Source of the DNA: Bradyrhizobium sp. 21
GTDB lineage: Bacteria; Pseudomonadota; Alphaproteobacteria; Rhizobiales; Xanthobacteraceae
Assembly (NCBI RefSeq): GCF_023073335.1
Contig: NZ_JADPJG010000035.1
Location: 577,879-641,878 of the forward strand
Length of the DNA stretch: 64,000 nt
Reading direction: 5' to 3'
Position 1 is the stretch's first letter. Each line of letters starts with the position of its first letter. Position numbers and translations under genes: made by a program. Shown piece by piece: positions 1 through 64,000 of the stretch. The notes beneath the pieces are model-generated. The model had not been told where the DNA came from. It did not search any database and saw only the letters and a list, made by a program, of their open reading frames with translations.

Positions 1-57
1 GATCCCGAGCTTCTCAAGAAGCTCGATGCGGTGGCCGGGCGCATCCTGCGGGCGTGA
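1..57 (+). CDS. C-terminal fragment of upstream gene, probably 5'-methylthioadenosine phosphorylase
   Basis: The first 57 bases read as an open frame ending DAVAGRILRA then TGA; the start lies outside the window. It stops 18 bases before mtnA, so the two are very likely co-transcribed. In related alphaproteobacteria the gene before mtnA is usually mtnP, which makes the substrate of the MtnA step. The mtnP identity is inferred from position only, because 18 residues are too few to identify a family. Confidence 0.55.
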   Translation, partial: DPELLKKLDAVAGRILRA

Positions 58-75
58 TACGAAAGGCAGAATGCC

Positions 76-1182
76 ATGAATGTCGACGGCAAGCATTTTC
101 GCAGCATCTGGCGCGAGCGCGACGGCTGGTCGGTCGGCGCGATCGACCAGCGCCGGCTGCCGCATGAATTCGTCATCGCAAGTCTGAAATCATGTGAAGC
201 CGCAGCGGTTGCGATCCGCGACATGCTGGTGCGCGGTGCGCCGCTGATCGGCGCGACCGCAGCCTATGGCATGGCGCTCGCGATGCGCGAGGACAGTTCC
301 GACGCTGGGCTGAAGCACGCCTACGAGACGATGATTGTGGCGCGGCCGACAGCGATCAATCTGAAATGGGCGCTCGACGAGATGCGCGCGACGCTCGCGC
401 CGGTTGATCCGGTTGAACGGGCGGAAGCTGCCTATGCGCGCGCCGACGAGATCGTCGAGCAGGACGTCGAGATCAACCGCGGCATCGCCGCCAACGGCCT
501 GAAGCTGATCGAGGCGATCGCGGCGAAGAAGCCGGGCGAGACGGTCAATTTGCTGACCCATTGCAATGCCGGATGGCTTGCCACCGTCGATTGGGGCACC
601 GCCACGGCGCCGATCTATCTCGCGCATGAGCGCGGCATCAAGGTCCATGTCTGGGTCGACGAGACACGTCCGCGCAACCAGGGCGCCTCGCTCACGGCCT
701 GGGAGCTCGGTCATCACGGCGTGCCTCACACCGTGATCCCCGATAACACCGGCGGTCATCTGATGCAGCACGGCATGGTCGATCTCGCTATCGTCGGCAC
801 CGATCGCGTTGCCGCCAATGGCGACGTCTGCAACAAGATCGGCACCTATTTGAAAGCGCTCGCCGCGTACGATAATGGCGTGCCGTTCTATGTCGCACTG
901 CCGTCGCCGACGATCGACTTCGCCGTCGATGACGGCATTCGCGACATCCCGATCGAGCAGCGCAGTGGCACGGAGGTCACCGACATGACCGGCCGCACGG
1001 CCGATGGTAGGCTTGAGACGGTGCGTATCGTGCCCGAGGGCTCGCCAGTCGCGAACTACGCGTTCGACGTGACCCCGGCACGCCTCGTCACAGGGCTCAT
1101 CACCGAGCGCGGCGTGCTGAAGCCGGATCGCGCCTCGCTCGCTGCCGCCTTCCCGGAGCGGATCGTTGCCGCGGCGGAGTAG
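76..1182 (+). CDS. mtnA: Methylthioribose-1-phosphate isomerase MtnA
   Basis: 368 residues, the usual length for MtnA, an eIF2B-alpha-like isomerase of the methionine salvage pathway that converts 5-methylthioribose-1-phosphate to the ribulose form in the cytoplasm. Visible family signatures are [13 protein letters not shown] near residues 53-65, LLTHCNAG with Cys163, [18 protein letters not shown] near 195-212, and [12 protein letters not shown] with Asp243. Cys163 and Asp243 correspond to the catalytic Cys/Asp pair known in the family. An overlapping ATG at 71 is in another frame; the ATG at 76 follows an AAAGG ribosome site. It is the second gene after a probable mtnP and converges on the HAD gene 23 bases downstream. 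Confidence 0.96.
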
Positions 1183-1205
1183 GACGTTTGACGGAGAATG
1201 ATGGG

Positions 1206-1841
1206 CTAGCTCAGCTTCAATCCCGTCGCCGTCTCGAGCGCGGCGATCGCCTGCGCGCCGCTGGTGACCTTGATCGTCGTCATCCCCATCTCGCGCGCGG
1301 GCTTGAGGTTGACGCCGAGATCGTCGAGATAGACGCAATTGTTGGGATCGACCTTCAGCGTCTCGACCATCAGTTGGTAAATGCGCGGGTCCGGCTTGCG
1401 CAGGCCGATCTTGGCGGACTCGATGACATGGTCGAACAGCACCATCACCTCGGCGACGTAGAGCGAGCGCCCGGTCATGCTGCCGATCGCGTTGGCCGGC
1501 AGATTGTTGGTGATGCAGCCGGTCTTGAACTGCGCCTTGATGCGCTTCAGCGCTTCGACCATCTCGGGGCGCAAATCGCCCTGAAGCAGCGGCAGCACAT
1601 CGCGGCCGCGCACCTCCGCGCCGAGCGCGCGCGATTCCTCGGCGAACAAATGATCGAACGCGTCGATATCGACCTCGGCGCGCTCGAACTTGGCCCAGGC
1701 ATTTTCCAGATGATTGGCGGCATTGGTGCGCCGGATGAGATCGACGGGCAGGCCGCGCTCGGTCTCGTACCGCGCGAACGCCTCGAACGGTGAGCTCGTC
1801 AGCACGCCGCCAAAATCAAAGATCACAGCTTCGATCGCCAC
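1206..1841 (-). CDS. HAD-IA family hydrolase
   Basis: 211 residues with all four HAD motifs: the nucleophile segment IFDFGG with Asp9, TNN near 111-113, Lys149 in RKPDP, and YLDDLGVN with Asp173/Asp174. The cap is helical and inserted after the first motif, as in HAD-IA phosphatases and the phosphatase domain fused to epoxide hydrolases. Substrate cannot be read from sequence. The gene is convergent with mtnA; its 3' end is 23 bases away. A role as a phosphatase beside methionine salvage is possible but unsupported, since the pathway's usual MtnC-type enzyme has different signatures. Confidence 0.88.
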   Translation of the reverse strand: MAIEAVIFDFGGVLTSSPFEAFARYETERGLPVDLIRRTNAANHLENAWAKFERAEVDIDAFDHLFAEESRALGAEVRGRDVLPLLQGDLRPEMVEALKRIKAQFKTGCITNNLPANAIGSMTGRSLYVAEVMVLFDHVIESAKIGLRKPDPRIYQLMVETLKVDPNNCVYLDDLGVNLKPAREMGMTTIKVTSGAQAIAALETATGLKLS

Positions 1842-1951
1842 TGTCCTGCCCTCGTCAATGCCTTTCCAAGAGGGCTAGCATGCGATATCGGCAAGGGCCA
1901 GTCCGACGCAATCTCCAGCCCTCACCGATGCTGATGCCAAAGCGTGTTCCC

Positions 1952-2707
1952 ATGAAGAAGCTTGCAACTCTCATCGCCATGTTGCTGCTTGCCGCTCCCG
2001 CCCGTGCCATCGTCGGCGGCGGCACGCCGCAGGCCGACGGCGTTGCGCGCGTCGTCGTCACCATCGTCGGCTCGCGCGGCAATTTCTGCACCGGCAGCCT
2101 GATCGCACCAAAACTCGTGCTGACGGTTGCTCACTGCGTGCAGCCTGGCGCGGAGTACAAGATCGTCGATCGTGGTGCTGACGGTGCGCCTCAATTGCTC
2201 AATGTCCGCACCGTCGCGATCCATCCGAACTTCAACATGCAGGCGATGCAGGCGCACCGCGCCACCGCCGACGTGGCATTGCTGCAACTGGAAATTCCAC
2301 TCAAGGGAAAATCGACGGTGCCGGTCGGCGCACCAAACATTCCAATCCAGGTCGGCAGCCGCTTCGTCATTGCCGGCATCGGTGTCACCGTGCGCGGCGA
2401 CGGCAAGAGCGGCGGGGCGACGCGTGTTGCCGGCCTCGTTGCGACAGGTCAGCCCGGCACGCTCCAGATCCGGTTGGTCGATCCCGTAACCAACGGTGTT
2501 CGCGACGGAATCGGCGCCTGCACCGGCGATTCCGGCGGTCCCGTGTTCGAGGACAAGCCGAACGGTGCCGTGCTTGTCGGCGTCATCAGCTGGTCGACCG
2601 GGCCGAACGGTGCCGCCGGCTGCGGCGGATTGACCGGGGTCACGCCGCTCACGCTCTATCGCGACTGGATCTTGCAGACCGCGCGGAGCTGGGGTGCTGC
2701 GCTGTGA
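1952..2707 (+). CDS. Secreted trypsin-like serine protease (S1 family)
   Basis: The frame is open from 1790, but that extension runs into the HAD gene. The ATG at 1952 starts a clean signal peptide, MKKLATLIAMLLLAAPARA, so I use it (251 residues). The chymotrypsin-fold triad is visible: LTVAHC (His61), ATADVALLQL (Asp107) and CTGDSGGPVF (Ser194), with paired cysteines around the active site. Cleavage after ARA leaves IVGG as the mature N-terminus, the same sequence eukaryotic trypsins expose only after zymogen activation. Likely periplasmic or secreted. Upstream starts at 1880 or 1928 cannot be excluded. No operon partner is evident. Confidence 0.88.
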   Translation: MKKLATLIAMLLLAAPARAIVGGGTPQADGVARVVVTIVGSRGNFCTGSLIAPKLVLTVAHCVQPGAEYKIVDRGADGAPQLLNVRTVAIHPNFNMQAMQAHRATADVALLQLEIPLKGKSTVPVGAPNIPIQVGSRFVIAGIGVTVRGDGKSGGATRVAGLVATGQPGTLQIRLVDPVTNGVRDGIGACTGDSGGPVFEDKPNGAVLVGVISWSTGPNGAAGCGGLTGVTPLTLYRDWILQTARSWGAAL

Positions 2708-2831
2708 TTTGATCGCGGCTCGATCTGTGTCATTTTAGTGCGGAAGCGCGATGGGCACCCATGCCCGTCGCGGAGGAAACGCGTCGCCCAATCAAGGGCG
2801 GCCATAAAAACAAGCAAGGCAAGAAGCACCA

Positions 2832-4334
2832 ATGAATGTCGCTGTTCGCAGTCACGCCTCGGCCAAACAGGCCTCTGAACATTTCGACGTGCTGATCGTC
2901 GGTGCCGGCATCTCCGGCATCGGCAGCGCCTATCACATGACAAAGCAGCTTCCCGGCGCGAGCTTCGTCATCCTGGAGACGCAGGCGACGTTCGGCGGCA
3001 CCTGGACCACGCATCGTTATCCCGGCATCCGCTCCGACAGCGACCTCCACACTTTCGGCTATAGCTTCAAGCCCTGGGTCGGTCCGCCGATCGCGACCGC
3101 CGAGGAAATCCTCACCTACATGAACGAGGTGATCGACGACAACGATATCGCCCGCCACATCCGCTACAAGCACAAGATCAATTCCGCGAGCTGGTCGAGC
3201 GAGCAGAATCTCTGGACCATCGACGCCGTGACGACCGACACCGGCGAGCCGAAAACCTTCACCGCCAATTTCCTCTGGATGTGCCAGGGCTACTACCGAC
3301 ATTCGGAAGGCTACACGCCGGAATGGAAAGGCACTGATAGCTTCAAGGGCCGCATCGTTCATCCGCAGACCTGGCCCGATGATATCGACCTCGCGAACAA
3401 GAAGGTGGTCGTGATCGGCTCGGGCGCGACGGCGGCAACGCTGGTGCCGAACATCGCGGACAAATGCGCACATGTCACCATGCTGCAGCGCTCGCCGACC
3501 TACTTCCGCCTCGGCCGCAATGCCATCGAGATCGCGGAGGAGCTGCGCCGGCTTCAGGTCGACGAGGAATGGATCCACGAGATCGTCCGCCGCAAGATCC
3601 TGTTCGAGCAGGATGCGTTCACCAAGCTCTGCATCTCCAAGCCGGAGCAGGTGAAGAAGGAGCTGATCGGCCAGATCAGCGCGGTGCTCGGTCCGGACTA
3701 CGATGTCGAGACGCACTTCACGCCGAGCTACCGGCCGTGGCGGCAGCGCATCGCCTTCGTGCCCGACGCCGACCTGTTCAAGGGCATCGCCAGCGGCAAG
3801 GCTTCCGTCGTCACCGACGAGATCGAATGCTTTGTCGAGAACGGCATCCAGCTCAAATCCGGCAAGCGGCTGGAGGCCGATATCATCGTCACCGCGACCG
3901 GTTTCCATCTCGCGGCCCTCGGCGATATCGGCTTTGAGATCGACGGCAAGCCGCTGGCCTTCGGCGACACCGTCACCTATCGCGGCATGATGTTCACGGG
4001 CGTGCCGAACTTGGTCTGGGTGTTCGGCTATTTCCGCGCCAGCTGGACGCTGCGCGTCGATCTCGTCGCCGATTTCGTCTGCCGTCTGCTCGCCCATATG
4101 AAGACCAAGGGCGCGAAGAAGGTCGAGGTGGCGTTGCGTCCCGAAGACCACAACATGCCGATCCTGCCCTGGATCGATCCGGAGAATTTCAACCCCGGTT
4201 ACATCATGCGCGACATCAACCTGCTGCCCAAGCGCGGCGACAAGCCGGAATGGCAGCACAGCCAGGATTACTGGACCGAGAAGGACGAGATCCCGAAGAC
4301 GGATCTCGATGACGGGGCGTTTGTGTACAAGTGA
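2832..4334 (+). CDS. Flavin-dependent monooxygenase, Baeyer-Villiger type
   Basis: 500 residues with an N-terminal FAD-binding Rossmann motif (VGAGISGIGSAYHM, residues 23-36), then FGGTWTTHRYPGIRSD, typical of class B flavoprotein monooxygenases. A second dinucleotide fold for NADPH has GSGATAATLVP at 196-206. The type I Baeyer-Villiger fingerprint FxGxxxHxxxWP is present exactly as FKGRIVHPQTWP at 171-182. Such enzymes use NADPH and O2 to oxygenate ketones to esters or lactones, sometimes heteroatoms. The substrate is unknown. The following gene on the same strand is an Old Yellow Enzyme homologue, which would fit reductive and oxidative processing of a cyclic enone or ketone; the pairing is inferred from proximity (198-base gap). 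Confidence 0.92.
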   Translation: MNVAVRSHASAKQASEHFDVLIVGAGISGIGSAYHMTKQLPGASFVILETQATFGGTWTTHRYPGIRSDSDLHTFGYSFKPWVGPPIATAEEILTYMNEVIDDNDIARHIRYKHKINSASWSSEQNLWTIDAVTTDTGEPKTFTANFLWMCQGYYRHSEGYTPEWKGTDSFKGRIVHPQTWPDDIDLANKKVVVIGSGATAATLVPNIADKCAHVTMLQRSPTYFRLGRNAIEIAEELRRLQVDEEWIHEIVRRKILFEQDAFTKLCISKPEQVKKELIGQISAVLGPDYDVETHFTPSYRPWRQRIAFVPDADLFKGIASGKASVVTDEIECFVENGIQLKSGKRLEADIIVTATGFHLAALGDIGFEIDGKPLAFGDTVTYRGMMFTGVPNLVWVFGYFRASWTLRVDLVADFVCRLLAHMKTKGAKKVEVALRPEDHNMPILPWIDPENFNPGYIMRDINLLPKRGDKPEWQHSQDYWTEKDEIPKTDLDDGAFVYK

Positions 4335-4531
4335 GGGGTGGTAGGCGGCGCCACATGCTCCGTGTCGTCCCGGCCTTCGCGCTCTTGTGATCATGTGCCG
4401 CTGATCATGTGCGCGCGAAATGCATGGCCCCGCGCGCGGCCATTCCCGCCGCGCAGGTGGCATTCTCACATCCGCCCACTACACTTCATGCAATTGCTTC
4501 CATCCCCTCCATCCCTTTCGGAACTCCCCGC

Positions 4532-5644
4532 ATGAGCGCCCTGTTTTCTCCGATCAAGCTGCGCGGCCTGACATTGAAGAACCGCATCGTGGTGTCGCCG
4601 ATGTGCCAGTATTCGGCCGACGACGGCGTTCCCACCGACTGGCACTTCACCCACATCAACAATCTCAGCCTGTCGGGGGCTGCGATGTTCTGCATCGAGG
4701 CGACCCATGTCGAGGCGATCGGCCGCATCACGCCGGGCTGTCTCGGGCTCTACAGCGATGCCGCCGAAGCCGCGCTGAAGCAGATCCTCACCTCGGTGCG
4801 CAAGCATTCCTCCACCGCGGTCGCGATGCAGCTCGCGCATGCCGGCCGCAAGGCCTCCAGCGCGCGCCCCTGGGACGGTGGACAGCTCATTCCAGTTGAC
4901 CAGGGCGGCTGGCGGACGGTGGCGCCGTCGGCGCTGCCGCACAAGGAGGGCGAGGCCGCGCCGCTGGCGCTCGACGCCGCCGGCCTCAAGCGCATCCGCG
5001 ACGCCTTCGTCGACTCTGCGAAACGCGCCGATCGCATCGGCATCGACGCCATCGAGCTGCATGGCGCGCACGGCTATCTCCTGCACCAGTTCCTGTCGCC
5101 GATCTCCAACAAGCGCACCGACGAATATGGCGGCTCGCTCGAGAACCGCATGCGCTTTCCGCTCGAAATCTACGACGCTGTCCGGGCGGTATTCCCGCGC
5201 GAAAAACCGGTGGGCATGCGGGTGTCGTCGACCGACTGGGTCGAGGGCGGCTGGGACCTAGCGCAGACCATCGCATTCGCCAACGCGCTGAAGGCGCGCG
5301 GCATCGACTGGATCGACGCCTCCTCCGGCGGCGTGTCGCCGCTGCAGAAGATCACGCTTGGCCCCGGCTATCAGGTGCAGTTCGCCGAGGCCATCAAGCG
5401 CGAGACCGGCTTGCCGACCATCGCCGTCGGCCTGATCACGGAGGGCAAGCAGGCCGAAGAGATCGTCGCATCGGGCAAGGCCGACATGGTCGCGCTCGCC
5501 CGCGGCATGCTCTACGACCCGCGCTGGGCCTGGCACGCCGCAGCCGAACTCGGCGGCGAGGTCGAAGCCCCGCCGCAATTCTGGCGCTCGCAGCCCTCGA
5601 CGCAGAAGGCGCTGTTCGGCAAGACCACGTTCGGGGCGAGGTGA
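4532..5644 (+). CDS. NADH:flavin oxidoreductase, Old Yellow Enzyme family (YqjM/xenobiotic reductase A-like)
   Basis: 370 residues from the ATG at 4532; the open frame runs on upstream without coding character. FMN-binding TIM-barrel signatures include NRIVVSPMCQYSADDG, with Cys25 at the position of the redox-tuning cysteine of the YqjM/XenA subclass, then HAGRKAS, IELHGAHGYLLHQFLSPISN and RTDEYGGSLENRMRFPLE, and DMVALARGMLYDPRWAWHAA near the C-terminus. These enzymes reduce activated C=C bonds of enones, maleimides or nitroesters with NAD(P)H. The physiological substrate is not evident. It lies downstream of the Baeyer-Villiger-type monooxygenase in the same orientation. Confidence 0.93.
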   Translation: MSALFSPIKLRGLTLKNRIVVSPMCQYSADDGVPTDWHFTHINNLSLSGAAMFCIEATHVEAIGRITPGCLGLYSDAAEAALKQILTSVRKHSSTAVAMQLAHAGRKASSARPWDGGQLIPVDQGGWRTVAPSALPHKEGEAAPLALDAAGLKRIRDAFVDSAKRADRIGIDAIELHGAHGYLLHQFLSPISNKRTDEYGGSLENRMRFPLEIYDAVRAVFPREKPVGMRVSSTDWVEGGWDLAQTIAFANALKARGIDWIDASSGGVSPLQKITLGPGYQVQFAEAIKRETGLPTIAVGLITEGKQAEEIVASGKADMVALARGMLYDPRWAWHAAAELGGEVEAPPQFWRSQPSTQKALFGKTTFGAR

Positions 5645-5771
5645 GGGGGGGCCTGCGAGTGGTGCGCTTTTTCGTCAACTCTCCCTCACGCATCCGTAAC
5701 TCTCCTCACCTTCCACCTCAGGCAAATCTGGCCTAACCTCGCGCGCATCCAACTCCTCGCGGAGGCCCGTC

Positions 5772-6179
5772 ATGCGGTTTCGTGTCCGGAAGGCTGCCCA
5801 CGTCATCGAGCGCGTGGGTCTGGCGATGGCAGGCGCGGCGTGCGGCCTGTTCGTCGGCGCCTATGTCGGATCTGCCATCCCCGCGCTCACCACGGAGGGG
5901 TTCCTGCTGCTGATGATGGTGCTGGGCTTCGTCGGCTTCTATCTCGGCATCGACACGCCGCAGCTTCCCTTCGACGAGGCGCACAGCGCCATCGATGCTG
6001 CGGAACTGCTGAGCGCCGCCGGCACGCTCTGCGCCACGCTCACCGCATTCGCCTCCGTCGCCATCATCGTATTGCGCCTCGAGCCGCATATCGCCTGGAG
6101 CTGGTTCGCTTTGTTCGGCTGGATCGCCGGCGTCGCGATGCAGATCGTCGCGGGCGCGAAAGCCAGGATGCGGAAGTAG
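5772..6179 (+). CDS. Small conserved membrane protein of unknown function
   Basis: 135 residues with about four hydrophobic helices: roughly 17-37, 44-59, 77-98 and 108-127. A short basic N-terminus (MRFRVRKAAHVIER) suggests a cytoplasmic start. I recognise no domain or catalytic motif. The ATG at 5772 follows CTCGCGGAGGCCCGTC, a good GGAG ribosome site. The gene is convergent with the PilZ gene; the gap between their stops holds the perfect palindrome at 6219-6264. Confidence 0.7.
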   Translation: MRFRVRKAAHVIERVGLAMAGAACGLFVGAYVGSAIPALTTEGFLLLMMVLGFVGFYLGIDTPQLPFDEAHSAIDAAELLSAAGTLCATLTAFASVAIIVLRLEPHIAWSWFALFGWIAGVAMQIVAGAKARMRK

Positions 6180-6218
6180 GTTCGGGTGAGGGGTGCACGG
6201 CCGTGCGTTAAATTCCGC

Positions 6219-6264
6219 CGTCGTCCTGGCCTAGTGCGCAATTGCGCACTAGGCCAGGACGACG
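6219..6264. repeat. Perfect 46-bp palindrome, intergenic repeat
   Basis: Positions 6219-6241 are exactly the reverse complement of 6242-6264 with no loop; the centre is TGCGCAATTGCGCA. The element sits between two convergent genes (stops at 6179 and 6279). The same core, CTAGTGCGCAATTGCGCAC, reappears in both arms of the larger repeat at 41149-41309, so it is a dispersed family and not only a local terminator. It could still fold as a bidirectional hairpin in RNA. Confidence 0.9.
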
Positions 6265-6278
6265 AAAGCGACAGGTGC

Positions 6279-6530
6279 CTAAAACACCACGCCCACCCGC
6301 GTCCCGCGCTTCCACGCGATGCGGCAGCGCTTTTTCGTGTTGACGTGCAGCAGCTCGAACCTGTCGGGAATCTTCACCTGCCCGCCGAGATCGACGCAGG
6401 CCCCGCCGGCCGAATAGTCGATCAGCGTGCAGACGATCACAGGCGCGCGCGGGTCGGTGATGATCTTGGCCTGGCGGGACACCAGGCCTGCGGGCTTCAC
6501 ACGGGCATGTCGGCGCGGATGCATTGGCAC
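6279..6530 (-). CDS. PilZ domain protein
   Basis: 83 residues, essentially one PilZ domain. The c-di-GMP-binding signature is recognisable: an N-terminal RRHARVKP segment (RxxxR type) and, about 30 residues on, IDYSAGGACVDL (the D/NxSxxG element). A beta-rich remainder ends RIAWKRGTRVGVVF. Single-domain PilZ proteins of this size are numerous in Bradyrhizobium and usually of unknown target. It is convergent with the membrane protein gene upstream and followed by a repeat element. Start at 6530 or the second Met three codons in. Confidence 0.82.
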   Translation of the reverse strand: MPMHPRRHARVKPAGLVSRQAKIITDPRAPVIVCTLIDYSAGGACVDLGGQVKIPDRFELLHVNTKKRCRIAWKRGTRVGVVF

Positions 6531-6677
6531 TCTCCTCCAATTCCGCGGACGGCGCGGTGGTCAGGGACGCGATCATGCAAAGGAGAAGATTCGATCCGGC
6601 TAAGGCGGGCCTGAGAATTTTAATGAAAAGTGTCGGCGAATGGAGAAAAGCGGCGGTAGCGGGGTGAGGCGGCGCTT

Positions 6678-6765
6678 CGTCATTGCGAGCGCAGCGAAGC
6701 AATCAAGACTGCCTCCGCGGAAAGACTCCTGGATTGCGTCGTCACAAGGGCTCCTCGCAATGACG
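6678..6765. repeat. Palindromic intergenic repeat (GTCATTGCGAG family)
   Basis: Begins CGTCATTGCGAGCGCAGCG and ends CTCCTCGCAATGACG; the outer ends are inverted repeats of one another and the interior contains AAGCAATC and GGATTGCGTCG as inner arms. The same family occurs at 33708-33793 and as a truncated piece at about 41119. It lies downstream of the DUF2235 gene. Confidence 0.8.
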
Positions 6766-6780
6766 AGGCCGGCCACCATC

Positions 6781-8115
6781 TCACCCCGCCACGATCTCCT
6801 CCGTCTCCGCCGCCACACCCGGCCGCACCGGCATCGGCACCGTCACATAATCCTTCGGCAAATTCACCGGCCGGTAGTCCGGCTCCACCGCCATCCGCTT
6901 CACCACGCTCTCATGCACATGCGCGCCTTCGGGGATGAGGCGCGGTTCGCAATCGGGGATGTAAAAGCCCAAAAACACCTTCCGCTCCGGCCATTCCTTG
7001 TATGTCGCGCGCTTCGGCAGATACTCCAGCACGCGCCAGAGCGCCGTCATCGAATTGTGCAGCTCGCCCACCTTGCCGGTGTATTCGGGCGGCACATACT
7101 GGAACGGCGAGTTCTTGCGCTGGACGCCCCAGGCGAGCTGGTTCACCGTGCGCGGGTTGAAGTTCAGCCCCGCCTTCGCCGCCTCCTCGATCATCCAGAT
7201 CAGCGGATATTTGGACTCGCCGCTCTCGGCCTCGGGATAACCGCCGCCGACGTCGCAATGCACGCCGGCGAACCACACCTGCAAGATGTCCTGCGGCTCC
7301 TTCTTCTCGTCGGGCACGTAGCGGTTGCGCCAATAGTCCTGCGGCTGCTCATACTCTTTGAGGCGAAACATGCAGCGCTGCTCGTCGATCGCGATCGCCT
7401 GGCGGAAGATGTTGACGCTGGGATTGCGCAGCGTGAAGGCGAGCTCCTCCAGGCTGAAGACGAGGAAGAAGACGTCGCGCCGCGGCACGATCACGCTCGC
7501 CACCGTGTCCCAGACGCCGATGAAGTGGATGGTCGGCCAGCGCGTCGAGGTGATGCGCGCGAACTGGGCGGCGAGATCGAATTGGTCTTTCGGCAGCGGC
7601 CCCTGCTCGTCGACGGCGATGTCCTTGAGGTCCTCGATGTCGTTGCCGCGCCCGGTGCCGGAATATTGCTTGTAGGCGACGAGGCCACTGCCCGCGAGGT
7701 TGGCCTGCTCCGGCGAGATCAGCCCAATTTTGTGGATCAGCCCCGCCAGCACGCGAACCGTGTAGGCACCGCGCGAAAAACCGAACAGATAGATCTTGTC
7801 GCCGGGCGCGTAGTGCTCGACCAGGAAGCAATAGGCCGAGAGCACGTTGTCATCGAGCCCGTAGCCGGTGGCTAGCCCCAGCACCAGATTGATATTGGCC
7901 TTGAGCCGGTGCCACGTCGACGGCTCCGTCACCGTGCCGACGCCCGGATCGTAAAACACCACCTGCCGCGGCGACGTCCTGTCGGTCTTGCGCAGGCAGC
8001 GATAGAGCTTCAGGACGTTGGAGATGTTCTCCGAGATCTCGTTGCCGGTGCCGTCACAGCAGATGACGAGGTTCTTCGGTGTGGTGTGGTGGTCGGTTTT
8101 GGGTTCGTACTCCAC
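6781..8115 (-). CDS. DUF2235 family alpha/beta-hydrolase-like protein
   Basis: 444 residues from a GTG start preceded by GGGAGGGG. The N-terminus KNLVICCDGTGNEI and the nucleophile elbow YLFGFSRGAYTVR (Ser114 in GFSRG, residues 112-116) are diagnostic of DUF2235, which includes the Tle1-type phospholipase effectors of type VI secretion. Further signatures are VWFAGVHCDVGGGYPE and SVIVPRRDVFF. No signal peptide and no VgrG, Hcp or immunity-like neighbour is visible, so a secreted effector role is not supported here; a cytoplasmic lipase or esterase is equally possible. A decayed copy of part of this gene lies at 10248-10390 in the same orientation. Confidence 0.88.
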   Translation of the reverse strand: MEYEPKTDHHTTPKNLVICCDGTGNEISENISNVLKLYRCLRKTDRTSPRQVVFYDPGVGTVTEPSTWHRLKANINLVLGLATGYGLDDNVLSAYCFLVEHYAPGDKIYLFGFSRGAYTVRVLAGLIHKIGLISPEQANLAGSGLVAYKQYSGTGRGNDIEDLKDIAVDEQGPLPKDQFDLAAQFARITSTRWPTIHFIGVWDTVASVIVPRRDVFFLVFSLEELAFTLRNPSVNIFRQAIAIDEQRCMFRLKEYEQPQDYWRNRYVPDEKKEPQDILQVWFAGVHCDVGGGYPEAESGESKYPLIWMIEEAAKAGLNFNPRTVNQLAWGVQRKNSPFQYVPPEYTGKVGELHNSMTALWRVLEYLPKRATYKEWPERKVFLGFYIPDCEPRLIPEGAHVHESVVKRMAVEPDYRPVNLPKDYVTVPMPVRPGVAAETEEIVAG

Positions 8116-8205
8116 AGGTCAGCCCCTCCCGGTGATGCTACCGGGGCGAGTATAGCTGAAAAGCGCGACGTAGAAGAGACGACGGCGGCGCTTCTCCCTC
8201 TGCCC

Positions 8206-8340
8206 CTACTTCTTCTTCCCCGACCCGATCTCCGGCTGCCAGGCGGCATCCTTGCGGCTCGGTGCGGCGGCGCTTGTCTTGACCTTGTCCTTCTTCGGCT
8301 TCTTGGTCTCGCGGTTGCTGCGTTGCTGTCCCTTGGCCAT
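8206..8340 (-). CDS. Small highly basic protein of unknown function
   Basis: 44 residues, MAKGQQRSNRETKKPKKDK followed by a Ser/Ala-rich stretch and ending GSGKKK. The ATG at 8340 is preceded by AGAGGAGACCGACATC, a strong ribosome site, which sets the start although the frame is open upstream to 8595. The composition (about a quarter Lys/Arg) suggests nucleic-acid or ribosome contact, but that is a guess. I believe such short proteins are conserved in Bradyrhizobium; this is from memory and was not searched. Confidence 0.7.
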   Translation of the reverse strand: MAKGQQRSNRETKKPKKDKVKTSAAAPSRKDAAWQPEIGSGKKK

Positions 8341-8695
8341 GATGTCGGTCTCCTCTGGGGTTTTGAATTCGCTCGGTTCGTCCGATTGCGAGAATGACGC
8401 TACTGTATACGCGAGGCACGCGGCGACGAGAGTGGCACGCGGTGCCGCGCATACGATACGCGAAAGGTGCAGCGCAAGCGAGCTGCGGCAATTGCGTGAG
8501 CTGCGCTGACACGATGAAGCGTACGCGTGCACCACGCCGATTGCGAGGACAAAAGCGCCGGCCACGAGCGCGCGCTGCCTGCGGCCGCGGTGCACGCGGG
8601 CTGGGGGCGATAGTGCTGGCTATTGCCCTGCAACAAGTGCATGCTCGCCGCAGTCGGCGTCGGTTGGGGCTCCTCTTTGCGAAAGGCAGGCGCGC
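8341..8695. other. Intergenic region with no supported gene
   Basis: 355 bases between divergent small genes. Several frames are open on both strands but none has a good ribosome site plus recognisable protein; the candidate starting at 8514 on the plus strand is an Arg-rich string typical of spurious translation of GC-rich DNA. Promoters for both flanking genes must lie here. I saw no convincing -35/-10 pair or repeat. Confidence 0.5.
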
Positions 8696-8953
8696 ATGAC
8701 CATCCGTTCGCGGCGCGAAACCATCACCTTCAGGCATCCGTTCCACATCCGCGGCATCGTGCGCGAATTGCCGGCGGGCGCCTATGAGGTCGTCACCGAC
8801 GAGGAGACGATCGAGGGACTGTCGTTCCCGGCCTGGCGCCGCATCGCCACCATGATCACGGTGCCCTCCGAAGGCGTGCGCGGTGCGACGGAGATGCTTT
8901 CGATCGGCTCGGTCGACCTGGCGGATGCCCAACGTATCGACGCGAGTGCCTGA
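8696..8953 (+). CDS. Conserved hypothetical protein
   Basis: 85 residues, MTIRSRRETITFRHPFHIRG at the start, then VRELPAGAYEVVTDEETIEGL, a beta-rich pattern, and a predicted helix near residues 46-52. GAAAGGCAGGCGCGC before the ATG provides the ribosome site. It is followed one base after its stop by the next small gene, so the two form an operon. No family that I can name with confidence; the layout resembles small phage- or plasmid-like accessory proteins, but that is only an impression. Confidence 0.65.
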   Translation: MTIRSRRETITFRHPFHIRGIVRELPAGAYEVVTDEETIEGLSFPAWRRIATMITVPSEGVRGATEMLSIGSVDLADAQRIDASA

Positions 8954-8954
8954 A

Positions 8955-9251
8955 ATGACTGACATCCCGGTCGATCTCGACGCCCATCGCGGCATGGCCG
9001 CCCAGAAGGCAACCGATCTGCGCCGCGCGCTGGCCGATGTCGAGGCCCAGGTCAGGGAGCTGCGCGAGCGCGAGGCCGAGCTCGAAAACCGCATGATGAC
9101 GGCGCCCGCGATGTCGTGGCCGGAGGCCGCGGTGAAGGCGCGTCATCTGCTCAACCTCTATGCCGCCAGCCTGCCCGCCGAGGACACCCGCCACCGGGCG
9201 CTGGTGACGGCCCTGTTCGACGATTTTGTCAGGCTCTCGGCCGAGAGTTGA
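8955..9251 (+). CDS. Conserved hypothetical helical protein
   Basis: 98 residues starting MTDIPVDLDAHRGMAAQKAT; the ATG at 8955 follows the upstream stop (TGA 8951-8953) by one base, indicating translational coupling. Residues 13-40 are a charged heptad-like helix (LRRALADVEAQVRELREREAELENR), probably a coiled coil. The middle has MSWPEAAVKARHLLNLYAAS. A soluble cytoplasmic helical protein. Function unknown. Confidence 0.7.
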   Translation: MTDIPVDLDAHRGMAAQKATDLRRALADVEAQVRELREREAELENRMMTAPAMSWPEAAVKARHLLNLYAASLPAEDTRHRALVTALFDDFVRLSAES

Positions 9252-9284
9252 AGCAAGCTGTAGGCCGCGGGCGCGCTGCAGCGC

Positions 9285-9426
9285 CTCTCCCGCTTGCGGG
9301 AGAGGTCGGCGCGTCCGGGCGATGCGAAGCATCGTCCCGCGCGCCGGGTGAGGGTTCTCTCCACACGGGGGTTCTCGCTCGCGGCGACACCCCCACCCCA
9401 ACCCTCCCCCGCAAGCGGGAGAGGGA
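9285..9426. repeat. Palindromic intergenic repeat (CTCTCCCGC...GCGGGAGAG family)
   Basis: Opens with the hairpin CTCTCCCGCTTGCGGGAGAG (9285-9304) and closes with CCCTCCCCCGCAAGCGGGAG, the inverted counterpart. Between them GGTGAGGGTTCTCT and CCCCACCCCAACCCTC form further complementary pieces. It occupies most of the gap between the 8955-9251 gene and the DUF1488 gene. A similar CG-rich dispersed repeat is familiar from Bradyrhizobium genomes. Confidence 0.75.
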
Positions 9427-9460
9427 GCGCACCGGAAGCCATCGCGTAAAGGACCAGCCC

Positions 9461-9739
9461 ATGACGCTCACCAGCAGCCGCTTCATCGCCCACGACCAGG
9501 ACCGCGGCATCGTCCAGTTCTCGATGCAGGACGGCAGTAAGGAGATCGCCTGCGCGATCTCGACCTCCGCCATGGACGACCTCGAGCGCGGCCCGCGCGC
9601 CAGGCCCAGCGAGCGCGAAGAGCAGTTCACGCGCCTGCGCGAGCGCATCGAAGCCTGCACCGGACGCAAATATCAGGCGACGGAGTTCGAAGGCACGCCG
9701 CCGGGGATCGTGCTGCGGAGCATTGATTTTCGGGGGTAG
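9461..9739 (+). CDS. DUF1488 family protein
   Basis: 92 residues from the ATG at 9461 (AAAGGACCAGCCC upstream). The sequence DRGIVQFSMQDGSKEIACAIS followed by an Asp/Glu-rich helix (MDDLERGP... EREEQFTRLRERIE) and the end GIVLRSIDF matches the DUF1488 pattern of small cytoplasmic proteins. Function is unknown. The frame is open far upstream, through the repeat element, but that portion looks non-coding. Six bases after its stop the frameshifted gene at 9746 begins. Confidence 0.8.
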   Translation: MTLTSSRFIAHDQDRGIVQFSMQDGSKEIACAISTSAMDDLERGPRARPSEREEQFTRLRERIEACTGRKYQATEFEGTPPGIVLRSIDFRG

Positions 9740-9745
9740 GAATCG

Positions 9746-10211
9746 ATGGCCACCGTTTTTCTCCGGCTCCCGGTGCGGCTAAGGCGATTCAGTCCTGCCT
9801 GCACGAACTGGGCTACTCCGATGTGACGGTGTATTTCGTTGGAACAGCACCGCGGAACAATGTCGGAAGCTGGCCAACCCGAAACGTTGTTGTCGACGCG
9901 AAGCTGCAAGGACGGGAATTCTACGCGCGAGAGGACGGGAATTGGCGGAGGTCGCCGATCTCGGGTTCGTTCTATGGGATGGAAAGAGTTCCGGCTCGGT
10001 CCAGAACATGCTGTGGCTCCTGGCGCGAAAGAAGACAGTCGTCGTCCACTTCGCTCCCGAGAAGAAGTTCTACAACTTCAGGAGCGAGAACGAGTTGGTC
10101 AATCTTCTGAGCCGTTGCGACGGTGAAACGCTGAACGATCTTGATCGAAAAACTCCGCTCCCCGATCGTTTGAAGAAAGCAAACCGAACTCAGCAAGCAT
10201 TCAATCTTTAG
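9746..10211 (+). pseudogene. Frameshifted gene for a nucleotide-binding-like (SLOG/deoxyribosyltransferase-like) protein
   Basis: An ATG at 9746 reads MATVF. The continuation KAIQSCLHELGYSDVTVYF then runs in a different frame from about 9757 to 9940. The last part, DLGFVLWDGKSSGSVQNM followed by KKTVVVHFAPEKKFYNF, is in the third frame to the stop at 10211. Each switch is equivalent to one missing base: the first near the T run at 9756-9760, the second near 9936-9942. Joined, the three parts give one coherent Rossmann-like protein of about 155 residues. The WDGKSSGS segment resembles the substrate loop of SLOG/LOG or nucleoside 2-deoxyribosyltransferase folds. Decay or sequencing error are both possible. 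Confidence 0.7.
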
Positions 10212-10247
10212 ACGGCGATCGTGAGGAATTTGTGGTTCGGCCAATTG

Positions 10248-10390
10248 CGGGTGCGAGCCCAGCTCCGGATTAACGTTGGCCTTGAGCCGGTGCCGACGTC
10301 GCCAGCTCTGTTACCCTGCCGACCTCGAATTATAAAACATCATCTGCCGCGACTGCGTCTTTTCCGCCTTGCGCATGCAGGGATCGTGAG
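10248..10390 (-). pseudogene. Decayed fragment of a DUF2235 gene
   Basis: This non-coding stretch aligns along most of its length with 7875-8010, the N-terminal coding part of the intact DUF2235 gene. A 19-base run, TTGGCCTTGAGCCGGTGCC, is identical at 7895-7913 and 10276-10294, and roughly three quarters of the remaining positions match by eye. Orientation is the same as the intact gene. Indels break every frame. It ends just before the stop codon of the four-gene operon at 10398. Confidence 0.75.
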
Positions 10391-10397
10391 AAAGGGC

Positions 10398-11441
10398 CTA
10401 CTGGCTGCTATTTTGTTCGACAGGTGTAGTTTGGGTTGCGGGGGTAATTGATTTAGGGGTTCCCGGTCGTTGAGTGCTCCTCGCCGTGCCGGCGGTGACA
10501 TAATAGGGATAGAAATTCTGTTCCACCTGTCTCTGCAGAGACTTGTATCGATCTTTGTTAGTAGGTGAAGTCCCGTCTATATTCCGAGTATAAAATCGGC
10601 ATTTCTGCTCGCGACTCCATGAAGCAAGTCTATTTGTCGCGCTAAGGAACGAGCGTTCGTTTATCTCGGAGTTGCGAGGAAAATTACTTACCGCGGCCCA
10701 TGCAGGGTCTTGCGCGCGGGATGACGTGGCATCGCTTACCCGAACGCCGGAGTCGAGAAACGTAACATCAAAGATGAACTCGGTCTGGCCTGCGCTGTTT
10801 ATCCAGCAAGATGGATAGGATAATCCTTTTCCGCTGATCATTAGATTGTCCTTCTCTCTCCGCAGTTTCTCATTACTGACTTCAAGAGTTAAAACTTTTG
10901 ATGACAGCTCATTTGGAGGAAGCATCTCAGAAAGGGGCCGAACTTGCTCGGGTTCTGTTGATTTTCCCAATCGGGCCAGCACTTCGACTGCACGGTGAAG
11001 CGTCGCAGGCGGATCGCTCGGATCAATTTCTGCGGCGCGGCGCATCGTGGCAACCAATGCTCTTAGTTTGTCTTCACTCAAATCTAGTGACCTAACCAGC
11101 GATGATTGTTCTAGGAGCTTGGTGTTCTCTTCCTTCTGGACGGCAAGTTGTCTCTCTAGTTCGGTAAGCGTCTGAAAGCGTTGAATGAGCTGTTCGACGC
11201 TGGCTATTCCGTTAGCGCCTCCCGACATGAGAGCTTCCTGCAGAGGTTTCAGCTGGTCAAGGCTACGGCTCAACACCTCGAAGCGCGTCTCAGCTGCTTT
11301 TGCCAATGACTGCCAATGTTGAAGTTGGCTGGCGAGAGCAAGCAGGAGTAAGAACAGGAGCAGCAGGAGGATTTCTGCCAGCGTTAATCCGAGGACCAAG
11401 CCGCGCCGGTGTTCACGTTCGTCTGAAATGCGTGCGCTCAT
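10398..11441 (-). CDS. MotB/ExbD/ZorB-like membrane-anchored protein with periplasmic domain (operon gene 4)
   Basis: 347 residues. After a short charged N-terminus (MSARISDEREHRRG) there is one transmembrane helix, about 14-37, with an acidic residue (Glu23 in LAEILLLLL). This is the layout of the proton-carrying helix of MotB, ExbD and ZorB. A long helical, probably coiled-coil stalk follows, then a compact domain with YPSCWINSAGQTEFIFDVT and a second Cys in QKCRFYTRNIDGTS, and a Thr/Pro/Gln-rich tail. I see no OmpA-type peptidoglycan-binding domain. It is the last gene of the operon; the preceding gene ends 12 bases upstream. Stator-like function is inferred from the pairing with a MotA/ExbB-like protein. 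GC and codon use are lower than in the flanking DNA. Confidence 0.72.
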   Translation of the reverse strand: MSARISDEREHRRGLVLGLTLAEILLLLLFLLLLALASQLQHWQSLAKAAETRFEVLSRSLDQLKPLQEALMSGGANGIASVEQLIQRFQTLTELERQLAVQKEENTKLLEQSSLVRSLDLSEDKLRALVATMRRAAEIDPSDPPATLHRAVEVLARLGKSTEPEQVRPLSEMLPPNELSSKVLTLEVSNEKLRREKDNLMISGKGLSYPSCWINSAGQTEFIFDVTFLDSGVRVSDATSSRAQDPAWAAVSNFPRNSEINERSFLSATNRLASWSREQKCRFYTRNIDGTSPTNKDRYKSLQRQVEQNFYPYYVTAGTARSTQRPGTPKSITPATQTTPVEQNSSQ

Positions 11442-11453
11442 AAACCCTCCGTA

Positions 11454-12338
11454 CTATTGGCGCCGAAAAGGCCAATACCAGCGACGTTTCCTCCGCCCCA
11501 ATAGATCAATGGTCGCGGCAAGCTGATTCACCATCTCCTGCACGCGATCGCTAAAATCCAAGAGCCTATCATTCAAGTCGGTCGTCAATTGCTTCAGGCT
11601 ACGCTCGATTCGAGTAATGCCTTCATCCAATTCGTGGACCCGATCGCCTTCATTTGCGAAGGCCCGACCAATAGTCTGAGCTGCAGATTGTGCGGTAGTT
11701 CTGATGCTCGAGATTGCCTCTTGAGCGACCGAATTGGATTCTTCGGCTGTCTTTGCCGCGGCTTGCTTTACGCCAGTGTGGAAGGTCTCGAACTCAGCTA
11801 GCGCAAGACTCAGTTGGGCGCGAAGGTCTGCCGAAGCGGCCAACAAGTTTCTTCGTACTTCATCTTCAACATCATCGAGATCGCCTCGCATCTGCACAAA
11901 TAGGACGCGGCCAGCTACACCTATAATTGTTGTGAACAATGCTATTCCAAAGTTGCCCAGAAGGTCGTCGACCGAGGCGACCTTGCGGATCTGAATCTGC
12001 AGAAGAGCCGCAGAGAGGCTGGCCAGCGTGAATATAAAGCCAAGATAGTAGAAGTTGTCGCCTAGCCGATCAGGCCGCATGCGAACACGACGAAATCGGA
12101 AAGCAATAATTCCGTAAGCGATCATCAGCGTGACTGCGCCGATAGCGACAAAACTGCCATTGTAGTCTTGCAGCTTAAAAAAGAGGATTGCGGCAAAGCC
12201 GAGTATTGCAACTAGCGCGAAGAGACCCTTGTCGGGCATGTCATCAAAGAAGCGGCGTCGCGGCAGAAGTTGCTCTGCTCGATCCAATCGATTTTCGACG
12301 CTCGGTTTGCTCCCGTTTACGCCTTCTTCGCCATTCAT
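11454..12338 (-). CDS. MotA/ExbB/ZorA-like channel subunit (operon gene 3)
   Basis: 294 residues with four hydrophobic helices at about 38-55, 62-81, 96-115 and 127-148. The last two resemble the core pair of ExbB/TolQ/ZorA: YYLGFIFTLASLSAALL, a short loop, then NFGIALFTTIIGVAGRVLF, where the TT pair matches the Thr-rich third helix of ExbB. Residues 150-280 are a long charged helical region (DLDDVEDEVRRNLLAAS through ITRIERSLKQLTTDLNDRL), likely a cytoplasmic coiled-coil tail as in ZorA. The end is basic (RRKRRWYWPFRRQ). It is followed by the MotB-like gene, the usual order of such pairs. Family assignment rests on topology and motifs by eye, not on a search. Confidence 0.68.
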   Translation of the reverse strand: MNGEEGVNGSKPSVENRLDRAEQLLPRRRFFDDMPDKGLFALVAILGFAAILFFKLQDYNGSFVAIGAVTLMIAYGIIAFRFRRVRMRPDRLGDNFYYLGFIFTLASLSAALLQIQIRKVASVDDLLGNFGIALFTTIIGVAGRVLFVQMRGDLDDVEDEVRRNLLAASADLRAQLSLALAEFETFHTGVKQAAAKTAEESNSVAQEAISSIRTTAQSAAQTIGRAFANEGDRVHELDEGITRIERSLKQLTTDLNDRLLDFSDRVQEMVNQLAATIDLLGRRKRRWYWPFRRQ

Positions 12339-12353
12339 GTGTTCGCCGTTAAA

Positions 12354-13175
12354 TCATAGGGTTTCAATGCCTGTAAGATGTCCGCTAGAATCGGAGATTA
12401 GTTGTTCCCAAAATAGCTGGTGCCCCCGGTTCTGGATCGGGGTGCCTTTCCGTGTTGCCGAGAGGCGCAATAAGTAAAGAATATCGACGTCTGCGCCTTT
12501 GAGTTGTGGTTGCAGCGTCGACCATGCTGGCATTCGAGCCAGCTGCTGAAAATTGGGTTCGGCTTGAAATTGAGAATACAGGGTGGTGTGCTGAATCATG
12601 TCAGATATCATTGTTAAGCGAAGCGGAACTTGGCCGCGCTCAATGGAGCCAAACGAACTGATCGCAGCGGCCCTCAAGCTTTCCACGATAGGGGAGCTAT
12701 TTTCTTTTGATGCGCGGAGCAGCTCTGAGACGGTCTGATCAAGTACAGATGAAAACCGCCCCTCATAACGTTGCCGCATACGCTCGGGATTTTCTATCCA
12801 TTGGTTTGCTTCTGATGGTTTTCCTAATGCGCACAGCCGCAACTTCGGCTGGAGGACGTGAGTGCTGTCTCCCTGAAACGTATAGATATCGAAGCGCATC
12901 CCGAACGGGGCAGCTTCTTTGAGCTTTTCCACGGTTTGACGAATCCGTTGCGCCTGTTGATCTGTGATCGGATCGCTACGATCAAAGAGAAGGACATGGA
13001 TTGCAGTCGGGCCTGTCTTTGGACAATTGGTCTCGGCATCGAGTTGCGGACGTGTTTGCTTGATGTAGAAGAAGCCGCCTAGGAGAGCCGCCAGGACGGC
13101 CACGCCAAGTGCTGCAAGAAGTACTCCTTTGGCCGCGTCTGAATTGCCGCGGGAGCGTCGTCGACCGCTCGTCAT
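12354..13175 (-). CDS. Membrane-anchored vWA-like protein (operon gene 2)
   Basis: 273 residues. A basic start (MTSGRRRSRG) and one helix (about 17-37) anchor it, with the rest probably periplasmic. The body looks like a von Willebrand A fold. IHVLLFDRSDPIT (Asp65, Ser67) ends the first strand, SSPIVESLRAAA (160-170) sits where the second metal-site loop falls, and LRLTMISDMIQHT (Asp192) follows a strand. This gives a MIDAS-like set although not a canonical DxSxS. Two cysteines (51 and 115) could pair. The ATG overlaps the stop of the preceding gene as ATGA at 13172-13175, so translation is coupled. Partner and metal dependence are unknown. Confidence 0.7.
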   Translation of the reverse strand: MTSGRRRSRGNSDAAKGVLLAALGVAVLAALLGGFFYIKQTRPQLDAETNCPKTGPTAIHVLLFDRSDPITDQQAQRIRQTVEKLKEAAPFGMRFDIYTFQGDSTHVLQPKLRLCALGKPSEANQWIENPERMRQRYEGRFSSVLDQTVSELLRASKENSSPIVESLRAAAISSFGSIERGQVPLRLTMISDMIQHTTLYSQFQAEPNFQQLARMPAWSTLQPQLKGADVDILYLLRLSATRKGTPIQNRGHQLFWEQLISDSSGHLTGIETL

Positions 13176-14593
13176 TGGGATTGCATCCCAGTCGGGTGCG
13201 GATATTTGACGAGAAGCGCCTCATATTCTTCCAGGACGGCGCTACTTAGTCGCTGCAGATGGTACAACGCTGCGTTCGCGTCCAATTGTGGTGTCGGCGG
13301 TTCCGCGATGGCGGCATGTACGGCGGCCTCATTGAGGAAGCTTCGTGGGAGTCGCCAAGCCACGTCGAAATAGCTAGGAGCAGGGCTCTTCCGCTTTGAA
13401 ATATTTGCGTCGCGGTAACGCGACAGGAGTTGATTGATCGCTGCTTCGACGCTGTTCTCATATGCAGCGAAGGCCTCTAAAGCGGCGTTGCGCTCGGCGC
13501 GGACTTGCACCGCCTGCTGGGGGAAGAGGGGAATGCGTTGAGTTCCCGCCTTGATGGCGGTGACTGTCCTTTCTTTTATCTCATCGAGTTCGTCGAATAG
13601 ATCCGCGTGTTCATCGCTATAGTTCTTTCGAGCGTGAACGGCGCGGCGGTAGTACGCGCCATAGCGAGGATAGGGATCATCATTGGTATAGCCCTTCCAT
13701 ATTGCAGTTGAGGCTAACACTGCGCCAAGTCCGAACAGGTAGTATGAATTGACATCTGCAAGCTCGATAGGATGCCGCAAGAGAGTGTTGATGGCGGCGG
13801 GAAGTGCATTCTCTTCGCCTACAGTGCCGATTACGTCTCGATAGTGTGCGGCAAAGCCATGCAGGCCGATAAGAGCAGTGAGCCCTGCGAGCGAGAAAAT
13901 CAAACCGACAAATTTGATGAAGATGTTTTTGTGATTGATCCACCGCATTGGAAAGAGCCCAATGCTATAGGCAATGAGGACGTTTGCAAATGAGATGCCG
14001 ACAGCGGTAACGATTCCTCCAAGAAGCCCAAACTCTGAGCCCTTGGAGAAAAACACGCCGTTCATTCCTGCTTCGACGCTAATCAGCAAAACCAACAAGC
14101 CCATTGTAGTCAGGCGGTTGGATGGATCTCGGGCTGCCCTTCTAAGATTATTCCTTGTTTGAAATTCACGGAGTTCATCCCGAAAGGCAATATACGTCTC
14201 TCGGAGAGGACCTAATTCTGCTTCCGCGCGATGGTTGGCATCTCGAAGCTGCGTGAGAGTGTTTCGCGAGAGGAGCTGAATGTTTGCTAGTTCGGTCTGG
14301 ACAGAAAATTCTGCCAAACGCTGGGCATAGGCCCTGAGGTTGTTAAGCAGCTCGCTGCCGTGCCAAGTCCATTCACTTTCAATCGTGTGCGTAATCTGCT
14401 GTTCGATGGAGTCCAATGTCTTCGCATCCGAAGAAGGAAGCTCTTTCACGGCGCGCTCCGACGCTACGCCATCCAGATCTAGCCTCTTTGCGATAGCAGA
14501 GGTGTCAATCGGCCGAAGATAACCTTGCGCAGTCGCGGGGCTTTGTTCGCCTCTAATTGCGTCAGCCATCTTGCCGAACGCAGTTCTCCCCAT
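13172..14593 (-). CDS. Four-helix membrane protein with long cytoplasmic coiled regions (operon gene 1)
   Basis: 473 residues from the ATG at 14593, preceded by AGGGAG about 10 bases upstream. The frame stays open to 14746, but that would cross the rpmB terminator. Residues 60-155 are charged and helical. Transmembrane helices follow at about 161-182, 188-213, 225-250 and 282-299, containing SVEAGMNGVFFSKGSEFGLL and ISFANVLIAYSIGLF. A helical C-terminal half of about 170 residues is rich in Arg/Glu/Ala. I recognise no enzyme motif. As first gene of the tightly packed operon it probably forms a membrane scaffold with the vWA-like and MotA/MotB-like partners. Lower GC than flanking genes suggests transfer. 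Confidence 0.72.
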   Translation of the reverse strand: MGRTAFGKMADAIRGEQSPATAQGYLRPIDTSAIAKRLDLDGVASERAVKELPSSDAKTLDSIEQQITHTIESEWTWHGSELLNNLRAYAQRLAEFSVQTELANIQLLSRNTLTQLRDANHRAEAELGPLRETYIAFRDELREFQTRNNLRRAARDPSNRLTTMGLLVLLISVEAGMNGVFFSKGSEFGLLGGIVTAVGISFANVLIAYSIGLFPMRWINHKNIFIKFVGLIFSLAGLTALIGLHGFAAHYRDVIGTVGEENALPAAINTLLRHPIELADVNSYYLFGLGAVLASTAIWKGYTNDDPYPRYGAYYRRAVHARKNYSDEHADLFDELDEIKERTVTAIKAGTQRIPLFPQQAVQVRAERNAALEAFAAYENSVEAAINQLLSRYRDANISKRKSPAPSYFDVAWRLPRSFLNEAAVHAAIAEPPTPQLDANAALYHLQRLSSAVLEEYEALLVKYPHPTGMQSQ

Positions 14594-14709
14594 GTCGCTG
14601 TCGCTCCCTGCGCGTTTTCCAAGCAAAAGCCTATCATAAAACCCGCAGTTGCAAGTGGGTCCGCTGGGAGACCTTAGTATCCCCTGCACGCGGGGCGCGA
14701 TGTTACTAG

Positions 14710-14743
14710 AAACAAAAACGGCCGGATCTTCCGATCCGGCCGT
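14710..14743 (-). terminator. Rho-independent terminator of rpmB
   Basis: An 11-bp perfect stem, ACGGCCGGATC at 14718-14728 pairing with GATCCGGCCGT at 14733-14743, encloses the tetraloop TTCC. Read on the minus strand the stem is followed by TTTTTGTT. It lies about 70 bases past the rpmB stop and about 120 bases upstream of the first gene of the accessory operon, insulating the two. Confidence 0.88.
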
Positions 14744-14815
14744 CACGCAAAACTTGATCCAACTAAGCCTACGGCACGCGACGCAACCTAGCCTCCGTCA
14801 AATTCGAAAACCTGC

Positions 14816-15127
14816 TTAGCTCGCCTTCTTCGCCGGCGCGGGCGTCGGGCCGACCTTCTTCTGGATGGCGCGCTTCAGCTCGAGGGCGCGCGGCGACAGC
14901 AGGTCGGACTTGGCCTTGAGCAGGAAGGGGTCGAGGCCGCCATTGTGGTCGACGCTCTTGACCGCGTTGGTGGAGACGCGCAGGCGCACGTTGCGGCCCA
15001 GGGCTTCGCTGATGAAGGTCACGTTGACCAGGTTCGGCAGGAAGCGGCGCTTGGTCTTGATGTTGGAGTGGCTGACCTTGTTCCCGACGAGGGGGCCCTT
15101 GGCCGTCAGTTCGCAGCGGCGAGACAT
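14816..15127 (-). CDS. rpmB: 50S ribosomal protein L28
   Basis: 103 residues starting [20 protein letters not shown], with [13 protein letters not shown] and the ending [14 protein letters not shown], the alphaproteobacterial L28 pattern; its length is usual for the group. It is a component of the large ribosomal subunit. The ATG at 15127 begins the conserved domain, and the longer open frame upstream is discarded. A consensus-like promoter lies at 15221-15249 and a strong terminator at 14710-14743, so it is a single-gene transcription unit. Confidence 0.97.
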
Positions 15128-15220
15128 CTCAAAATCCTTCGGTCTGAGCCCCCAACGAGTGCGGCCGCCATCCGGGGCGCCACGGGGGCAAATTCTTTCG
15201 TCCTTGCAGGGAGCGGCGGA

Positions 15221-15249
15221 CGTATAGGGGGGAAGGGACGGGACGTCAA
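15221..15249 (-). promoter_or_regulatory. Probable housekeeping promoter of rpmB
   Basis: On the minus strand TTGACG (15249-15244) and TATACG (15226-15221) are separated by exactly 17 bases, close to the sigma-70 consensus. The predicted start of transcription is near 15214, giving a leader of about 85 bases before rpmB. Seen directly; activity is inferred. Confidence 0.75.
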
Positions 15250-15292
15250 GGTTTTGGGGCGTTGGGAGCGCGGGTTTCATGCCCACACCTGG

Positions 15293-15395
15293 TGTCATCG
15301 CCCGCGCAGGCGGGCGATCCAGTATTCCACCGACAGCGCGGCTGGAGTCGAGGGGCCGCGGCGTACTGGATGCCCCGCCTTCGCGGGGCATGACA
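15293..15395. repeat. Palindromic intergenic repeat (TGTCATCGCCCG family, copy 1)
   Basis: Starts TGTCATCGCCCGCGCAGG and ends CCTTCGCGGGGCATGACA. Each arm contains its own hairpin (GCCCGCGCAGGCGGGC; GCCCCGCCTTCGCGGGGC), and the two arms are also complementary to one another through GATCCAGTA and TACTGGATG. A second copy with a different stem sequence but the same architecture is at 16929-17032. Confidence 0.85.
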
Positions 15396-15587
15396 GCGGA
15401 GTGGGTCGGGCGAGCTGCGCGCTCCTGACACACGTCCGATCACCAAAACGGCAATGTTTGTCGCGCCTTACCATCACATAAAGGGCGTATTCGCGCCCGA
15501 AAAGTCCGGTGGAGTTCCGGGGCTGACATGCCCGGACACATTGTTTGCCGCGGTTTTTTGCTTAAGTAACAACCGTTCGCGCCCCGA

Positions 15588-16523
15588 TTGGATTGTTTCG
15601 TGCTCACAACGCCTCATTCTGCGCCCGGCCTGCGCTCAATCGAGCCGCGCGCAGCCTTGCCGGCCTTGTTGCCGATCTTGCCAGCGTTGCCGCGCTCTGC
15701 CGGCCGGCTGGCCATGGCGGCCCTGTGCGGGATGGTTTTGGCGTGGGCGGCGGAGCCTGCGGCGGCGCAAGGCAAGCTCGAGGCGCAATATGAGGCCTCG
15801 CTGTCAGGCATTCCGGTCGGCAAGGGCGCCTGGAACATCGAGATCGGCGACGACGTGTTCGCGGCCGCGGCCTCCGGCGGCACCTCGGGGCTGCTGAAAT
15901 CGTTCGCGGGCGGGTCGGGCACCGGCGCCTCGCAAGGCCGCGTGGTCAACGGCGCGCTGGTCGCGACCGGCTACCAGGCTTCCACCACCACCTCGAAGAA
16001 GACCGAAGAGATCCGCATCACGCTCGACAAGGGCAATGTGAAGGATTTTGCCATCGTGCCGGAGCCTCCGGTCGATCCCGACCGCATCGTCGTCACCGAT
16101 GCGCATCGCCGCGGCGTCTGGGACCCGATGACGGCCTCGCTGGTGCGCGTATCCGGCACCGGCGACGTGCTGTCGGCGGACGCCTGCCACGGCAGCGCGG
16201 CCGTGTTCGACGGCCGCATGCGCTACGAGCTCAAGCTCGATTTCAAGCGCATGGAAACGGTGAAGGCGGAGAAAGGCTACAAGGGCCCGGTCGTGGTCTG
16301 CTCGCTGTTTTTCGTGCCCGTCGCCGGCTACATCCCCGATCGCCCCGTGATCAAATACCTCGCCGCCCAGCGCAACATCGAGGTCGCGTTCGCGCCGATC
16401 GCCGGAACGCGCATCCTGGTCCCGTTCTGGCTGAAAGTGCCGACGCCCCTGGGGCCGGCGATGCTGGAAGCCACCAGCTTCATCACCTCAGCCCAGCCCC
16501 CGCGGGTCGCGAAGACGCAATAG
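15588..16523 (+). CDS. DUF3108 domain protein, exported
   Basis: Up to 311 residues. GKLEAQYEASLSGIPVGKG followed by a beta-strand-rich body with TTTSKKTEEIRITLDKGNVK matches DUF3108 proteins, which are periplasmic and of unknown function. A hydrophobic segment, MAALCGMVLAWAAEPAAAQ, precedes the mature part and should be the signal core. The start is uncertain: TTG 15588, GTG 15600 or ATG 15714. The ATG alone would leave no basic n-region, so one of the upstream starts, giving RSAGRLAMAAL, is more likely. It is flanked by two copies of the same palindromic repeat. Confidence 0.82.
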   Translation: MDCFVLTTPHSAPGLRSIEPRAALPALLPILPALPRSAGRLAMAALCGMVLAWAAEPAAAQGKLEAQYEASLSGIPVGKGAWNIEIGDDVFAAAASGGTSGLLKSFAGGSGTGASQGRVVNGALVATGYQASTTTSKKTEEIRITLDKGNVKDFAIVPEPPVDPDRIVVTDAHRRGVWDPMTASLVRVSGTGDVLSADACHGSAAVFDGRMRYELKLDFKRMETVKAEKGYKGPVVVCSLFFVPVAGYIPDRPVIKYLAAQRNIEVAFAPIAGTRILVPFWLKVPTPLGPAMLEATSFITSAQPPRVAKTQ

Positions 16524-16928
16524 GCCGCGCTTCCCCCTTGCCTGCGGTTCCAAGCCAGATACAAAGACACGTGATTTCAATGACATCCCTACTGTGCATG
16601 GGGTTGTTTTCGCGTTTTTTGATTGGAGGGGCCGCTGGGTAGGGAATCCATTTGACTCCTCCCCGATTCTGATTCGACTCCGCGCTGTCCCCAATTTTAA
16701 GGAAGTCGTCATCGAAACGCCGCTTGTGCGGCAGGGCAAAACTCCATCTAGTGCACAACTCACGCGAGTCCCGCGACATGTTGCGAGAACGGAACGGGAC
16801 TCCGAGGCGAGTCAGCGATTCGGCCGCGATTCGTTCTGGAGTCGTTCCGAAGCTTAAGTTGAGCGGGAAAAGCGTCGCAAAGTGAGACAGTTGCGCGAGA
16901 TCTGGGGAGAGCGCTCGCACCCACTCGG
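16524..16928. other. Gene-free stretch before a repeat element
   Basis: About 400 bases downstream of the DUF3108 gene with no supported coding region. It is less GC-rich than its surroundings (TTTTCGCGTTTTTTGATTGG near 16610). A plus frame 16594-16857 is open but has no ribosome site or recognisable protein. Short scattered CGACTC/GAGTC words recur (16675, 16765, 16798, 16832) without a clear period. It could be remnant DNA. Confidence 0.4.
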
Positions 16929-17032
16929 TGTCATCGCCCGGCTTGACCGGGCGATCCAGTACGCCGAGACGGTTGTGGTTGAGCCGAGGAGCCGCGGCGT
17001 ACTGGATGCCCCGGTCAAGCCGGGGCATGACA
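16929..17032. repeat. Palindromic intergenic repeat (TGTCATCGCCCG family, copy 2)
   Basis: Starts TGTCATCGCCCGGCTTGACC and ends GGTCAAGCCGGGGCATGACA. The arm hairpins are GCCCGGCTTGACCGGGC and GCCCCGGTCAAGCCGGGGC, which are also mutually complementary. Relative to the copy at 15293-15395 the stem bases have changed on both sides together, so pairing is kept. It lies about 100 bases upstream of the helicase gene. Confidence 0.85.
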
Positions 17033-17137
17033 GCGAAGCGAGGGCCGCGTTCGGAGATATGACCGACAGATCCCAGCCCCCGTCACGCCCCATCCGGCAC
17101 TGACATTCGCCCAAATCGCCATTACCTAATCCCGCAG

Positions 17138-20100
17138 ATGCCTTTTTCCTCCTCCCCCTTCGCTTCCGAGCGGCTCCCCGGCGCCGGCGTCACTGCGGTG
17201 CTCGGGCCGACCAACACCGGCAAGACCCATCTCGCCATCGAGCGGATGCTCGCGCATCCCTCCGGCATGATCGGGCTGCCGCTGCGCCTGCTCGCGCGCG
17301 AGGTCTACAACAAGATCGCCGCGCGGGTCGGCAGCGATGCCGTCGCGCTGATCACCGGCGAGGAGAAGATCAAGCCGAAATCGCCGCGCTACTGGGTCTC
17401 GACCGTCGAGGCGATGCCGCGGGATCTCGACGTCTCCTTCCTCGCCGTCGACGAAGTCCAGATCGCCTCCGACCTCGAGCGCGGCCACGTCTTCACCGAC
17501 CGCATCCTCAACCGCCGCGGCCGCGACGAGACGCTGCTGCTGGGTGCGGCCACCATGCGCCCGATCATCGAGCGGCTGTTGCCCGGCGTCTCCATGATCA
17601 CGCGGCCGCGCATGTCGCAGCTCGAATTCGCCGGCGACCGCAAGATCACGCGCCAGCCGCGCCGCACCGCCATCGTCGCCTTCTCCGCTGACGAGGTCTA
17701 CGCCGTCGCCGAGCTGATCCGCCGCCAGCATGGCGGCGCCGCCGTGGTGCTGGGCTCGCTGTCGCCGCGCACCCGGAACGCACAAGTGGCGATGTTCCAG
17801 AACGGCGACGTCGACTATCTCGTCGCCACCGATGCCGTCGGCATGGGCCTCAATCTCGACGTCGACCACGTCGCCTTCGCCTCCGACCGCAAGTTCGACG
17901 GCTACCAGTTCCGCCGCCTGACGCCGTCGGAATTCGCGCAGATCGCCGGCCGCGCCGGCCGCGCCACCCGCAACGGCACCTTCGGCACCACCGGCCGCTG
18001 CGCGCCATTCGAGCCCGAGCTCGTCAATGCGCTGCAGAACCACACCTTCGACCCCGTGAAGGTTTTGCAATGGCGCAATTCGAAGCTGGATTTCGCCTCC
18101 CTCGGCGCGCTCCAGGTGTCGCTGAACCAGTCGCCCGGCCCTGAGGCGCTGACGCGCGCGCCTGTTGCCGAGGACATGCGCGTGCTCGACCATGCCGCCC
18201 GCGACGCCGAGGTGCGCGATATCGCGCATGGCAAGGCGGCGGTGGAGCGGCTGTGGGAGACCTGCCAGGTCCCGGACTACCGAAAGCTGTCGCCCGCCGC
18301 CCATGCCGAGCTGGTCACGACGCTGTACGGGTTCCTGATGCGGAAGGGATGTATCCCCGATTCCTGGTTCGCGGCCCAGATTGTCCAGGCCGACCGCGTC
18401 GACGGCGACATCGACACGCTGTCGGCCCGGATCGCGCAGATTCGCACCTGGACCTTCGTCGCCAACCGTCCGGACTGGCTGAAAGACCCCGAACGCTGGC
18501 AGGGGATCGCCCGCGACGTCGAAAATAAATTATCGGATGCGCTCCATGAACGCTTGACTGAGCGTTTCGTTGATCGCCGGACCAGTGTATTGATGCGCCG
18601 CCTGCGGGAGAACACGAGCTTGAATACGGAAATCGGCAAGACCGGCGAAGTCATCGTCGAAGGCCATGTCATCGGCCGCCTCGATGGCTTCACCTTTGCA
18701 CCGGATGCGGCGGAAGCCGGCTCCGATGCGAAAGCGTTGCAGGCTGCAGCGCAGGCCGTGCTCGCCGGCGAGATCAACGCGCGCGCCGAAAAGCTGGGCA
18801 ACGCGCCGGACGAGCAGTTCGTGCTGACCTCGGAAGGCATCATCCGCTGGACCGGCGACGCCGTGGCGCGGCTGTCTGCCGCAGATGACGCGCTGCATCC
18901 GCGCATCCGCATCATCTCGGACGAGCGTCTCACGGGTGCGCCGCGCGACAAGGTGCAGGCCCGGCTCGACCTCTGGCTCAAGACCCATATCGAAAAGCTG
19001 CTCGGGCCGATGTTCGAGCTGTCGAAGGCCGAGGACGTCACCGGCATCGCCCGCGGCATCGCCTATCAGCTCGTCGAGGCGCTCGGCGTGCTGGAGCGGC
19101 AGAAGATCGCCAACGAGCTGAAGGACCTCGACCAGCCCTCGCGCGCCGTCCTGCGCAAATACGGCGTCCGCTTCGGCGCCTATCACATCTATTTCCCCGG
19201 CCTGCTCAAGCCGGCCGGGCGCGCGCTGGCCGCGCTGCTCTGGGCGCTGAAGCAGGACAATGTCGATCCTTCCGCGCTGTCGGGCGCGCAGCATCTGGCA
19301 TCTTCGGGCCGCACCTCGTTTCCGGTCGACAAGCAGCTGCCGCGCGATGCCTATCGCGTGCTCGGCTACAAGCAGGCTGGCGAGCGCGCCGTGCGCGTCG
19401 ATATTCTGGAGCGCCTTGCCGATCTGATCCGCCCGGCGTTGGCCTGGCGCGAGAACGCGTCCGGCGAAAAGCCCGCCGGCGCGTTCGACGGCCGCAGTTT
19501 TGTCGTGACGCAGGCGATGACGTCGCTCACCGGCTCGGCCGGCGAGGACTTCGCATCCGTGCTGCGTGCGCTCGGCTATCGCATGGACAAGCGCCCGCCG
19601 CTGCCGGCGAAGCCCGCCGCAACTGTTGCTGAGCCGGCTGTTGCTGACGCGGCTGCTGCTGACGCCTCCAGCGAAGAGACGTCCGCAACCGAAACGCCGG
19701 TCGAGGACGCCGCAGCGCCGGCGGATTCCGCGATCGAAGCCGCCGCCGAGCCTGTCACCGTCGAAGACGCGCCCGGAATGGAGCCGCACGACGAGCCCGC
19801 GCACGAAGAGCCGGCGCTCGAAGCTTCCCCTGAGGTCCCCGTCACGCCGGAAGACGCTCCCGGCATCGCGCCGCCTGCGGAAGAGACTGTTGCGTCCACC
19901 GAGGCTGTCGAAGCCGCTCCTGCCGATGCCGCTCCCGCCGAAGCCGCGGCAACGGAAGCCGCTGCGTCGGCCGATGCGGCTGCGCCTGCGGAGCCCGCGG
20001 CTACGCCCACCGAGCCCGAGCTCATCGAGGTCTGGCGTCCCGGCGGCCGTCACGAGGATCGCAAGCCGCGCCACGAGCGCCATCGCCATCAGCGTCACAA

Positions 20101-20599
20101 CAACCAGCCGCGTTCGCAGGCCGGTGCTGAAGCCGGCAGCACGCCTGCCGAAGGCGAAGCAGCGCAGGCGGCCGACGGCGAGAAGCGCGGTGAGCAGCGG
20201 CATCGCCACGGTGGCGGCCATCGCAGGGATTCTGGCCGGGATGGCGGCAGGGATTTCCGCAAGCCGCGCGAAGCTGGCGCCGAAGCCGCGCCGCGTCCCG
20301 AGGGACGCGACGACAAGAATCGCCGCTTCGAGGGCAAGAATGGCGGCAACAAGGACCGCGACAACAAGGACCGCGACAACAAGGACCGCAACAAGGGCAA
20401 GTTCGGCGGCGATCGCGACAAGGGCCGCGACAACCGTGGCCGCGACCGCGACAAGGGCCGCGATCGCCAAGGCGGTCCGTCGCTGCGCCCCTACGCCTCG
20501 AGCGCGACCCCGCGCGAGCGCGATCGTCCGGTCGATCCGAACTCGCCCTTCGCAAAGCTCGCCGCGTTGAAAGAGCAGCTTTCGGGGCGCAAGGAGTAG
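17138..20599 (+). CDS. SUV3-like DExH RNA helicase with long disordered C-terminal tail
   Basis: 1153 residues. The helicase core is N-terminal: Walker A GPTNTGKT at 23-30, DEVQ box at 105-108, and TDAVGMGLNLDVDHVAFASD with QIAGRAGR at 268-275. This is the SUV3/DExH branch found in mitochondria and alphaproteobacteria, which unwinds RNA for degradation. Helical domains continue to about residue 810. The remaining 340 residues are low complexity: an Ala/Glu/Pro acidic stretch, then a basic His/Arg/Gly/Asp-rich stretch with tandem NKDRD repeats, probably RNA- or protein-binding and unstructured. The next gene encodes an S4 RNA-binding protein read almost immediately after, so they are likely co-transcribed. 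Confidence 0.93.
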   Translation: MPFSSSPFASERLPGAGVTAVLGPTNTGKTHLAIERMLAHPSGMIGLPLRLLAREVYNKIAARVGSDAVALITGEEKIKPKSPRYWVSTVEAMPRDLDVSFLAVDEVQIASDLERGHVFTDRILNRRGRDETLLLGAATMRPIIERLLPGVSMITRPRMSQLEFAGDRKITRQPRRTAIVAFSADEVYAVAELIRRQHGGAAVVLGSLSPRTRNAQVAMFQNGDVDYLVATDAVGMGLNLDVDHVAFASDRKFDGYQFRRLTPSEFAQIAGRAGRATRNGTFGTTGRCAPFEPELVNALQNHTFDPVKVLQWRNSKLDFASLGALQVSLNQSPGPEALTRAPVAEDMRVLDHAARDAEVRDIAHGKAAVERLWETCQVPDYRKLSPAAHAELVTTLYGFLMRKGCIPDSWFAAQIVQADRVDGDIDTLSARIAQIRTWTFVANRPDWLKDPERWQGIARDVENKLSDALHERLTERFVDRRTSVLMRRLRENTSLNTEIGKTGEVIVEGHVIGRLDGFTFAPDAAEAGSDAKALQAAAQAVLAGEINARAEKLGNAPDEQFVLTSEGIIRWTGDAVARLSAADDALHPRIRIISDERLTGAPRDKVQARLDLWLKTHIEKLLGPMFELSKAEDVTGIARGIAYQLVEALGVLERQKIANELKDLDQPSRAVLRKYGVRFGAYHIYFPGLLKPAGRALAALLWALKQDNVDPSALSGAQHLASSGRTSFPVDKQLPRDAYRVLGYKQAGERAVRVDILERLADLIRPALAWRENASGEKPAGAFDGRSFVVTQAMTSLTGSAGEDFASVLRALGYRMDKRPPLPAKPAATVAEPAVADAAAADASSEETSATETPVEDAAAPADSAIEAAAEPVTVEDAPGMEPHDEPAHEEPALEASPEVPVTPEDAPGIAPPAEETVASTEAVEAAPADAAPAEAAATEAAASADAAAPAEPAATPTEPELIEVWRPGGRHEDRKPRHERHRHQRHNNQPRSQAGAEAGSTPAEGEAAQAADGEKRGEQRHRHGGGHRRDSGRDGGRDFRKPREAGAEAAPRPEGRDDKNRRFEGKNGGNKDRDNKDRDNKDRNKGKFGGDRDKGRDNRGRDRDKGRDRQGGPSLRPYASSATPRERDRPVDPNSPFAKLAALKEQLSGRKE
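20348..20392 (+). repeat. Tandem 15-bp repeat within the helicase tail
   Basis: Three consecutive copies of AACAAGGACCGCGAC (the last with one change), encoding NKDRD NKDRD NKDRN in the disordered tail. Copy number is likely to vary between strains by slippage. Confidence 0.8.
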
Positions 20600-20603
20600 T
20601 CCC

Positions 20604-20894
20604 ACGACGACCGAGCGGCAGCGCCTCGACAAATGGCTGTGGCATGCGCGGGTGGTGAAGGCGCGCACGTCGGCGGCTGAGCTCGTCGAGTCCGGACACG
20701 TCCGCATCAACGGCGCGCGCGAGAAATCGCCGGGACATGCGATCAAGATCGGGGACGTGCTCACCGTCGCGCTCGATCGCACTGTTCGCGTCTTGAAAGT
20801 GACAGCCTTCAACGAGCGCCGCGGCGATGCTGACTCGGCGCGCGTGCTCTACGAGGAGCTCAGTGAAGGCCGTCCAAATTCTCAGCGCAATTAA
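20604..20894 (+). CDS. S4 domain RNA-binding protein (Hsp15-like), apparent ACG start
   Basis: 96 residues if read from ACG at 20604: TTERQRLDKWLWHARVVKAR begins the S4 domain, followed by SGHVRINGAREKSPGHAIKI and VLTVALDRTVRVLKV. S4 proteins of this type bind structured RNA, and Hsp15 binds stalled 50S subunits. No ATG, GTG or TTG is available in frame before GTG 20652, which would remove RLDKWLWHAR, the core first helix. A perfect AAGGAG (20591-20596) lies seven bases before the ACG. This is the position where a start is expected, so either ACG is used or an ATG has mutated. It is translationally close to the helicase gene (stop at 20599). Confidence 0.8.
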   Translation, partial: TTTERQRLDKWLWHARVVKARTSAAELVESGHVRINGAREKSPGHAIKIGDVLTVALDRTVRVLKVTAFNERRGDADSARVLYEELSEGRPNSQRN

Positions 20895-21026
20895 TTGCGC
20901 ATTGAATTCATTTCTTGGTCGATCAAGCACATAAAGCCGTCATGATCGGCCGTTCCCGACCTTGCGGCGCCGGGCCATCCGCGCTACGCAAGCCGCGAGT
21001 TTTAAAAGAGCTTTTCGGAGCGTTGG

Positions 21027-21365
21027 ATGACTTACGTCGTCACTGAAGCCTGCATCAAGTGCAAGTACACCGACTGCGTCGAGGTCTGCCCGGTCGACTG
21101 TTTCTACGAGGGCGAGAACATGCTCGTCATCCATCCTGACGAGTGCATCGATTGCGGCGTGTGCGAGCCGGAATGCCCCGCCGACGCCATCAAGCCGGAC
21201 ACGGAACCGGGCCTGGAAAAGTGGCTCACCGTCAACGCCGACTACGCCAAGAGCTGGCCGAACATCACCCAGAAGAAAGAATCACCTGCCGACGCCAAGG
21301 AATTCGACGGCGTGGAAGGCAAGTTCGACAAGTATTTCTCCTCGAACCCCGGCTCCGGCGACTAA
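21027..21365 (+). CDS. fdxA: Seven-iron ferredoxin FdxA
   Basis: 112 residues, [20 protein letters not shown] at the start, as in Azotobacter ferredoxin I and alphaproteobacterial FdxA. Cys9, Cys17 and Cys50 fit the [3Fe-4S] ligands, and Cys21, Cys40, Cys43 and Cys46 the [4Fe-4S] ligands; Cys12 and Cys25 are the extra conserved cysteines. The C-terminal extension after residue 60 is the usual one. It carries low-potential electrons in the cytoplasm. RBS-like GGAGCG precedes the ATG. The carD gene follows on the same strand but with its own promoter. Confidence 0.96.
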
Positions 21366-21433
21366 TTCGGGCTCAAACTTAACCCTAATAGCGGCGTTGC
21401 CGCCGAAAACCAGCCCTTACGACCCCTAAATCA

Positions 21434-21461
21434 TTGATTTTTGCGGGAAATGTGCTATATT
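21434..21461 (+). promoter_or_regulatory. Probable sigma-70 promoter of carD
   Basis: TTGATT (21434-21439) and TATATT (21456-21461) with a 16-base spacer. Transcription would start near 21468, which rules out translation from the in-frame start at 21441 and leaves a long leader before the CarD coding region. Confidence 0.65.
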
Positions 21462-21710
21462 GGGCACATTAAGCTGAACCCCCCGTCAGCCCAGTTGGCC
21501 CGTTGGGTTCCCGTGAAACCAAATGTCGAACAGGGGCGTGGCAGTTTCCGCGCGCAGGCTGTGTCACAGAAAACGCGTAAAAAGAGTACTTCAGCGAGGG
21601 CTTCCCATAAGGAGGCCAAAAAAGTCGCCGCGGCCAGCCGTAGCGCATCCAAGGGTCGGACCGCGACGAAGGCGCCGGCTGCAAAGTCCTCGAAGAACAA
21701 AAGAAGCGCA

Positions 21711-22589
21711 ATGCCTCACAAGACTGCCAAACCGGCCGCGAAAGCGACCGCTGCCAAGCCTGTTGCTGCCAAGCCTGCCGTCGCCAAGCCTGCCGTCGCC
21801 AAGCCTGTTGCTGTCAAGCCTGCTGTCGCCAAGGCACCCGCTGCCAAGGCTCCCGCTACCAAGCCCGCCGCGCCGAAGGCTCCTGTTGCTGCTGCGCCTG
21901 CCAAGGCTCCTGTCGTTGCCGCCAAGCCGGCCGTGAAGCCCGCTGCGCCCGCGCCGAAGATCGAGGAAAAGAAGGTCGTGACCCAGCGCCAGGGCTTCAA
22001 AGCCAACGAATTCGTCGTCTATCCCGCTCACGGCGTCGGCCAGATCCTCGCCATCGAGGAGCAGGAGATCGCCGGCGCGAAGCTCGAGCTGTTCGTCATC
22101 AACTTCATCAAGGACAAGATGACGCTGCGCGTGCCGACCGCCAAGGTCGCCAATGTTGGCATGCGCAAGCTGTCCGAGCCCACGCTGGTGAAGAAGGCGC
22201 TGGAGACCCTCAAGGGCCGTGCCCGCGTCAAGCGCACCATGTGGTCGCGCCGCGCGCAGGAATACGAAGCGAAGATCAATTCGGGCGACATCGTCGCGAT
22301 CGCGGAAGTCGTGCGCGACCTCTATCGCTCCGAGTCGCAGCCCGAGCAGTCCTACAGCGAACGCCAGCTCTATGAAGCCGCGCTCGACCGTCTCTCCCGC
22401 GAGATCGCGGTGGTGCAGCACTCGACCGAGACCGAAGCGGTCAAGGAGATCGAGGCCCAGCTCGCCAAGAGCCCGCGCCGCACCGGCGCCAAGTCCGAAG
22501 CCGCCGAAGGCGAGGGCGAGGCAGATGCCGAGGGCGATACCGACGAGACCGAGGGCGGCGGTACCACGGTCGCCGACGAAGCCGCGTAA
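21711..22589 (+). CDS. CarD family transcriptional regulator
   Basis: 292 residues from the ATG at 21711. The same frame is open upstream and lysine/alanine-rich from a GTG at 21561, so the true start may be there. After an Ala/Lys/Pro/Val region built of repeated AAKPAVAKPAV-like units (about residues 10-85) comes the CarD RNA-polymerase-interacting domain: QGFKANEFVVYPAHGVGQIL, then DKMTLRVPTAKVANVGMRKL, and the helical DNA-binding part with RRAQEYEAKINSGD and SERQLYEAALDRLSREIA. CarD proteins bind the RNA polymerase beta subunit and stabilise open complexes at promoters, including rRNA promoters. The C-terminus is acidic. A strong terminator follows. Confidence 0.9.
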   Translation: MPHKTAKPAAKATAAKPVAAKPAVAKPAVAKPVAVKPAVAKAPAAKAPATKPAAPKAPVAAAPAKAPVVAAKPAVKPAAPAPKIEEKKVVTQRQGFKANEFVVYPAHGVGQILAIEEQEIAGAKLELFVINFIKDKMTLRVPTAKVANVGMRKLSEPTLVKKALETLKGRARVKRTMWSRRAQEYEAKINSGDIVAIAEVVRDLYRSESQPEQSYSERQLYEAALDRLSREIAVVQHSTETEAVKEIEAQLAKSPRRTGAKSEAAEGEGEADAEGDTDETEGGGTTVADEAA

Positions 22590-22618
22590 GCGTCTCGCAG
22601 CGTTCATCGCAACAGATC

Positions 22619-22648
22619 AAAAGCCCGGCCGTTTGGCCGGGCTTTTTG
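22619..22648. terminator. Strong rho-independent terminator after carD
   Basis: A 12-bp perfect stem AAAAGCCCGGCC / GGCCGGGCTTTT with loop GTTT, followed by T residues on the plus strand and preceded by A residues that serve as a T tract on the minus strand. It can therefore terminate both carD and, in principle, transcripts from the minus side. Confidence 0.92.
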
Positions 22649-22680
22649 TTGTGCGTGTGCCATCTCTCAACAAATGCGGT

Positions 22681-22706
22681 GTCGTCCCGGCGAATGACGG
22701 GACGAC
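22681..22706. repeat. Short GTCGTCCCGG inverted repeat
   Basis: GTCGTCCCGGCGAATGACGG followed by GACGAC, an imperfect inverted repeat. It resembles the outer arms of the larger elements at 31185-31306 and 41149-41309 and looks like a minimal or deleted copy, lying between carD and regR. Confidence 0.6.
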
Positions 22707-22725
22707 GAAGGGAGTGGCTTTTCGC

Positions 22726-23259
22726 TCATTTCACCGGCCGCTTCTCGAGCTTTCGCGCCAGCGTCCGCCGGTGCATCCCCAGCCTTCGCGCAGCTTCCGA
22801 AATATTAAAATCCGTCTCGATCAGGGTCTGGTGGATGCGCTCCCATTCCAGCGTCTTGATCGAGGTCGGCCGGGCGTCCAGCGCGACCTCGGTGTTGCCC
22901 TCGGCCTTGTTGAAGGCGGCTTCGATGTCGTCGGTATTCGACGGCTTCGCCAGATAATGACATGCCCCCAACTTGATCGCCTCGACGGCGGTGGAGATGC
23001 TGGCAAAGCCTGTCAGCACCACGATCAGCATATCAGGGTCGTGCATATGCAAAAGCTCGACACAGGCGAGGCCCGAGGCGCCGCCGAGCTTGAGGTCGAC
23101 CACGGCATGGCTGAACGATCGCTCCTCCAGACCTTTGCGGACCTCTTCGATCGAGGCGGCCAGGACGACGTCGTAGCCGCGGCGCTCGAAAGAGCGCTTC
23201 AGCGTGCGCGCGAAGCCCTCGTCGTCCTCGACGACGATGAGCGAACGGTCAGGCGTCAA
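22726..23259 (-). CDS. regR: Redox response regulator RegR (ActR/RegA/PrrA family)
   Basis: 177 residues. The receiver domain has the acidic pair EDD at 11-13, phospho-acceptor Asp55 in VVDLKLGG, Thr in VLTGFAS and Lys in YLAKPS. The C-terminal Fis-type helix-turn-helix, NISEAARRLGMHRRTLARKL, is almost invariant in ActR/RegA/PrrA/RegR proteins. These regulators control respiration, carbon fixation and nitrogen fixation in response to redox state. In B. japonicum the homologue is RegR, acting with RegS upstream of nifA control. The start overlaps the end of regS by 11 bases, so they are co-translated. Confidence 0.93.
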   Translation of the reverse strand: MTPDRSLIVVEDDEGFARTLKRSFERRGYDVVLAASIEEVRKGLEERSFSHAVVDLKLGGASGLACVELLHMHDPDMLIVVLTGFASISTAVEAIKLGACHYLAKPSNTDDIEAAFNKAEGNTEVALDARPTSIKTLEWERIHQTLIETDFNISEAARRLGMHRRTLARKLEKRPVK

Positions 23260-24628
23260 AGCTGCCTCCGATCGCGAGTGTTGCGAGCGGCAGCGTGAGA
23301 CGGACGGTGGCGCCGCGCTTCCTGTGATTCTCGGCGGTCACGCTGCCGCCGAGCTTGCGCACCACGTTCACCACCAGGAACAGGCCGAGCCCGCCGCCGG
23401 CGCGGCCCTTGCTCGACTGGTAGGGTTTTCCGAGCTGCACCAGCATCTCTGGCGCAAAGCCGGGACCGCGGTCGCTGATCGACAGAACGAGATTGTCGCC
23501 CTCGCGCTCGGCCACGAGCTCGACCCAGTCGCGCGAGACCTCGTAGGCGTTGTCGAGCACGTTGAAGATCACCTGCTTCAGCGCGACGTCCGAGACGATC
23601 GCGACGTCCTCGCCGAACGTGTTGACGAAATAGAGCGTGCGCGCCGAGCGCGCGTCGCGCCACTCTTCCACCAGCGCGGTGACGAAGGCCGTCACCGTCG
23701 TCGGCGACGAGCCTTCGCCGCGTGCTTCGCCGGCCGAGACCAGGATGCCGGTCACGATGGTCTTGCAGCGTTGCAGCGAGGTTTCCATCTCCGCGAGATC
23801 TTCGGCCAGCTCCTGATCGGCGGCGAGATCGGGCATGCGGCGCCAGTCGCTGAGAATGACCGAGAGCGAGGCCAGCGGGGTGCCGAGCTCGTGCGCCGCG
23901 CCGGAGGCGAGCAGGCCCATGCGCACGATATGATCCTGCTCGGCCGCGTGCTGGCGCAGCGCCGCCAGATGCGCATCGCGTTGGCGCAGATTCCTGTTGA
24001 TCCGGGTGACGAACACCACCAGCAGCACGGCGTTGAGCACGAAGCCCAGCAGCATGCCGGCCACGGTGAGCGTGTAGGTCTCGCTCAGCGGATTCGGCGG
24101 CAGGTCGAGCGGACGGTAGGCCAGCGTCAGCCAGACGAAGCTCGCGCAGGTCAGTGCGACCAGCGACCAGGTCGAGCGACCGTCGAGTAGCACCGCGCCC
24201 AGCGTCACCTGGAGCAGGAACAGCGAGGTGAAGGGATTGGTGGCGCCTCCGCTGAGGTAGAGCTGCGCGGTCAGCGCGGCGACGTCCAGCATCAAGGCGA
24301 CCAGCAGCTCGTTATTGGTGATCGCGGCGCGATGGCGCACCCAGACCAGGCTGGAGACGTTGAGAAAGACCAGCGCGCCGATCACCGCCCCCATGCGGTT
24401 GAGGGGCAGCGGAATGCCGAGCCAGAAATGCACGCCGCCGATGGTCACGATCTGGCCGACCACTGCAGTCCAGCGCAACTGGATCAGCAGCGCCATGTTC
24501 TTGCGGTTGGTCTCGTCGTCGGTGGGCGCAGCGCCGATCAGCTCGCTGCGCGCGTCCGCCTGCGATTGCAGCGTGACGGCGCCATGCGTTCTTCCGTCGT
24601 CAGGTTGGCTCGACGATCGTTCCAGCAT
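23249..24628 (-). CDS. regS: Redox sensor histidine kinase RegS (ActS/RegB/PrrB family)
   Basis: 459 residues with about six membrane helices in 45-210, including the quinone-sensing GGATNPF loop (127-133) typical of RegB. The H-box GAAHELGTPLASLS carries phospho-acceptor His246. Cys288 in LQRCKTIV lies at the place of the conserved redox-active cysteine of RegB. The ATPase domain is complete with NVLDNAYE, SDRGPGFAPE and GGLGLFLVVNVVRKLGG. It passes phosphate to RegR. Its first 29 bases overlap the end of the SURF1 gene, placing this regulator at the end of the cytochrome bo oxidase gene train. Confidence 0.93.
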   Translation of the reverse strand: MLERSSSQPDDGRTHGAVTLQSQADARSELIGAAPTDDETNRKNMALLIQLRWTAVVGQIVTIGGVHFWLGIPLPLNRMGAVIGALVFLNVSSLVWVRHRAAITNNELLVALMLDVAALTAQLYLSGGATNPFTSLFLLQVTLGAVLLDGRSTWSLVALTCASFVWLTLAYRPLDLPPNPLSETYTLTVAGMLLGFVLNAVLLVVFVTRINRNLRQRDAHLAALRQHAAEQDHIVRMGLLASGAAHELGTPLASLSVILSDWRRMPDLAADQELAEDLAEMETSLQRCKTIVTGILVSAGEARGEGSSPTTVTAFVTALVEEWRDARSARTLYFVNTFGEDVAIVSDVALKQVIFNVLDNAYEVSRDWVELVAEREGDNLVLSISDRGPGFAPEMLVQLGKPYQSSKGRAGGGLGLFLVVNVVRKLGGSVTAENHRKRGATVRLTLPLATLAIGGSFDA

Positions 24629-25454
24629 CTGATCCCGTCCTGCGGGCGACGGTATCGCCGGCCGGTTCCTGGACGAAGCCGCTCCAGGGTTTCTTGCGGC
24701 GGAATAGCCCGCCGCCGAACGTGACGAAAAGTGTGCCGGCCAGCATGAAAGCCAGGGTAAACCACGTCAGCGCGTAGATCAGGTGGTTATTGGGAAAGCG
24801 GACCACGGTCAATCCGCCGATTGGGCCACCGCCGGTTTGTGATCCGACGTCGGCATCGACGAAGAAGGGCGCGACATCGCCGAGGCCGCGCGCCGCGGCA
24901 ATCGCGGCCACGTCCCGCGAATACCAGCGGTTGTGCTGGGGCACGTTATTCCTGAGGAATCCGCCTTTCGGCTCCGTGATACGCAACAGGCCGGTGATCT
25001 CGACCTGGCCGGCCGGATTGCCGTCCCGGCGCGCCGATGCGTCGCGCCGCTCGGACGGCACGAAGCCGCGGTTGACCAGGACCAGTGTGCCGTCGTCGCG
25101 CTGAAGCGGCGTCAGCACCCAATAGCCGGGACCTTCCTCGGTGACGGCCTGAACCAGCGTCTCGCGGTCATGCAGGAAGCGGCCTGTCACGCTGACGTGC
25201 CTGTATTCGTCATTCGCGGCCGAGACGGCCGGCCATGCCGCAGGCGCGGGGATCGGCCGGGCCGCGGCATGAACACGCTGCTCGACGCGGTCGATCAGCG
25301 CCAGCTTCCAGGCGCGGCGTTCGACCTGCCAGACGCCCAGCGCGATCAGAAGCACGAAGGCCGCGAGCGAGAGGATTGTGAGCCACGGGGACGGACGCGC
25401 AGCCTTGCGGCGCGCGCCCTTTGCCCTGCCTGTCACGGTCCGGATCTTGCTCAA
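24600..25454 (-). CDS. SURF1 family oxidase assembly protein
   Basis: 284 residues. There are two membrane helices, one near the N-terminus (LTILSLAAFVLLIALGVWQV) and one near the C-terminus (LIYALTWFTLAFMLAGTLFV), flanking a periplasmic domain with the SURF1 signatures RHVSVTGRFLH, GYWVLTPLQRDDGTLVLVNR and the ending FPNNHLIYALTWF. SURF1/Shy1 proteins help insert haem a or assemble the catalytic subunit of haem-copper oxidases. It lies 13 bases after cyoD, so the partner is probably this quinol oxidase. Its 3' end overlaps regS. Confidence 0.94.
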   Translation of the reverse strand: MSKIRTVTGRAKGARRKAARPSPWLTILSLAAFVLLIALGVWQVERRAWKLALIDRVEQRVHAAARPIPAPAAWPAVSAANDEYRHVSVTGRFLHDRETLVQAVTEEGPGYWVLTPLQRDDGTLVLVNRGFVPSERRDASARRDGNPAGQVEITGLLRITEPKGGFLRNNVPQHNRWYSRDVAAIAAARGLGDVAPFFVDADVGSQTGGGPIGGLTVVRFPNNHLIYALTWFTLAFMLAGTLFVTFGGGLFRRKKPWSGFVQEPAGDTVARRTGSDAGTIVEPT

Positions 25455-25467
25455 TACAGAGGCTCGC

Positions 25468-25848
25468 TCACTTCATCCCGGTCATTTGGTGGATCGGCAT
25501 CATGTTGCTGTTGAGGTGGTTCATCACCCACAGCGAACCCGATAGTGCGATCACCACCATGACGATGGTGAAGATCAGCGCCATCATGCTCCAGCCGTTC
25601 TCCGACTTGGGGCTCATGTGCAGGAAGTAGACCATGTGCACGACGATCTGCACGACCGCGAAGGCCATGATGACCAGCGCGGTGATCTGCTTGCTCGGCA
25701 GCGCGCCGCTCATCACCAGCCAGAACGGGATCGCGGTCAGCACGACCGAGAGCACGAAGCCGAGCATATAGGTCGAGAACGTGCCGTGGGAATGGCTGTC
25801 GCCGTGATGATGATCGTCCGCGTGAGCGGCGTGGCTATCGGTGTTCAT
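25468..25848 (-). CDS. cyoD: Cytochrome bo3 quinol oxidase subunit IV CyoD
   Basis: 126 residues from the ATG at 25848. A His/Asp-rich N-terminus ([17 protein letters not shown]) precedes three membrane helices with the CyoD pattern [38 protein letters not shown] and [20 protein letters not shown]. It is a small structural subunit of the oxidase. The start overlaps the cyoC stop as ATGA (25845-25848). Confidence 0.94.
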
Positions 25849-26474
25849 CGCAGAACTCCCAGGAGATAGACGAAGGTGAAGACGCCGATCCAGACCACGT
25901 CGAGGAAGTGCCAGAACATCGACAGGCACATCAGGCGGCGGCGGTTGGCTTCGATCAGGCCGAACTTCTGGACCTGCACCATCAGCGTCACCAGCCAGAT
26001 CAGGCCACAGGAGACGTGCAGGCCGTGGGTGCCGACCAGGGTGAAGAAGGCGGACAGGAAGGCGCTGCGCTGCGGCGTGGCGCCTTCATGGATCATGTGG
26101 GCGAACTCCGAGAGCTCGATGCCGATGAAGGCGAGACCGAACAGGCCGGTGATCGCCAGCCACATCTGCGTCTGCGCGATCTTGTTCTGCTGCATCGTCA
26201 GCATCGCAAAACCATATGTGATCGACGACAGCAGCAGCATCGAGGTGTTGACCGCGACCAGCGGCAGCTCGAACAAATCCTTCGGCGCGGGACCGGCGGC
26301 GTAGTTGCCGCCGAGCACGCCGAAGGTGGCGAACAGGATCGCAAAGATGAGACAGTCGCTCATCAGATAGATCCAGAAGCCGAGCGAGGTGCTGTAGCCT
26401 TCCGGATGCGGATGCTCGTCGGCGAGGTAGAACACCGGCTCGCCGGTTTGGGTGGGATTGACAGCGACAGTCAT
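25845..26474 (-). CDS. cyoC: Cytochrome bo3 quinol oxidase subunit III CyoC
   Basis: 209 residues with five membrane helices, as expected for the CyoC form of subunit III. Signatures include [40 protein letters not shown] and [21 protein letters not shown] structural subunit next to CyoB in the inner membrane. It begins immediately after cyoB (26474/26475), overlaps cyoD by four bases and belongs to the cyoABCD operon. Confidence 0.95.
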
Positions 26475-28472
26475 TTACTTGGCTCCGGCGAGCAGTTTGG
26501 TGCGCGCGTCTTCGGCCCGGATGACGTCGTCGGCCGAAATGTCGAAGTCGCGGTGATAGTTGAAGGTGTGACCGATGCCGACGGCGAGCATCGCGATGAA
26601 GCTCGCGGCGGCAAGCCACCAGATGTACCAGATCAGGCCGAATCCCATCGCGGTGGCGAAGCCGGCGAGGATGATGCCGGTGCCGGTGCTGCTGGGCATG
26701 TGGATCGGCTTGAACCCGGTGAGCGGACGCAGGTAGCCGCGGCGCTTCATGTCCCACCACGCGTCATTGTCGTGAACGACGGGGGTGAAGGCGAAGTTGT
26801 AGTCCGGCGGGGGCGAGGAGGTCGCCCATTCCAGCGTGCGCGCGTCCCAGGGATCGCCGGTGACGTCCTTGAGCTGCTCGCGCCTGAGGAAGCTGACCGC
26901 GAACTGCATCAGCATCGAGAGGATGCCGAGGAAGACCAGGAAGGCGCCGATGCCGGCGATGACGAACCAGATCTGCAGGGACGGATCGTCGAACACGCGC
27001 AGCCGCCGGGTCACGCCCATCAGGCCGAGGACGTAGAGCGGCATGAAGGCGAGGTAGAAGCCGGTGACCCAGAACCAGAACGACAGCTTGCCCCAGAACG
27101 GATCGAGCTTGAAGCCGAACGCTTTCGGGAACCAGTAGTTGATGCCGGCGAACGCACCGAACACTACGCCGCCGATGATCACGTTGTGGAAGTGCGCGAT
27201 CAGGAACAGGCTGTTGTGCAGGACGAAGTCGGCCGGCGGCACCGCCAGCAGCACGCCGGTCATGCCGCCGAGCACGAAGGTCAGCATGAAGGCAATGGTC
27301 CACAGCATCGGCAGCTCGTAGCGGATACGGCCGCGATACATCGTGAACAACCAGTTGAACATCTTCGCGCCCGTGGGGATCGAGATGATCATCGTGGTAA
27401 TGCCGAAGAACGAATTGACGCTGGCGCCGGAGCCCATCGTGAAGAAATGGTGCAGCCAGACCAGGTACGACAGGATGGTGATGACCACCGTGGCGTAGAC
27501 CATCGAGGTGTAGCCGAACAACCGCTTGCCGGAGAAGGTCGATGTGACTTCCGAGAAGATGCCGAAGGCAGGCAGAACCAGGATGTAGACCTCGGGATGA
27601 CCCCAGATCCAGATCAGGTTCACGTACATCATCGGGCTGCCGCCGAAATCGTTGGTGAAGAAGTTGGTGCCGACATAGCGGTCGAGCGAGAGCAGCGCGA
27701 GCACGACGGTCAGCACGGGGAAGGACGCCACGATCAGCACGTTGGTGCAGAGCGAGGTCCAGGTGAACACCGGCATCTTCATCATGGTCATGCCGGGGCA
27801 ACGCAGCTTGACGATGGTGCAGATCAGGTTGATGCCGGACAGCGTCGTGCCGACGCCGGCAACCTGCAATCCCCATATGTAATAGTCGACACCGACGTCG
27901 GGACTGTAGCCGATGTTCGACAGTGGCGGATAAGCCAGCCAGCCGGTGCGGGCGAATTCGCCGATGAACAGCGATGCCATCACCAGCACCGCGCCGCCGA
28001 CCGTCATCCAGAAGCTGAAATTGTTCAGGAACGGGAACGACACGTCGCGCGCGCCGATCTGGAGCGGCACGACGAAGTTCATCAAGCCGGTGACCAGCGG
28101 CATCGCCACGAAAAAGATCATGATGACGCCGTGGGCGGTGAAGACCTGGTCGTAGTGATGGGAGTTGAGGTAGCCCTCGGAGCCGCCAAAGGCGAGGGCC
28201 TGCTGCAACCGCATCATCAGTGCGTCCGCGAAGCCGCGCAACAGCATCACGATGCCGAGGATCATGTACATGATGCCGATGCGCTTGTGGTCGACGCTGG
28301 TGAACCATTCGCGCCAGAGATAGCTCCAGAGGCGGAAATAGGTCAGCCCGGCGAACATGACGAGACCACCGGTTGCCACCACCGCGAAGGTGCCGACGAC
28401 GATCGGCTCGTGCAGCGGCAAGGATTCGATGGTGAGGCGCCCGAAGATGAGCTTGAGAAAATCAGGAGACAT
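26475..28472 (-). CDS. cyoB: Cytochrome bo3 quinol oxidase subunit I CyoB
   Basis: 665 residues, the haem-copper catalytic subunit. All key residues fall at a constant +8 offset from the E. coli numbering: His114 and His429 for the low-spin haem; His292, His341 and His342 for CuB; the His-Tyr pair with Tyr296 (WGHPEVY); Glu294 and Asp143 for the D channel; Lys370 for the K channel; and His427 for the high-spin haem. It oxidises ubiquinol and pumps protons while reducing O2 to water. The gene starts 11 bases after cyoA and is followed directly by cyoC. Confidence 0.97.
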
Positions 28473-28483
28473 GCGATCTCTCT

Positions 28484-29644
28484 TTAGGAGTCTGACTTCG
28501 GACGTTGTCCGAGGAAGAAGGACGAGGACTTCAGCGGCGTGAAATTCGGCCGCTTCAGGCCGGCGCCGAGCAGCGGCGCGGTGTCGACGGGTGCCGTGAT
28601 GGAGGCGGTGGTCTTGCCCTGCGGCGCATCGGGCGTGCAGGTGCCGGCGACGAAGGTCGGCTCCGGCCCCAGCGCGGTGCCGCGGCGGGCATATTTGTCG
28701 TAGGCCAGCGGCAGCGTGTTGTTCAGGCCCTCATGGCCGAGGCCGCCCTTGGCGTCGATCGCCATCATCTCGCTCTGGCACATCTTGCCGGTCTCGACGC
28801 ACATGTTGAGGATCAGGCGGTAGAGATCGGAATCGATGCTGCCGTAGCGCCGCACCGGCTCGTTCTGACTGGGCTTTTCGAGCTGCAGATATTCGGCGCG
28901 ACCGAGCGAGCCGCCGGCGGATTTGGCACTGGCGATCCAGGCGTCAAAGCCCTTGTCGTCGAGGCCCTGGAAGTCGAAGTGCATGCCGGAGAAGCCCGCA
29001 CCGCTGTAGTTCGCGGAGAAGCCGCGGTAGGTGCCGGAATGATTCACGACGGCGTGGAGCTTGGTCTCCATTCCCGGCATCGCGTAGATCTGGCCGGCGA
29101 GCGCGGGAATGTAGAACGAGTTCATCACCGAGGACGCGGTGATGCGGAAATGGATCGGGCGATCGACCGGAGCTGCCAGATCGTTGACGGTGGCGATGCC
29201 GTAGTCCGGATAGATAAACAGCCACTTCCAGTCCAGCGCGACGACGTCGACCTCGAGCGGGGCCTTGGACTGGTCCACGGCGCGGTCGGCATGGATGCGG
29301 CCGAGCGTGCGATAGGGGTCGAGCAGATGCGTGCCCATCCAGGTCAGCGCGCCGAGGCAGACGATGATCAAAAGCGGCGCCGACCAGATCACCAGCTCGA
29401 GGCTGGTCGAGTGGTCCCATTCCGGCTCGTAGCGGGCCTCGGTGTTGGACTGGCGGTAGCGCCAGGCGAACAGCACCGTCAGCGCCATCACGGGGACGAC
29501 GATCAGGAGCATGAGGACAGTGGAGATGATGACGAGGTCGCGCTGTTGCGCAGCGATATCGCCGGCTGGCGCCAGCACGACGTAGTTGCAGCCGCTGAGC
29601 GCGACCGCCAGGGGTAGCAGCGCCAGGATCTTGAGACGGGACAC
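28484..29644 (-). CDS. cyoA: Cytochrome bo3 quinol oxidase subunit II CyoA
   Basis: 386 residues. The start [19 protein letters not shown] is a lipoprotein signal with lipobox Cys19. Two membrane helices follow, then a periplasmic cupredoxin fold. The CuA ligand cysteines of cytochrome c oxidases are absent ([17 protein letters not shown] in their place), as expected for a quinol oxidase. The end carries a long extension past the cupredoxin domain, including [20 protein letters not shown]. First gene of cyoABCD; its upstream region, shared with a divergent MFS gene, contains a perfect 21-bp palindrome. Confidence 0.95.
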
Positions 29645-29711
29645 GGGCCGAGCCTTTGGGAATGAGTTTCTTTTGCGAGACCAACGGGTAGCTGCGACGC
29701 AGCAATCCGGA

Positions 29712-29732
29712 CATTGGACAATTTGTCCAATG
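29712..29732. promoter_or_regulatory. Perfect palindrome between cyoA and the MFS gene, candidate operator
   Basis: CATTGGACAA at 29712-29721 and TTGTCCAATG at 29723-29732 are exact inverted repeats around a single T at 29722. It lies 67 bases upstream of the cyoA start and 94 bases upstream of the MFS start. This is the position of a shared operator for a dimeric regulator. No T tract follows, so a terminator is unlikely. The regulator is unknown. A second, weaker inverted repeat (GCGCCAG...CTGGCGC) lies at about 29749-29778. Confidence 0.7.
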
Positions 29733-29826
29733 TTGCACTGCGGAATGTTGCGCCAGACAGGGCCAGACTGCCTGGCGCTCCCGCCGGGTGGTCGGCTTTG
29801 GTTTCCAGGACGTTAAGGGCGCGCGA

Positions 29827-31155
29827 ATGGCGACGGCACAGACCCCCGCAATGGCAGACATCCACTCGGGCGAGCACGGCCACGACCAGGCCAGTCCCGG
29901 CGAGATCGCCATCGGCGTCATCATCGGCCGCACCTCGGAATTCTTCGACTTCTTCGTCTACGCGATCGCCTCGGTGATCGTGTTTCCGCGCCTCGTGTTC
30001 CCGTTCACCAGCGAGCTGACCGGCACCCTCTATTCCTTCATGATCTTCGCGCTGGCCTTCATCGCCCGGCCGATCGGCACCGTCATTTTCATGACGGTGG
30101 ACCGCGAGTACGGCAAGACGGCCAAGCTGATCTCGGCGCTGTTCCTGCTCGGCACCGCCACCGTGGCGCTCGCATTCCTGCCCGGCTATCACGACATCGG
30201 CGTCGCCGCGATCTGGCTGCTGGCGCTGGCGCGTATCGCGCAGGGTCTGGCCTGGGGAGGCGCCTGGGACGGCATGGCCTCGCTGCTGGCGCTGAATGCA
30301 CCGCCCTCCCAGCGCGGCTGGTACGCGATGGTGCCGCAGCTCGGCGCGCCGCTCGGGTTGATCGTGGCGAGCGGGTTGTTCGCCTATTTCGCCGGCAATC
30401 TCTCGGCTGACGATTTCTTCGATTGGGGCTGGCGCTATCCGTTCTTCGTCGCGTTTGCCATCAACGTCGTGGCGCTGTTCGCGCGCCTGCGCATGGTGAC
30501 GACGGAAGAATATGCCACGCTGTTCGAGACCCGCGAATTGCAGCCCTCGCGCATCCCCGAGACTGTGGCGCGCGAAGGCCAGAACATCATGCTCGGCGCA
30601 TTCGCGCCGCTGGCGAGCTTCGCACTGTTCCACATGGTCACGGTGTTTCCGCTGTCCTGGGTCTTTCTGTTCACCCGCGAAAGCCCGGTGCGCTTCCTGA
30701 TCATCGAGATCGTCGCCGCCGTGTTCGGTGTCGGCGCGATCGTGCTCTCCGGCATCATCGCCGACCGCGTCGGTCGCAAGTCGCTGCTGATGGGATCGGC
30801 GATCGCGATCGCGATCTACAGCGGTTTTGCCCCGCAGCTCCTCGACGCCGGCGCGTTCGGCGAGACCATCTACATGGTGATCGGCTTCATCCTGCTCGGT
30901 CTCTCCTTCGGCCAGTCCTCGGGCGCGATCGCCTCGAACTTCAAGCAGGCGTATCGCTACACGGCCTCGGCGCTGACCTCCGACATGGCCTGGTTGTTCG
31001 GCGCCGGCTTCGCGCCGCTGGTGGCTCTGCTGCTCGCGACCAATCTCGGCGTCATCGCCTCAGGTGCGTATCTGCTGTCGGGTGCGTTCTGGACCCTGCT
31101 TGCGCTCTGGCTCAGCGGCCAGCGCGAGGCGGGTGATATGGACGCGGGCGGCTAA
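29827..31155 (+). CDS. MFS transporter of the metabolite:H+ symporter type
   Basis: 442 residues from the ATG at 29827. Twelve hydrophobic helices are visible. The first helix region GRTSEFFDFFVYAIAS followed by VFPRLVFP is characteristic of the metabolite:H+ symporter (ShiA/ProP/KgtP-like) branch, and the mid-protein motif DRVGRKSLLMGSA is the second MFS motif A. Substrate is not predictable. It is divergent from cyoA, so it may share regulation with the oxidase. The N-terminus is His/Asp/Gln-rich and cytoplasmic. Confidence 0.87.
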   Translation: MATAQTPAMADIHSGEHGHDQASPGEIAIGVIIGRTSEFFDFFVYAIASVIVFPRLVFPFTSELTGTLYSFMIFALAFIARPIGTVIFMTVDREYGKTAKLISALFLLGTATVALAFLPGYHDIGVAAIWLLALARIAQGLAWGGAWDGMASLLALNAPPSQRGWYAMVPQLGAPLGLIVASGLFAYFAGNLSADDFFDWGWRYPFFVAFAINVVALFARLRMVTTEEYATLFETRELQPSRIPETVAREGQNIMLGAFAPLASFALFHMVTVFPLSWVFLFTRESPVRFLIIEIVAAVFGVGAIVLSGIIADRVGRKSLLMGSAIAIAIYSGFAPQLLDAGAFGETIYMVIGFILLGLSFGQSSGAIASNFKQAYRYTASALTSDMAWLFGAGFAPLVALLLATNLGVIASGAYLLSGAFWTLLALWLSGQREAGDMDAGG

Positions 31156-31184
31156 TTAGGGTCGAGTTGCGGCTTCAAAACAGG

Positions 31185-31306
31185 TGTCGTCCCGGCGAAG
31201 GCCGGGACCCATAACCCCAAGGAGGGTTGCGGCGCACACTGGCAACCACGGATCTTCGCCAAACCAAAGCCTGTGGCTATGGGTCCCGGCCTTCGCCGGG
31301 ACGACA
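31185..31306. repeat. Palindromic intergenic repeat (TGTCGTCCCGG family, simple form)
   Basis: Outer arms TGTCGTCCCGGCGAAGGCC and GGCCTTCGCCGGGACGACA are exact inverted repeats and extend inward through GGGACCCATA / TATGGGTCCC with one mismatch zone. Each arm also folds alone (TCCCGGCGAAGGCCGGGA). The central segment, ACTGGCAAC...TCTTCGCCAAAC, is shared with the element at 41149-41309. It lies between the convergent MFS and M48 protease genes. Confidence 0.9.
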
Positions 31307-31332
31307 GGGGAATTTGAGGAGCCAGCGCAGCC

Positions 31333-32832
31333 TCAATCCGCCACGACCTTCACGCGATCCCGCACTTTCACCTGTGCGTTGCGATCGAGGCCGTTGAGCA
31401 CGCGAAAGCGTTCGGCGGGGTGATCGACGCCGGCCATGCGGTGGGAAAGCGATTCCACGGTATCGCCCGGCTGCACGGTGATGACCTTGATCCGCAGCGG
31501 GCGCGCGGCCTGGATCTCGTCGAGCGTCAGGCGGCGGAATGAACTGACGGTCTCCCGCGCATTGCGCTCGCTCTCGGTCGATTTCTGCCGTGTCGCAAAG
31601 ATGAAGCGGTAGACGTCGCTGCCGAAGCGCAGCGCATAGACCTTGAACTGCCACTGGTCGCCCTTGGCGGTGGCGGACGCCGCGGGAAAACCGTTGATGG
31701 TGACGTCCTCGGTGGAGGCCTTCTCGACGCCCTCCATCCAGCCCGAATTCAGGTAGTCGCCGAGCGACTGCTCGGCCGGCACCCGCACGACGTCGAAGCG
31801 CATCGCCTGCGAGCCGCCGTCGCGCACGCCGATCACGGCCTGCGCGGTGTTGTCGAGCGTAAAATTGTCCGGCGCCTGGAAGGTGAAGCCGAGTTTTGGG
31901 TGCAGGAAACGGCGGCCGCGCACAAAACCTTCGCTGGGATCTTCGCCGTAGACGAGGTTGTCGATCGCGGCGAGATAGGTCTCGCGGTCGCGCTCGGCGC
32001 CCTCGGGCGCAGCATATTGCCGCGCGATGGTCTGCGCATTCTGCACGCGCTCGGGCGTTGCCGGATGCGACGAGGTGAAATCCTGCGCGCGCGGATCGAG
32101 CGAGGTCTTGCCGGCCTTCAGCTCGGCATTCCGCTCCATCGCGGAGAGGAAGCGTGCCGCACCATAGGGATCGAAATGCGCCTTGGCGGAGATGCCGACG
32201 CCGATGCCGTCGGCCTCGAATTCCTGGTTGCGCGAAAAGCTCGCCATGGTGAGCTTGGTCTTGGCGAGCGCGAGCGCCGTGAGATCGGGATCGTTGCTCA
32301 TGTCGGTGACGACGCGGGTGACGATCGCGGCCTGGCGAGCCTGGTCCTCGCGCATCGCGGCGTGCTTGGACAGCACATGCGCCATCTCGTGGCTGAGCAC
32401 GGAGGACAATTCCGAGGTGTCGCTCGCAAGCGCAAGAAGTCCGCGCGTGACATAGAGCTGGCCGTTCGGCAGCGCGAAGGCGTTGACCGCGCCGGAATTG
32501 AGGATGGTGACCCTGTAGCCCTGGTCGGGACGGTCGGACGCCGCGACCAGCCGGTCGACGGTCTTGGTGACGAGCGATTCGAGCCTGGGATCGTCATAGG
32601 TGCCGCCATAGCTCGCCAGGATGCGCTCGTGCTCCTTCTCGGTGGCGGGGGTCTGTGCGACGGCCGGCTTCGGCTTGGGCATCGCGACGGTCGGCGGGGC
32701 CGCCGCGGTCTGGAATCGGTTCATGTCACCGCAGCCGGCAAGGGCTGATCCCAGCACAAGGCAAAGCACGGCCGGCGCAGCCCGCAGGCGGCGGCGTTCA
32801 TCTCGTCCGTGCCGTTCTAGCACCCCATTCAC
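31333..32832 (-). CDS. M48 family metalloprotease lipoprotein with C-terminal LysM-like domain
   Basis: 499 residues. Lipobox LGSALAGC (Cys34) follows a basic N-terminus, so it is an outer- or inner-membrane lipoprotein. The zinc motif HEMAH is at 148-152 and the third ligand lies in NQEFEADGIGV near 205, as in M48 (BepA/LoiP-type) proteases involved in envelope protein quality control. After the protease a second globular region follows, and the C-terminus ITVQPGDTVESLSHRMAG is LysM-like, suggesting peptidoglycan contact. The start is GTG at 32832. The next gene downstream on the strand is across the repeat element. Confidence 0.92.
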   Translation of the reverse strand: MNGVLERHGRDERRRLRAAPAVLCLVLGSALAGCGDMNRFQTAAAPPTVAMPKPKPAVAQTPATEKEHERILASYGGTYDDPRLESLVTKTVDRLVAASDRPDQGYRVTILNSGAVNAFALPNGQLYVTRGLLALASDTSELSSVLSHEMAHVLSKHAAMREDQARQAAIVTRVVTDMSNDPDLTALALAKTKLTMASFSRNQEFEADGIGVGISAKAHFDPYGAARFLSAMERNAELKAGKTSLDPRAQDFTSSHPATPERVQNAQTIARQYAAPEGAERDRETYLAAIDNLVYGEDPSEGFVRGRRFLHPKLGFTFQAPDNFTLDNTAQAVIGVRDGGSQAMRFDVVRVPAEQSLGDYLNSGWMEGVEKASTEDVTINGFPAASATAKGDQWQFKVYALRFGSDVYRFIFATRQKSTESERNARETVSSFRRLTLDEIQAARPLRIKVITVQPGDTVESLSHRMAGVDHPAERFRVLNGLDRNAQVKVRDRVKVVAD

Positions 32833-32858
32833 GTCGCTTAACCCGTGCCTGGCCCCTT

Positions 32859-33632
32859 TTAGGGCCTTACCCCTGTCGGCTCGTTTGCGCCCAGCAACTC
32901 GATTTGTCCCACGAGGCGTAAATCGATACGCGGCCCCGCATTCCCCTCAGCCCAGCCCCGGACACGAATACGTTTATTTTCCAGAGACTTAAGGGCGATC
33001 CCGGCGCTTTCGAACGCGGGTACCATGCGCTTTGAAATAGTCACGGCAAAGCCGCGTGTCCAGTTCCGTCCGAAGTTGAGGTAGGTCATTGCCCCAGCTT
33101 GCCGGACCGACAGGACTTTGCCCTCGACCACCACAAAACGCCCGATCCCCGCCAAAATATCGTCCGGACTTTCCGCGTTTTTTATGGCCGACGGGTCAGC
33201 CCAGTTGCCCTTTTTTTCGCGCCGCGCCTCGGCCTCCGACGTCATCAGGGCGGCCGCGCAATCCTTGTCGGCGATCTCGGCGGAGACGATGGCCTCGCCC
33301 TGGGCGAGCAGAGTCGCCTGCACGGAGATGTCACTCTCGCCGACAAAGACCAGCGCGCCTTGCCGGCCGTAGCGGTCGGGCGTGCCGTCAGCGCTCCGCA
33401 GAATCACGTCGCGGCCGACGAGCAGCGAGGTCAGCGCCTGCTTCGTCGTCGCCGTGGCCTCAATGCCGGTGAGGCGGACTTCGCGGCCGTCATCGAGACG
33501 CACACTGCGTGCGTCGACGATTGCCGCGACGCGGCCTTCACCTTGCAACTCGAACTGGCACGGGTTCGCGAATGCGCTGTGACCCGCGACGAGGAGAAAT
33601 GCGACAAGGATGAGGTGAGGCCGTTGCGTCAC
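32859..33632 (-). CDS. Secreted nuclease-like protein (thermonuclease/SNase fold)
   Basis: 257 residues from a GTG at 33632, chosen because it gives the signal peptide VTQRPHLILVAFLLVAGHSA with cleavage near AFA. The longer open frame runs through a repeat element and is not plausible. GEGRVAAIVDARSVRLDDGR and VRLTGIEA, then PDRYGRQGALVFVGESD, fit the OB-type SNase domain. The catalytic Arg/Glu set is not clearly complete, so nuclease activity is unsure. The C-terminal 100 residues form a second domain, ending NAGPRIDLRLVGQIELLGAN. It is 27 bases upstream of the M48 gene and probably co-transcribed with it. Confidence 0.78.
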   Translation of the reverse strand: MTQRPHLILVAFLLVAGHSAFANPCQFELQGEGRVAAIVDARSVRLDDGREVRLTGIEATATTKQALTSLLVGRDVILRSADGTPDRYGRQGALVFVGESDISVQATLLAQGEAIVSAEIADKDCAAALMTSEAEARREKKGNWADPSAIKNAESPDDILAGIGRFVVVEGKVLSVRQAGAMTYLNFGRNWTRGFAVTISKRMVPAFESAGIALKSLENKRIRVRGWAEGNAGPRIDLRLVGQIELLGANEPTGVRP

Positions 33633-33707
33633 GAGACCCGGAGAGGTTGCGTTGCGTTTCCATCCTAACTCAAGCGTGGCGGGTCGCGAAGAGGCCTCCT
33701 CACACTC

Positions 33708-33793
33708 CGTCATTGTGAGGAGCTCTTGCGACGAAGCAATCCAGACCGTCTCCGCGCAGGCAGACTGGATTGCTTCGCTGCGCTCGCAATGGC
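33708..33793. repeat. Palindromic intergenic repeat (GTCATTGCGAG family, copy 2)
   Basis: CGTCATTGTGAGGAGCTC at one end and GCGCTCGCAATGGCGG at the other, with AAGCAATCCAGACCGTCTCC and GCAGACTGGATTGCTTCG as inner inverted arms. Same family as 6678-6765, with the outer arms more diverged here. Confidence 0.78.
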
Positions 33794-33969
33794 GGCGTTG
33801 GAGCAGCGCGGCCGATCCCACCATTCCGCTTTGCGGAAAACATGCGCGGCAATATGCGCTCGCAACGTTCCGCGCGCTTGCTGCCCTCCAGCGCATGCGG
33901 CATGATTGCGGCAACAGCAATAACGAAAGCCGCCATCAGAGTACGGCGCGATAAGGGAGGTCTTTTTCG

Positions 33970-35175
33970 ATGAAGCATGTTTTGTCGGGCATTTTTGCCG
34001 CTGCGTTGGCGCTGAGTGCGAGCGCCGTGCAGGCGCAGGACAAGCCGCCACTCAAGATCGGCGGCATCCTCGACATGTCGAGCCTCTATGCCGACATCAC
34101 CGGTCCCGGCAGCGAGACCGCGGCCAAGATGGCGGTGGAGGATTTTGGCGGCGAGGTGCTGGGGCGCAAGATCCAGGTGCTGGCCGCCGATCATCAAAAC
34201 AAGGCCGACCTCTCCGGCAACATCGCCCGCGACATGCTCGACAACCAAGGCGTCGAGATGATCTACGACGTCGCGGCTTCCGCGACCGCGCTGGCCGCCG
34301 GCGAGATCGCCAAAGCGCGCAACAAGATCATCATGTTCAACGGTCCGGGCTCGATCCGTCTCACCAACGAGGCCTGCGGTCCCTACACCATCCACTACGT
34401 GTTCGACACCTACGGCCAGGCCAACGTCACCGGCCTTGCGGCCGTGAAGTCGGGCCTCGACAGCTGGTTCTTCCTGACCGCCGACTACGCCTTCGGCCAG
34501 GATCTGGAGAAGGACACCAGCGCCGTCGTCACCAAGACCGGCGGCAAGGTACTGGGCAGCGTGCGCCATCCGCTCAACACCTCGGATTTTTCGTCGTTCC
34601 TGCTGCAGGCGCAGGCCTCGAAAGCCAAGGTGATCGGGCTCGCGAATGCCGGCGGCGACACCGTCAACGCCATCAAGCAGGCGGCCGAGTTCGGCATCAC
34701 CAAGGGCGGCCAGAAGGTCTCGCCGCTGCTCGCCTTCGTGACCGACATCGACTCGATCGGGCTCGAGACCGCGCAGGGTCTGTTGCTCGCGGAAGCCTTC
34801 TACTGGGATCTCAACGACGACACCCGTGCGTTCTCGAAGCGCTTCCAGGAGCGCATGAAGCGGCCGCCGACCTCGGCGCAAGCCGGCGTCTATTCCTCCG
34901 TCACGCATTACCTGAAGGCCGTGAAGGCTGCGGGCACGACGGACTCCGCTACCGTGATGAAGGTGATGAAGGAAACGCCGATCAACGACTTCTTCGCCAA
35001 GGGTGGCAAGATTCGCGAGGACGGCCGCATGCTCCACGACATGTACTTGTTCGAGGTCAAGAAGCCGTCGGAGTCCAAGGGCCGCTGGGACGACTACAAG
35101 CTGCTCGCCACCGTGCCCGGCAGCGAGGCGTTCCAGTCGCTGGAGCAGTCGCGCTGTCCGCTGGTGAAGAAATGA
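33970..35175 (+). CDS. ABC transporter substrate-binding protein, branched-chain amino acid (LivJ) type
   Basis: 401 residues. Signal peptide MKHVLSGIFAAALALSASAV with cleavage after QA. The mature protein starts KPPLKIGGILDMSSLYADIT and has the type I periplasmic-binding fold (GPGSETAAKMAVEDFGGEVL; FFLTADYAFGQDLEKD). Such proteins bind amino acids, amides or aromatic acids. No permease or ATPase genes are near, so it is an orphan. RBS AAGGGAGG precedes the start. Confidence 0.9.
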   Translation: MKHVLSGIFAAALALSASAVQAQDKPPLKIGGILDMSSLYADITGPGSETAAKMAVEDFGGEVLGRKIQVLAADHQNKADLSGNIARDMLDNQGVEMIYDVAASATALAAGEIAKARNKIIMFNGPGSIRLTNEACGPYTIHYVFDTYGQANVTGLAAVKSGLDSWFFLTADYAFGQDLEKDTSAVVTKTGGKVLGSVRHPLNTSDFSSFLLQAQASKAKVIGLANAGGDTVNAIKQAAEFGITKGGQKVSPLLAFVTDIDSIGLETAQGLLLAEAFYWDLNDDTRAFSKRFQERMKRPPTSAQAGVYSSVTHYLKAVKAAGTTDSATVMKVMKETPINDFFAKGGKIREDGRMLHDMYLFEVKKPSESKGRWDDYKLLATVPGSEAFQSLEQSRCPLVKK

Positions 35176-35182
35176 CGCGAAG

Positions 35183-35283
35183 CGTCATCCCGGGGCGCGA
35201 GGCGAGCCCGGGATCCCTCGGGCCGCATTGACCGACGAAAAATGGATTCCGGCTCGCGCCAAGAGGCGCGCCCCGGAATGACG
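35183..35283. repeat. Palindromic intergenic repeat (GTCATCCCGGGGCGCG family)
   Basis: CGTCATCCCGGGGCGCGAGG at the left end pairs with GGCGCGCCCCGGAATGACG at the right; the inner arms are CCCGGGATCC and GGATTCCGG. The general layout (TCAT-CC ... GGATCC ... GGATT ... GGAATGA) is shared with the other elements. It sits between the binding-protein gene and the enoyl-CoA hydratase gene. Confidence 0.82.
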
Positions 35284-35308
35284 AAAGAAACAACAAGGGA
35301 GACGTCCC

Positions 35309-36097
35309 ATGAACGACATGGTCCTGCAAAAGCTCGAAGGCGGGCTGCTCACCATCACCATGAACCGGCCCGAGCGGAAGAACGCGCTCAATCCGGACAT
35401 GGTCGCCGGGCTGGTCGAGGCGGCGCGGCGCGCTGCCGACGATCCGGCGGTGCGGGCGGTCTTGTTCAAGGGCGCCGGCGGCTCCTTCTGTGTCGGCGGC
35501 GATGTCAAGTCGATGGCGGAGGGCCGGGCGCCGCTGCCGTTCGAAGTGAAGATGGCGAACCTGCGCCGCGGTATGGAGGTGTCGCGCATCCTGCACCAGA
35601 TGCCGAAACCGGTGGTGGCGCAGCTCGATGGCGCGGCGGCGGGCGCGGGTCTGTCGATGGCGCTGTCCTGTGATCTCCGCATCGCCTCCGAATCCTGCAA
35701 GATCACCACCGCCTTCGCGAAAGTCGGCTTCTCCGGCGATTACGGCGGCACCTATTTCCTCACCCAGATTCTTGGAAGTGCGCGGGCGCGCGAGCTCTAT
35801 CTGATGTCGCCGGTGCTCTCGGCGAAGGAAGCGCATGCGATCGGCATGGTGACGAAGGTCGTGCCCGATTCCGAGATTGACACCGCCGCGCACGAGCTCG
35901 CGCTGTCGCTGGCGCAAGGGCCCTCAATCGCGCTCGGCTTCATCAAGCGCAACATCAACAATGCCGAGCATCTCGCGCTGGAGGATTGCTTCGACGGTGA
36001 AGCCATCCACCACACCCGCTGCAGCGATACCGAAGACCACAAGGAGGCCGCAAAGGCCTTCGTCGAGAAGCGCAAGCCGACCTTCAAGGGTGCATGA
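35309..36097 (+). CDS. Enoyl-CoA hydratase/isomerase family protein
   Basis: 262 residues. Crotonase-fold signatures: LLTITMNRPERKNALNPDMV at the N-terminus, the oxyanion segment GGSFCVGGDVKSM, AQLDGAAAGAGLSMALSCDL, and AFAKVGFSGDYGGTYFL. The Asp in GDYGG recalls PaaG-type isomerases, in which this Asp and not the hydratase Glu is catalytic, so isomerase activity is possible. The GGGAGACGTCCC before ATG 35309 is the ribosome site. The stop overlaps the next gene's start (ATGA at 36094), giving a two-gene operon with a VOC protein. Confidence 0.9.
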   Translation: MNDMVLQKLEGGLLTITMNRPERKNALNPDMVAGLVEAARRAADDPAVRAVLFKGAGGSFCVGGDVKSMAEGRAPLPFEVKMANLRRGMEVSRILHQMPKPVVAQLDGAAAGAGLSMALSCDLRIASESCKITTAFAKVGFSGDYGGTYFLTQILGSARARELYLMSPVLSAKEAHAIGMVTKVVPDSEIDTAAHELALSLAQGPSIALGFIKRNINNAEHLALEDCFDGEAIHHTRCSDTEDHKEAAKAFVEKRKPTFKGA

Positions 36098-36846
36098 CGA
36101 TGGCGCCCTATATGCGGCTGCGGCAGATCTGCCTGGTCGCGCCGCAGCTCGCGCCTGTCGTTTCCGACATCGCGGAGATCATGGGCCTCGCCGTCTGCTA
36201 CCGCGACGGCAATGTCGCGAAATACGGCCTGGAGAACGCGCTGCTCCCGGTCGACACGATCTTGCTGGAGGTGGTCGCGCCGTTCAAGGACGGCACCACG
36301 GCGAGCCGCTTCATCGAGAAGAGCGGCGGCCGCGGCGGCTACATGGCGATCTTCTGCTGCAACGATCCCGACGAGCGCGGCCGTAATGCCAATGCCATGG
36401 GCGTGCGCACCGCCAACGTGATTGATCACGAGCCCTATCACGGGGTCCAGCTCCACCCCCGCGACTGCCGCGCCGCCTTCATCGAGTTCAATCACACCGA
36501 AGGCAGCGACGACATTTTGGGCCCGTATCCGCCGGCGGGGCCTGACTGGCAAAAGTTCATTCGCACGGACGTGACGCAGGCGCTGACTTGTGTGGAGATG
36601 CAGAGCCCGGACCCGGAGGAGCTGGCGGAGCATTGGGGCAAGATCATCGGGGTTGCGGCCGATTGCTCCGAACTGAAACTGCCCAACGCCACCTTCCGCT
36701 TCGTGAAGGGCGCCAGCGAGATCATGAGCGTACTGGAGTTTCGGGTAGCTGATGTCGCCCAGGTGCTGCATGCCGCCAAGGCAAGGGGGCTTGCGGTGGC
36801 CGGCAACGAGTTCCTGCTAGGCGGGGTGACGTTCCGCGTAGGCTGA
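36094..36846 (+). CDS. VOC (glyoxalase/dioxygenase fold) superfamily protein
   Basis: 250 residues. Two beta-alpha-beta modules are suggested by RLRQICLVAPQLAPVVSDIA at the start and TQALTCVEMQSPDPEELAEH in the second half, ending VRGLAVAGNEFLLGGVTFRV-like. VOC members include glyoxalases, extradiol dioxygenases and methylmalonyl-CoA epimerases. The metal ligands cannot be confidently placed by eye. Its coupling by a 4-base overlap to an enoyl-CoA hydratase suggests a CoA-thioester or related substrate. Confidence 0.8.
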   Translation: MTMAPYMRLRQICLVAPQLAPVVSDIAEIMGLAVCYRDGNVAKYGLENALLPVDTILLEVVAPFKDGTTASRFIEKSGGRGGYMAIFCCNDPDERGRNANAMGVRTANVIDHEPYHGVQLHPRDCRAAFIEFNHTEGSDDILGPYPPAGPDWQKFIRTDVTQALTCVEMQSPDPEELAEHWGKIIGVAADCSELKLPNATFRFVKGASEIMSVLEFRVADVAQVLHAAKARGLAVAGNEFLLGGVTFRVG

Positions 36847-36970
36847 AGCATCCGTCTCCCTGAGGCGGTCGCATCAAGGCTCGCTGCGCGAGCGCTTCCC
36901 GCGACGAGCACAACGCGCTCGCGCAGCGAAGACGGGTCGAGATCGAGCGCGGAGTTCTTCGGGTGAAAGA

Positions 36971-37789
36971 TCACCTTCCCTTAAAATTCGCCGCGCGCCG
37001 CTCTTCCGTGGCCTTCACGCCCTCCTTGAAATCTTCCGTCGCCCGCAGCCTGGTCTGCTCCTGGAGCTCGTGGTTGGTCGCGGCCATGACGCGGTCGGCC
37101 AATCCTGCGCGCATCGTCGCGCGGGTGGAGATAAGGCCGAGCGGAGAGCATTCGGCGATCTCGCCGGCGAGCTTCAGTGCCTCCGCCTTCACCTGGTCCT
37201 GCGGGACCAGCACATTGGCGAGGCCCCATTTGACGGCCTCTTCGCCGGTGACGCGGCGGCTGGTGTAGAACATCAGCTCGGCGTTGTTCTTGCCGATCAG
37301 CTCCGGCAGCGTGGTGGTTAGGCCGAAGCCTGGATGGAAGCCGAGTTTCGTGAAGTTCGCCGAGAAGCGTGCCTCGGGGCAGGTCACGCGAAAATCAGCA
37401 GAGACCGCGAGCCCCAACCCGCCACCGATGGCCGCGCCCTGCACTGCGGCGACGATCGGCTTCTTGGCGCGGAAGATGCGCACCGCCTGGATGTAGAGAT
37501 GGTTGATCGCGCCGAGGCTGTCGGCCGGGTCGCCCTTTGCCGTCTTTTCAGCCTCGCGCGCCTCCTGCGCCTGCCGCGCGGGGTCGCCGAAATTGGCGCC
37601 GGCGCAGAACGCCTTGCCCTGCGCCGACAGAACCGTGGCGCGGATCTCGATGTCGCGATCGAACTCGTCGAGCGCGTCCGCGATCTGGTTGATCAGCGAG
37701 ATGTCGAAGAAGTTCAGCGGCGGGCGGCGGATCTCGATGGTTCCGACATGCCCGACCTTCTCGACGCCGATATCTTTGTAAGTGCTCAT
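36971..37789 (-). CDS. Enoyl-CoA hydratase/isomerase family protein
   Basis: 272 residues. VGTIEIRRPPLNFFDISLIN, QGKAFCAGANFGD for the oxyanion hole, AAVQGAAIGGGLGLAVSADF, and ANFTKLGFHPGFGLTTTLPE are crotonase signatures. The usual second acidic residue is not evident in HPGFGLT, so the exact reaction is open. Last gene of a minus-strand operon after two acyl-CoA dehydrogenase genes (40-base gap); together they would introduce and hydrate a double bond in a specific acyl-CoA. Confidence 0.9.
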   Translation of the reverse strand: MSTYKDIGVEKVGHVGTIEIRRPPLNFFDISLINQIADALDEFDRDIEIRATVLSAQGKAFCAGANFGDPARQAQEAREAEKTAKGDPADSLGAINHLYIQAVRIFRAKKPIVAAVQGAAIGGGLGLAVSADFRVTCPEARFSANFTKLGFHPGFGLTTTLPELIGKNNAELMFYTSRRVTGEEAVKWGLANVLVPQDQVKAEALKLAGEIAECSPLGLISTRATMRAGLADRVMAATNHELQEQTRLRATEDFKEGVKATEERRAANFKGR

Positions 37790-37829
37790 GATGTCCTCGA
37801 AGAGTTAGCGCAAAACCAGGCCCGCGCGC

Positions 37830-38990
37830 CTAGCGCAAGCCAAGTCCGCGGGCGATGATGCCGCGCAGCACCTCGGTGGTGCCGCCCTGGATGGTGAGTT
37901 TCGGCGCGGTCTTGATGGCGAAGTCGAGCTGCCGCTCCAGCGTCTCGCGGTTGGTCGCGGTCTCCTCGACGAAGGCGGCGAGATCGCGCACGCGGTGCGG
38001 AAGCTGCTGCTCCCAGACCGTGCCGATGTCCTTGACGATGGACGCCTCGACCACCGGCTCCTTGCCGGCCTGCAACATGCCGGCGACCGAGACCGACATG
38101 CGCCGCATGGTGTGGAGCTGCGCCACCAGCCGGCCGATGCCTTCGGCGCTGCGCGTGTCCGGGTTGGGACCGACCGCGCGAACCAGCTCGGTCAGCACGT
38201 AATAGGTCTCCAGAAAACGCTCGGGGCCCGAACGCTCATAAGCGAGCTCGCTCGTCGCCTGCTTCCAGGCGCCATCGACCTCGCCGAGCACGTGATCGTC
38301 AGGCACGAAGAAGTCGGTGAAGACGACCTCGTTGAACTCGTACTGGCCGGTGATCTGGCCGATCGGGTTTACCTGGATGCCCGGCTGCTTCATCTTGACC
38401 AAAAACTGCGTCAGGCCGTGACGGCGATTTTCCTTGGTCGGCTGTGAGGTCCGGAAGATCGCGATCATGTAGTCGGCGATATGCGCCGAAGAGGTCCAGA
38501 TTTTTGTGCCGTTGATGAGATAGCCGCCGTCGGTCTTGGTCGCGCGCGTCTTCGCGGCGAACAGGTCGGAGCCGGAGTTCGGCTCGCTCATGCCGATCGC
38601 AAAGCAGATCTCGCCGCGGCAGATGCGCGGCAGGATGTCCATCTTGATGTGCTCAGGCGCGTACTTGATCAGCACCGGCCCGCTCTGGCGGTCGGCGACG
38701 AAGAACCGCCGCGTCGGCGCGTTGGCGACGCGCATCTCCTCCGTCACCACGTAGCGTTCGAGGAACGAGCGCTCCTGGCCGCCATATTTCTTCGGCCAAG
38801 TCATGCCGAGCCAGCCCTTGGCGCCGACCCGGCGGGAAAATTCCGGCGCGTCGGTGTCCTCGCGGTTGGGCTTGTGCGGATCGAAGGTGCCGGCGGCGAT
38901 TTCCTCGGCGAGGAAGGCGCGCACTTCCTTGCGCAATTGCTCACATTTCTCGGGCAGGCGGATCGGGTCGAAACGGAGGGCAGCGGTCAT
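37830..38990 (-). CDS. Acyl-CoA dehydrogenase, catalytic-chain type
   Basis: 386 residues from the ATG at 38990. FAIGMSEPNSGSDLFAAKTR (the FAD/substrate loop), WTSSAHIADYMIAIFRTS, and ENRRHGLTQFLVKMKQPGIQV are conserved. The C-terminus PKLTIQGGTTEVLRGIIARG is the FAD-contacting end. A candidate catalytic acid lies in LAYERSGPERF. It follows a shorter acyl-CoA dehydrogenase-like gene by 16 bases. Such pairs are known to form heterotetramers in steroid side-chain and related degradation (FadE pairs of actinobacteria); here a heteromeric enzyme is inferred. Confidence 0.9.
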   Translation of the reverse strand: MTAALRFDPIRLPEKCEQLRKEVRAFLAEEIAAGTFDPHKPNREDTDAPEFSRRVGAKGWLGMTWPKKYGGQERSFLERYVVTEEMRVANAPTRRFFVADRQSGPVLIKYAPEHIKMDILPRICRGEICFAIGMSEPNSGSDLFAAKTRATKTDGGYLINGTKIWTSSAHIADYMIAIFRTSQPTKENRRHGLTQFLVKMKQPGIQVNPIGQITGQYEFNEVVFTDFFVPDDHVLGEVDGAWKQATSELAYERSGPERFLETYYVLTELVRAVGPNPDTRSAEGIGRLVAQLHTMRRMSVSVAGMLQAGKEPVVEASIVKDIGTVWEQQLPHRVRDLAAFVEETATNRETLERQLDFAIKTAPKLTIQGGTTEVLRGIIARGLGLR

Positions 38991-39006
38991 GTTGTCTCGT
39001 CCCTGA

Positions 39007-40071
39007 TCAGCGCGAAGCCACGAGCGGCCACAATTCGTCGGCGCCGCGGTTGGCAACCAGCTTGCCGAGCTCGACGGCCCAATGGCTCTCCGAGCCGAAA
39101 TCATCGCGCCAGGCCAGCGCCCGCAGCGAATAGCGATGCAGGATGTGCTCCAGGGTGAAGCCGATCGCGCCGTGGACCTGGTGCGCGATGGCGCCGCCTT
39201 TTTCCGCGGCCTCGGCGCAGCGGATTTTTGCCGAGGCGGCTTCGAGGTAGACCGCATCGTCGAACGCCTTTGCATTGGCGATGGCGTCGGCGGCCGAGGT
39301 TGCGGCCGCCAGCGCCGCGGCCGACTCGCCGGCGAGGCGCGCGAGATTGTGCTGCACCGCCTGGAATTTCGAGATCTTCTTCTCGAAGGCGACGCGCTCG
39401 TTGGAATAGCGCACGGAGATGTCGAGCATCGCTTCCAACGCGCCGGCGATCTGAAGGCTGCGCGCGACGCCGCCCATCAGCATCATCGTGGTCTGGTCAA
39501 ACCCCTTCGGGGCTGGCTTGATGGTGATGGGCTGGACCTTGTCGAGCGTGACGGTGTCGCTGTGGTCGTAGCCGACATTGAGGCCGGACTCGATCCGGCC
39601 CTTGGCTGCATCAACGAGTGCAATGGAGGCGCCATCCTTGCCATGCGCCAGCACCGCAAAATGCCTGGCCGCTTTCGCAAACGGCACACCGCGTGCGCGG
39701 CCGGACAGCGCTCCTTCAGCGTCGTGCGTGATGCGATCTCTCGGCGAAGCCGGCAGCACCGTCATCTCGCCCTCGGGCGAGGCGATCTTCGCCTGCGCGA
39801 GCAGCCAGCCCGCGAGCATGGTCTCGGCCAAGGGAACCGCGACGGCAAATCGCCCGGCGGCGTTCAGAAGCGCAAAGCCGTCGGCCAAGCTCGCACCGGA
39901 GCCGCCGAGATCGTCCGGCACCCACGACAAGGGCAGGCCGGCCTCGCTCAGCGCCTGCCACAGCGGCGCCTGCCACGAATCCTTCTTGTCGTTGTTGACG
40001 GTTTGCGGATCGGCGAGATCGGCGAAGATTTTTTCCGCGGTCTCGACGACGATATTGTCACTCTCCGCCAC
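39007..40071 (-). CDS. Acyl-CoA dehydrogenase-like protein, partner chain
   Basis: 354 residues. The N-terminal domain is recognisable (GLPLSWVPDDLGGSGASLAD) and the C-terminal helical domain ends QVHGAIGFTLEHILHRYSLR. The canonical middle motif with the Ser/Gly-rich FAD loop is degraded to VLPASPRDRITHDAEG, so this chain may not bind FAD in the standard way. First gene of the operon with the full-length dehydrogenase and the enoyl-CoA hydratase. It diverges from the SDR gene at 40332 across a 260-base region. Confidence 0.87.
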   Translation of the reverse strand: MAESDNIVVETAEKIFADLADPQTVNNDKKDSWQAPLWQALSEAGLPLSWVPDDLGGSGASLADGFALLNAAGRFAVAVPLAETMLAGWLLAQAKIASPEGEMTVLPASPRDRITHDAEGALSGRARGVPFAKAARHFAVLAHGKDGASIALVDAAKGRIESGLNVGYDHSDTVTLDKVQPITIKPAPKGFDQTTMMLMGGVARSLQIAGALEAMLDISVRYSNERVAFEKKISKFQAVQHNLARLAGESAAALAAATSAADAIANAKAFDDAVYLEAASAKIRCAEAAEKGGAIAHQVHGAIGFTLEHILHRYSLRALAWRDDFGSESHWAVELGKLVANRGADELWPLVASR

Positions 40072-40232
40072 AGCGTTCCCCGTGTTTTGCCATTGGCGCG
40101 TTCCGCCCGGCAGGTGCGGCGCGCAGGTTCTTCTTGCGCCCGATGATCCGAAAAAGCCATGGCCCTGACAAGCGTTGATCGCAGGTCAACCTGCGGCGCC
40201 GGCATGGGCGCACGGGGCAGCAGGAGGCTAAT

Positions 40233-40245
40233 TCCGCTTAGCGGA
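40233..40245. promoter_or_regulatory. Short inverted repeat in the divergent acyl-CoA/SDR promoter region
   Basis: TCCGCT and AGCGGA around one T, part of ATTCCGCTTAGCGGAGTTT. It lies between the divergent starts at 40071 and 40332. Operators of IclR-type regulators often look like this, but a 13-bp match could be chance. No regulator gene is adjacent. Confidence 0.35.
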
Positions 40246-40331
40246 GTTTGCTCGATTTGCAGGGCGCGGCAAACTCGCTAAACAGGGCCGGCTAACTAAG
40301 CTTGCACCAGATACAGGGGAAGGAAATCCGG

Positions 40332-41117
40332 ATGGCCAAAGACAGTTTGTGCGCAATCGTGACGGGGTCTGCCTCCGGCCTGGGTGCTGCGACCGCGGAA
40401 ATTCTCGCACGAAGCGGGGCGCGGCTCGTCATCAACTATTCCTCGAGCCAGAAGGAAGCGGAGGCGACCGCGGAAGTCTGCCGCAAGGCGGGCTCTGCGG
40501 AAGTTCTGGTCGCGCAGGGCGACGTCTCAAAGGATGAGGATTGCCGCAGGATCGTCGCGGCAGCCAGCGGCTGGGGCCGGCTCGACATCCTCGTCAACAA
40601 TGCCGGCACCACCAAGCATGTTGCCCATGCCGATCTCGACGGATTGTCGGCGGAAGATTTCCAGCGTCTCTACGGCGTCAACACCATCGGCCCGTTCCAG
40701 ATGGTGCGCGCGGCGCGCGGCCTGCTCGAGGCCGGCGCGAAGGCCTCGGAGCGGCCGTCGGCCGTGGTCAACGTGTCCTCGGTTGCCGGCATCAGCGGCG
40801 TCGGCTCGTCGATCGCGTACGCCGCGAGCAAGGGCGCGCTCAACACCATGACCTTGTCGCTGTCGCGTGCGCTGGCGCCGCTGATCCGCGTCAACACGGT
40901 GTGTCCCGGCTATATCGACACACCCTGGTTCACCAAGGGCCGGGGCGAGGCCGGCGCAAAGCAGGTGCGCGACAGCGTCGTGGCGAAGGTGCCGCTGAAG
41001 GTCGCATCATCAGCGGAAGACATCGCGCAGCTCGTCTGCTTCCTGGCGATGCCGGCGTCCAGCAACATGACCGGCGAGGTCGTGCGCATGGATGCCGGGA
41101 TGCATTTGGTGACGTGA
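40332..41117 (+). CDS. Short-chain dehydrogenase/reductase (3-ketoacyl reductase type)
   Basis: 261 residues from the ATG at 40332, preceded by AAGGA. NAD(P)-binding TGSASGLG at 11-18, NNAG at 89-92, catalytic Ser149/150 in NVSSVAG, Tyr163 and Lys167 (YAASK), as in classical SDRs such as FabG or 3-hydroxyacyl-CoA dehydrogenases. Its divergence from the two-chain acyl-CoA dehydrogenase operon suggests it could serve the 3-hydroxyacyl oxidation step of the same pathway. Confidence 0.92.
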   Translation: MAKDSLCAIVTGSASGLGAATAEILARSGARLVINYSSSQKEAEATAEVCRKAGSAEVLVAQGDVSKDEDCRRIVAAASGWGRLDILVNNAGTTKHVAHADLDGLSAEDFQRLYGVNTIGPFQMVRAARGLLEAGAKASERPSAVVNVSSVAGISGVGSSIAYAASKGALNTMTLSLSRALAPLIRVNTVCPGYIDTPWFTKGRGEAGAKQVRDSVVAKVPLKVASSAEDIAQLVCFLAMPASSNMTGEVVRMDAGMHLVT

Positions 41118-41148
41118 GGTCGTCATTGCGAGCGCGGCAAACGCTATC

Positions 41149-41309
41149 GTCGTCCCGGCCTAGTGCGCAATTGCGCACGGGGGCCCGGGACCCATAGCCA
41201 CAGGGCGCAGTTGTGACGCGAACTGGCAACTCCGAGTCTTCGCCAAACTGAATTCGGTGGTTATGGGTCCCGGCCCCCCGTGCGCAATTGCGCACTAGGC
41301 CAGGACGAC
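41149..41309. repeat. Composite palindromic element: TGTCGTCCCGG family with CTAGTGCGCAATTGCGCAC in both arms
   Basis: The left arm reads GTCGTCCCGGCCTAGTGCGC then AATTGCGCACGGGGGCCCGG; the right arm is its near-perfect inverse, CCCCCCGTGCGCAATTGCGC then ACTAGGCCAGGACGAC. The internal part (ACTGGCAACTCCGAGTCTTC, GCCAAACTG) matches 31240-31265 of the simple element. So it is the simple element with the 6219-6264 palindrome core placed symmetrically in each arm. A fragment of the GTCATTGCGAG family abuts its left side (41119-41140). Confidence 0.88.
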
Positions 41310-41350
41310 ACGTAGTTTGTCGATAAGTCACACCACAAAGCGGTGGCGAC

Positions 41351-41623
41351 CTACCCCTTGATCACGCCGCTCGCCACCAGCCGGTGCCAGATGAACAGCA
41401 CCACCACCGCGCCCAGCGTGGCCATGATGAAGCCCGCACCCTGGTCAGGACCGTAGTGGCCGATGGCCTGGCCGATGAAGGTTGCGAGAAACGCGCCGAC
41501 GATTCCGAGAATGGTGGTGAGGATGAAGCCGCTCGGGTTGTTCGGTCCCGGCGCCAACCAGCGCGCAATAAGGCCGGCGACGAAGCCGATGACGATGATC
41601 CACAACAAGCCGCCCATGCTCAT
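41351..41623 (-). CDS. GlsB/YeaQ/YmgE family membrane protein
   Basis: 90 residues with three membrane helices: LLWIIVIGFVAGLIARWLAP, SGFILTTILGIVGAFLATFI and AGFIMATLGAVVVLFIWHRL. The Gly-rich pattern is that of the transglycosylase-associated (GlsB/YeaQ/YmgE) family, typically induced by envelope or stationary-phase stress. Start MSMGGLL. The YidB-like gene is upstream on the same strand (28-base gap), so they may be co-transcribed. Confidence 0.88.
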   Translation of the reverse strand: MSMGGLLWIIVIGFVAGLIARWLAPGPNNPSGFILTTILGIVGAFLATFIGQAIGHYGPDQGAGFIMATLGAVVVLFIWHRLVASGVIKG

Positions 41624-41651
41624 GACAATGCTCCCCTCGCTTTGACTAAAA

Positions 41652-42227
41652 TCAGATTCGGCCCGAGATCTCGTTCTCGGTCGGCAGCCGTCCGTCCGGC
41701 GTCAGATGGTCGACCACCTTCGGCAGATACTGGCTGAGGCCGGAAAGCAGCTCGTCGCGCGACAGGCCGCTCTGGGCGGACAGGCTCTCGATCTGGTCGG
41801 CGCCGAGCGCGTTGGCGAGATCGCCCGGTGCGATGGCCTTGTTCTCGCCCTTGCCGACCCAGCTATTCGCGGCCTCGCCGTGACCGCCCTGCTGGAGCTG
41901 GTTGAGGAGATCGCCGAGGCCGCCGCTCAGCACCGTGCCGGCCGCGCCGCCCGCGAGCAGGCCGCCGAGGCCACCCTTGAGCAGGCCTCCGAGACCGCCG
42001 ATACCACCGCTGTCCGCGGTATTCACCGGCGGAGGGGCGGGCGTCGGTGACGGCTGCGGCGCCGTGCCGGACTGGTTTGCGGTCATGTGCTTGAACGCCT
42101 TCCAGGCGAGCAGGCCAAGCAGCGCCATGGTCATCGGCGACATGCCGCCCGAGGACTTCTCGGAGCTTGGCGTGCTCGGGCCACGAGGGCCGTTCTGCAT
42201 GCCGTTGAGGACGTCGAGTAGACCCAT
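41652..42227 (-). CDS. YidB/DUF937-like protein
   Basis: 191 residues from the ATG at 42227 (AAAGGAGAACGCC before it). MGLLDVLNGMQNGPRGPS, a Pro-rich linker, then Gly/Leu-rich GGIGGLGGLLKGGLGGLLAG, and C-terminal GLSRDELLSGLSQYLPKVVD, where the last segment is the YidB signature. Probably soluble or peripheral. Function is unknown, and the Gly-Leu stretch may mediate self-assembly. Confidence 0.82.
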   Translation of the reverse strand: MGLLDVLNGMQNGPRGPSTPSSEKSSGGMSPMTMALLGLLAWKAFKHMTANQSGTAPQPSPTPAPPPVNTADSGGIGGLGGLLKGGLGGLLAGGAAGTVLSGGLGDLLNQLQQGGHGEAANSWVGKGENKAIAPGDLANALGADQIESLSAQSGLSRDELLSGLSQYLPKVVDHLTPDGRLPTENEISGRI

Positions 42228-42388
42228 GGCGTTCTCCTTTGGCGTTCTCGTCGGCGAGCGCTCGCCGCTGACTGCCCCCGGGCAAAAACATATGGGGCTC
42301 TCATGACGGTTACAAGGCGGATGCGTCGCGATGGGCAGCCGGCCTCGCCTCTGATATCGAAGGCCGGACATTCGGGGAGCAAGGCGAA

Positions 42389-43390
42389 GTGGTTACGGAT
42401 CGACCGATCGTGGTGGCCGGCGCGGGCGCCATCGGCTGTTTTGTCGGAGGCACCCTGGCGGCCTCAGGCCGCCGCGTCGCGCTCCTGGTGCGGCCGCGGG
42501 TGAAGGCCGAGATCGAGCGGTTCGGTCTGCTTCTGACTGATTTCGACGGCTCCCAGAAGAAGTTGGGGTCAGGCCAGCTCGCGCTGTCGGAGGGGCCCGC
42601 GATCTTCCACAGCGCCGGCATGGTGCTGGTCACGGTGAAGAGCGCCGACACCGCCGACATGGCGGACCAGATCGCGCAGCATGCGCCGCAGGATGCCGTC
42701 ATCATCTCGCTGCAAAACGGCGTTGGCAATGTCGCCACCTTGCGCGAGCGCCTCGGAGGCCGGCGCGTGCTCGCGGGGATGGTGCCTTTCAACGTGATCG
42801 GGATGGGCGAGGGCCGTTTCCACCGCTCGACCTCCGGCGACATCCATGTCGAGGAGGACGAGGCGAATACGGCCGCGGCGCTCTCGGTACCCGGTCTCAC
42901 CATGCGCGCGAGCCCTGACATCACCGGCGTGCAATGGGGCAAGCTGATCATCAATCTGAACAACGCGCTCAGCGCGTTGTCCGACATGCCGCTCGCCGCG
43001 CAACTGGCGAGCCGCGACTGGCGAAGGCTGTTCGCCGATCAGATGGCCGAAGGCCTGGCCGCACTGAAGGCCGCCGGCATCACACCGGTGTCGGCGACGC
43101 CGATCCCAATGAAGTGGACGCCGACCTTGCTGAGGCTGCCCGACATGATCTTCAACGCGATCCTGGGACGTACGATGAAGATCGATCCCGAGGCGCGTTC
43201 CTCGATGTGGCAAGATCTGAAGCAGGGCCGCAAGACCGAGATCGATTATCTCCAGGGCGCCGTCATCGCGCTTGCCGAACAGAACAATGTCGACGTGCCG
43301 CTGATGCGCCGCATTGTTGCGCTGATCAAGGATGCCGAGAGCGCGGGCAAGGGCCCGCCCGGGCTGACGCCGCCGCAGATTCGTGGCTAG
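42389..43390 (+). CDS. 2-dehydropantoate 2-reductase (ApbA/PanE) family protein
   Basis: 333 residues from a GTG at 42389 (AAGGCGAA upstream). NADP-binding VVAGAGAIGCFVGGTLAASG at the N-terminus, LVTVKSADTAD and ISLQNGVGN of the family, with a C-terminal helical domain containing NALSALSDMPLAAQ and RKTEIDYLQGAVIALAEQNN. A ketopantoate reductase in pantothenate synthesis, or a paralogue acting on another 2-oxo acid; a second family member is at 58074-59048. Gene context gives no preference. Confidence 0.87.
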   Translation: MVTDRPIVVAGAGAIGCFVGGTLAASGRRVALLVRPRVKAEIERFGLLLTDFDGSQKKLGSGQLALSEGPAIFHSAGMVLVTVKSADTADMADQIAQHAPQDAVIISLQNGVGNVATLRERLGGRRVLAGMVPFNVIGMGEGRFHRSTSGDIHVEEDEANTAAALSVPGLTMRASPDITGVQWGKLIINLNNALSALSDMPLAAQLASRDWRRLFADQMAEGLAALKAAGITPVSATPIPMKWTPTLLRLPDMIFNAILGRTMKIDPEARSSMWQDLKQGRKTEIDYLQGAVIALAEQNNVDVPLMRRIVALIKDAESAGKGPPGLTPPQIRG

Positions 43391-43415
43391 CGCTCGAGTG
43401 CGATGGAGGTGTGCG

Positions 43416-43631
43416 ATGAGGCGTTGTTTGATGATCGGGCTCGCGCTGGCCGCGCTCTGCGGCGCTTCCACATTCGCGGAGGCCAGGCCGCCCACGGTGA
43501 TGAACTCTCCCGGCTATGACGCGCGCTTGCAGGAAAGCCGCAAGGCGTTGGGCAGTTCACCGACGGCAACTGCGCCGGCGAACGCGCCGGTGGCCAAACC
43601 GAAGCGCAGCAAGAAGAAGCAGACGAACTGA
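43416..43631 (+). CDS. Small exported protein of unknown function
   Basis: 71 residues from the ATG at 43416. Signal peptide MRRCLMIGLALAALCGASTF with cleavage after AEA. The mature part is ARPPTVMNSPGYDARLQESR followed by an Ala/Pro/Thr-rich stretch and the basic end KPKRSKKKQTN. A GGAGGTGTGCG ribosome site precedes it. It is 25 bases after the ketopantoate reductase-like gene. Confidence 0.72.
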   Translation: MRRCLMIGLALAALCGASTFAEARPPTVMNSPGYDARLQESRKALGSSPTATAPANAPVAKPKRSKKKQTN

Positions 43632-43646
43632 CGCCACACTCTTCGC

Positions 43647-43695
43647 CGTCGTCCCGGATCAGCGCTCCGCTTCGCTGTGCCTGTCCGGGACGACG
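43647..43695. repeat. Short GTCGTCCCGGA inverted repeat
   Basis: CGTCGTCCCGGATCAGCGCT at the left and CCTGTCCGGGACGACG at the right are inverted repeats with a loop of about 20 bases. It is a short member of the same outer-arm family as 31185-31306, between convergent genes. Confidence 0.75.
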
Positions 43696-43714
43696 CGGAG
43701 GGTGTCGCCGCAGC

Positions 43715-44335
43715 TCAGCCCTTCTTCGCCGGCTTGCTCGGCGCCGGGTTGAACAGCTTCTTCAGGTCGTTCAGGCTTTCCGACAGGCGCGGCCATTCGC
43801 AGGAGAACGAGCCCTTGGCGCAGGGCGCGCCCTTCGGCCTCGGGCCCAGGGCTTGCAGGGTTTTCGGCCGCTCGACCGGGATAGGCACCCGCTCGACTTC
43901 GGTTCGCAGCGCGACCTGCTGGAGCTGCTGCGCCTGTTGTTCCTGCTGCTCGCGCTGCTGGCGCATGGCGGCCTGGGCCGCCTCGTTGCTGCGGCGCTGA
44001 TTGGCGAGGTAGACGGTATAGAATTCGTCGATCTTCTTCTGCTCCTCCGGCGTCGGATTCGGTCCGGCGATGTCGAAGGTGCGGTCCTGGAGGAAGTCGT
44101 AGTAGGAATAGCCGCCGCCTGCCTTGCGCCGGCCGGCGAATTTGGCGTTGCAGTTGGCCAGCGCTGATGTCTTCTCGCTCTTGGTTGCGGCTTTCTCGGC
44201 GGCGTCGGCGCATTCCTCGAAGTCAACAGGCGCGCGCTTCCACCATTGCGCCTGGGCATGCGACGGCGTCAGCAGAAAAAATCCTGCTGCGGCAACGAGA
44301 AGCGCCGCACGACGCGATGCAAACACGACCGACAT
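43715..44335 (-). CDS. Exported protein of unknown function with Gln-rich coiled region
   Basis: 206 residues. Signal peptide MSVVFASRRAALLVAAAGFF, cleaved after HAQA. Cys-containing N-terminal part (EECADAAEKAATKSEK, ANCNAKFAG), then a Gln/Arg-rich helix (MRQQREQQEQQAQQLQQ, about residues 124-140), then a basic/Pro part with CAKGSFSCEW and the end FNPAPSKPAKKG. Four cysteines may form two disulfides. No known domain that I recognise. Confidence 0.7.
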   Translation of the reverse strand: MSVVFASRRAALLVAAAGFFLLTPSHAQAQWWKRAPVDFEECADAAEKAATKSEKTSALANCNAKFAGRRKAGGGYSYYDFLQDRTFDIAGPNPTPEEQKKIDEFYTVYLANQRRSNEAAQAAMRQQREQQEQQAQQLQQVALRTEVERVPIPVERPKTLQALGPRPKGAPCAKGSFSCEWPRLSESLNDLKKLFNPAPSKPAKKG

Positions 44336-44543
44336 TCTACGAGAGCATTCCTTGCAAAACTCAACCCGAACTGAGTCGAGCCGGATTTTTGCCCCTTTAT
44401 CGCTGGCTTGTCACCCGTGGAACCCGGGAATTTCATGGCTGCAATGCTGACATTTTTTGCTTGACGTGGCCCGGCAGTCACAGCCGCGCGCCACAGGATG
44501 CGCTTAGACTTTTATCGGTTTGAATTCGAAGGGTAATGTCCGC

Positions 44544-45572
44544 ATGAGGGCGCTGGTCTGTCTCTCCACAATCGCGTTGGCACTGATTTGCGGCCATGCC
44601 TTCGCCACGGACGAGGATGCGCCGAATCGTAAGCCGGTGAGGGCGATTGCCGACGCGCGGCTCCCGGTCGCCGGCCAGGGCGTGCTGCCGCTCTATCTCT
44701 CCAGCGACTGGTCGATGCCGCTGCCGGCGATCTCGCGCGCCATCATCGTGCTGCACGGACGCCTGCGCAATGCCGATGAATATTATATATCGGCCCATAC
44801 TGCGCAGGTCGCAGCGGGCGACGACGGCAGGAGCGCGCTCATGATCGTGCCGCAGTTTTTGGCGGAGATCGATATCGAGGCGCACAAGCTGCCCGCGGAC
44901 ACGCTGCGCTGGTCGCTGGAGGGATGGGAGGGCGGCGATGCGGCGCTCGCGCCGAGCCCGGTGTCTTCCTTCGAGGCGCTCGATGCGATTCTGGTAAAAC
45001 TCTCCGACCGGCGCTTCTTCCCGAATTTGAAGCAGGTCGTGGTCGCCGGCCATTCCGGCGGCGGCCAGGTCGCGCAACGCTATGCCATCGCCGGCAGGGG
45101 CGAGGCGGCGCTGTCGCGTCAGCACATCGATGTCCGCTACGTCGTCGCCAATCCTTCGTCCTACGCCTATTTCAGCAACACGCGGCCCCTGCCGGCCGTC
45201 GCCGCATCCTGCCCGGGCTACAACAATTGGAAATACGGCATGGACGGGCGCCCGCCCTATTTTGCGGACGCAACGCCGTCCGCGCTGGAACAGCGCTATG
45301 TCGAGCGCGACGTGATCTATCTGCTCGGCACCCTCGACACCAATCCCGAGCATTCCGCACTCGACAAGAGCTGCATGGCCAAGGCGCAAGGACCCTATCG
45401 CTACGCCCGCGGCCATGCCTATGTCGATGCGATGGCCAAGCGCGACCACGGCACGCCCAATCATAGGGTCTGGGACGTCGCCGGCGTCGGGCATGACGGC
45501 GACAAGATGCTAACCTCGAAATGCGGGCTCGCGGCGCTGTTCGATATTCCGGGCTGCGGGGCGGAGCGTTGA
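44544..45572 (+). CDS. Exported alpha/beta-hydrolase-like protein
   Basis: 342 residues from ATG 44544, AAGGG upstream. Signal peptide MRALVCLSTIALALICGHAF. AIIVLHGRLRNADEYY is the oxyanion-side strand, and the nucleophile elbow VVVAGHSGGGQVAQRYAI (GHSGG) carries the likely catalytic Ser. VWDVAGVGHDGDKM provides a candidate catalytic His near the C-terminus. Probably an esterase or peptidase-like enzyme in the periplasm; substrate unknown. The next gene starts about 90 bases downstream. Confidence 0.82.
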   Translation: MRALVCLSTIALALICGHAFATDEDAPNRKPVRAIADARLPVAGQGVLPLYLSSDWSMPLPAISRAIIVLHGRLRNADEYYISAHTAQVAAGDDGRSALMIVPQFLAEIDIEAHKLPADTLRWSLEGWEGGDAALAPSPVSSFEALDAILVKLSDRRFFPNLKQVVVAGHSGGGQVAQRYAIAGRGEAALSRQHIDVRYVVANPSSYAYFSNTRPLPAVAASCPGYNNWKYGMDGRPPYFADATPSALEQRYVERDVIYLLGTLDTNPEHSALDKSCMAKAQGPYRYARGHAYVDAMAKRDHGTPNHRVWDVAGVGHDGDKMLTSKCGLAALFDIPGCGAER

Positions 45573-45663
45573 CATCTTGAAGGCTTGGCTCCGGCTGCTA
45601 CACTTCGTCTTGCGATGCGACTTATCGTGAGGTGACGCCAAGAAGACGAAATGGAAACGCCTG

Positions 45664-47181
45664 ATGCTGCTGCCTCTGTCCGATGTGCCGCGCTGGTACG
45701 CCGAGCGCAAACCGCAAGACACGATCGCCGTCCGTCACGGGCAGGACACGCTGACATGGGACGCGCTCGAGCGCGGCGCCAACCGGCGCGCGCGTGCGTT
45801 CGCGGCCAAGGGCGTCAAGCCCGGGGACTTCGTCGCGATCGGATTGCCCAACGGCAACGCGTTCTTTGAGACCTCCTTTGCGGTGTGGAAATGCGGGGCG
45901 ACGCCGACCTCGCTGTCGTGGCGGCTGCCGCGCGGCGAAGCCGCCGCGGTGCTCGACATCCTCAAGCCGGCGCTGGTGGTCGGCGGCGAGGCTGACTGGA
46001 ACGCGCCGAACCGTCTGCCCGCGGATTTCGTGCCGGAAGGATTTTCGGACGAGCCGCTCAATCCGCCGGTGGCGCGCTATTGGAAGGCCATGACCAGCGG
46101 CGGCTCGACCGGCCGGCCGAAAGTGATCCTCGATCACCAGCCGGCGGTCACCGACACGGTCGCCGCGCCGCCGCTCAACATTCCCTTCGGGGTCTCGCTG
46201 CTCAATCCCGGTCCGCTCTACCACAATGCGCCGTTCATCGTGTCGCACTATGCGCTCTTCAGCGGCGGTCAGCTCACCGGCCTCGTCAAGTTCGACGCCG
46301 AGGAGGCGCTGCGCCAGATCGCGCGCGAGCGTGTGCAATGGGTCAATTTCGTGCCGACCATGATGCACCGGATCTGGGCGCTGCCGGAGCACGTGCGCAA
46401 TTCCTACGATGTGTCGAGCCTGCAGACCGTGTTCCACATGGCAGCTCCGATGCCGCCCTGGCTGAAGGAGAACTGGATCGCCTGGCTCGGGCCGGAGCGG
46501 ATCTGGGAGCTTTATGGCGGCACCGAACGCCAGGGCTCCTGCATCATCTCCGGCACGGAATGGCTGACGCACAAGGGCTCGGTCGGCAAGATCGGGGAGA
46601 TGGCGCGCTTGCGCATCATCGGCGAGGACGGCAACGACGTCGCGCCGGGCGAGACCGGCGAGATCTATTTCCTCAACAATGACGGCAAGGACGCCACCTA
46701 TCACTATCTCGGCGCCGAGCCGAAGCGCCGCGCCGACGGCTGGGAATCGCTCGGCGATATCGGCCGGCTGGATGCGGAAGGCTACCTCTATCTCGGCGAC
46801 CGCCTCGCCGACATGGTGCTGCGCGGCGGCGCCAACATCTATCCGGCCGAGGTCGAGGCTGCCGTCTCTGAGTCCCCAGGCGTGCGGTCCTGCGTGGTGG
46901 TGGGATTGCCCGAACCGGAACTGGGCCAGCGCGTGCACGCCATCATCGAGCCGGAGGGCGACGCGGATGGCCAGACGATCGCCGACGGCATGGCGGACTT
47001 CTTGAAGGACAGGCTGAGCCGCTACAAGCATCCGGAGAGTTTTGAGATTGTCACCGCCCCGCCACGCGATGATTCCGGAAAAGTTCGCCGTACGCTGTTG
47101 CGCGACGAGCGCGCGGCGTGGATGAAGGAAGGGCGGGCCTTCCGGATCTGGCCTTCGAAGGCGCGGGCGCACGCCGAATAA
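45664..47181 (+). CDS. AMP-binding acyl-CoA synthetase
   Basis: 505 residues. The adenylate-forming P-loop TSGGSTGRPK is at 144-153. Further core motifs are ERIWELYGGTERQGS, LGDIGRLDAEGYLYLGDRLA, DMVLRGGANIYPAEVEAAVS, and PRDDSGKVRRTLL near the C-terminus with the catalytic Lys. The enzyme activates a carboxylic acid to the CoA thioester with ATP. Similar bile-acid/carnitine-type ligases have this form, but substrate is not determined. A 27-base gap separates it from the RraA-like gene, so they are likely in one operon. Confidence 0.92.
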   Translation: MLLPLSDVPRWYAERKPQDTIAVRHGQDTLTWDALERGANRRARAFAAKGVKPGDFVAIGLPNGNAFFETSFAVWKCGATPTSLSWRLPRGEAAAVLDILKPALVVGGEADWNAPNRLPADFVPEGFSDEPLNPPVARYWKAMTSGGSTGRPKVILDHQPAVTDTVAAPPLNIPFGVSLLNPGPLYHNAPFIVSHYALFSGGQLTGLVKFDAEEALRQIARERVQWVNFVPTMMHRIWALPEHVRNSYDVSSLQTVFHMAAPMPPWLKENWIAWLGPERIWELYGGTERQGSCIISGTEWLTHKGSVGKIGEMARLRIIGEDGNDVAPGETGEIYFLNNDGKDATYHYLGAEPKRRADGWESLGDIGRLDAEGYLYLGDRLADMVLRGGANIYPAEVEAAVSESPGVRSCVVVGLPEPELGQRVHAIIEPEGDADGQTIADGMADFLKDRLSRYKHPESFEIVTAPPRDDSGKVRRTLLRDERAAWMKEGRAFRIWPSKARAHAE

Positions 47182-47207
47182 GAAATTCACGAAAAGGACT
47201 TCATAAG

Positions 47208-47846
47208 ATGACCATCACGATCGCTGCGAACAGTGTGCCGAAGCCGCCGGCCGAGATCATCGAGGGTTTTCGCGGTGCGCCGACCTCGGTCATCTCGGAC
47301 AATCTCGCCCGGCTGCCGGGCGCGGTGGGGCTCAAACCCTATCATCGCGGCGGCAAGCTGGTTGGGACGGCCTTCACGGTGCGCACCCGTCCCGGCGACA
47401 ATCTCGCCATCCACCGCGCGCTCGAGCTGGTCGGCCCGGGCGACGTCATCGTGGTCGATGGCGGCGGTGATGAGACCCGCGCGCTGGTCGGCGAGATCAT
47501 GAAGAACATCGCGCAGTGGCGCAAAGCGGAAGGCTATGTGATCGATGGCGCGATCCGCGATGTCGCGGCCTTCGCGGCTGACGACTTTCCCTGCTACGCC
47601 CGCGCGGTGATCCATCGCGGCCCCTACAAGAACGGTCCCGGCGAGATCAACATTCCGGTCTCCATCGGCGGCAGCGTGATCTCGCCCGGCGACATCGTCG
47701 TTGGCGACGAGGATGGCGTGGTGTCGTTTCCCGCCGCGGGCGCGGCCGCGCTGCTGGAAGCCGTGCGGGCCCAGGTCGCGCGCGAGGAGGAGACGCTGAA
47801 GGCGATCCGCGAGGGCCGCTACCAGGGCTCGTACGGCAAATCCTGA
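47208..47846 (+). CDS. RraA-like / 4-hydroxy-4-methyl-2-oxoglutarate aldolase family protein
   Basis: 212 residues from the ATG at 47208 with AAAAGGA upstream. GTAFTVRTRPGDNLAIHRAL, GDVIVVDGGGDETRALVGE and EGYVIDGAIRD (the metal/pyruvate-binding region) define the RraA/HMG aldolase fold; the C-terminal GDIVVGDEDGVVSFP is typical. Members are aldolases or decarboxylases for 2-oxo acids in aromatic degradation, or regulators of RNase E. A catabolic aldolase after an acyl-CoA ligase is more plausible here. Confidence 0.88.
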   Translation: MTITIAANSVPKPPAEIIEGFRGAPTSVISDNLARLPGAVGLKPYHRGGKLVGTAFTVRTRPGDNLAIHRALELVGPGDVIVVDGGGDETRALVGEIMKNIAQWRKAEGYVIDGAIRDVAAFAADDFPCYARAVIHRGPYKNGPGEINIPVSIGGSVISPGDIVVGDEDGVVSFPAAGAAALLEAVRAQVAREEETLKAIREGRYQGSYGKS

Positions 47847-47987
47847 CCGGGGCGCGAGGCGTAAGTCAGAGCAATGGCCGTGTCGGGCGCAAGCCGAAGT
47901 CGGCCATTGCTATTCTCGAAAGCGATTTCAAGACGTTTTGTTTCGGTCAAAATTCTCTCATGCTTTTTGATGCTGAGGTTGCTTTAA

Positions 47988-48879
47988 ATGATGAGAAACT
48001 GCGCGTTCGTTCTGTCTGGTGTTATCCTTCTGCTCGTCTCTGGAAACAACGAGGCTGGTTCGTGGGAGATGCACGAGGCCATCATCAGTCATTTCATGCC
48101 GCCGATCGTCACCATCGCTTTGGCGGATACAGACCGGCGAATGACGGAAGAGGCGTACGCAAAGGCAAACAGTCTCTCCCCAGGTGAGGTGGAAAAGCGC
48201 TTTGCCGCAAGCGGAGTCTTGCGATGCCCTGGTGTAGCTAGCAGTGCTCAAGTGACGGGAGCGCGCGACGTGATCACGACCGCGGCTCACGCGTTTCGGG
48301 ACCTTTGCAAGCTCCGTACGCCATCTGACAAGTGCAAGTTCGAGTGCTATCTGGGAGTAGAGAAGCGAACCGTTCCTTTGTCGGCGACCCTATGGCTGGG
48401 CACATGCGTTGATAGTGTGCCAAAAGCGGCTACTAATGATTGGGCAGTCGCAAAGCTCGAATTTCCCGCGGAGGTGACGCCTTACGAGGTCTATGAAGGG
48501 ACCGAAATATTGGTCGAGCTGGAGCGTGTCCTGGCGGTCGTTGGTTATGATATCGAAGCTACGGGAAAGAAGGACAAATACGGGCAGTTCAACAAGACGA
48601 TGCAGGAGTGTCAGGTGCGCGACCTCGGACTGGTCGATATTTGAAACGAACTGCGAGTTTGAAGTTGGGGCGTCCGGTAGCGCCCTGTTTCGCATGCGCG
48701 GCAATCGAATGACTCTGTTCGGCGTTCTCAACGGCGACTATCACGATAAAGAATATTGTCCGCGAGGCGGCTGCGAGTTCAAGAGCCGGCATTGGTCCAG
48801 CGTGCACGTGACCCTGAGGGGCGAGTTCAAAGACCGGCTCTTGGCCGCCATAAGCCAGTCTGCTGCAAAACAAAACTAG
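47988..48879 (+). pseudogene. Frameshifted trypsin-like serine protease gene
   Basis: The first frame (ATG 47988) gives a signal-peptide start MMRNCAFVLSGVILLLVSGN, then the chymotrypsin-fold His in ITTAAHAF and Asp in NDWAVAKLEF, and stops at 48644. The protease continues in the +1 frame from about 48625: DWSIFETNCEFEVGASGSAL (the Ser-containing GASGS) to the stop at 48879. One extra base between 48615 and 48640 would account for the break. Joined, it is a complete exported protease of about 295 residues. Codon use is less GC-rich than in neighbours, suggesting transfer. Confidence 0.78.
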
Positions 48880-48892
48880 AAGGGAGGATGGC

Positions 48893-49264
48893 GTGAGCCA
48901 GAAGGACGAATTCCACAATCTCGACGATACCGGCGCCGGGCTGTTTCGCGAGCTCGCGACAGGGGTGACCACACGCATTTTTTCCGGCGAGCAGGCGATG
49001 CTGTCGGTGGTGACGCTGGCGCCGCATGCGCAGGGCACGCTGCACCATCATCCCGAGGAGCAATGGGGTGTGCTGCTCGACGGCTCCGCCATCCGCGTCC
49101 AGGGCGACGAAGAGATAGCCGTGAATAAGGGCGATTTCTGGCGCACGCCGGGCAATGTGCCGCACACCATGCGCGCCGGCCCCGACGGCGCCCGCGTGCT
49201 GGACATCTTCAGTCCGCCGCGGCCGGAATACAGAAAAGCGGGATCCGGTTTCGGAGCTACCTAA
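48893..49264 (+). CDS. Cupin domain protein
   Basis: 123 residues from a GTG with GGGAGGATGGC upstream. The cupin motif 1 GTLHHHPEEQWGVLLDGSAI supplies the His cluster and Glu ligand; motif 2 is GDFWRTPGNVPHTMRAGPDG. A small metal-binding beta-barrel protein, function unknown. Its stop codon lies within the repeat element beginning at 49260. Confidence 0.87.
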   Translation: MSQKDEFHNLDDTGAGLFRELATGVTTRIFSGEQAMLSVVTLAPHAQGTLHHHPEEQWGVLLDGSAIRVQGDEEIAVNKGDFWRTPGNVPHTMRAGPDGARVLDIFSPPRPEYRKAGSGFGAT

Positions 49265-49338
49265 AGCGCTTCGCGCTTTAGGTTATCATCTGAGCATGAT
49301 CTTTTCGGAAAACCGCTGCACACTTTTCCGGATCATGC
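49260..49338. repeat. Double hairpin rhizobial repeat (CTAAAGCGC / GCATGATC family)
   Basis: CCTAAAGCGC-TTC-GCGCTTTAGG (49260-49282) is a perfect hairpin containing the cupin stop codon. It is followed by GAGCATGATCTTTTCGGAAA... TTTTCCGGATCATGC (49292-49338), a second inverted repeat. The same pair of motifs is widely dispersed in Rhizobiales. It probably acts as a terminator for the cupin gene. Confidence 0.85.
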
Positions 49339-49390
49339 CTAAGCGCCAAAGAGCAAAAAGCCAGGCGCAAAAACAAAGAGGGAGGACGAC

Positions 49391-50347
49391 ATGACGATCA
49401 CACGACGGGCGCTGCTGGCCGCGCCCGCCATCCTCGCGATGGCATCGGCAAGCGCACAGGCTTCAAAAATCACGCTGGTGGTGCCGTTCCCGCCGGGCGG
49501 ATCGACCGACGCGATGGCGCGGCTGCTCCAGAGCCATCTGCAGACCAAGCTCAACCGCATTGTCATTGTCGAGAACAAGTCGGGCGCCGCCGGCGCGCTC
49601 GGCGCGGCGCAGGTCGCCAAGAGCCCGGCTGACGGCACCACGTTCCTGGTCACCTTCGATTCCCACGCGGTGATCCCATCGATCCTCGACAAGCCGCCCG
49701 TCGACGTCGAGCGCGAGCTGATGCCGGTGTTGCTGGTCGGTACCGCGCCCTACGTGATCGCGGCCGGCGCCGGCCGTCCCTACAAGAGCTTCGCCGACGT
49801 GGTGGCGGCCTGCAAGGCAGCGCCGGGCGCGGTGAAATATGCCTCCGTCGGCATCGGCACGCTCGGCCATCTCGCCATGACCGTGCTCGGCAACAAGGCC
49901 GGCGTCGAGATCATGCACGTGCCCTATCGCGGCGGCGGACCCGCGATGAACGACGTGCTCGGCGGCCATGTCGATCTGATCGCGGGATCGGCGGCGCTGG
50001 TCTCAGCCCAGCTCGGCACCAACATGCTGCGACCGATCCTGCAGCTCGGCCGCGAGCGGCTGCCGGGCCTGCCGGATACGCCGACCGCGATCGAGGCCGG
50101 CTTTCCGGATTTCGAGACGCTGGCCTGGTGGGGCATCTTCGCGCCCACGGGGACGCCGCCTGACATCGTCGCAGGCCTCGCGACGGCGTCCAAGGAGATC
50201 CTCAGCGAACCCGCCACCGCCGCCCAGCTCAAGGAGACCCAGCAGATGACGCTGCTGCTCGAGGACGGCCCCGCCTTCAAGACCTTCTTCGACAAGCAGG
50301 TGGCCTATTGGGGCAAGGTCGTGAAAGACAACAATATCAGGGCGTGA
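49391..50347 (+). CDS. Tripartite tricarboxylate transporter (TctC/Bug) substrate-binding protein
   Basis: 318 residues. The N-terminus MTITRRALLAAPAILAMASA is a signal with RR, possibly Tat-dependent. SKITLVVPFPPGGSTDAMAR, VENKSGAAGALGAAQVAKSP and IMHVPYRGGGPAMNDVLGGH are diagnostic of Bug/TctC proteins, which bind carboxylates or other small molecules. No TctA/TctB membrane genes are present, as is common for the many orphan Bug proteins. RBS GAGGGAGGACGAC. Confidence 0.92.
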   Translation: MTITRRALLAAPAILAMASASAQASKITLVVPFPPGGSTDAMARLLQSHLQTKLNRIVIVENKSGAAGALGAAQVAKSPADGTTFLVTFDSHAVIPSILDKPPVDVERELMPVLLVGTAPYVIAAGAGRPYKSFADVVAACKAAPGAVKYASVGIGTLGHLAMTVLGNKAGVEIMHVPYRGGGPAMNDVLGGHVDLIAGSAALVSAQLGTNMLRPILQLGRERLPGLPDTPTAIEAGFPDFETLAWWGIFAPTGTPPDIVAGLATASKEILSEPATAAQLKETQQMTLLLEDGPAFKTFFDKQVAYWGKVVKDNNIRA

Positions 50348-50445
50348 GGGGGCATTGAGGCCTGTACGTTTCGCGAAGTGAAGGCTTCCGGTCCTGCCCC
50401 CGCTTTGATATGAACGGCGCCAGTAACTCGCTTTGCGGGTTCCGC

Positions 50446-50522
50446 GGTCCCGTAGCTCAGCCGGATAGAGCGACGGTTTCCTAAACCGTAGGTCGCATGT
50501 TCGAGTCATGCCGGGATCGCCA
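50446..50522 (+). tRNA. tRNA-Arg (anticodon CCT)
   Basis: 77 bases that fold as a tRNA. Acceptor GGTCCCG pairs with CGGGATC, the D arm is GCTC/GAGC, the anticodon stem ACGGT/ACCGT encloses TTCCTAA with anticodon CCT, and the T arm GCATG/CATGC encloses TTCGAGT. The discriminator G and CCA are encoded. It reads AGG codons. The gene follows a binding-protein gene and is followed by a run of T residues. No integrase gene is next to it. Confidence 0.95.
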
Positions 50523-50651
50523 GTTTTTCAGTGAGCAATAGCTGCGTTTGCCACGCTCGTCGGCGCAAAAATTGCTAGAAGCGCGAAGCTTCCTTCCTTC
50601 CCGGCCCAGGCTGACTGTCGCCCCGCCCCGCTGCCCCATCCGGAGACCACA

Positions 50652-51791
50652 ATGCCTTTCGACTTGATCCTGCGCGGCGGCCGTGTGGTCGACCCGTCCC
50701 AGAAGCTCGACGCTGTGGCCGATGTCGCCTTTGCCGGCGGCAAGGTCGCCGCGGTGGGCAGCGGGCTCAAGGCGGATCCGGGCACGGACGTGCGCGACGT
50801 TTCCAAGTACATCGTCACCCCTGGGCTGATCGATCTCCACACCCATGTCTATTGGGGCGGCACCTCGCTCGGCATCGATGCCGAGGAATTCTGCCGCCTC
50901 TCCGGCGTCACCACCGCGGTCGATACCGGCAGCGCGGGGCCCGGCAATTTCGCGGGCTTCCGCAAGCACGTGATCGAGCCGAGCCAAGTCCGCATCCTCG
51001 CTTATCTGCACGTCTCGCATGCCGGCATCTTCGGCTTCTCGCACCGGATCATGGTCGGCGAGAGCGAGGAATTGCGGCTGATGAATCCGATCGAGGCGGC
51101 CAAGGTGGCCGACGCCAACCGCGACCTCATCGTCGGCATCAAGGTGCGCGTGGGCCTGCACTCATCGGGCACGTCGGGTGTCGTGCCGCTCGACATCGCG
51201 CTCGAGGTCGCGAACGAAGTCGGCATGCCCCTGATGGCGCATATCGACCATCCGCCGCCGAGCTACGAGGAGGTGCTGGCGCGCCTGCGTCCCGGCGACG
51301 TGCTCACCCATGCGTTCCGGCCCTTCCCCAACACGCCCGCGACCGCGCAGGGCACGGTGAAGCGGGCGGTGCTCGACGCACGCGAGCGCGGCGTTCTGTT
51401 CGATATCGGCCACGGCAAGGGCTCGTTCGCGTTCAAGACCGCGCGCGCCATGCTCGCCAACGGCTTCTATCCGGACACCATCTCGTCCGACATTCATCAG
51501 CTCTGCATCGACGGTCCCGCCTTCGACCAGGTCACGACCATGTCGAAGTTCCTGTGCATGGGCATGGATCTGCCGGATGTCATTGCGGGCTCGACAGTCA
51601 ATGCCGCGATGGCGCTGCGGCGGCCCGAACTCGGCAGCCTCAAGCCGGGCAGCGTCGGCGACGCCACGCTGATCTCGGTGAAACAAGGCCAATTCGACTA
51701 TGAGGACGTCGTCGGCGAGCACCTGATCGGTGATCGCAAGATCGTCTCCGAAGGCGTCGTCATTGGCGGCCGCTGGTGGCATCCGAACTAG
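50652..51791 (+). CDS. Amidohydrolase/deacetylase family metal-dependent hydrolase
   Basis: 379 residues. The TIM-barrel amidohydrolase metal ligands are visible: His63 and His65 in GLIDLHTHVYWGG, a candidate carboxylated Lys164 in GIKVRVGLH, His197 in MAHIDHPPP, and the later FDIGHGKGSFAF and SSDIHQLCIDG. The C-terminal segment GDATLISVKQGQFDYEDVVG belongs to the small beta domain. The pattern resembles the deacetylase-type subgroup, with an unknown N-acyl or cyclic amide substrate. Gene follows the tRNA and converges on a dipeptide-type binding protein gene. Confidence 0.88.
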   Translation: MPFDLILRGGRVVDPSQKLDAVADVAFAGGKVAAVGSGLKADPGTDVRDVSKYIVTPGLIDLHTHVYWGGTSLGIDAEEFCRLSGVTTAVDTGSAGPGNFAGFRKHVIEPSQVRILAYLHVSHAGIFGFSHRIMVGESEELRLMNPIEAAKVADANRDLIVGIKVRVGLHSSGTSGVVPLDIALEVANEVGMPLMAHIDHPPPSYEEVLARLRPGDVLTHAFRPFPNTPATAQGTVKRAVLDARERGVLFDIGHGKGSFAFKTARAMLANGFYPDTISSDIHQLCIDGPAFDQVTTMSKFLCMGMDLPDVIAGSTVNAAMALRRPELGSLKPGSVGDATLISVKQGQFDYEDVVGEHLIGDRKIVSEGVVIGGRWWHPN

Positions 51792-51811
51792 AGCTTGGTG
51801 AGGGCGCGAGC

Positions 51812-53422
51812 CTACTCGTTCTTTTCCACATTCCAGAACATCGGCGTTGCCGGCCCGTCGATCACGCCGGTCAGTGATTTGCGCCATGCGCTCGGCGCCT
51901 GGAACTGGCCGAGCGGGATGTAGATCACCTGATCATAGGCTTCCTTTTGCACCTCGAGGGCGATCCTCTTCTGCTCTTCCGGTGAGGTGGCGCGGGCAAA
52001 GGCGTCGCGCAACTCCTCGAGCTTGGCGTCCTCGGACCAGCCGTACCAGCCGCCACTCGTGCCCTTGCCGCCCATCGGGACGTTGACCAGCGGGTTCAAG
52101 GAGTCCGCGGCGCCCTGGTAGGTGAAGAACATGTTCCAGCCGCCTTCCTTCGGCGACTTCTGGTTGGCGCGGCGGGTGACCAAGGTCTGCCAGTCCATCG
52201 CCTGAAGGTCGACCTTGAAACCGGCCTCGCGCAGCAGTTGTGCGACCACGATCGGCTGCGCTTTCAGCAGGATCTGGTCGCCCGGCGCCAGGATCACCAC
52301 GGGCGTGCCGTCATAGCCGGACTCGGCCAACGCCTTCTTCGCGTCCGCCATGCTTTTGCCCTTGATCAGGGTCTCGCCGCCGGCGTCGCTCGCCAGCGGC
52401 GTATCGCAGATGAAGAATGCGCCGCAGAACTTATAGTATTTGGGATTGCCGATCTGGGCGTCGAGCACGTCCTTCTGGTTGATCGCGAGCATCGCGGCGC
52501 GGCGGATCTTCACATTGTCGAACGGCGGATGCAGGAAGTTCATCCGGCCGAACGACTGGAAGCCGAATTTGTTCAGGATCGAAACAGTGATGTCCGGATT
52601 GGACTCGAGCGCGGGCAGCATGTCGAACGGCGGCGTTTCAACGAAATCGACATCGCCGGACTGCAGCGCGTTGAGCGCGGTCTGCGCATCCGGCATCGTG
52701 ATCCACTCGACACGGTCGACCTTGACCACCTTGCCGCCCGACGTCCATTCGGCCGGCTCCTTGCGCGGCACATAGTCGGTGTTCTTTTCGTAGATGGCTT
52801 TCACGCCAGGCTGGAATTCGCCCGCGACGAACTTGAATGGGCCGGAGCCGATCTGCTCCGGAATCTGCTTGGTGATCGGGGTCTCGGCCAACCGCTTCGG
52901 CATCATGAAGGCGACAACGGCCGACGGCTTGGCGATCGTCTCCAGCACCAGGCCATAGGGCTCCTTCAGCCTGAGCACGATCGTCTTGGCGTCGGTTGCC
53001 TCGATACCCGAGGTGAAGTCCATCAACTTGCGCGCCATGCCGTCGACGCTCGTGCCCCAGCGCTTCAGCGAGGCGACGCAATCCTCCGCCGTCACCGGCC
53101 CTCCGTCGTGCCAAATCAGGCCGTCGCGCAAGGTGAAGGTATAGGTCAGCTTGTCCGCGGACACCGCCCAGTCGGCCATCTGCGGACGTACCTTGAAGCT
53201 GGTGTCGATGCCGAGCAGCGTGTCGTAGACCATATAGCCATGGTCGCGGGTGATGATCGCTGTCGTGAAGCCGGGATCGGTGACGCGAAGGTCCGATTGC
53301 ATCACCGCAGTCAGGATTTTCTTTCCGGTCGCGGCAGACGCAACCGAGGTCCAGGCAGCGGTAAGCGCCGATGCTGCAATAACCGCGAGCTGAAGCAGTT
53401 TTCGTCGCGAGACTTGAGCCAT
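51812..53422 (-). CDS. ABC transporter substrate-binding protein, dipeptide/oligopeptide (family 5) type
   Basis: 536 residues from the ATG at 53422. Signal-type N-terminus MAQVSRRKLLQLAVIAASAL with RRK, possibly Tat. Family 5 signatures are DLRVTDPGFTTAIITRDHGY, LRDGLIWHDGGPVTAEDCVA, and FDNVKIRRAAMLAINQKDVL. It binds peptides, nickel or other solutes for an ABC importer. Membrane and ATPase components are not adjacent, so it is an orphan. Convergent with the amidohydrolase gene, which could hydrolyse the imported compound; this is inference. Confidence 0.9.
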   Translation of the reverse strand: MAQVSRRKLLQLAVIAASALTAAWTSVASAATGKKILTAVMQSDLRVTDPGFTTAIITRDHGYMVYDTLLGIDTSFKVRPQMADWAVSADKLTYTFTLRDGLIWHDGGPVTAEDCVASLKRWGTSVDGMARKLMDFTSGIEATDAKTIVLRLKEPYGLVLETIAKPSAVVAFMMPKRLAETPITKQIPEQIGSGPFKFVAGEFQPGVKAIYEKNTDYVPRKEPAEWTSGGKVVKVDRVEWITMPDAQTALNALQSGDVDFVETPPFDMLPALESNPDITVSILNKFGFQSFGRMNFLHPPFDNVKIRRAAMLAINQKDVLDAQIGNPKYYKFCGAFFICDTPLASDAGGETLIKGKSMADAKKALAESGYDGTPVVILAPGDQILLKAQPIVVAQLLREAGFKVDLQAMDWQTLVTRRANQKSPKEGGWNMFFTYQGAADSLNPLVNVPMGGKGTSGGWYGWSEDAKLEELRDAFARATSPEEQKRIALEVQKEAYDQVIYIPLGQFQAPSAWRKSLTGVIDGPATPMFWNVEKNE

Positions 53423-53587
53423 TCGCAATTCCCCCGATGCAAACGAGACCTGACGGCGGCTGCCGGTGACAGGCAGCGTAGGGTCTGTCGGCGCACCTTG
53501 CAATGACGGGTTGTGTCGTAAATCTCATTCCTTTGCGATCGACCAAGGCCCGCCATAGCCGGCGACGCGACGGCAGGCCGCTTCGTC

Positions 53588-54193
53588 CTAGGTCTGCTCG
53601 CGGTAGAATTGCAGCAGCCGCGCGCCGGCGGGCGAGAGCCAGTCGGGTGCGCCTGCGATATAGCCCTCGATGTGATTGCTCGTTCCGACCAGATAGGTGA
53701 CGGGCATGCCGACAAGCCTGAAATTCCCGGCCGATGATTCCGCGGTTGCGTCGTGCGTGTCGACGTAGCAGGCGAGGTTTTGCACGGCCAGGCCGCCGAG
53801 GAATGCGCGGATCTTTCGCAAGTCCTTCGTATCGGTGCAGATCGCGAGAACGTCGAGCCGGTCCGGCCGCGATCCTGCGAGGCTTGCGAGCGCGGGAAGA
53901 TCGAGCCGGCAGGCCGCGCACCACGTCGCCCAGAAATTGACGAGCGTGATGCGTCCCGGCTTTGCCGTCGTAACGATGTCCCTGCCATTGAGATCCTGAA
54001 GCCGGAGCGGAGCCATCGGCGCACGAGGCCGCACGACCGTGAACTGGCTGCGGCCGGTCTCGAACACGGGCGGCCAGGACGGGTCGCCGCCTTGCGCGCG
54101 GCCAGCGCGCAAGGAGGCAATGAGCGCCGGCGCAGCCATCAGGAGCGATCGCCGGGACAGCGCCGCTCCGGGCACGCGAGGTCTCTCACGCAT
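53588..54193 (-). CDS. TlpA-like thioredoxin-fold protein, exported
   Basis: 201 residues. A Tat-like signal, LSRRSLLMAAPALIASLRAG, is cleaved near RAQ. The thioredoxin fold carries WCAAC (Cys92, Cys95) in LVNFWATWCAACRLDLPALA, and cis-Pro in LVGMPVTYLVG. Such proteins reduce disulfides in the periplasm, for example in cytochrome c or copper-centre assembly. It overlaps the DsrE gene by eight bases and is the third gene of the DoxX-DsrE-TlpA operon. Confidence 0.88.
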   Translation of the reverse strand: MRERPRVPGAALSRRSLLMAAPALIASLRAGRAQGGDPSWPPVFETGRSQFTVVRPRAPMAPLRLQDLNGRDIVTTAKPGRITLVNFWATWCAACRLDLPALASLAGSRPDRLDVLAICTDTKDLRKIRAFLGGLAVQNLACYVDTHDATAESSAGNFRLVGMPVTYLVGTSNHIEGYIAGAPDWLSPAGARLLQFYREQT

Positions 54194-54647
54194 GGATATA
54201 GGCCCAACCCTTGAGTTGCAGATCGACCACGCGCCCGATCCCGAACGGGACCAGGCTCGCGCCCGATATCAGCGGAATGGAGGTCTGCTCCTTGGCTTCC
54301 GCGATCGCTTTTGACGACGCGCACATGCTGTAGGCGAGGTTGGGCAGCGACTGCCGCAGCGTCGCCAGCGGCTCGACGAGCGGGGTCTTGTCCGCCCGGA
54401 AGACGTCGATGCCCTTGCCGTTGGCGACGACCTCGATCATCATTCTCGCGCCTCTGTCGGCAAAATGCCTGGAGAGGTTGGCAGAGTAGCTGATCGCATG
54501 ACCCATGACATAGGGCTCGTTGCTGTCGATCAGGATCACGACGCCGTCAGTGAGACGATCCTCCTTGGCCGCGGCGGTGCCGCCGGCGGTGAGGATCGCG
54601 GTGCCCAAGAGCAGGCCCCTGCGGGACCATCCATTGGCTGAGATCAT
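54186..54647 (-). CDS. DsrE-family protein, exported
   Basis: 153 residues from the ATG at 54647. Twin-arginine-type start WSRRGLLLGTAILTAGGTAA. GVVILIDSNEPYVMGHAIS and an R-rich MMIEVVANGKGIDVF match the DsrE/DsrF fold; the conserved Cys109 in AYSMCASSKAIAE corresponds to the sulfur-carrying cysteine of many DsrE proteins. An exported DsrE-like protein is uncommon and suggests periplasmic sulfur handling. It lies between the DoxX and TlpA-like genes. Confidence 0.83.
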   Translation of the reverse strand: MISANGWSRRGLLLGTAILTAGGTAAAKEDRLTDGVVILIDSNEPYVMGHAISYSANLSRHFADRGARMMIEVVANGKGIDVFRADKTPLVEPLATLRQSLPNLAYSMCASSKAIAEAKEQTSIPLISGASLVPFGIGRVVDLQLKGWAYIHA

Positions 54648-54667
54648 GGCCGGGGCGATCCTGCCGG

Positions 54668-55096
54668 TCAGAATTGACGCGGCGCGATCGGCGCCTTGCT
54701 GTTGCGTCCCCACAGCACGAACAGGCTGAGCGCGAGCAGGACGACATTGAGCGGCGTCACCGGGGCTTCGCCGCGCGAGACATGGAAGACGAGCGCGAAC
54801 ACCTGCAACACGGAACAGCCGAGCGCGGCCAGCACCGTCAGCCGCGGCAGGATCCGCGTCAGGGCCGGCAGCAGGATGCCGATCCCGCCCGCGAGATCGA
54901 CCAGCCCGATGAAGCGGACGAACGTTTCGGAATGCTGGCCGGCCCAGGGCATCATCGCGGCAAGCTGAGGAATCGGCGTGAGGAGCTTGACCAGCCCGGC
55001 CGAGACGAAGACGAAGGCGAGGACGAGCTGTGCGGCCCAAAGGCCGATGCGAAAGGCGCGGCCGGGGGCGGCGGTCTCGTAGGTGGTGGTGGACAT
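54668..55096 (-). CDS. DoxX family membrane protein
   Basis: 142 residues from the ATG at 55096. Four membrane helices: FRIGLWAAQLVLAFVFVSAG (with the GLVKL signature of DoxX), FVRFIGLVDLAGGIGILLPA, LTVLAALGCSVLQVFALVFH and LNVVLLALSLFVLWG. DoxX proteins belong to a family that includes the thiosulfate:quinone oxidoreductase small subunit and oxidative-stress membrane proteins. First gene of the operon with DsrE and TlpA-like genes; it diverges from a LysR regulator gene. Confidence 0.85.
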   Translation of the reverse strand: MSTTTYETAAPGRAFRIGLWAAQLVLAFVFVSAGLVKLLTPIPQLAAMMPWAGQHSETFVRFIGLVDLAGGIGILLPALTRILPRLTVLAALGCSVLQVFALVFHVSRGEAPVTPLNVVLLALSLFVLWGRNSKAPIAPRQF

Positions 55097-55199
55097 GGTG
55101 GTTCTCCAAAATGTAAGCGTTGCCACCATTTGATAGTTTCCTCATATTTGATCATTATAGGATTCAGGATTAGTGGGTTTCCTGGGTGTTGATGATTCC

Positions 55200-56084
55200 A
55201 TGGATTCTCTGGTCAGCATGAGGGTGTTCTGCCTGGTCGCCGAGCTGAAAAGCTTCGCGACCGCTGCGCAGCGTCTGCGCATCTCGCCCGCCATGGCGAG
55301 CAAGCACGTGATGCAGCTCGAGAAGCGGCTGGGGACGCGGCTGCTCAATCGCACCAGCCGGCGCGTCAGCCTGAGCGAGAGCGGGGCGCTCTATTTCGAG
55401 CAGGCGCGGCAGATGCTCGACTCGCTCGACGAGGTCGAAGCCGCCGTCAGCAACGCGACCGTCGTTCCGCGCGGCACGCTGCGGCTGACCGCGCCGGTGT
55501 GGATGGCGAACGCGATGTTCGCGGGCGTGCTGGCGGACTACCAGGCGCGTTATCCGGACGTGCGCCTCGACGTCGATCTCAGTGGACGGCTGGTCAATCT
55601 GGTCGAGGAAGGATTCGATCTCGCACTTCGCGCGACCGGCGCGCCTGACGAGGCGCTGATCGCGCGGCCCATCACCCAGGTGCCATTCTACATGGTCGCG
55701 GCACGCGCCTATCTCGACCGGGCGGGACGCCCGGCCCAATTGGCCGACCTCGCGGGCCAGGCCTTGTTGCACTACGCGCTCTATCCGGGCGAGAGCTTCT
55801 CCTTTGAAGGCGAGCACGGCACCGAAATCGTCAAGCTCAATCCGGTGCTGCGCAGCGGCAACGAAACGCTGCTGCACATGGCGGCGCTCGCAGGCATGGG
55901 TCTCGCCTTCCTGCCGAAATGGCTGGTCGCCGAGGACATCGCCGCCGGCCGCCTCGAGCACGTCATGCCCGGGCACGTCGTCTTCGAAGGAAAGCTGTTC
56001 GCGGTCTATCCGAGCCGCAAATATCTCTCCGCCAAAGTGAGAACCTTCATCGACTTCGTCGTGGCCGACAAGCGGATGAAATAG
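55200..56084 (+). CDS. LysR family transcriptional regulator
   Basis: 294 residues from the ATG at 55200. The DNA-binding helix-turn-helix covers about residues 1-60: MDSLVSMRVFCLVAELKSFA, then AAQRLRISPAMASKHVMQLE with KRLGTRLLNRTSRRVSLSES. The effector domain follows from residue 88 (RGTLRLTAPVWMANAMFAGV). Its divergence from the DoxX operon across an AT-rich 103-base gap makes it the probable regulator of that operon. Effector unknown. An upstream start at 55173 is possible. Confidence 0.93.
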   Translation: MDSLVSMRVFCLVAELKSFATAAQRLRISPAMASKHVMQLEKRLGTRLLNRTSRRVSLSESGALYFEQARQMLDSLDEVEAAVSNATVVPRGTLRLTAPVWMANAMFAGVLADYQARYPDVRLDVDLSGRLVNLVEEGFDLALRATGAPDEALIARPITQVPFYMVAARAYLDRAGRPAQLADLAGQALLHYALYPGESFSFEGEHGTEIVKLNPVLRSGNETLLHMAALAGMGLAFLPKWLVAEDIAAGRLEHVMPGHVVFEGKLFAVYPSRKYLSAKVRTFIDFVVADKRMK

Positions 56085-56121
56085 CCTCTCGCAGCGGCCT
56101 GAGTGCAGCGAGCCGACCCGA

Positions 56122-57267
56122 CTACAGCGACCTGGCGATCAGCAGCTTCATGATCTCGTTGGTACCGCCATAGATCTTCTGGATGCGGGAATCGATGAAG
56201 ATGCGCGAGATCGGGTATTCCTGCATGTAGCCGTAGCCGCCGAACAGCTGCAGGCATTCGTCGGCGGTCTGGACTTGCTTGTCCGAGCACCAGTATTTCG
56301 CCATCGACGCCGTGACGGTGTCGAGATCCCCGGCGATCAACTGCTCGATACACCAGTCGACGAAGACGCGCGCGATCATCGCTTCGGTCTTGCGCTCGGC
56401 GAGCGTGAAGGCGGTGTTCTGGAAATCCATCAGCGGCTTGCCGAAGGCTTTCCGCTCCTTGGTGTAGTCGACGGTGAGTTTGATCGCGCGCTCCATCGCG
56501 GCGACCGCGCCGACCGCGAGCGCGAGGCGCTCCTGCGGCAGCTGCTGCATGAGCTGGACAAAGCCCTGGCCTTCTTCGCCGCCGAGCAGGTTTTCCGGGG
56601 CGACCGTGACATTGTCGAAGAACAGCTCTGATGTGTCGGAGGCATGCAGGCCGATCTTGTCGAGGTTGCGACCGCGCTTGTAGCCGTCCGCGCCTGATGT
56701 CTCGACCACGAGCAGCGAGATGCCCTTGGCGCCGACGTCGCCGGTGCGTGCGACCACGATGACGAGATCGGCGGCCTGGCCGTTGGTGATGAACGTTTTC
56801 TGGCCGTTGATGACGTAGGAATTGCCCTGTTTCCTGGCCGTGGTCTTCACGGCTTGCAAATCCGAGCCGGTGCCGGGCTCGGTCATGGCGATGGCGCCGA
56901 TCATCTCGCCGGACGCCATCTTCGGCAGCCAGCGCTTCTTCTGCTCCTCCGAGCCGTAATTGAGGATGTAGTGCGCGACGATGGCGCTGTGCACGGAGAC
57001 GCCGGTCGTCAGCTCCGGCACCGTGCTTTCGAGGTCGTCGAGCACGGCGGCATCATAGGCGAAGGTGGCACCCAGGCCGCCATATTCCTCCGGGACGCTC
57101 GCCAGCAGCGCGCCCATCTCGCCGAGCCCGCGCCAGGCGAAACGGTCGACCATCTTCTGCTCGCGCCATTTTTCGGCATGCGGTGCCAGGTCCTTGGCCA
57201 GATATTTCCGGAACTGGTCGCGGAAGATTTCGAGCTCTTCGGTCATCCAGGAGGAGCGGTAGGGCAT
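56122..57267 (-). CDS. Acyl-CoA dehydrogenase
   Basis: 381 residues from the ATG at 57267. GAIAMTEPGTGSDLQAVKTT is the FAD/substrate signature 1, FITNGQAADLVIVVARTGDV and EEGQGFVQLMQQLPQERLAL follow, and the end has YGYMQEYPISRIFIDSRIQK IYGGTNEIMKLLIARSL with the C-terminal FAD contact. It introduces the alpha-beta double bond into an acyl-CoA with electron transfer to ETF. The chain type is ordinary. It is convergent with the LysR gene and divergent from the hydrolase at 57393. Confidence 0.92.
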   Translation of the reverse strand: MPYRSSWMTEELEIFRDQFRKYLAKDLAPHAEKWREQKMVDRFAWRGLGEMGALLASVPEEYGGLGATFAYDAAVLDDLESTVPELTTGVSVHSAIVAHYILNYGSEEQKKRWLPKMASGEMIGAIAMTEPGTGSDLQAVKTTARKQGNSYVINGQKTFITNGQAADLVIVVARTGDVGAKGISLLVVETSGADGYKRGRNLDKIGLHASDTSELFFDNVTVAPENLLGGEEGQGFVQLMQQLPQERLALAVGAVAAMERAIKLTVDYTKERKAFGKPLMDFQNTAFTLAERKTEAMIARVFVDWCIEQLIAGDLDTVTASMAKYWCSDKQVQTADECLQLFGGYGYMQEYPISRIFIDSRIQKIYGGTNEIMKLLIARSL

Positions 57268-57392
57268 GGTCACCTCAGTTGGTGCGGCTTCCGGCTTGGT
57301 AGGCCAGTCGACCGCGGCAATTATTGTGTTTTCAGGCTGCGCCGGTGACGCTACCAAGGAGGCCGGACCAGCGTCTGTCGGGATGTCTGATT

Positions 57393-58070
57393 GTGGCTGT
57401 CAAAACTCAAGAGCTCAAGCTCGACATCGAGCGCATCGGCACGGTCTCGGCGATCCTGACGCAGCCGGACAAGGCGCGCGCCTGTTACGTGCTGGCGCAT
57501 GGTGCGGGCGCCGGGATGCGGCATTCATCCATGGACAAGATTGCGGAAGGCCTTGCCGATCGCGGCATCACGACGTTCCGCTTCAATTTTCCTTACATGG
57601 AGAAGAAGCAGGGCCGTCCCGACCAGCCGGCGGTCGCCCACGCCACGATCCGCGCGGCAGTCGAGGAAGCCGCGCGGCTCTGCCCCGGTGTGATGCTCGT
57701 TGCGGGCGGAAAATCCTTCGGCGGGCGTATGACGTCGCAGGCGCAGTCGAAGACTCCACTGCCTGATGTCGAAGGGCTCGCTTTCCTCGCCTTTCCCCTG
57801 CACGCTGACAAGAAGCCGTCGACGGAGCGCGCCGAGCATCTCGCCCATATCGACATCCCCATGCTGTTCCTGCAAGGCACGCGCGACGGGCTCGCCGATC
57901 TCGGCCTTCTCAAACCGCTCATCGAGAGGCTTGGGCCGAAGGCGAAGCTGCATGAGGTCGAAGGCGGCGATCACTCCTTCGCGGTGTTGAAAAAGTCCGG
58001 TCGCACCAATGAAGAAGCGCTGACGGAGGTGCTTGATACGCTGGTGGCCTGGATCGACGAACTCGTCTGA
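57393..58070 (+). CDS. Alpha/beta hydrolase of the KANL3/Tex30-like family
   Basis: 225 residues from a GTG at 57393. CYVLAHGAGAGMRHSSM is the oxyanion-side motif, and LVAGGKSFGGRMTSQAQS has the nucleophile elbow GKSFGG. IPMLFLQGTRDGLADLGLL and VEGGDHSFAVLKKSG carry the acid and His of the triad. These small hydrolases are conserved in bacteria and of unknown substrate. It overlaps nothing and is convergent with the following ketopantoate reductase-like gene (3-base gap). Confidence 0.85.
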   Translation: MAVKTQELKLDIERIGTVSAILTQPDKARACYVLAHGAGAGMRHSSMDKIAEGLADRGITTFRFNFPYMEKKQGRPDQPAVAHATIRAAVEEAARLCPGVMLVAGGKSFGGRMTSQAQSKTPLPDVEGLAFLAFPLHADKKPSTERAEHLAHIDIPMLFLQGTRDGLADLGLLKPLIERLGPKAKLHEVEGGDHSFAVLKKSGRTNEEALTEVLDTLVAWIDELV

Positions 58071-58073
58071 AGG

Positions 58074-59048
58074 TCACGCCGAATAAAGCCCTTTGTCGCG
58101 CGCCTTCTGGATCGCCAGCGCCGCGATGAGGTCGAGCGTCGGCGTCGACAGGCCGGCCGTGCGCGCGAAAGCGGCCGGCGCCCTCACCAGCACGTCGATC
58201 TCCATGGCGCGGCCGAGCTCGTAATCCTGCAGCAACGACGGCTTGTGGTTGGGGGCGGGACCGCTCCGTGACACCCGTTTGACCTCGGGAATGAAGTGCT
58301 GGGCGATCTCGTTGGCCTCGTTCAGCATCCGCGGAATGACCTCGGCGAAGGCCGGATCGTCGCGCACGCCGCGCGCGGTCTGACCGGTGAGCAGGCACAG
58401 CACCGACAGCGACATGTTGGTCAGCAGCTTTGACCAGATCGCTTCGCGAATATCGGCGACCGGCGGTGAGTCCAGTCGCGCCTCGTTCAGCACGCTACGA
58501 AGCTTTGTGATGCGCTCGCAATTGCGGTCGTCGCATTCGCCGATCAGCAGGCGGTTGCGGTCTGGCGTGAGGTTTTGCACCAATCCGGGCGCGATTACCT
58601 CGTTGGAAGAGAAGACGATGCCGCCGACGATCCGCTCCTTCGGGATGCAGGCGCGCAAGCGCCCGCCGGGGTCGAGGAAGGAAATGTCAGGCGGGGTCGG
58701 GTGCCGCGGCGGCAGGCCGATACCGTACCACCAGGGAATGCCGTTCTGCGCGAACACGATCGCGGTGTCGCTGCCGAGCAGTGGCTTGAGGCTGGCGACC
58801 AGGCCCTGAAGCGCGGTGGCCTTCAGCGTAGAGATCACCACATCCTGCGGACCGAGCTGGGCCGGATCGCCCGTGGCGTTCACCTTGGCGCTGAGCTCGG
58901 AATCGCCGACGCGCAGCTTGAGGCCGTTGGCCCGCACCGCCTCCAGATGCGCCCCCCGCATCACGCACGAGATCTCATGGCCGGCGCGCGCCAGCCGAAC
59001 CGCAATGTGGCTGCCGACGGCGCCCGCGCCGAAAATGCAGATGCGCAT
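58074..59048 (-). CDS. 2-dehydropantoate 2-reductase (ApbA/PanE) family protein
   Basis: 324 residues from the ATG at 59048. MRICIFGAGAVGSHIAVRLA is the dinucleotide-binding start; VISTLKATALQGLVASLKPL, AQNGIPWWYG and IWSKLLTNMSLSVLCLLTGQ are family features. Paralogue of the protein at 42389-43390. Given the two copies, one may make pantoate and the other reduce a different oxo acid, and I cannot tell which. Confidence 0.87.
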   Translation of the reverse strand: MRICIFGAGAVGSHIAVRLARAGHEISCVMRGAHLEAVRANGLKLRVGDSELSAKVNATGDPAQLGPQDVVISTLKATALQGLVASLKPLLGSDTAIVFAQNGIPWWYGIGLPPRHPTPPDISFLDPGGRLRACIPKERIVGGIVFSSNEVIAPGLVQNLTPDRNRLLIGECDDRNCERITKLRSVLNEARLDSPPVADIREAIWSKLLTNMSLSVLCLLTGQTARGVRDDPAFAEVIPRMLNEANEIAQHFIPEVKRVSRSGPAPNHKPSLLQDYELGRAMEIDVLVRAPAAFARTAGLSTPTLDLIAALAIQKARDKGLYSA

Positions 59049-59207
59049 GGTGTGATGTCCCGTCCCTGATCCCTTAGATGCCGCCCGGCAGCACCATGAC
59101 ACAAGCCGCCATGCGATGGACGCGGCCGCCCTACGCCGGAAAGATATGGATCAGGACGAGCGGCCTCAGCCATAGTGCGCGCCAAACAAACGACCGGAGG
59201 ATCGCCA

Positions 59208-60011
59208 ATGACCGTCAGCCCCGTCCTGTGGACCCTCGATGAGCGTGGGGTTGCGACCGTCACGTTGAACCGGCCGGAAGTGAACAACGCCTATGACGGC
59301 GCCTTGATCGCCGGGGTGCTCGCGGCCGTGGACGAGCTGGCTAAGAAGCCGAACCTGCGCGTCGTCGTGCTCAGGGGCAATGGCAAGCATTTCCAGGCCG
59401 GCGCCGATCTCAAATGGATCAACGGCGTGCGGCCGCAATCGACCGAGGCCAACGAGGCCGCGTCGCGGGCGACGTTCGAGGCCGTGCAGCGGCTCAACAC
59501 GCTGCCGATCCCGACGCTCGCGCTGGTACAGGGCGGCTGCTTCGGTGGCGGCACCGGCGTGATTGCGGCCTGCGACGTCGTGATCGCGGCGGACAACGCC
59601 CTGTTCTCGATCACCGAGGTGCGTTGGGGCCTTACGGCGGCGATCATCATCCCGCAACTCTGTGATGCCATCGGCGTGCGGCAAGTCCGTCGCTATGCGC
59701 TCACCGGCGAACGTTTCGGCGCCGAAGATGCCCGCCGCATCGGCCTCGTCCATGAAGTGGTGCCGCTCGCCGATCTCGAAGCCGCCGGCGCCAAGGTGGT
59801 CGAGCAGTTGCTCGCCAACGGACCGGAGGCCATGGCCGAGACCAAGCGGCTGGCGCTGGAGAGCTCGTTCGGCGGGATGGCGGTGGACGATGCGGCTTAC
59901 ACGCGGCTCGTGCACCTGCACTCGCTCAAGCGCCAGAGCGCCGAGGCGGCGGAAGGGCTGGCGTCGTTCGCGGAGAAGCGGGCGGGAAATTGGAGTGGCG
60001 GCAAAGCCTGA
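59208..60011 (+). CDS. Enoyl-CoA hydratase/isomerase family protein (methylglutaconyl-CoA hydratase-like)
   Basis: 267 residues from the ATG at 59208 with a perfect CGGAGG ribosome site. VATVTLNRPEVNNAYDGALI, GNGKHFQAGADLKWI and LVQGGCFGGGTGVIAACDVV are crotonase signatures; a glutamate in FSITEVRWGLTAAII is placed like one catalytic acid. The C-terminus ends SFAEKRAGNWSGGKA. The resemblance to AUH/methylglutaconyl-CoA hydratases is by pattern only. The following gene is separated by a repeat-like hairpin region. Confidence 0.88.
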   Translation: MTVSPVLWTLDERGVATVTLNRPEVNNAYDGALIAGVLAAVDELAKKPNLRVVVLRGNGKHFQAGADLKWINGVRPQSTEANEAASRATFEAVQRLNTLPIPTLALVQGGCFGGGTGVIAACDVVIAADNALFSITEVRWGLTAAIIIPQLCDAIGVRQVRRYALTGERFGAEDARRIGLVHEVVPLADLEAAGAKVVEQLLANGPEAMAETKRLALESSFGGMAVDDAAYTRLVHLHSLKRQSAEAAEGLASFAEKRAGNWSGGKA

Positions 60012-60177
60012 GCGCGCGCCGCTCAGCAGCAAGCCGATACGATCAGCACCGTGCACCATCTCCAAATTTCGCCGGCGCGGGATCGATTCGAATCCCCGTA
60101 ATTCCGCGGGGGTTTCCTTAAGAGTTCAATCATTCCCGGCCATTATGGTTACGACAATTGTCAGGCCATGGTGTCGA

Positions 60178-61164
60178 ATGCGCAGAGAAGTTCTGGGATT
60201 TTGGAAGGCCGGATCGATTGTCGCAGCGGCAACGCTGCTGGTCCTGCATCCGGTTGCCGCTTCACCTCGGCTGGTCTCTCTGGCGTTCAATTCCCAACTC
60301 GGGAGCCCGCAGCAGATCGGGGCCGATGAATTTCGCCAGAAGCTGGTGGCATTGCCCGGCAAGCCCATCGTGATCGACCAGCGCGCCACCAACGCACTCG
60401 GTAGCGAGAACGCCATTCTCGCGGCGACCCAGGCGGGCGCCGTCGATATGGCGGTGCTGTCGGGCTCGGTGGTCAGTGCGGTCGTCCCCGAACTCGGCGT
60501 GTTCGACATCCCCTTCCTGTTCCGCGATACGGCTCACGCCAAGGCCGTGGCGCAAGGTCCGGCCGGCGCGGCAATCGCCGCCAAGTTCGGCGACAAGGGG
60601 CTGACCTTGCTGGCGATTGGCCGGCAGGGCTTCCGCAACGTCACGAATTCCAAACGGCCGGTGCGCACGCCCGAGGATATCAAGGGTTTGAAGATCCGCG
60701 TCATCCCGAATCCGATCTATCAGATGACGTTCAAGGCGCTCGGTGCCGAAGTGGTCCCGATGGAATTTCCGCTGGTCTATACCGCGCTCAAGGACGGCCG
60801 GCTCGATGGGCAGGAAAACCCGGTGCCGACCATTGCCGGCTCCCGTCTCTATGAAGTCCAGAAATACCTCACATTGACCGGCCACTTCTTCGCGCCGGTC
60901 GTGTTCATCGCCAACCGCGCCATGTTCGAGCAGCTCACTCCGGCCGACCAGGCAACGCTGATCGCGCAGGCAAAGGTGGGGGCGGAAGCGACATGGCAGG
61001 CAAAGCTCGATGCCGCGTCGCTCGAGCAGGTGCGCAGCGGCGGCATGGACGTGATCGAGAAATTCGATCGTCAACCCTTCGTCGATGCGGTCAAGCCGCT
61101 CGATCAGGAATTCGAGAAGCGGTTCGGCAAGGAACTGCTCGCCACCATCCGGTCCACTCAGTAA
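60178..61164 (+). CDS. TRAP transporter substrate-binding protein (DctP type), orphan
   Basis: 328 residues from the ATG at 60178 (an in-frame ATG at 60145 is the alternative). Signal peptide core [20 protein letters not shown]. DctP fold features are [20 protein letters not shown] (with the conserved substrate-carboxylate Arg in KIRVI), [20 protein letters not shown] and [20 protein letters not shown]. No DctQ or DctM gene is adjacent. The next gene, 16 bases away, encodes a chemoreceptor, so this binding protein may feed ligand information to it. Substrate probably a carboxylate. Confidence 0.9.
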
Positions 61165-61180
61165 GAATTTCGGAATCCCC

Positions 61181-63217
61181 ATGAAATTATCGCACATGAT
61201 GTCCCGGATCGGTGTTCGTCCGCGCGTGTTTGGTGGTTTCGCGCTGGTTCTCAGCTTTCTGGTCCTGCTCGCGGGCTTCGCCGTGGTCCAGGTCGAGCGG
61301 ATCGGCGGAACGGTCAACGAGCTCGTGACCAGCGCTGCTGGCGACGCCGGCATGTCACAGGCGCGCGCCGCGCTCTTGGAAGCGAACTCGGCGGTCGAGA
61401 AATTCATCCGAACCTGGAATGTCGGCGACAAGGATGCCGCAGCCAAGGCGATCGACGGCGTCGGCAAACTCGCCGATCAGGCCGACCGGCAATTCGGCAA
61501 ACTGCAAGCGATCGCGGAAGGCATCGGCCCGGTCAAGACCGCGCTGGAAACCTATCGTTCGTCGTTCACCGCGGCGGCGGATGCCGCGGATCGGCTGCGC
61601 GCCGCCACCACGAAGACCGACGCCCAGGGCGCGGCCGCGGGCCTCAATGTCAGCGGCATTCAGGTTGCGCTCGCCAATCGCTCGGATGATGCGGAACGGC
61701 TTGTCAACCCGATGCGCCTGGCCGGCGTCGTCGATGCGCTGCGCGTCACCGTGATGCGCTATGGATCCACTTTGTCGACGAGCGATGCTGACGACGCCAA
61801 GCAGGCGTTGTCCTACGCCCAGCTGGCGATCGCAGACACCGAGGCTGAGCTGGCGGTAGCGGACGCTCCCAAATTGAAGACGCTGGTCGCAGCACTCAAA
61901 ACCGCGATCGCCGCCGACACGACGGCGCTCGAAGAGGTCATCAAGGTCGCCGCCGATCTGCGCGCCAGGCAGGCCGAATTGAAGAAGGCGAGTGCGGCGA
62001 TCGACGACCAGGTCAACAAGATCAACGCGAAGCTCGGCACCGTGCGTGCCGAGCAGGGTGACAAGACCTCGGCAGCGGTCGATCAAACCAAGCAGACCGT
62101 TATCGCGACCGCGGCCGGTGCGCTGCTGCTGGGAGCGGTGCTGGCATGGCTGATCGGAGCCAGCGTATCCGGCCCGATTCGCGGCATGACGGACCGGATG
62201 CAATCGCTGGCGGCGGGCGAGCTCGATGAGCCGATTCCGGGCGGCGACTCGCGCGACGAAATCGGCCGCATGGCGCGCGCCGTCGAGGTGTTCCGCGAAA
62301 ACGCACTGGCGGTTCGTCGCATGGAAGGCGAGGCTACGGCGCAGCGCGAAGCCGCCGAGGCCGATCGTGCCCGCATGATGTCGGATCTTGCCGGCCGCTT
62401 CGAGCAGGGCATGCAGGGGGTGATTGCCGGTGTCGGTGGCCGCGCCGACGACATGGGGCGCAGCGCCGAGGAGTTGGCAAAGGTCGCCGAGCGTGGTCGC
62501 GGGCTCGCCGAAGCGGTCGCGACCCGCGCCGAGCAGGCATCGATGAACGTGCAGACCGTCGCCTCCGCCACCCAGCAACTCGCGGCATCGATCCGCGAAA
62601 TCTCGAGCCAGGTGCACCGCTCCGTCGCGGTCTCGAACCGGGCGACCGACGAGACCAACCGCACCTCCGATTTGATCCATGGGCTGTCGGATGCGGCTGA
62701 AAAGATCGGCACCATCATTCAATTGATTCAGGCCATCGCCAGTCAGACCAATCTGCTGGCGCTGAACGCGACCATCGAAGCGGCGCGCGCCGGTGACGCC
62801 GGCCGGGGCTTCGCGATCGTCGCCAGCGAGGTCAAGAGTCTCGCGACCCAGACAGCGCAGGCGACCGAGCAGATCGCCAGCCAGATCGCGACGATCCAGA
62901 GTGCGACCGGCCAATCGGTCCAGGCGATCAGGCAGTTCGGTACCACCGTCAAGGAAATGGCCGACATCGCCACCGCGATCGCCGCGGCGGTCGAACAGCA
63001 GGGCGCGGCAACGGGCGAAATCGCGCGCAATGTCGAAGAGGCGGCCAACGGCACCACGGCGGTGACGCAGGAAATCGGTCAGGTGCGCGCGGTGGCGGGC
63101 GAGACCGACGCCGGTGCCGAAGCCGCCCTTTCGGTCGCGGCGGCCCTGAAGCAGCAGGCGGATTCCATGAAGTCGAACGTCGACGATTTCCTCCACACCA
63201 TCCGCTCGGCGGCCTGA
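61181..63217 (+). CDS. Methyl-accepting chemotaxis protein
   Basis: 678 residues from ATG 61181. Membrane helix 1 is near 18-40; a long all-helical periplasmic region follows to about 305, rich in Ala/Asp, resembling helical-bundle sensor domains. Helix 2 is near 306-330 ([20 protein letters not shown]) and a HAMP domain follows ([20 protein letters not shown]). The cytoplasmic hairpin contains [20 protein letters not shown], the interaction tip, and likely methylation helices [20 protein letters not shown] and [20 protein letters not shown]. Signals to CheA/CheW. Co-transcribed with the upstream TRAP binding protein. Confidence 0.95.
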
Positions 63218-63263
63218 ATTACCGGAGAAATCGGCGGCGCCGCGGGTGCAAACGCCGCGGGCC

Positions 63264-64000
63264 TTACAGCACCGGCAACAGCGAGCTCTTCAATTCGCGC
63301 AAGAGCGCCTGAACCGCTGCAGCCTGGACCCGTCGCTCGGGAATGGTTGCCTTGACCCATAAATCGGGGATTGGAAAATCCGGCAGCACGATTTGCAATT
63401 TGCCTTGGCGGAGTGCTTCTTCCGCAAGGTAGTGCGAGATGAAGGCGATGCCGTTGCCGGCGATCGCGCTCTTCACAAGCACGTGGCCCTCATTCGAACT
63501 CAACAGCGGGCGCACTTGAACCGTGATGCGGTCGCGCGGCCCATCGAACACCCAGTCCGGGCCGGTGGGAAGAAAACTCAGGCAACGATGATCGACGAGA
63601 TCGCGCGGGTGTCTTGGCATGCCGCGCGCATTGAGATAGGCCGGCGACGCGCACAACAAGCGCTTCAATCGGCATAGGGGTTCGTCGACCACGCCGCCGA
63701 ACGAATGCGGGAACGCGCCGATGGCGATATCGAAGCCTTCCGTCACCGGATCGACGGGACGGTCGATCAGGACGATTTCGAGTTTCAGCTTCGGGTTTTG
63801 GGTCTGGAACGCGCTGAACACATCGGCAAGCCGGGCGATGGTCAGCGATGTCGGTGCCTTGATCCGCAGATGATCGATAAGATCATGGCCCTTCTCGCCC
63901 ATGCGCGACAGCAGATCGCCGACATCGGCGACCACGCTCCGCGCCCGGTGGACATATTCCTGGCCAGCCGCGGTCAGGCGCAATTGACGCGTCGAGCGGT
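63264..64000 (-). CDS. LysR family transcriptional regulator (5' end outside window)
   Basis: The frame is open to the window edge at 64000. The visible part begins ...STRQLRLTAAGQEYVHRARS, the end of the helix-turn-helix wing, so only about 50 N-terminal residues are missing. The effector domain is complete: DHLRIKAPTSLTIARLADVF, and LSSNEGHVLVKSAIAGNGIA, ending RELKSSLLPVL. Regulated genes cannot be determined because the divergent region is not in the window. Confidence 0.88.
   Translation of the reverse strand, partial: RSTRQLRLTAAGQEYVHRARSVVADVGDLLSRMGEKGHDLIDHLRIKAPTSLTIARLADVFSAFQTQNPKLKLEIVLIDRPVDPVTEGFDIAIGAFPHSFGGVVDEPLCRLKRLLCASPAYLNARGMPRHPRDLVDHRCLSFLPTGPDWVFDGPRDRITVQVRPLLSSNEGHVLVKSAIAGNGIAFISHYLAEEALRQGKLQIVLPDFPIPDLWVKATIPERRVQAAAVQALLRELKSSLLPVL

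Follow-up and report, generated by a model that had tools for sequence, protein, structure and literature searches.

A conserved four-gene cassette with a ZorA-type channel subunit and a vWA protein, probably an accessory defence system, in a variable slot of a Bradyrhizobium genome

Results

The quartet is a conserved gene unit

Four minus-strand genes in a 64-kb stretch of DNA from Bradyrhizobium sp. 21 (the whole stretch is called the window below) raise the question of what an operon that combines an apparent membrane motor with two further membrane proteins does for its host. The genes, all intact ORFs, are as follows.

13172-14593, minus strand: gene A, 473 aa
12354-13175, minus strand: gene B, 273 aa
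11454-12338, minus strand: gene C, 294 aa
10398-11441, minus strand: gene D, 347 aa

The quartet spans 10398-14593 and is transcribed in the order A-B-C-D, with a 4-base overlap between A and B and gaps of 15 bases (B-C) and 12 bases (C-D). The ORFs confirmed this layout as a preliminary description of the locus had given it, and the lower GC content mentioned there was borne out (51.5-53.2% in the four genes against 63.8% in the whole window). The decayed neighbours that it also reported amount to one broken ORF, a frame-shifted remnant at about 9823-10211 that adjoins the quartet in the ORF list.

To define the unit, related loci were collected with C and with B. A genome scan with C yielded 228 loci. 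In 77 of the best 80, which are not all independent, the four genes occur in the same order and direction; two of the exceptions end at a contig edge inside C, and the third has B split in two. The quartet was also kept in all 17 loci of an earlier, smaller set. A search seeded with B covered 337 genomes of the class and found this gene in 16, counting the genome of the window, and in the ten best loci (one being the window) A precedes B in all ten and C follows B in nine. Co-occurrence in 77 of 80 loci shows that the quartet is a conserved unit, as the preliminary description had supposed.

The spread of the quartet is patchy. It is present in 12 of 296 genomes of the window's family, and its carriers belong to several families of Alphaproteobacteria and include their plasmids. 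Relatives of the cassette lie on 24 plasmid records, and many copies are chromosomal; C had no match in phage records. There are also weakly related, divergent A-B pairs that have no recognisable C and D. One of these (L256) adjoins genes that, judged by eye, are conjugation-like.

The window copy occupies a defence slot

Comparison with relatives, in which matches of at least 180 bases with E of at most 1e-20 were accepted, demonstrated that the quartet lies within a variable segment. Homology ends exactly at 9740 in 7 of 15 relatives and restarts exactly at 14710 in 11 of 15.

9461-9739, plus strand: short conserved ORF, presumably DUF1488-like, with its end at the slot's left border
9741-14709: variable segment filling the slot, 4,969 bases
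14717-14744, minus strand: terminator-like hairpin of the ribosomal protein gene, at the slot's right border
14816-15127, minus strand: ribosomal protein gene (ORF list, by eye), which we take to encode L28 (rpmB)

In other genomes the same slot holds, among the 25 of 99 matching families listed, LmuA, LmuB and LmuC of Lamassu and an RT-Toprim defence gene. The window copy is thus located in a defence slot. The neighbours of related cassettes (145 of 169 selected ORFs were scanned, with SNase genes removed beforehand) matched, among the 25 of 49 families listed, models of RmrA, MTase_II, SduA, AbiEii, AriA and PDC-S46. These defence matches were absent from the control ORFs, of which 101 of 145 were scanned, 44 being omitted as lying at the slot itself, and which repeat orthologues of a few genomes. 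The slot and the relatives' neighbours back the earlier hint, drawn from sequence, that the DNA may be mobile or defence-related. The neighbour matches also include the generic PADLOC models mad3 and mad8, and one neighbour list, with 25 of 100 families shown, holds ordinary genes such as ABC transporters and regulators.

A secreted-type nuclease gene recurs beside related cassettes

We found a gene for SNase, a secreted-type nuclease, within 1.5 kb of the cassette in 31 of 51 clusters of related loci, a count that omits 7 of 58 clusters because the 1.5 kb was not complete on each side; SNase is present in one of these seven. SNase and cassette are combined in four arrangements, including fusion of SNase to D once or twice, and both cassettes on viral contigs carry SNase. 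Coincidence was rejected on a background count made in the window's family (102 SNase matches in 41 genomes, or a chance of about 0.2% per locus). SNase is therefore a recurrent fifth partner in relatives, though it is absent from the window locus; none was found near the window copy or near L015, L016 and L020, which are loci on the window's branch.

Any incoming DNA would encounter a nuclease in the periplasm. Together with the 24 plasmid records and the conjugation-like genes beside the L256 pair, this fits a cassette that specifically blocks conjugation or DNA uptake rather than phages, or that serves plasmid entry exclusion. We regard this explanation as quite improbable, as many copies are chromosomal and the window's slot is one common to antiphage systems.

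B has a vWA fold and A is a membrane protein with long helical ends

Searches with A, B and D gave no usable family in Pfam, PADLOC, NCBIfam or PHROGs, and a PDB sequence search with A or B gave nothing. Structure models were made for B and C. B consists of an N-terminal membrane helix followed by a domain whose model matched known vWA structures with Z up to 12.1 over 155 residues; Foldseek gave a vWA match with E 8e-5. Conserved residues D65-x-S/T67-D68 and D192 lie at metal-site positions, and C51 and C115 are invariant. Judging from its model, B has a vWA fold with putative metal-site Asp residues, although VWA was not listed in a Pfam run on 18 B relatives. The membrane-anchored, vWA-like protein of the preliminary description is supported by this fold (Z of about 12), and we judge the domain to be periplasmic.

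Gene A encodes long helical N- and C-terminal parts with three to four membrane segments between them. A simple hydropathy scan marked clear segments at 163-181, 188-206 and 223-241 and a weaker one near 283-301, so that the earlier reading as a four-helix membrane protein holds for three segments and the long helical parts and is less secure for the fourth. E174 and N178, both in the first membrane segment, are conserved. From their charge, the helical ends would be cytosolic.

C resembles ZorA and D is a MotB/ZorB-like anchor

In C, a coiled tail follows four membrane helices. In the model of C, helices 154-226 and 231-287 extend past the membrane part as an elongated, presumably cytosolic tail like that of ZorA, and the tail is longer in most relatives. 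T104 is present in 93 of 93 sequences and T137 in 92 of 93. By hhalign, the C profile matched five ZorA proteins (E 3.4e-4, 91 columns, probability 38%) and did not match TolQ (E 0.36), ExbB (E 0.43), PomA (E 0.098), MotA (E 0.034) or ZorA merged with TolQ, ExbB and MotA (E 0.35). The best natural structure for the C model was type II ZorA (8vvi_C; Z 9.8, 96 residues, 19% identity), aligned in the same register, with ExbB (Z 9.0) and TolQ (Z 8.8) close behind, the fold being common to all; designed helical proteins scored slightly above ZorA, and the Foldseek top match was TolQ with a weak E of 0.06. An additional membrane helix precedes the part that aligns with ZorA.

Family models gave little for C. 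Pfam, PADLOC, NCBIfam and PHROGs returned nothing beyond coiled coils, weak hits to ZorA and MotA_ExbB at E 0.7, the PADLOC matches being to ZorA models (partly over coiled coil), LeoA and PDC-M40C. The PDB sequence search returned coiled-coil noise, MotA_ExbB was absent among the 25 of 67 Pfam families listed for 18 C relatives, and the NCBIfam ZorA model had no match anywhere in 299 genomes, controls included, which makes that search uninformative. A Tol, Ton or flagellar identity of C was dropped on the profile results (E 0.034-0.43). With moderate confidence, C appears to be a ZorA-type channel subunit; the fold fits the earlier label of MotA/ExbB/ZorA-like, which is too wide in that C resembles ZorA in particular.

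D is a MotB/ZorB-like anchor that matched the ZorB profile with E 1.4e-8. Its membrane residue Glu23 is invariant (87 of 87), where ZorB, aligned by eye, has Asp. OmpA motifs are present in 85 of 87 D relatives, and Pfam found the OmpA domain in 13 of 18; in a PDB sequence search, D relatives weakly matched the wall-binding domains of PomB and MotB. The window's D has no recognisable wall-binding domain. Its C-terminal domain lacks OmpA motifs, and a search with that domain found it in no other of 299 genomes and in no plasmids. Fold matches were found for both C and D, in agreement with the MotA/MotB-type pair proposed before: the C model fits ZorA, ExbB and TolQ, and D relatives carry the OmpA domain and match ZorB.

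The atypical D, the missing SNase and the adjoining broken ORF could mean that the window copy has lost its function and is a relic. This is unlikely, since the four ORFs are intact and B, C and D keep their key residues; moreover L020, whose A is 63% identical to the window's, has the genes in the same order and a D of the same kind.

Comparison with known motor systems

The cassette is most readily compared with Zorya (ZorAB, types I-III), in which wall binding by ZorB is required (PMC11890865). In both, the channel subunit is of ZorA type, conserves Thr/Ser positions and carries a cytosolic tail; the anchor is of ZorB type and has a wall-binding domain in most D relatives; and the operon includes accessory genes and has a mobile, defence-slot location. 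They differ in the membrane Glu of D, the extra N-terminal helix of C, the SNase that recurs as an extra gene beside relatives and the lack of OmpA motifs in the window's D. We considered whether the quartet is a new Zorya type, a ZorAB machine in which A and B replace ZorC/D, ZorE or ZorF/G. C is closest to ZorA and D to ZorB, the C tail is long, motor and accessory genes share one operon, and Zorya III too swaps partner genes (PMC8565338). However, Asp of ZorB is replaced by Glu in all 87 D sequences, C has its additional helix, and its PADLOC matches to ZorA are weak and partly coiled coil. PADLOC had no match for A, B or D, and none of the four proteins matched ZorC, ZorD, ZorE, ZorF or ZorG. 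We therefore consider membership in Zorya rather improbable. Family models also found no TonB or TolA among the four proteins, so the absence of ZorC/D/E, TonB and TolA noted in the preliminary description was upheld.

With Tol-Pal, Ton and flagellar stators the quartet shares the plan of a MotA/ExbB/TolQ-type channel and a MotB/ExbD/TolR-type anchor, as well as the weak matches of D relatives to PomB and MotB wall-binding domains. In contrast to these systems, its C profile matches no TolQ, ExbB, PomA or MotA, and TolA, TonB, TolB and Pal are absent from the cassette.

Membrane-anchored periplasmic vWA proteins adjoining tolQ-/tolR-like genes are likely force transducers (PMC12204202, section 8), and the quartet could likewise be an envelope device without a defence role, in which B passes the force of a C/D motor in the periplasm. 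The wall-binding domains of D relatives and the ordinary genes that adjoin some cassettes agree with this. B, however, has no SHLS motif (0 of 88 sequences) and an acidic residue in its membrane helix, the position of the membrane Asp, in just 1 of 88, both being marks of those families (PMC12204202); the quartet further differs in its separate MotB-like D and in a C that matches ZorA, not TolQ. The patchy spread, the low GC, the presence on plasmids and in a defence slot, and the SNase link also fit a housekeeping role badly, and we hold a pure force transducer to be unlikely.

A proposed role in defence

An apparent membrane motor, a frequent SNase neighbour and a slot that holds other anti-virus systems in relatives indicate that the quartet probably protects its host from viruses or other foreign DNA as a defence not described so far; no published description of it was found in open-licence PubMed Central papers. 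We favour, and think reasonably likely, a mobile defence system of accessory genes whose core is a 5:2 rotary motor like ZorAB, driven by ions. Such a motor-based system would be related to Zorya and yet lack features that define it. Counting against defence are the window copy's lack of SNase and of OmpA motifs in D, the Glu for Asp in D, the modest ZorA match and the A-B pairs without recognisable C/D.

In the favoured motor-based system, the channel would consist of five C subunits and the axle of two D subunits. The invariant glutamate of D and the threonines of C would carry the ions, and D would also bind the cell wall in most relatives. The vWA domain of B would face the periplasm and the long helices of A would reach the cytosol; the two proteins may act as sensor and relay, responding to envelope disturbance such as DNA injection or conjugation. 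The effector in over half of the related loci would be the secreted SNase, cutting DNA in the periplasm. Candidate effectors in the window's subgroup are the cytosolic part of A and the unusual C-terminal domain of D. Of the preliminary interpretation, the unit, the C/D pair and the vWA fold have stood; the particular ZorA likeness, the SNase partner, the atypical window D and the A-B pairs were missing from it.

More tentatively, and with some doubt, we suggest that the inner-membrane motor and the periplasmic vWA sensor activate the secreted nuclease, so that entering foreign DNA is destroyed in the periplasm. Zorya demonstrates that flagellar-type motors can serve immunity, and its known effectors have cytosolic DNA as their target. 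If the suggestion is true, it would place a new principle beside Zorya, immunity acting in the periplasm during DNA entry, and the quartet would offer a testable case of it. Motor-driven immunity would be a wider class if it included this second and separate quartet of motor genes with its vWA partner.

One cassette (L019) has near it a DUF4041 gene, which we assume to be of the SNIPE family; the SNIPE nuclease belongs to another family than SNase. SNIPE is bound to the membrane and cleaves phage DNA while it is being injected, and the available part of its account describes no motor, unlike the system proposed here (PMC13190303). What the two have in common is the idea of DNA cleavage at the envelope during entry.

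Organization and conservation of the cassette

The preliminary description placed four closely packed minus-strand genes at 10398-14593, and reading of the open frames bore this out, since all four are intact at the positions claimed; the first two overlap by 4 bases, and spacers of 15 and 12 bases separate the rest. In transcription order they are:

13172-14593, minus strand: A, membrane protein with long, putatively cytosolic helices
12354-13175, minus strand: B, anchored vWA protein, predicted periplasmic
11454-12338, minus strand: C, ZorA-like channel protein
10398-11441, minus strand: D, MotB/ZorB-like anchor

The cassette genes have 51.5-53.2% GC, compared with 63.8% for the window. Within the family, 12 of 296 genomes, the window's own among them, hold a relative of A, as do 24 of 72,556 plasmid records (Rhizobium, Paracoccus, Sinorhizobium, Microvirga and Tistrella). 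Used as a profile, A matched 10 of 398 genomes across the phylum, each of them from the window's class or closer. The order A-B-C-D was seen in 17 of 17 loci of the first inspected set. A C-seeded scan of genome contigs gave 228 relatives, and among the best 80, which were kept, 77 carried all four genes in order; of the remaining three, two are truncated within C by the contig end and the third has a split B. Seeding with B instead identified 16 of 337 genomes in the class, and in the 10 best B loci, including the window, A preceded B in every case and C followed in nine. The quartet is a real, conserved and patchily distributed unit, made up of a motor of the ZorAB type, a vWA protein as its partner and a membrane protein that is new. 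It is most likely a defence system, a function that we infer, and it is not Zorya, the antiphage system built on the ZorA/ZorB motor, by the defining features of that system.

At the edge of the family, four loci with weaker B matches (L253, L255, L258 and L259) lack a convincing C or D beside their A-B pair in the stretch covered, the C match in L258 being E 0.049 at best. In L256 and L257 the sole C match (E 0.003) falls on the A gene, and in L254, A and B are accompanied by a C-like gene (E 2e-5) and a gene that looks D-like by eye. The A matches in this set range from E 0.008 to 3e-68, some of them weak. Since A-B pairs occur without convincing C or D, A-B may be an older core to which the motor was added later. 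Caspase-like and FGE-sulfatase-like genes, recognized by eye at 1940-4506 of L259, adjoin the A-B pair there, which has no motor genes.

C and D resemble the Zorya motor

The aligned membrane part of C was compared by hhalign with a set of five ZorA proteins, and gave E 3.4e-4 over 91 columns (probability 38%), against 0.36, 0.43, 0.098 and 0.034 for the TolQ, ExbB, PomA and MotA sets, respectively, and 0.35 for a set merging ZorA with these. A and B gave E 0.011 and 0.28 against the ZorA set. The alignment pairs the conserved GFxFT and TTI.G of C with GILGTF and TSIVG of ZorA. An AlphaFold2 model of C (pLDDT 79) has four membrane helices, with a long tail after them. The natural structure closest to it was a type II ZorA (8vvi_C; Z 9.8, rmsd 2.7 over 96 residues, 19% identity), slightly outscored by four designed helical proteins and followed by another ZorA (Z 9.3), ExbB (9.0) and TolQ (8.8), and Foldseek alone gave TolQ at E 0.06. 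Profile and structure place C and ZorA in the same register.

D matched ZorB at E 1.4e-8 through its OmpA part, whereas the helix by itself gave no match (E 0.037). Glu23 of D is invariant in all 87 unique sequences, and its ZorB counterpart, from reading of the helices, is Asp. T104 of C is present in 93 of 93 sequences and T137 in 92, the remaining one being unread. According to a published study, Zorya defence requires the ZorB Asp, the wall-binding domain and the ZorA tail, and a Ser/Thr ring lies opposite the Asp (PMC11890865).

Proteins B and A

The model of B (pLDDT 88) is a vWA domain, for which Foldseek found BatB-type proteins (E 8e-5) and structure comparison many vWA domains, at Z 11-12 over 150-180 residues. 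The B profile matched same-genus vWA domains at E 0.0018 in a register that agrees with the structure, whereas six control profiles gave 0.21 or higher. The hallmarks of the vWA transducers described in PMC12204202 are absent from B. Conservation of C51 (87 of 88, with one gap) and C115 (88 of 88) suggests a candidate periplasmic disulfide. E174 and N178 of A (window 14058-14072), which lie within its first membrane segment, are conserved in no fewer than 97% of the 95 relatives, and could have a part in ion flow.

The cassette occupies a variable slot that carries defence genes in relatives

The cassette lies in a variable segment, the slot, at 9741-14709. In a comparison with 15 relatives, homology ended exactly at 9740 in seven and restarted exactly at 14710 in 11, and the slot length in the seven with the exact left border varied from 1.6 to 7.2 kb. 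At the right border there is one further feature:

14717-14744: terminator-like hairpin, at the right slot border (14710)

Nine slots (in two of which, L228 and L234, the left border is not exact) yielded 37 ORFs, with matches that include LmuA, LmuB (two, one of them in L226), LmuC, an RT-Toprim defence reverse transcriptase and PDC-S21. The reverse transcriptase probably belongs to L229, judging from a YVDD motif. Pfam added SIR2-like, Eco57I methylase and AAA ATPase families, along with ordinary ones such as FtsZ. The models matched by the 145 ORFs nearest the relatives' cassettes include RmrA, MTase_II, SduA, AbiEii, AriA and PDC-S46, plus the generic mad3 and mad8; 101 control ORFs, a less than ideal set of repeated orthologues from few related genomes, gave three matches, all to one generic model.

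In the same slot, a frame-shifted remnant of a small protein (9823-10211), SLOG/LOG nucleotide-binding-like by eye, may be a defence gene in decay. At 15293-15402 lies a repeat of about 105 bases, dispersed in many copies through each Bradyrhizobium-like genome searched. Among the relatives, four cassettes (L028, L069, L073 and L090) have, no more than 170 bases away and in differing orientations, a gene for a small SH3-domain protein that looks secreted and has a Cys-rich end, and another neighbour family recurs at six loci (L056, L061, L064, L071, L078 and L092), with DUF4236 detected by Pfam in five ORFs.

A nuclease partner in relatives

Grouping the 97 loci by A, with a 90% identity threshold, gave 58 clusters. 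A staphylococcal nuclease (SNase) was the commonest recurrent neighbour family, in 24 clusters by the first count, the next families reaching 8, 6 and 4. With an improved model, 31 of the 51 clusters flanked on both sides (32 of all 58) had SNase no farther than 1.5 kb away. The gene was upstream in the same direction in 19, downstream opposite in 6, downstream in the same direction in 4 (including L023, where it is fused to D) and upstream opposite in 3. It was no more than 100 bases from the cassette in 20 cases. By chance, judging from 102 matches in 41 genomes of the window's family, a stretch of this kind would hold SNase in about 0.2% of cases. When mapped on the tree of A, the SNase label undergoes 13 changes (17.0 with shuffled labels), which indicates repeated gain or loss of the link.

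Of the 31 SNase proteins that could be scored for it (13 others could not), 26 have a hydrophobic segment ahead of the domain. Pattern search of 42 sequences found R..GIDAPE in 38, DGDT in 32 and the third motif in 21. D and SNase matches fall on one open frame in L260, perhaps a second D-SNase fusion, and SNase follows D in L261. Both cassettes on viral contigs have SNase. An SNase fused at the C-terminus of D would be periplasmic if the predicted topology is right.

The window copy differs from its relatives

The SNase model had no match anywhere in the window. The minus-strand interval 33195-33446, some 19 kb from the cassette, has a weak Pfam SNase match, which probably marks a separate gene. 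D of the window and of L020 lacks both OmpA motifs, which 85 of 87 D sequences carry, and the C-terminal part of this type of D was found in no other genome (299 searched) or plasmid. With regard to SNase, the model therefore does not fit the window copy in its present form. On the tree of A, the window, L020 and two Paracoccus loci, all four without SNase, form a deep branch, in which the joining of the first two with the Paracoccus loci is uncertain because of long branches. A VgrG (type VI secretion tip) is annotated immediately before the Paracoccus aminovorans cassette (L015 4992-7079).
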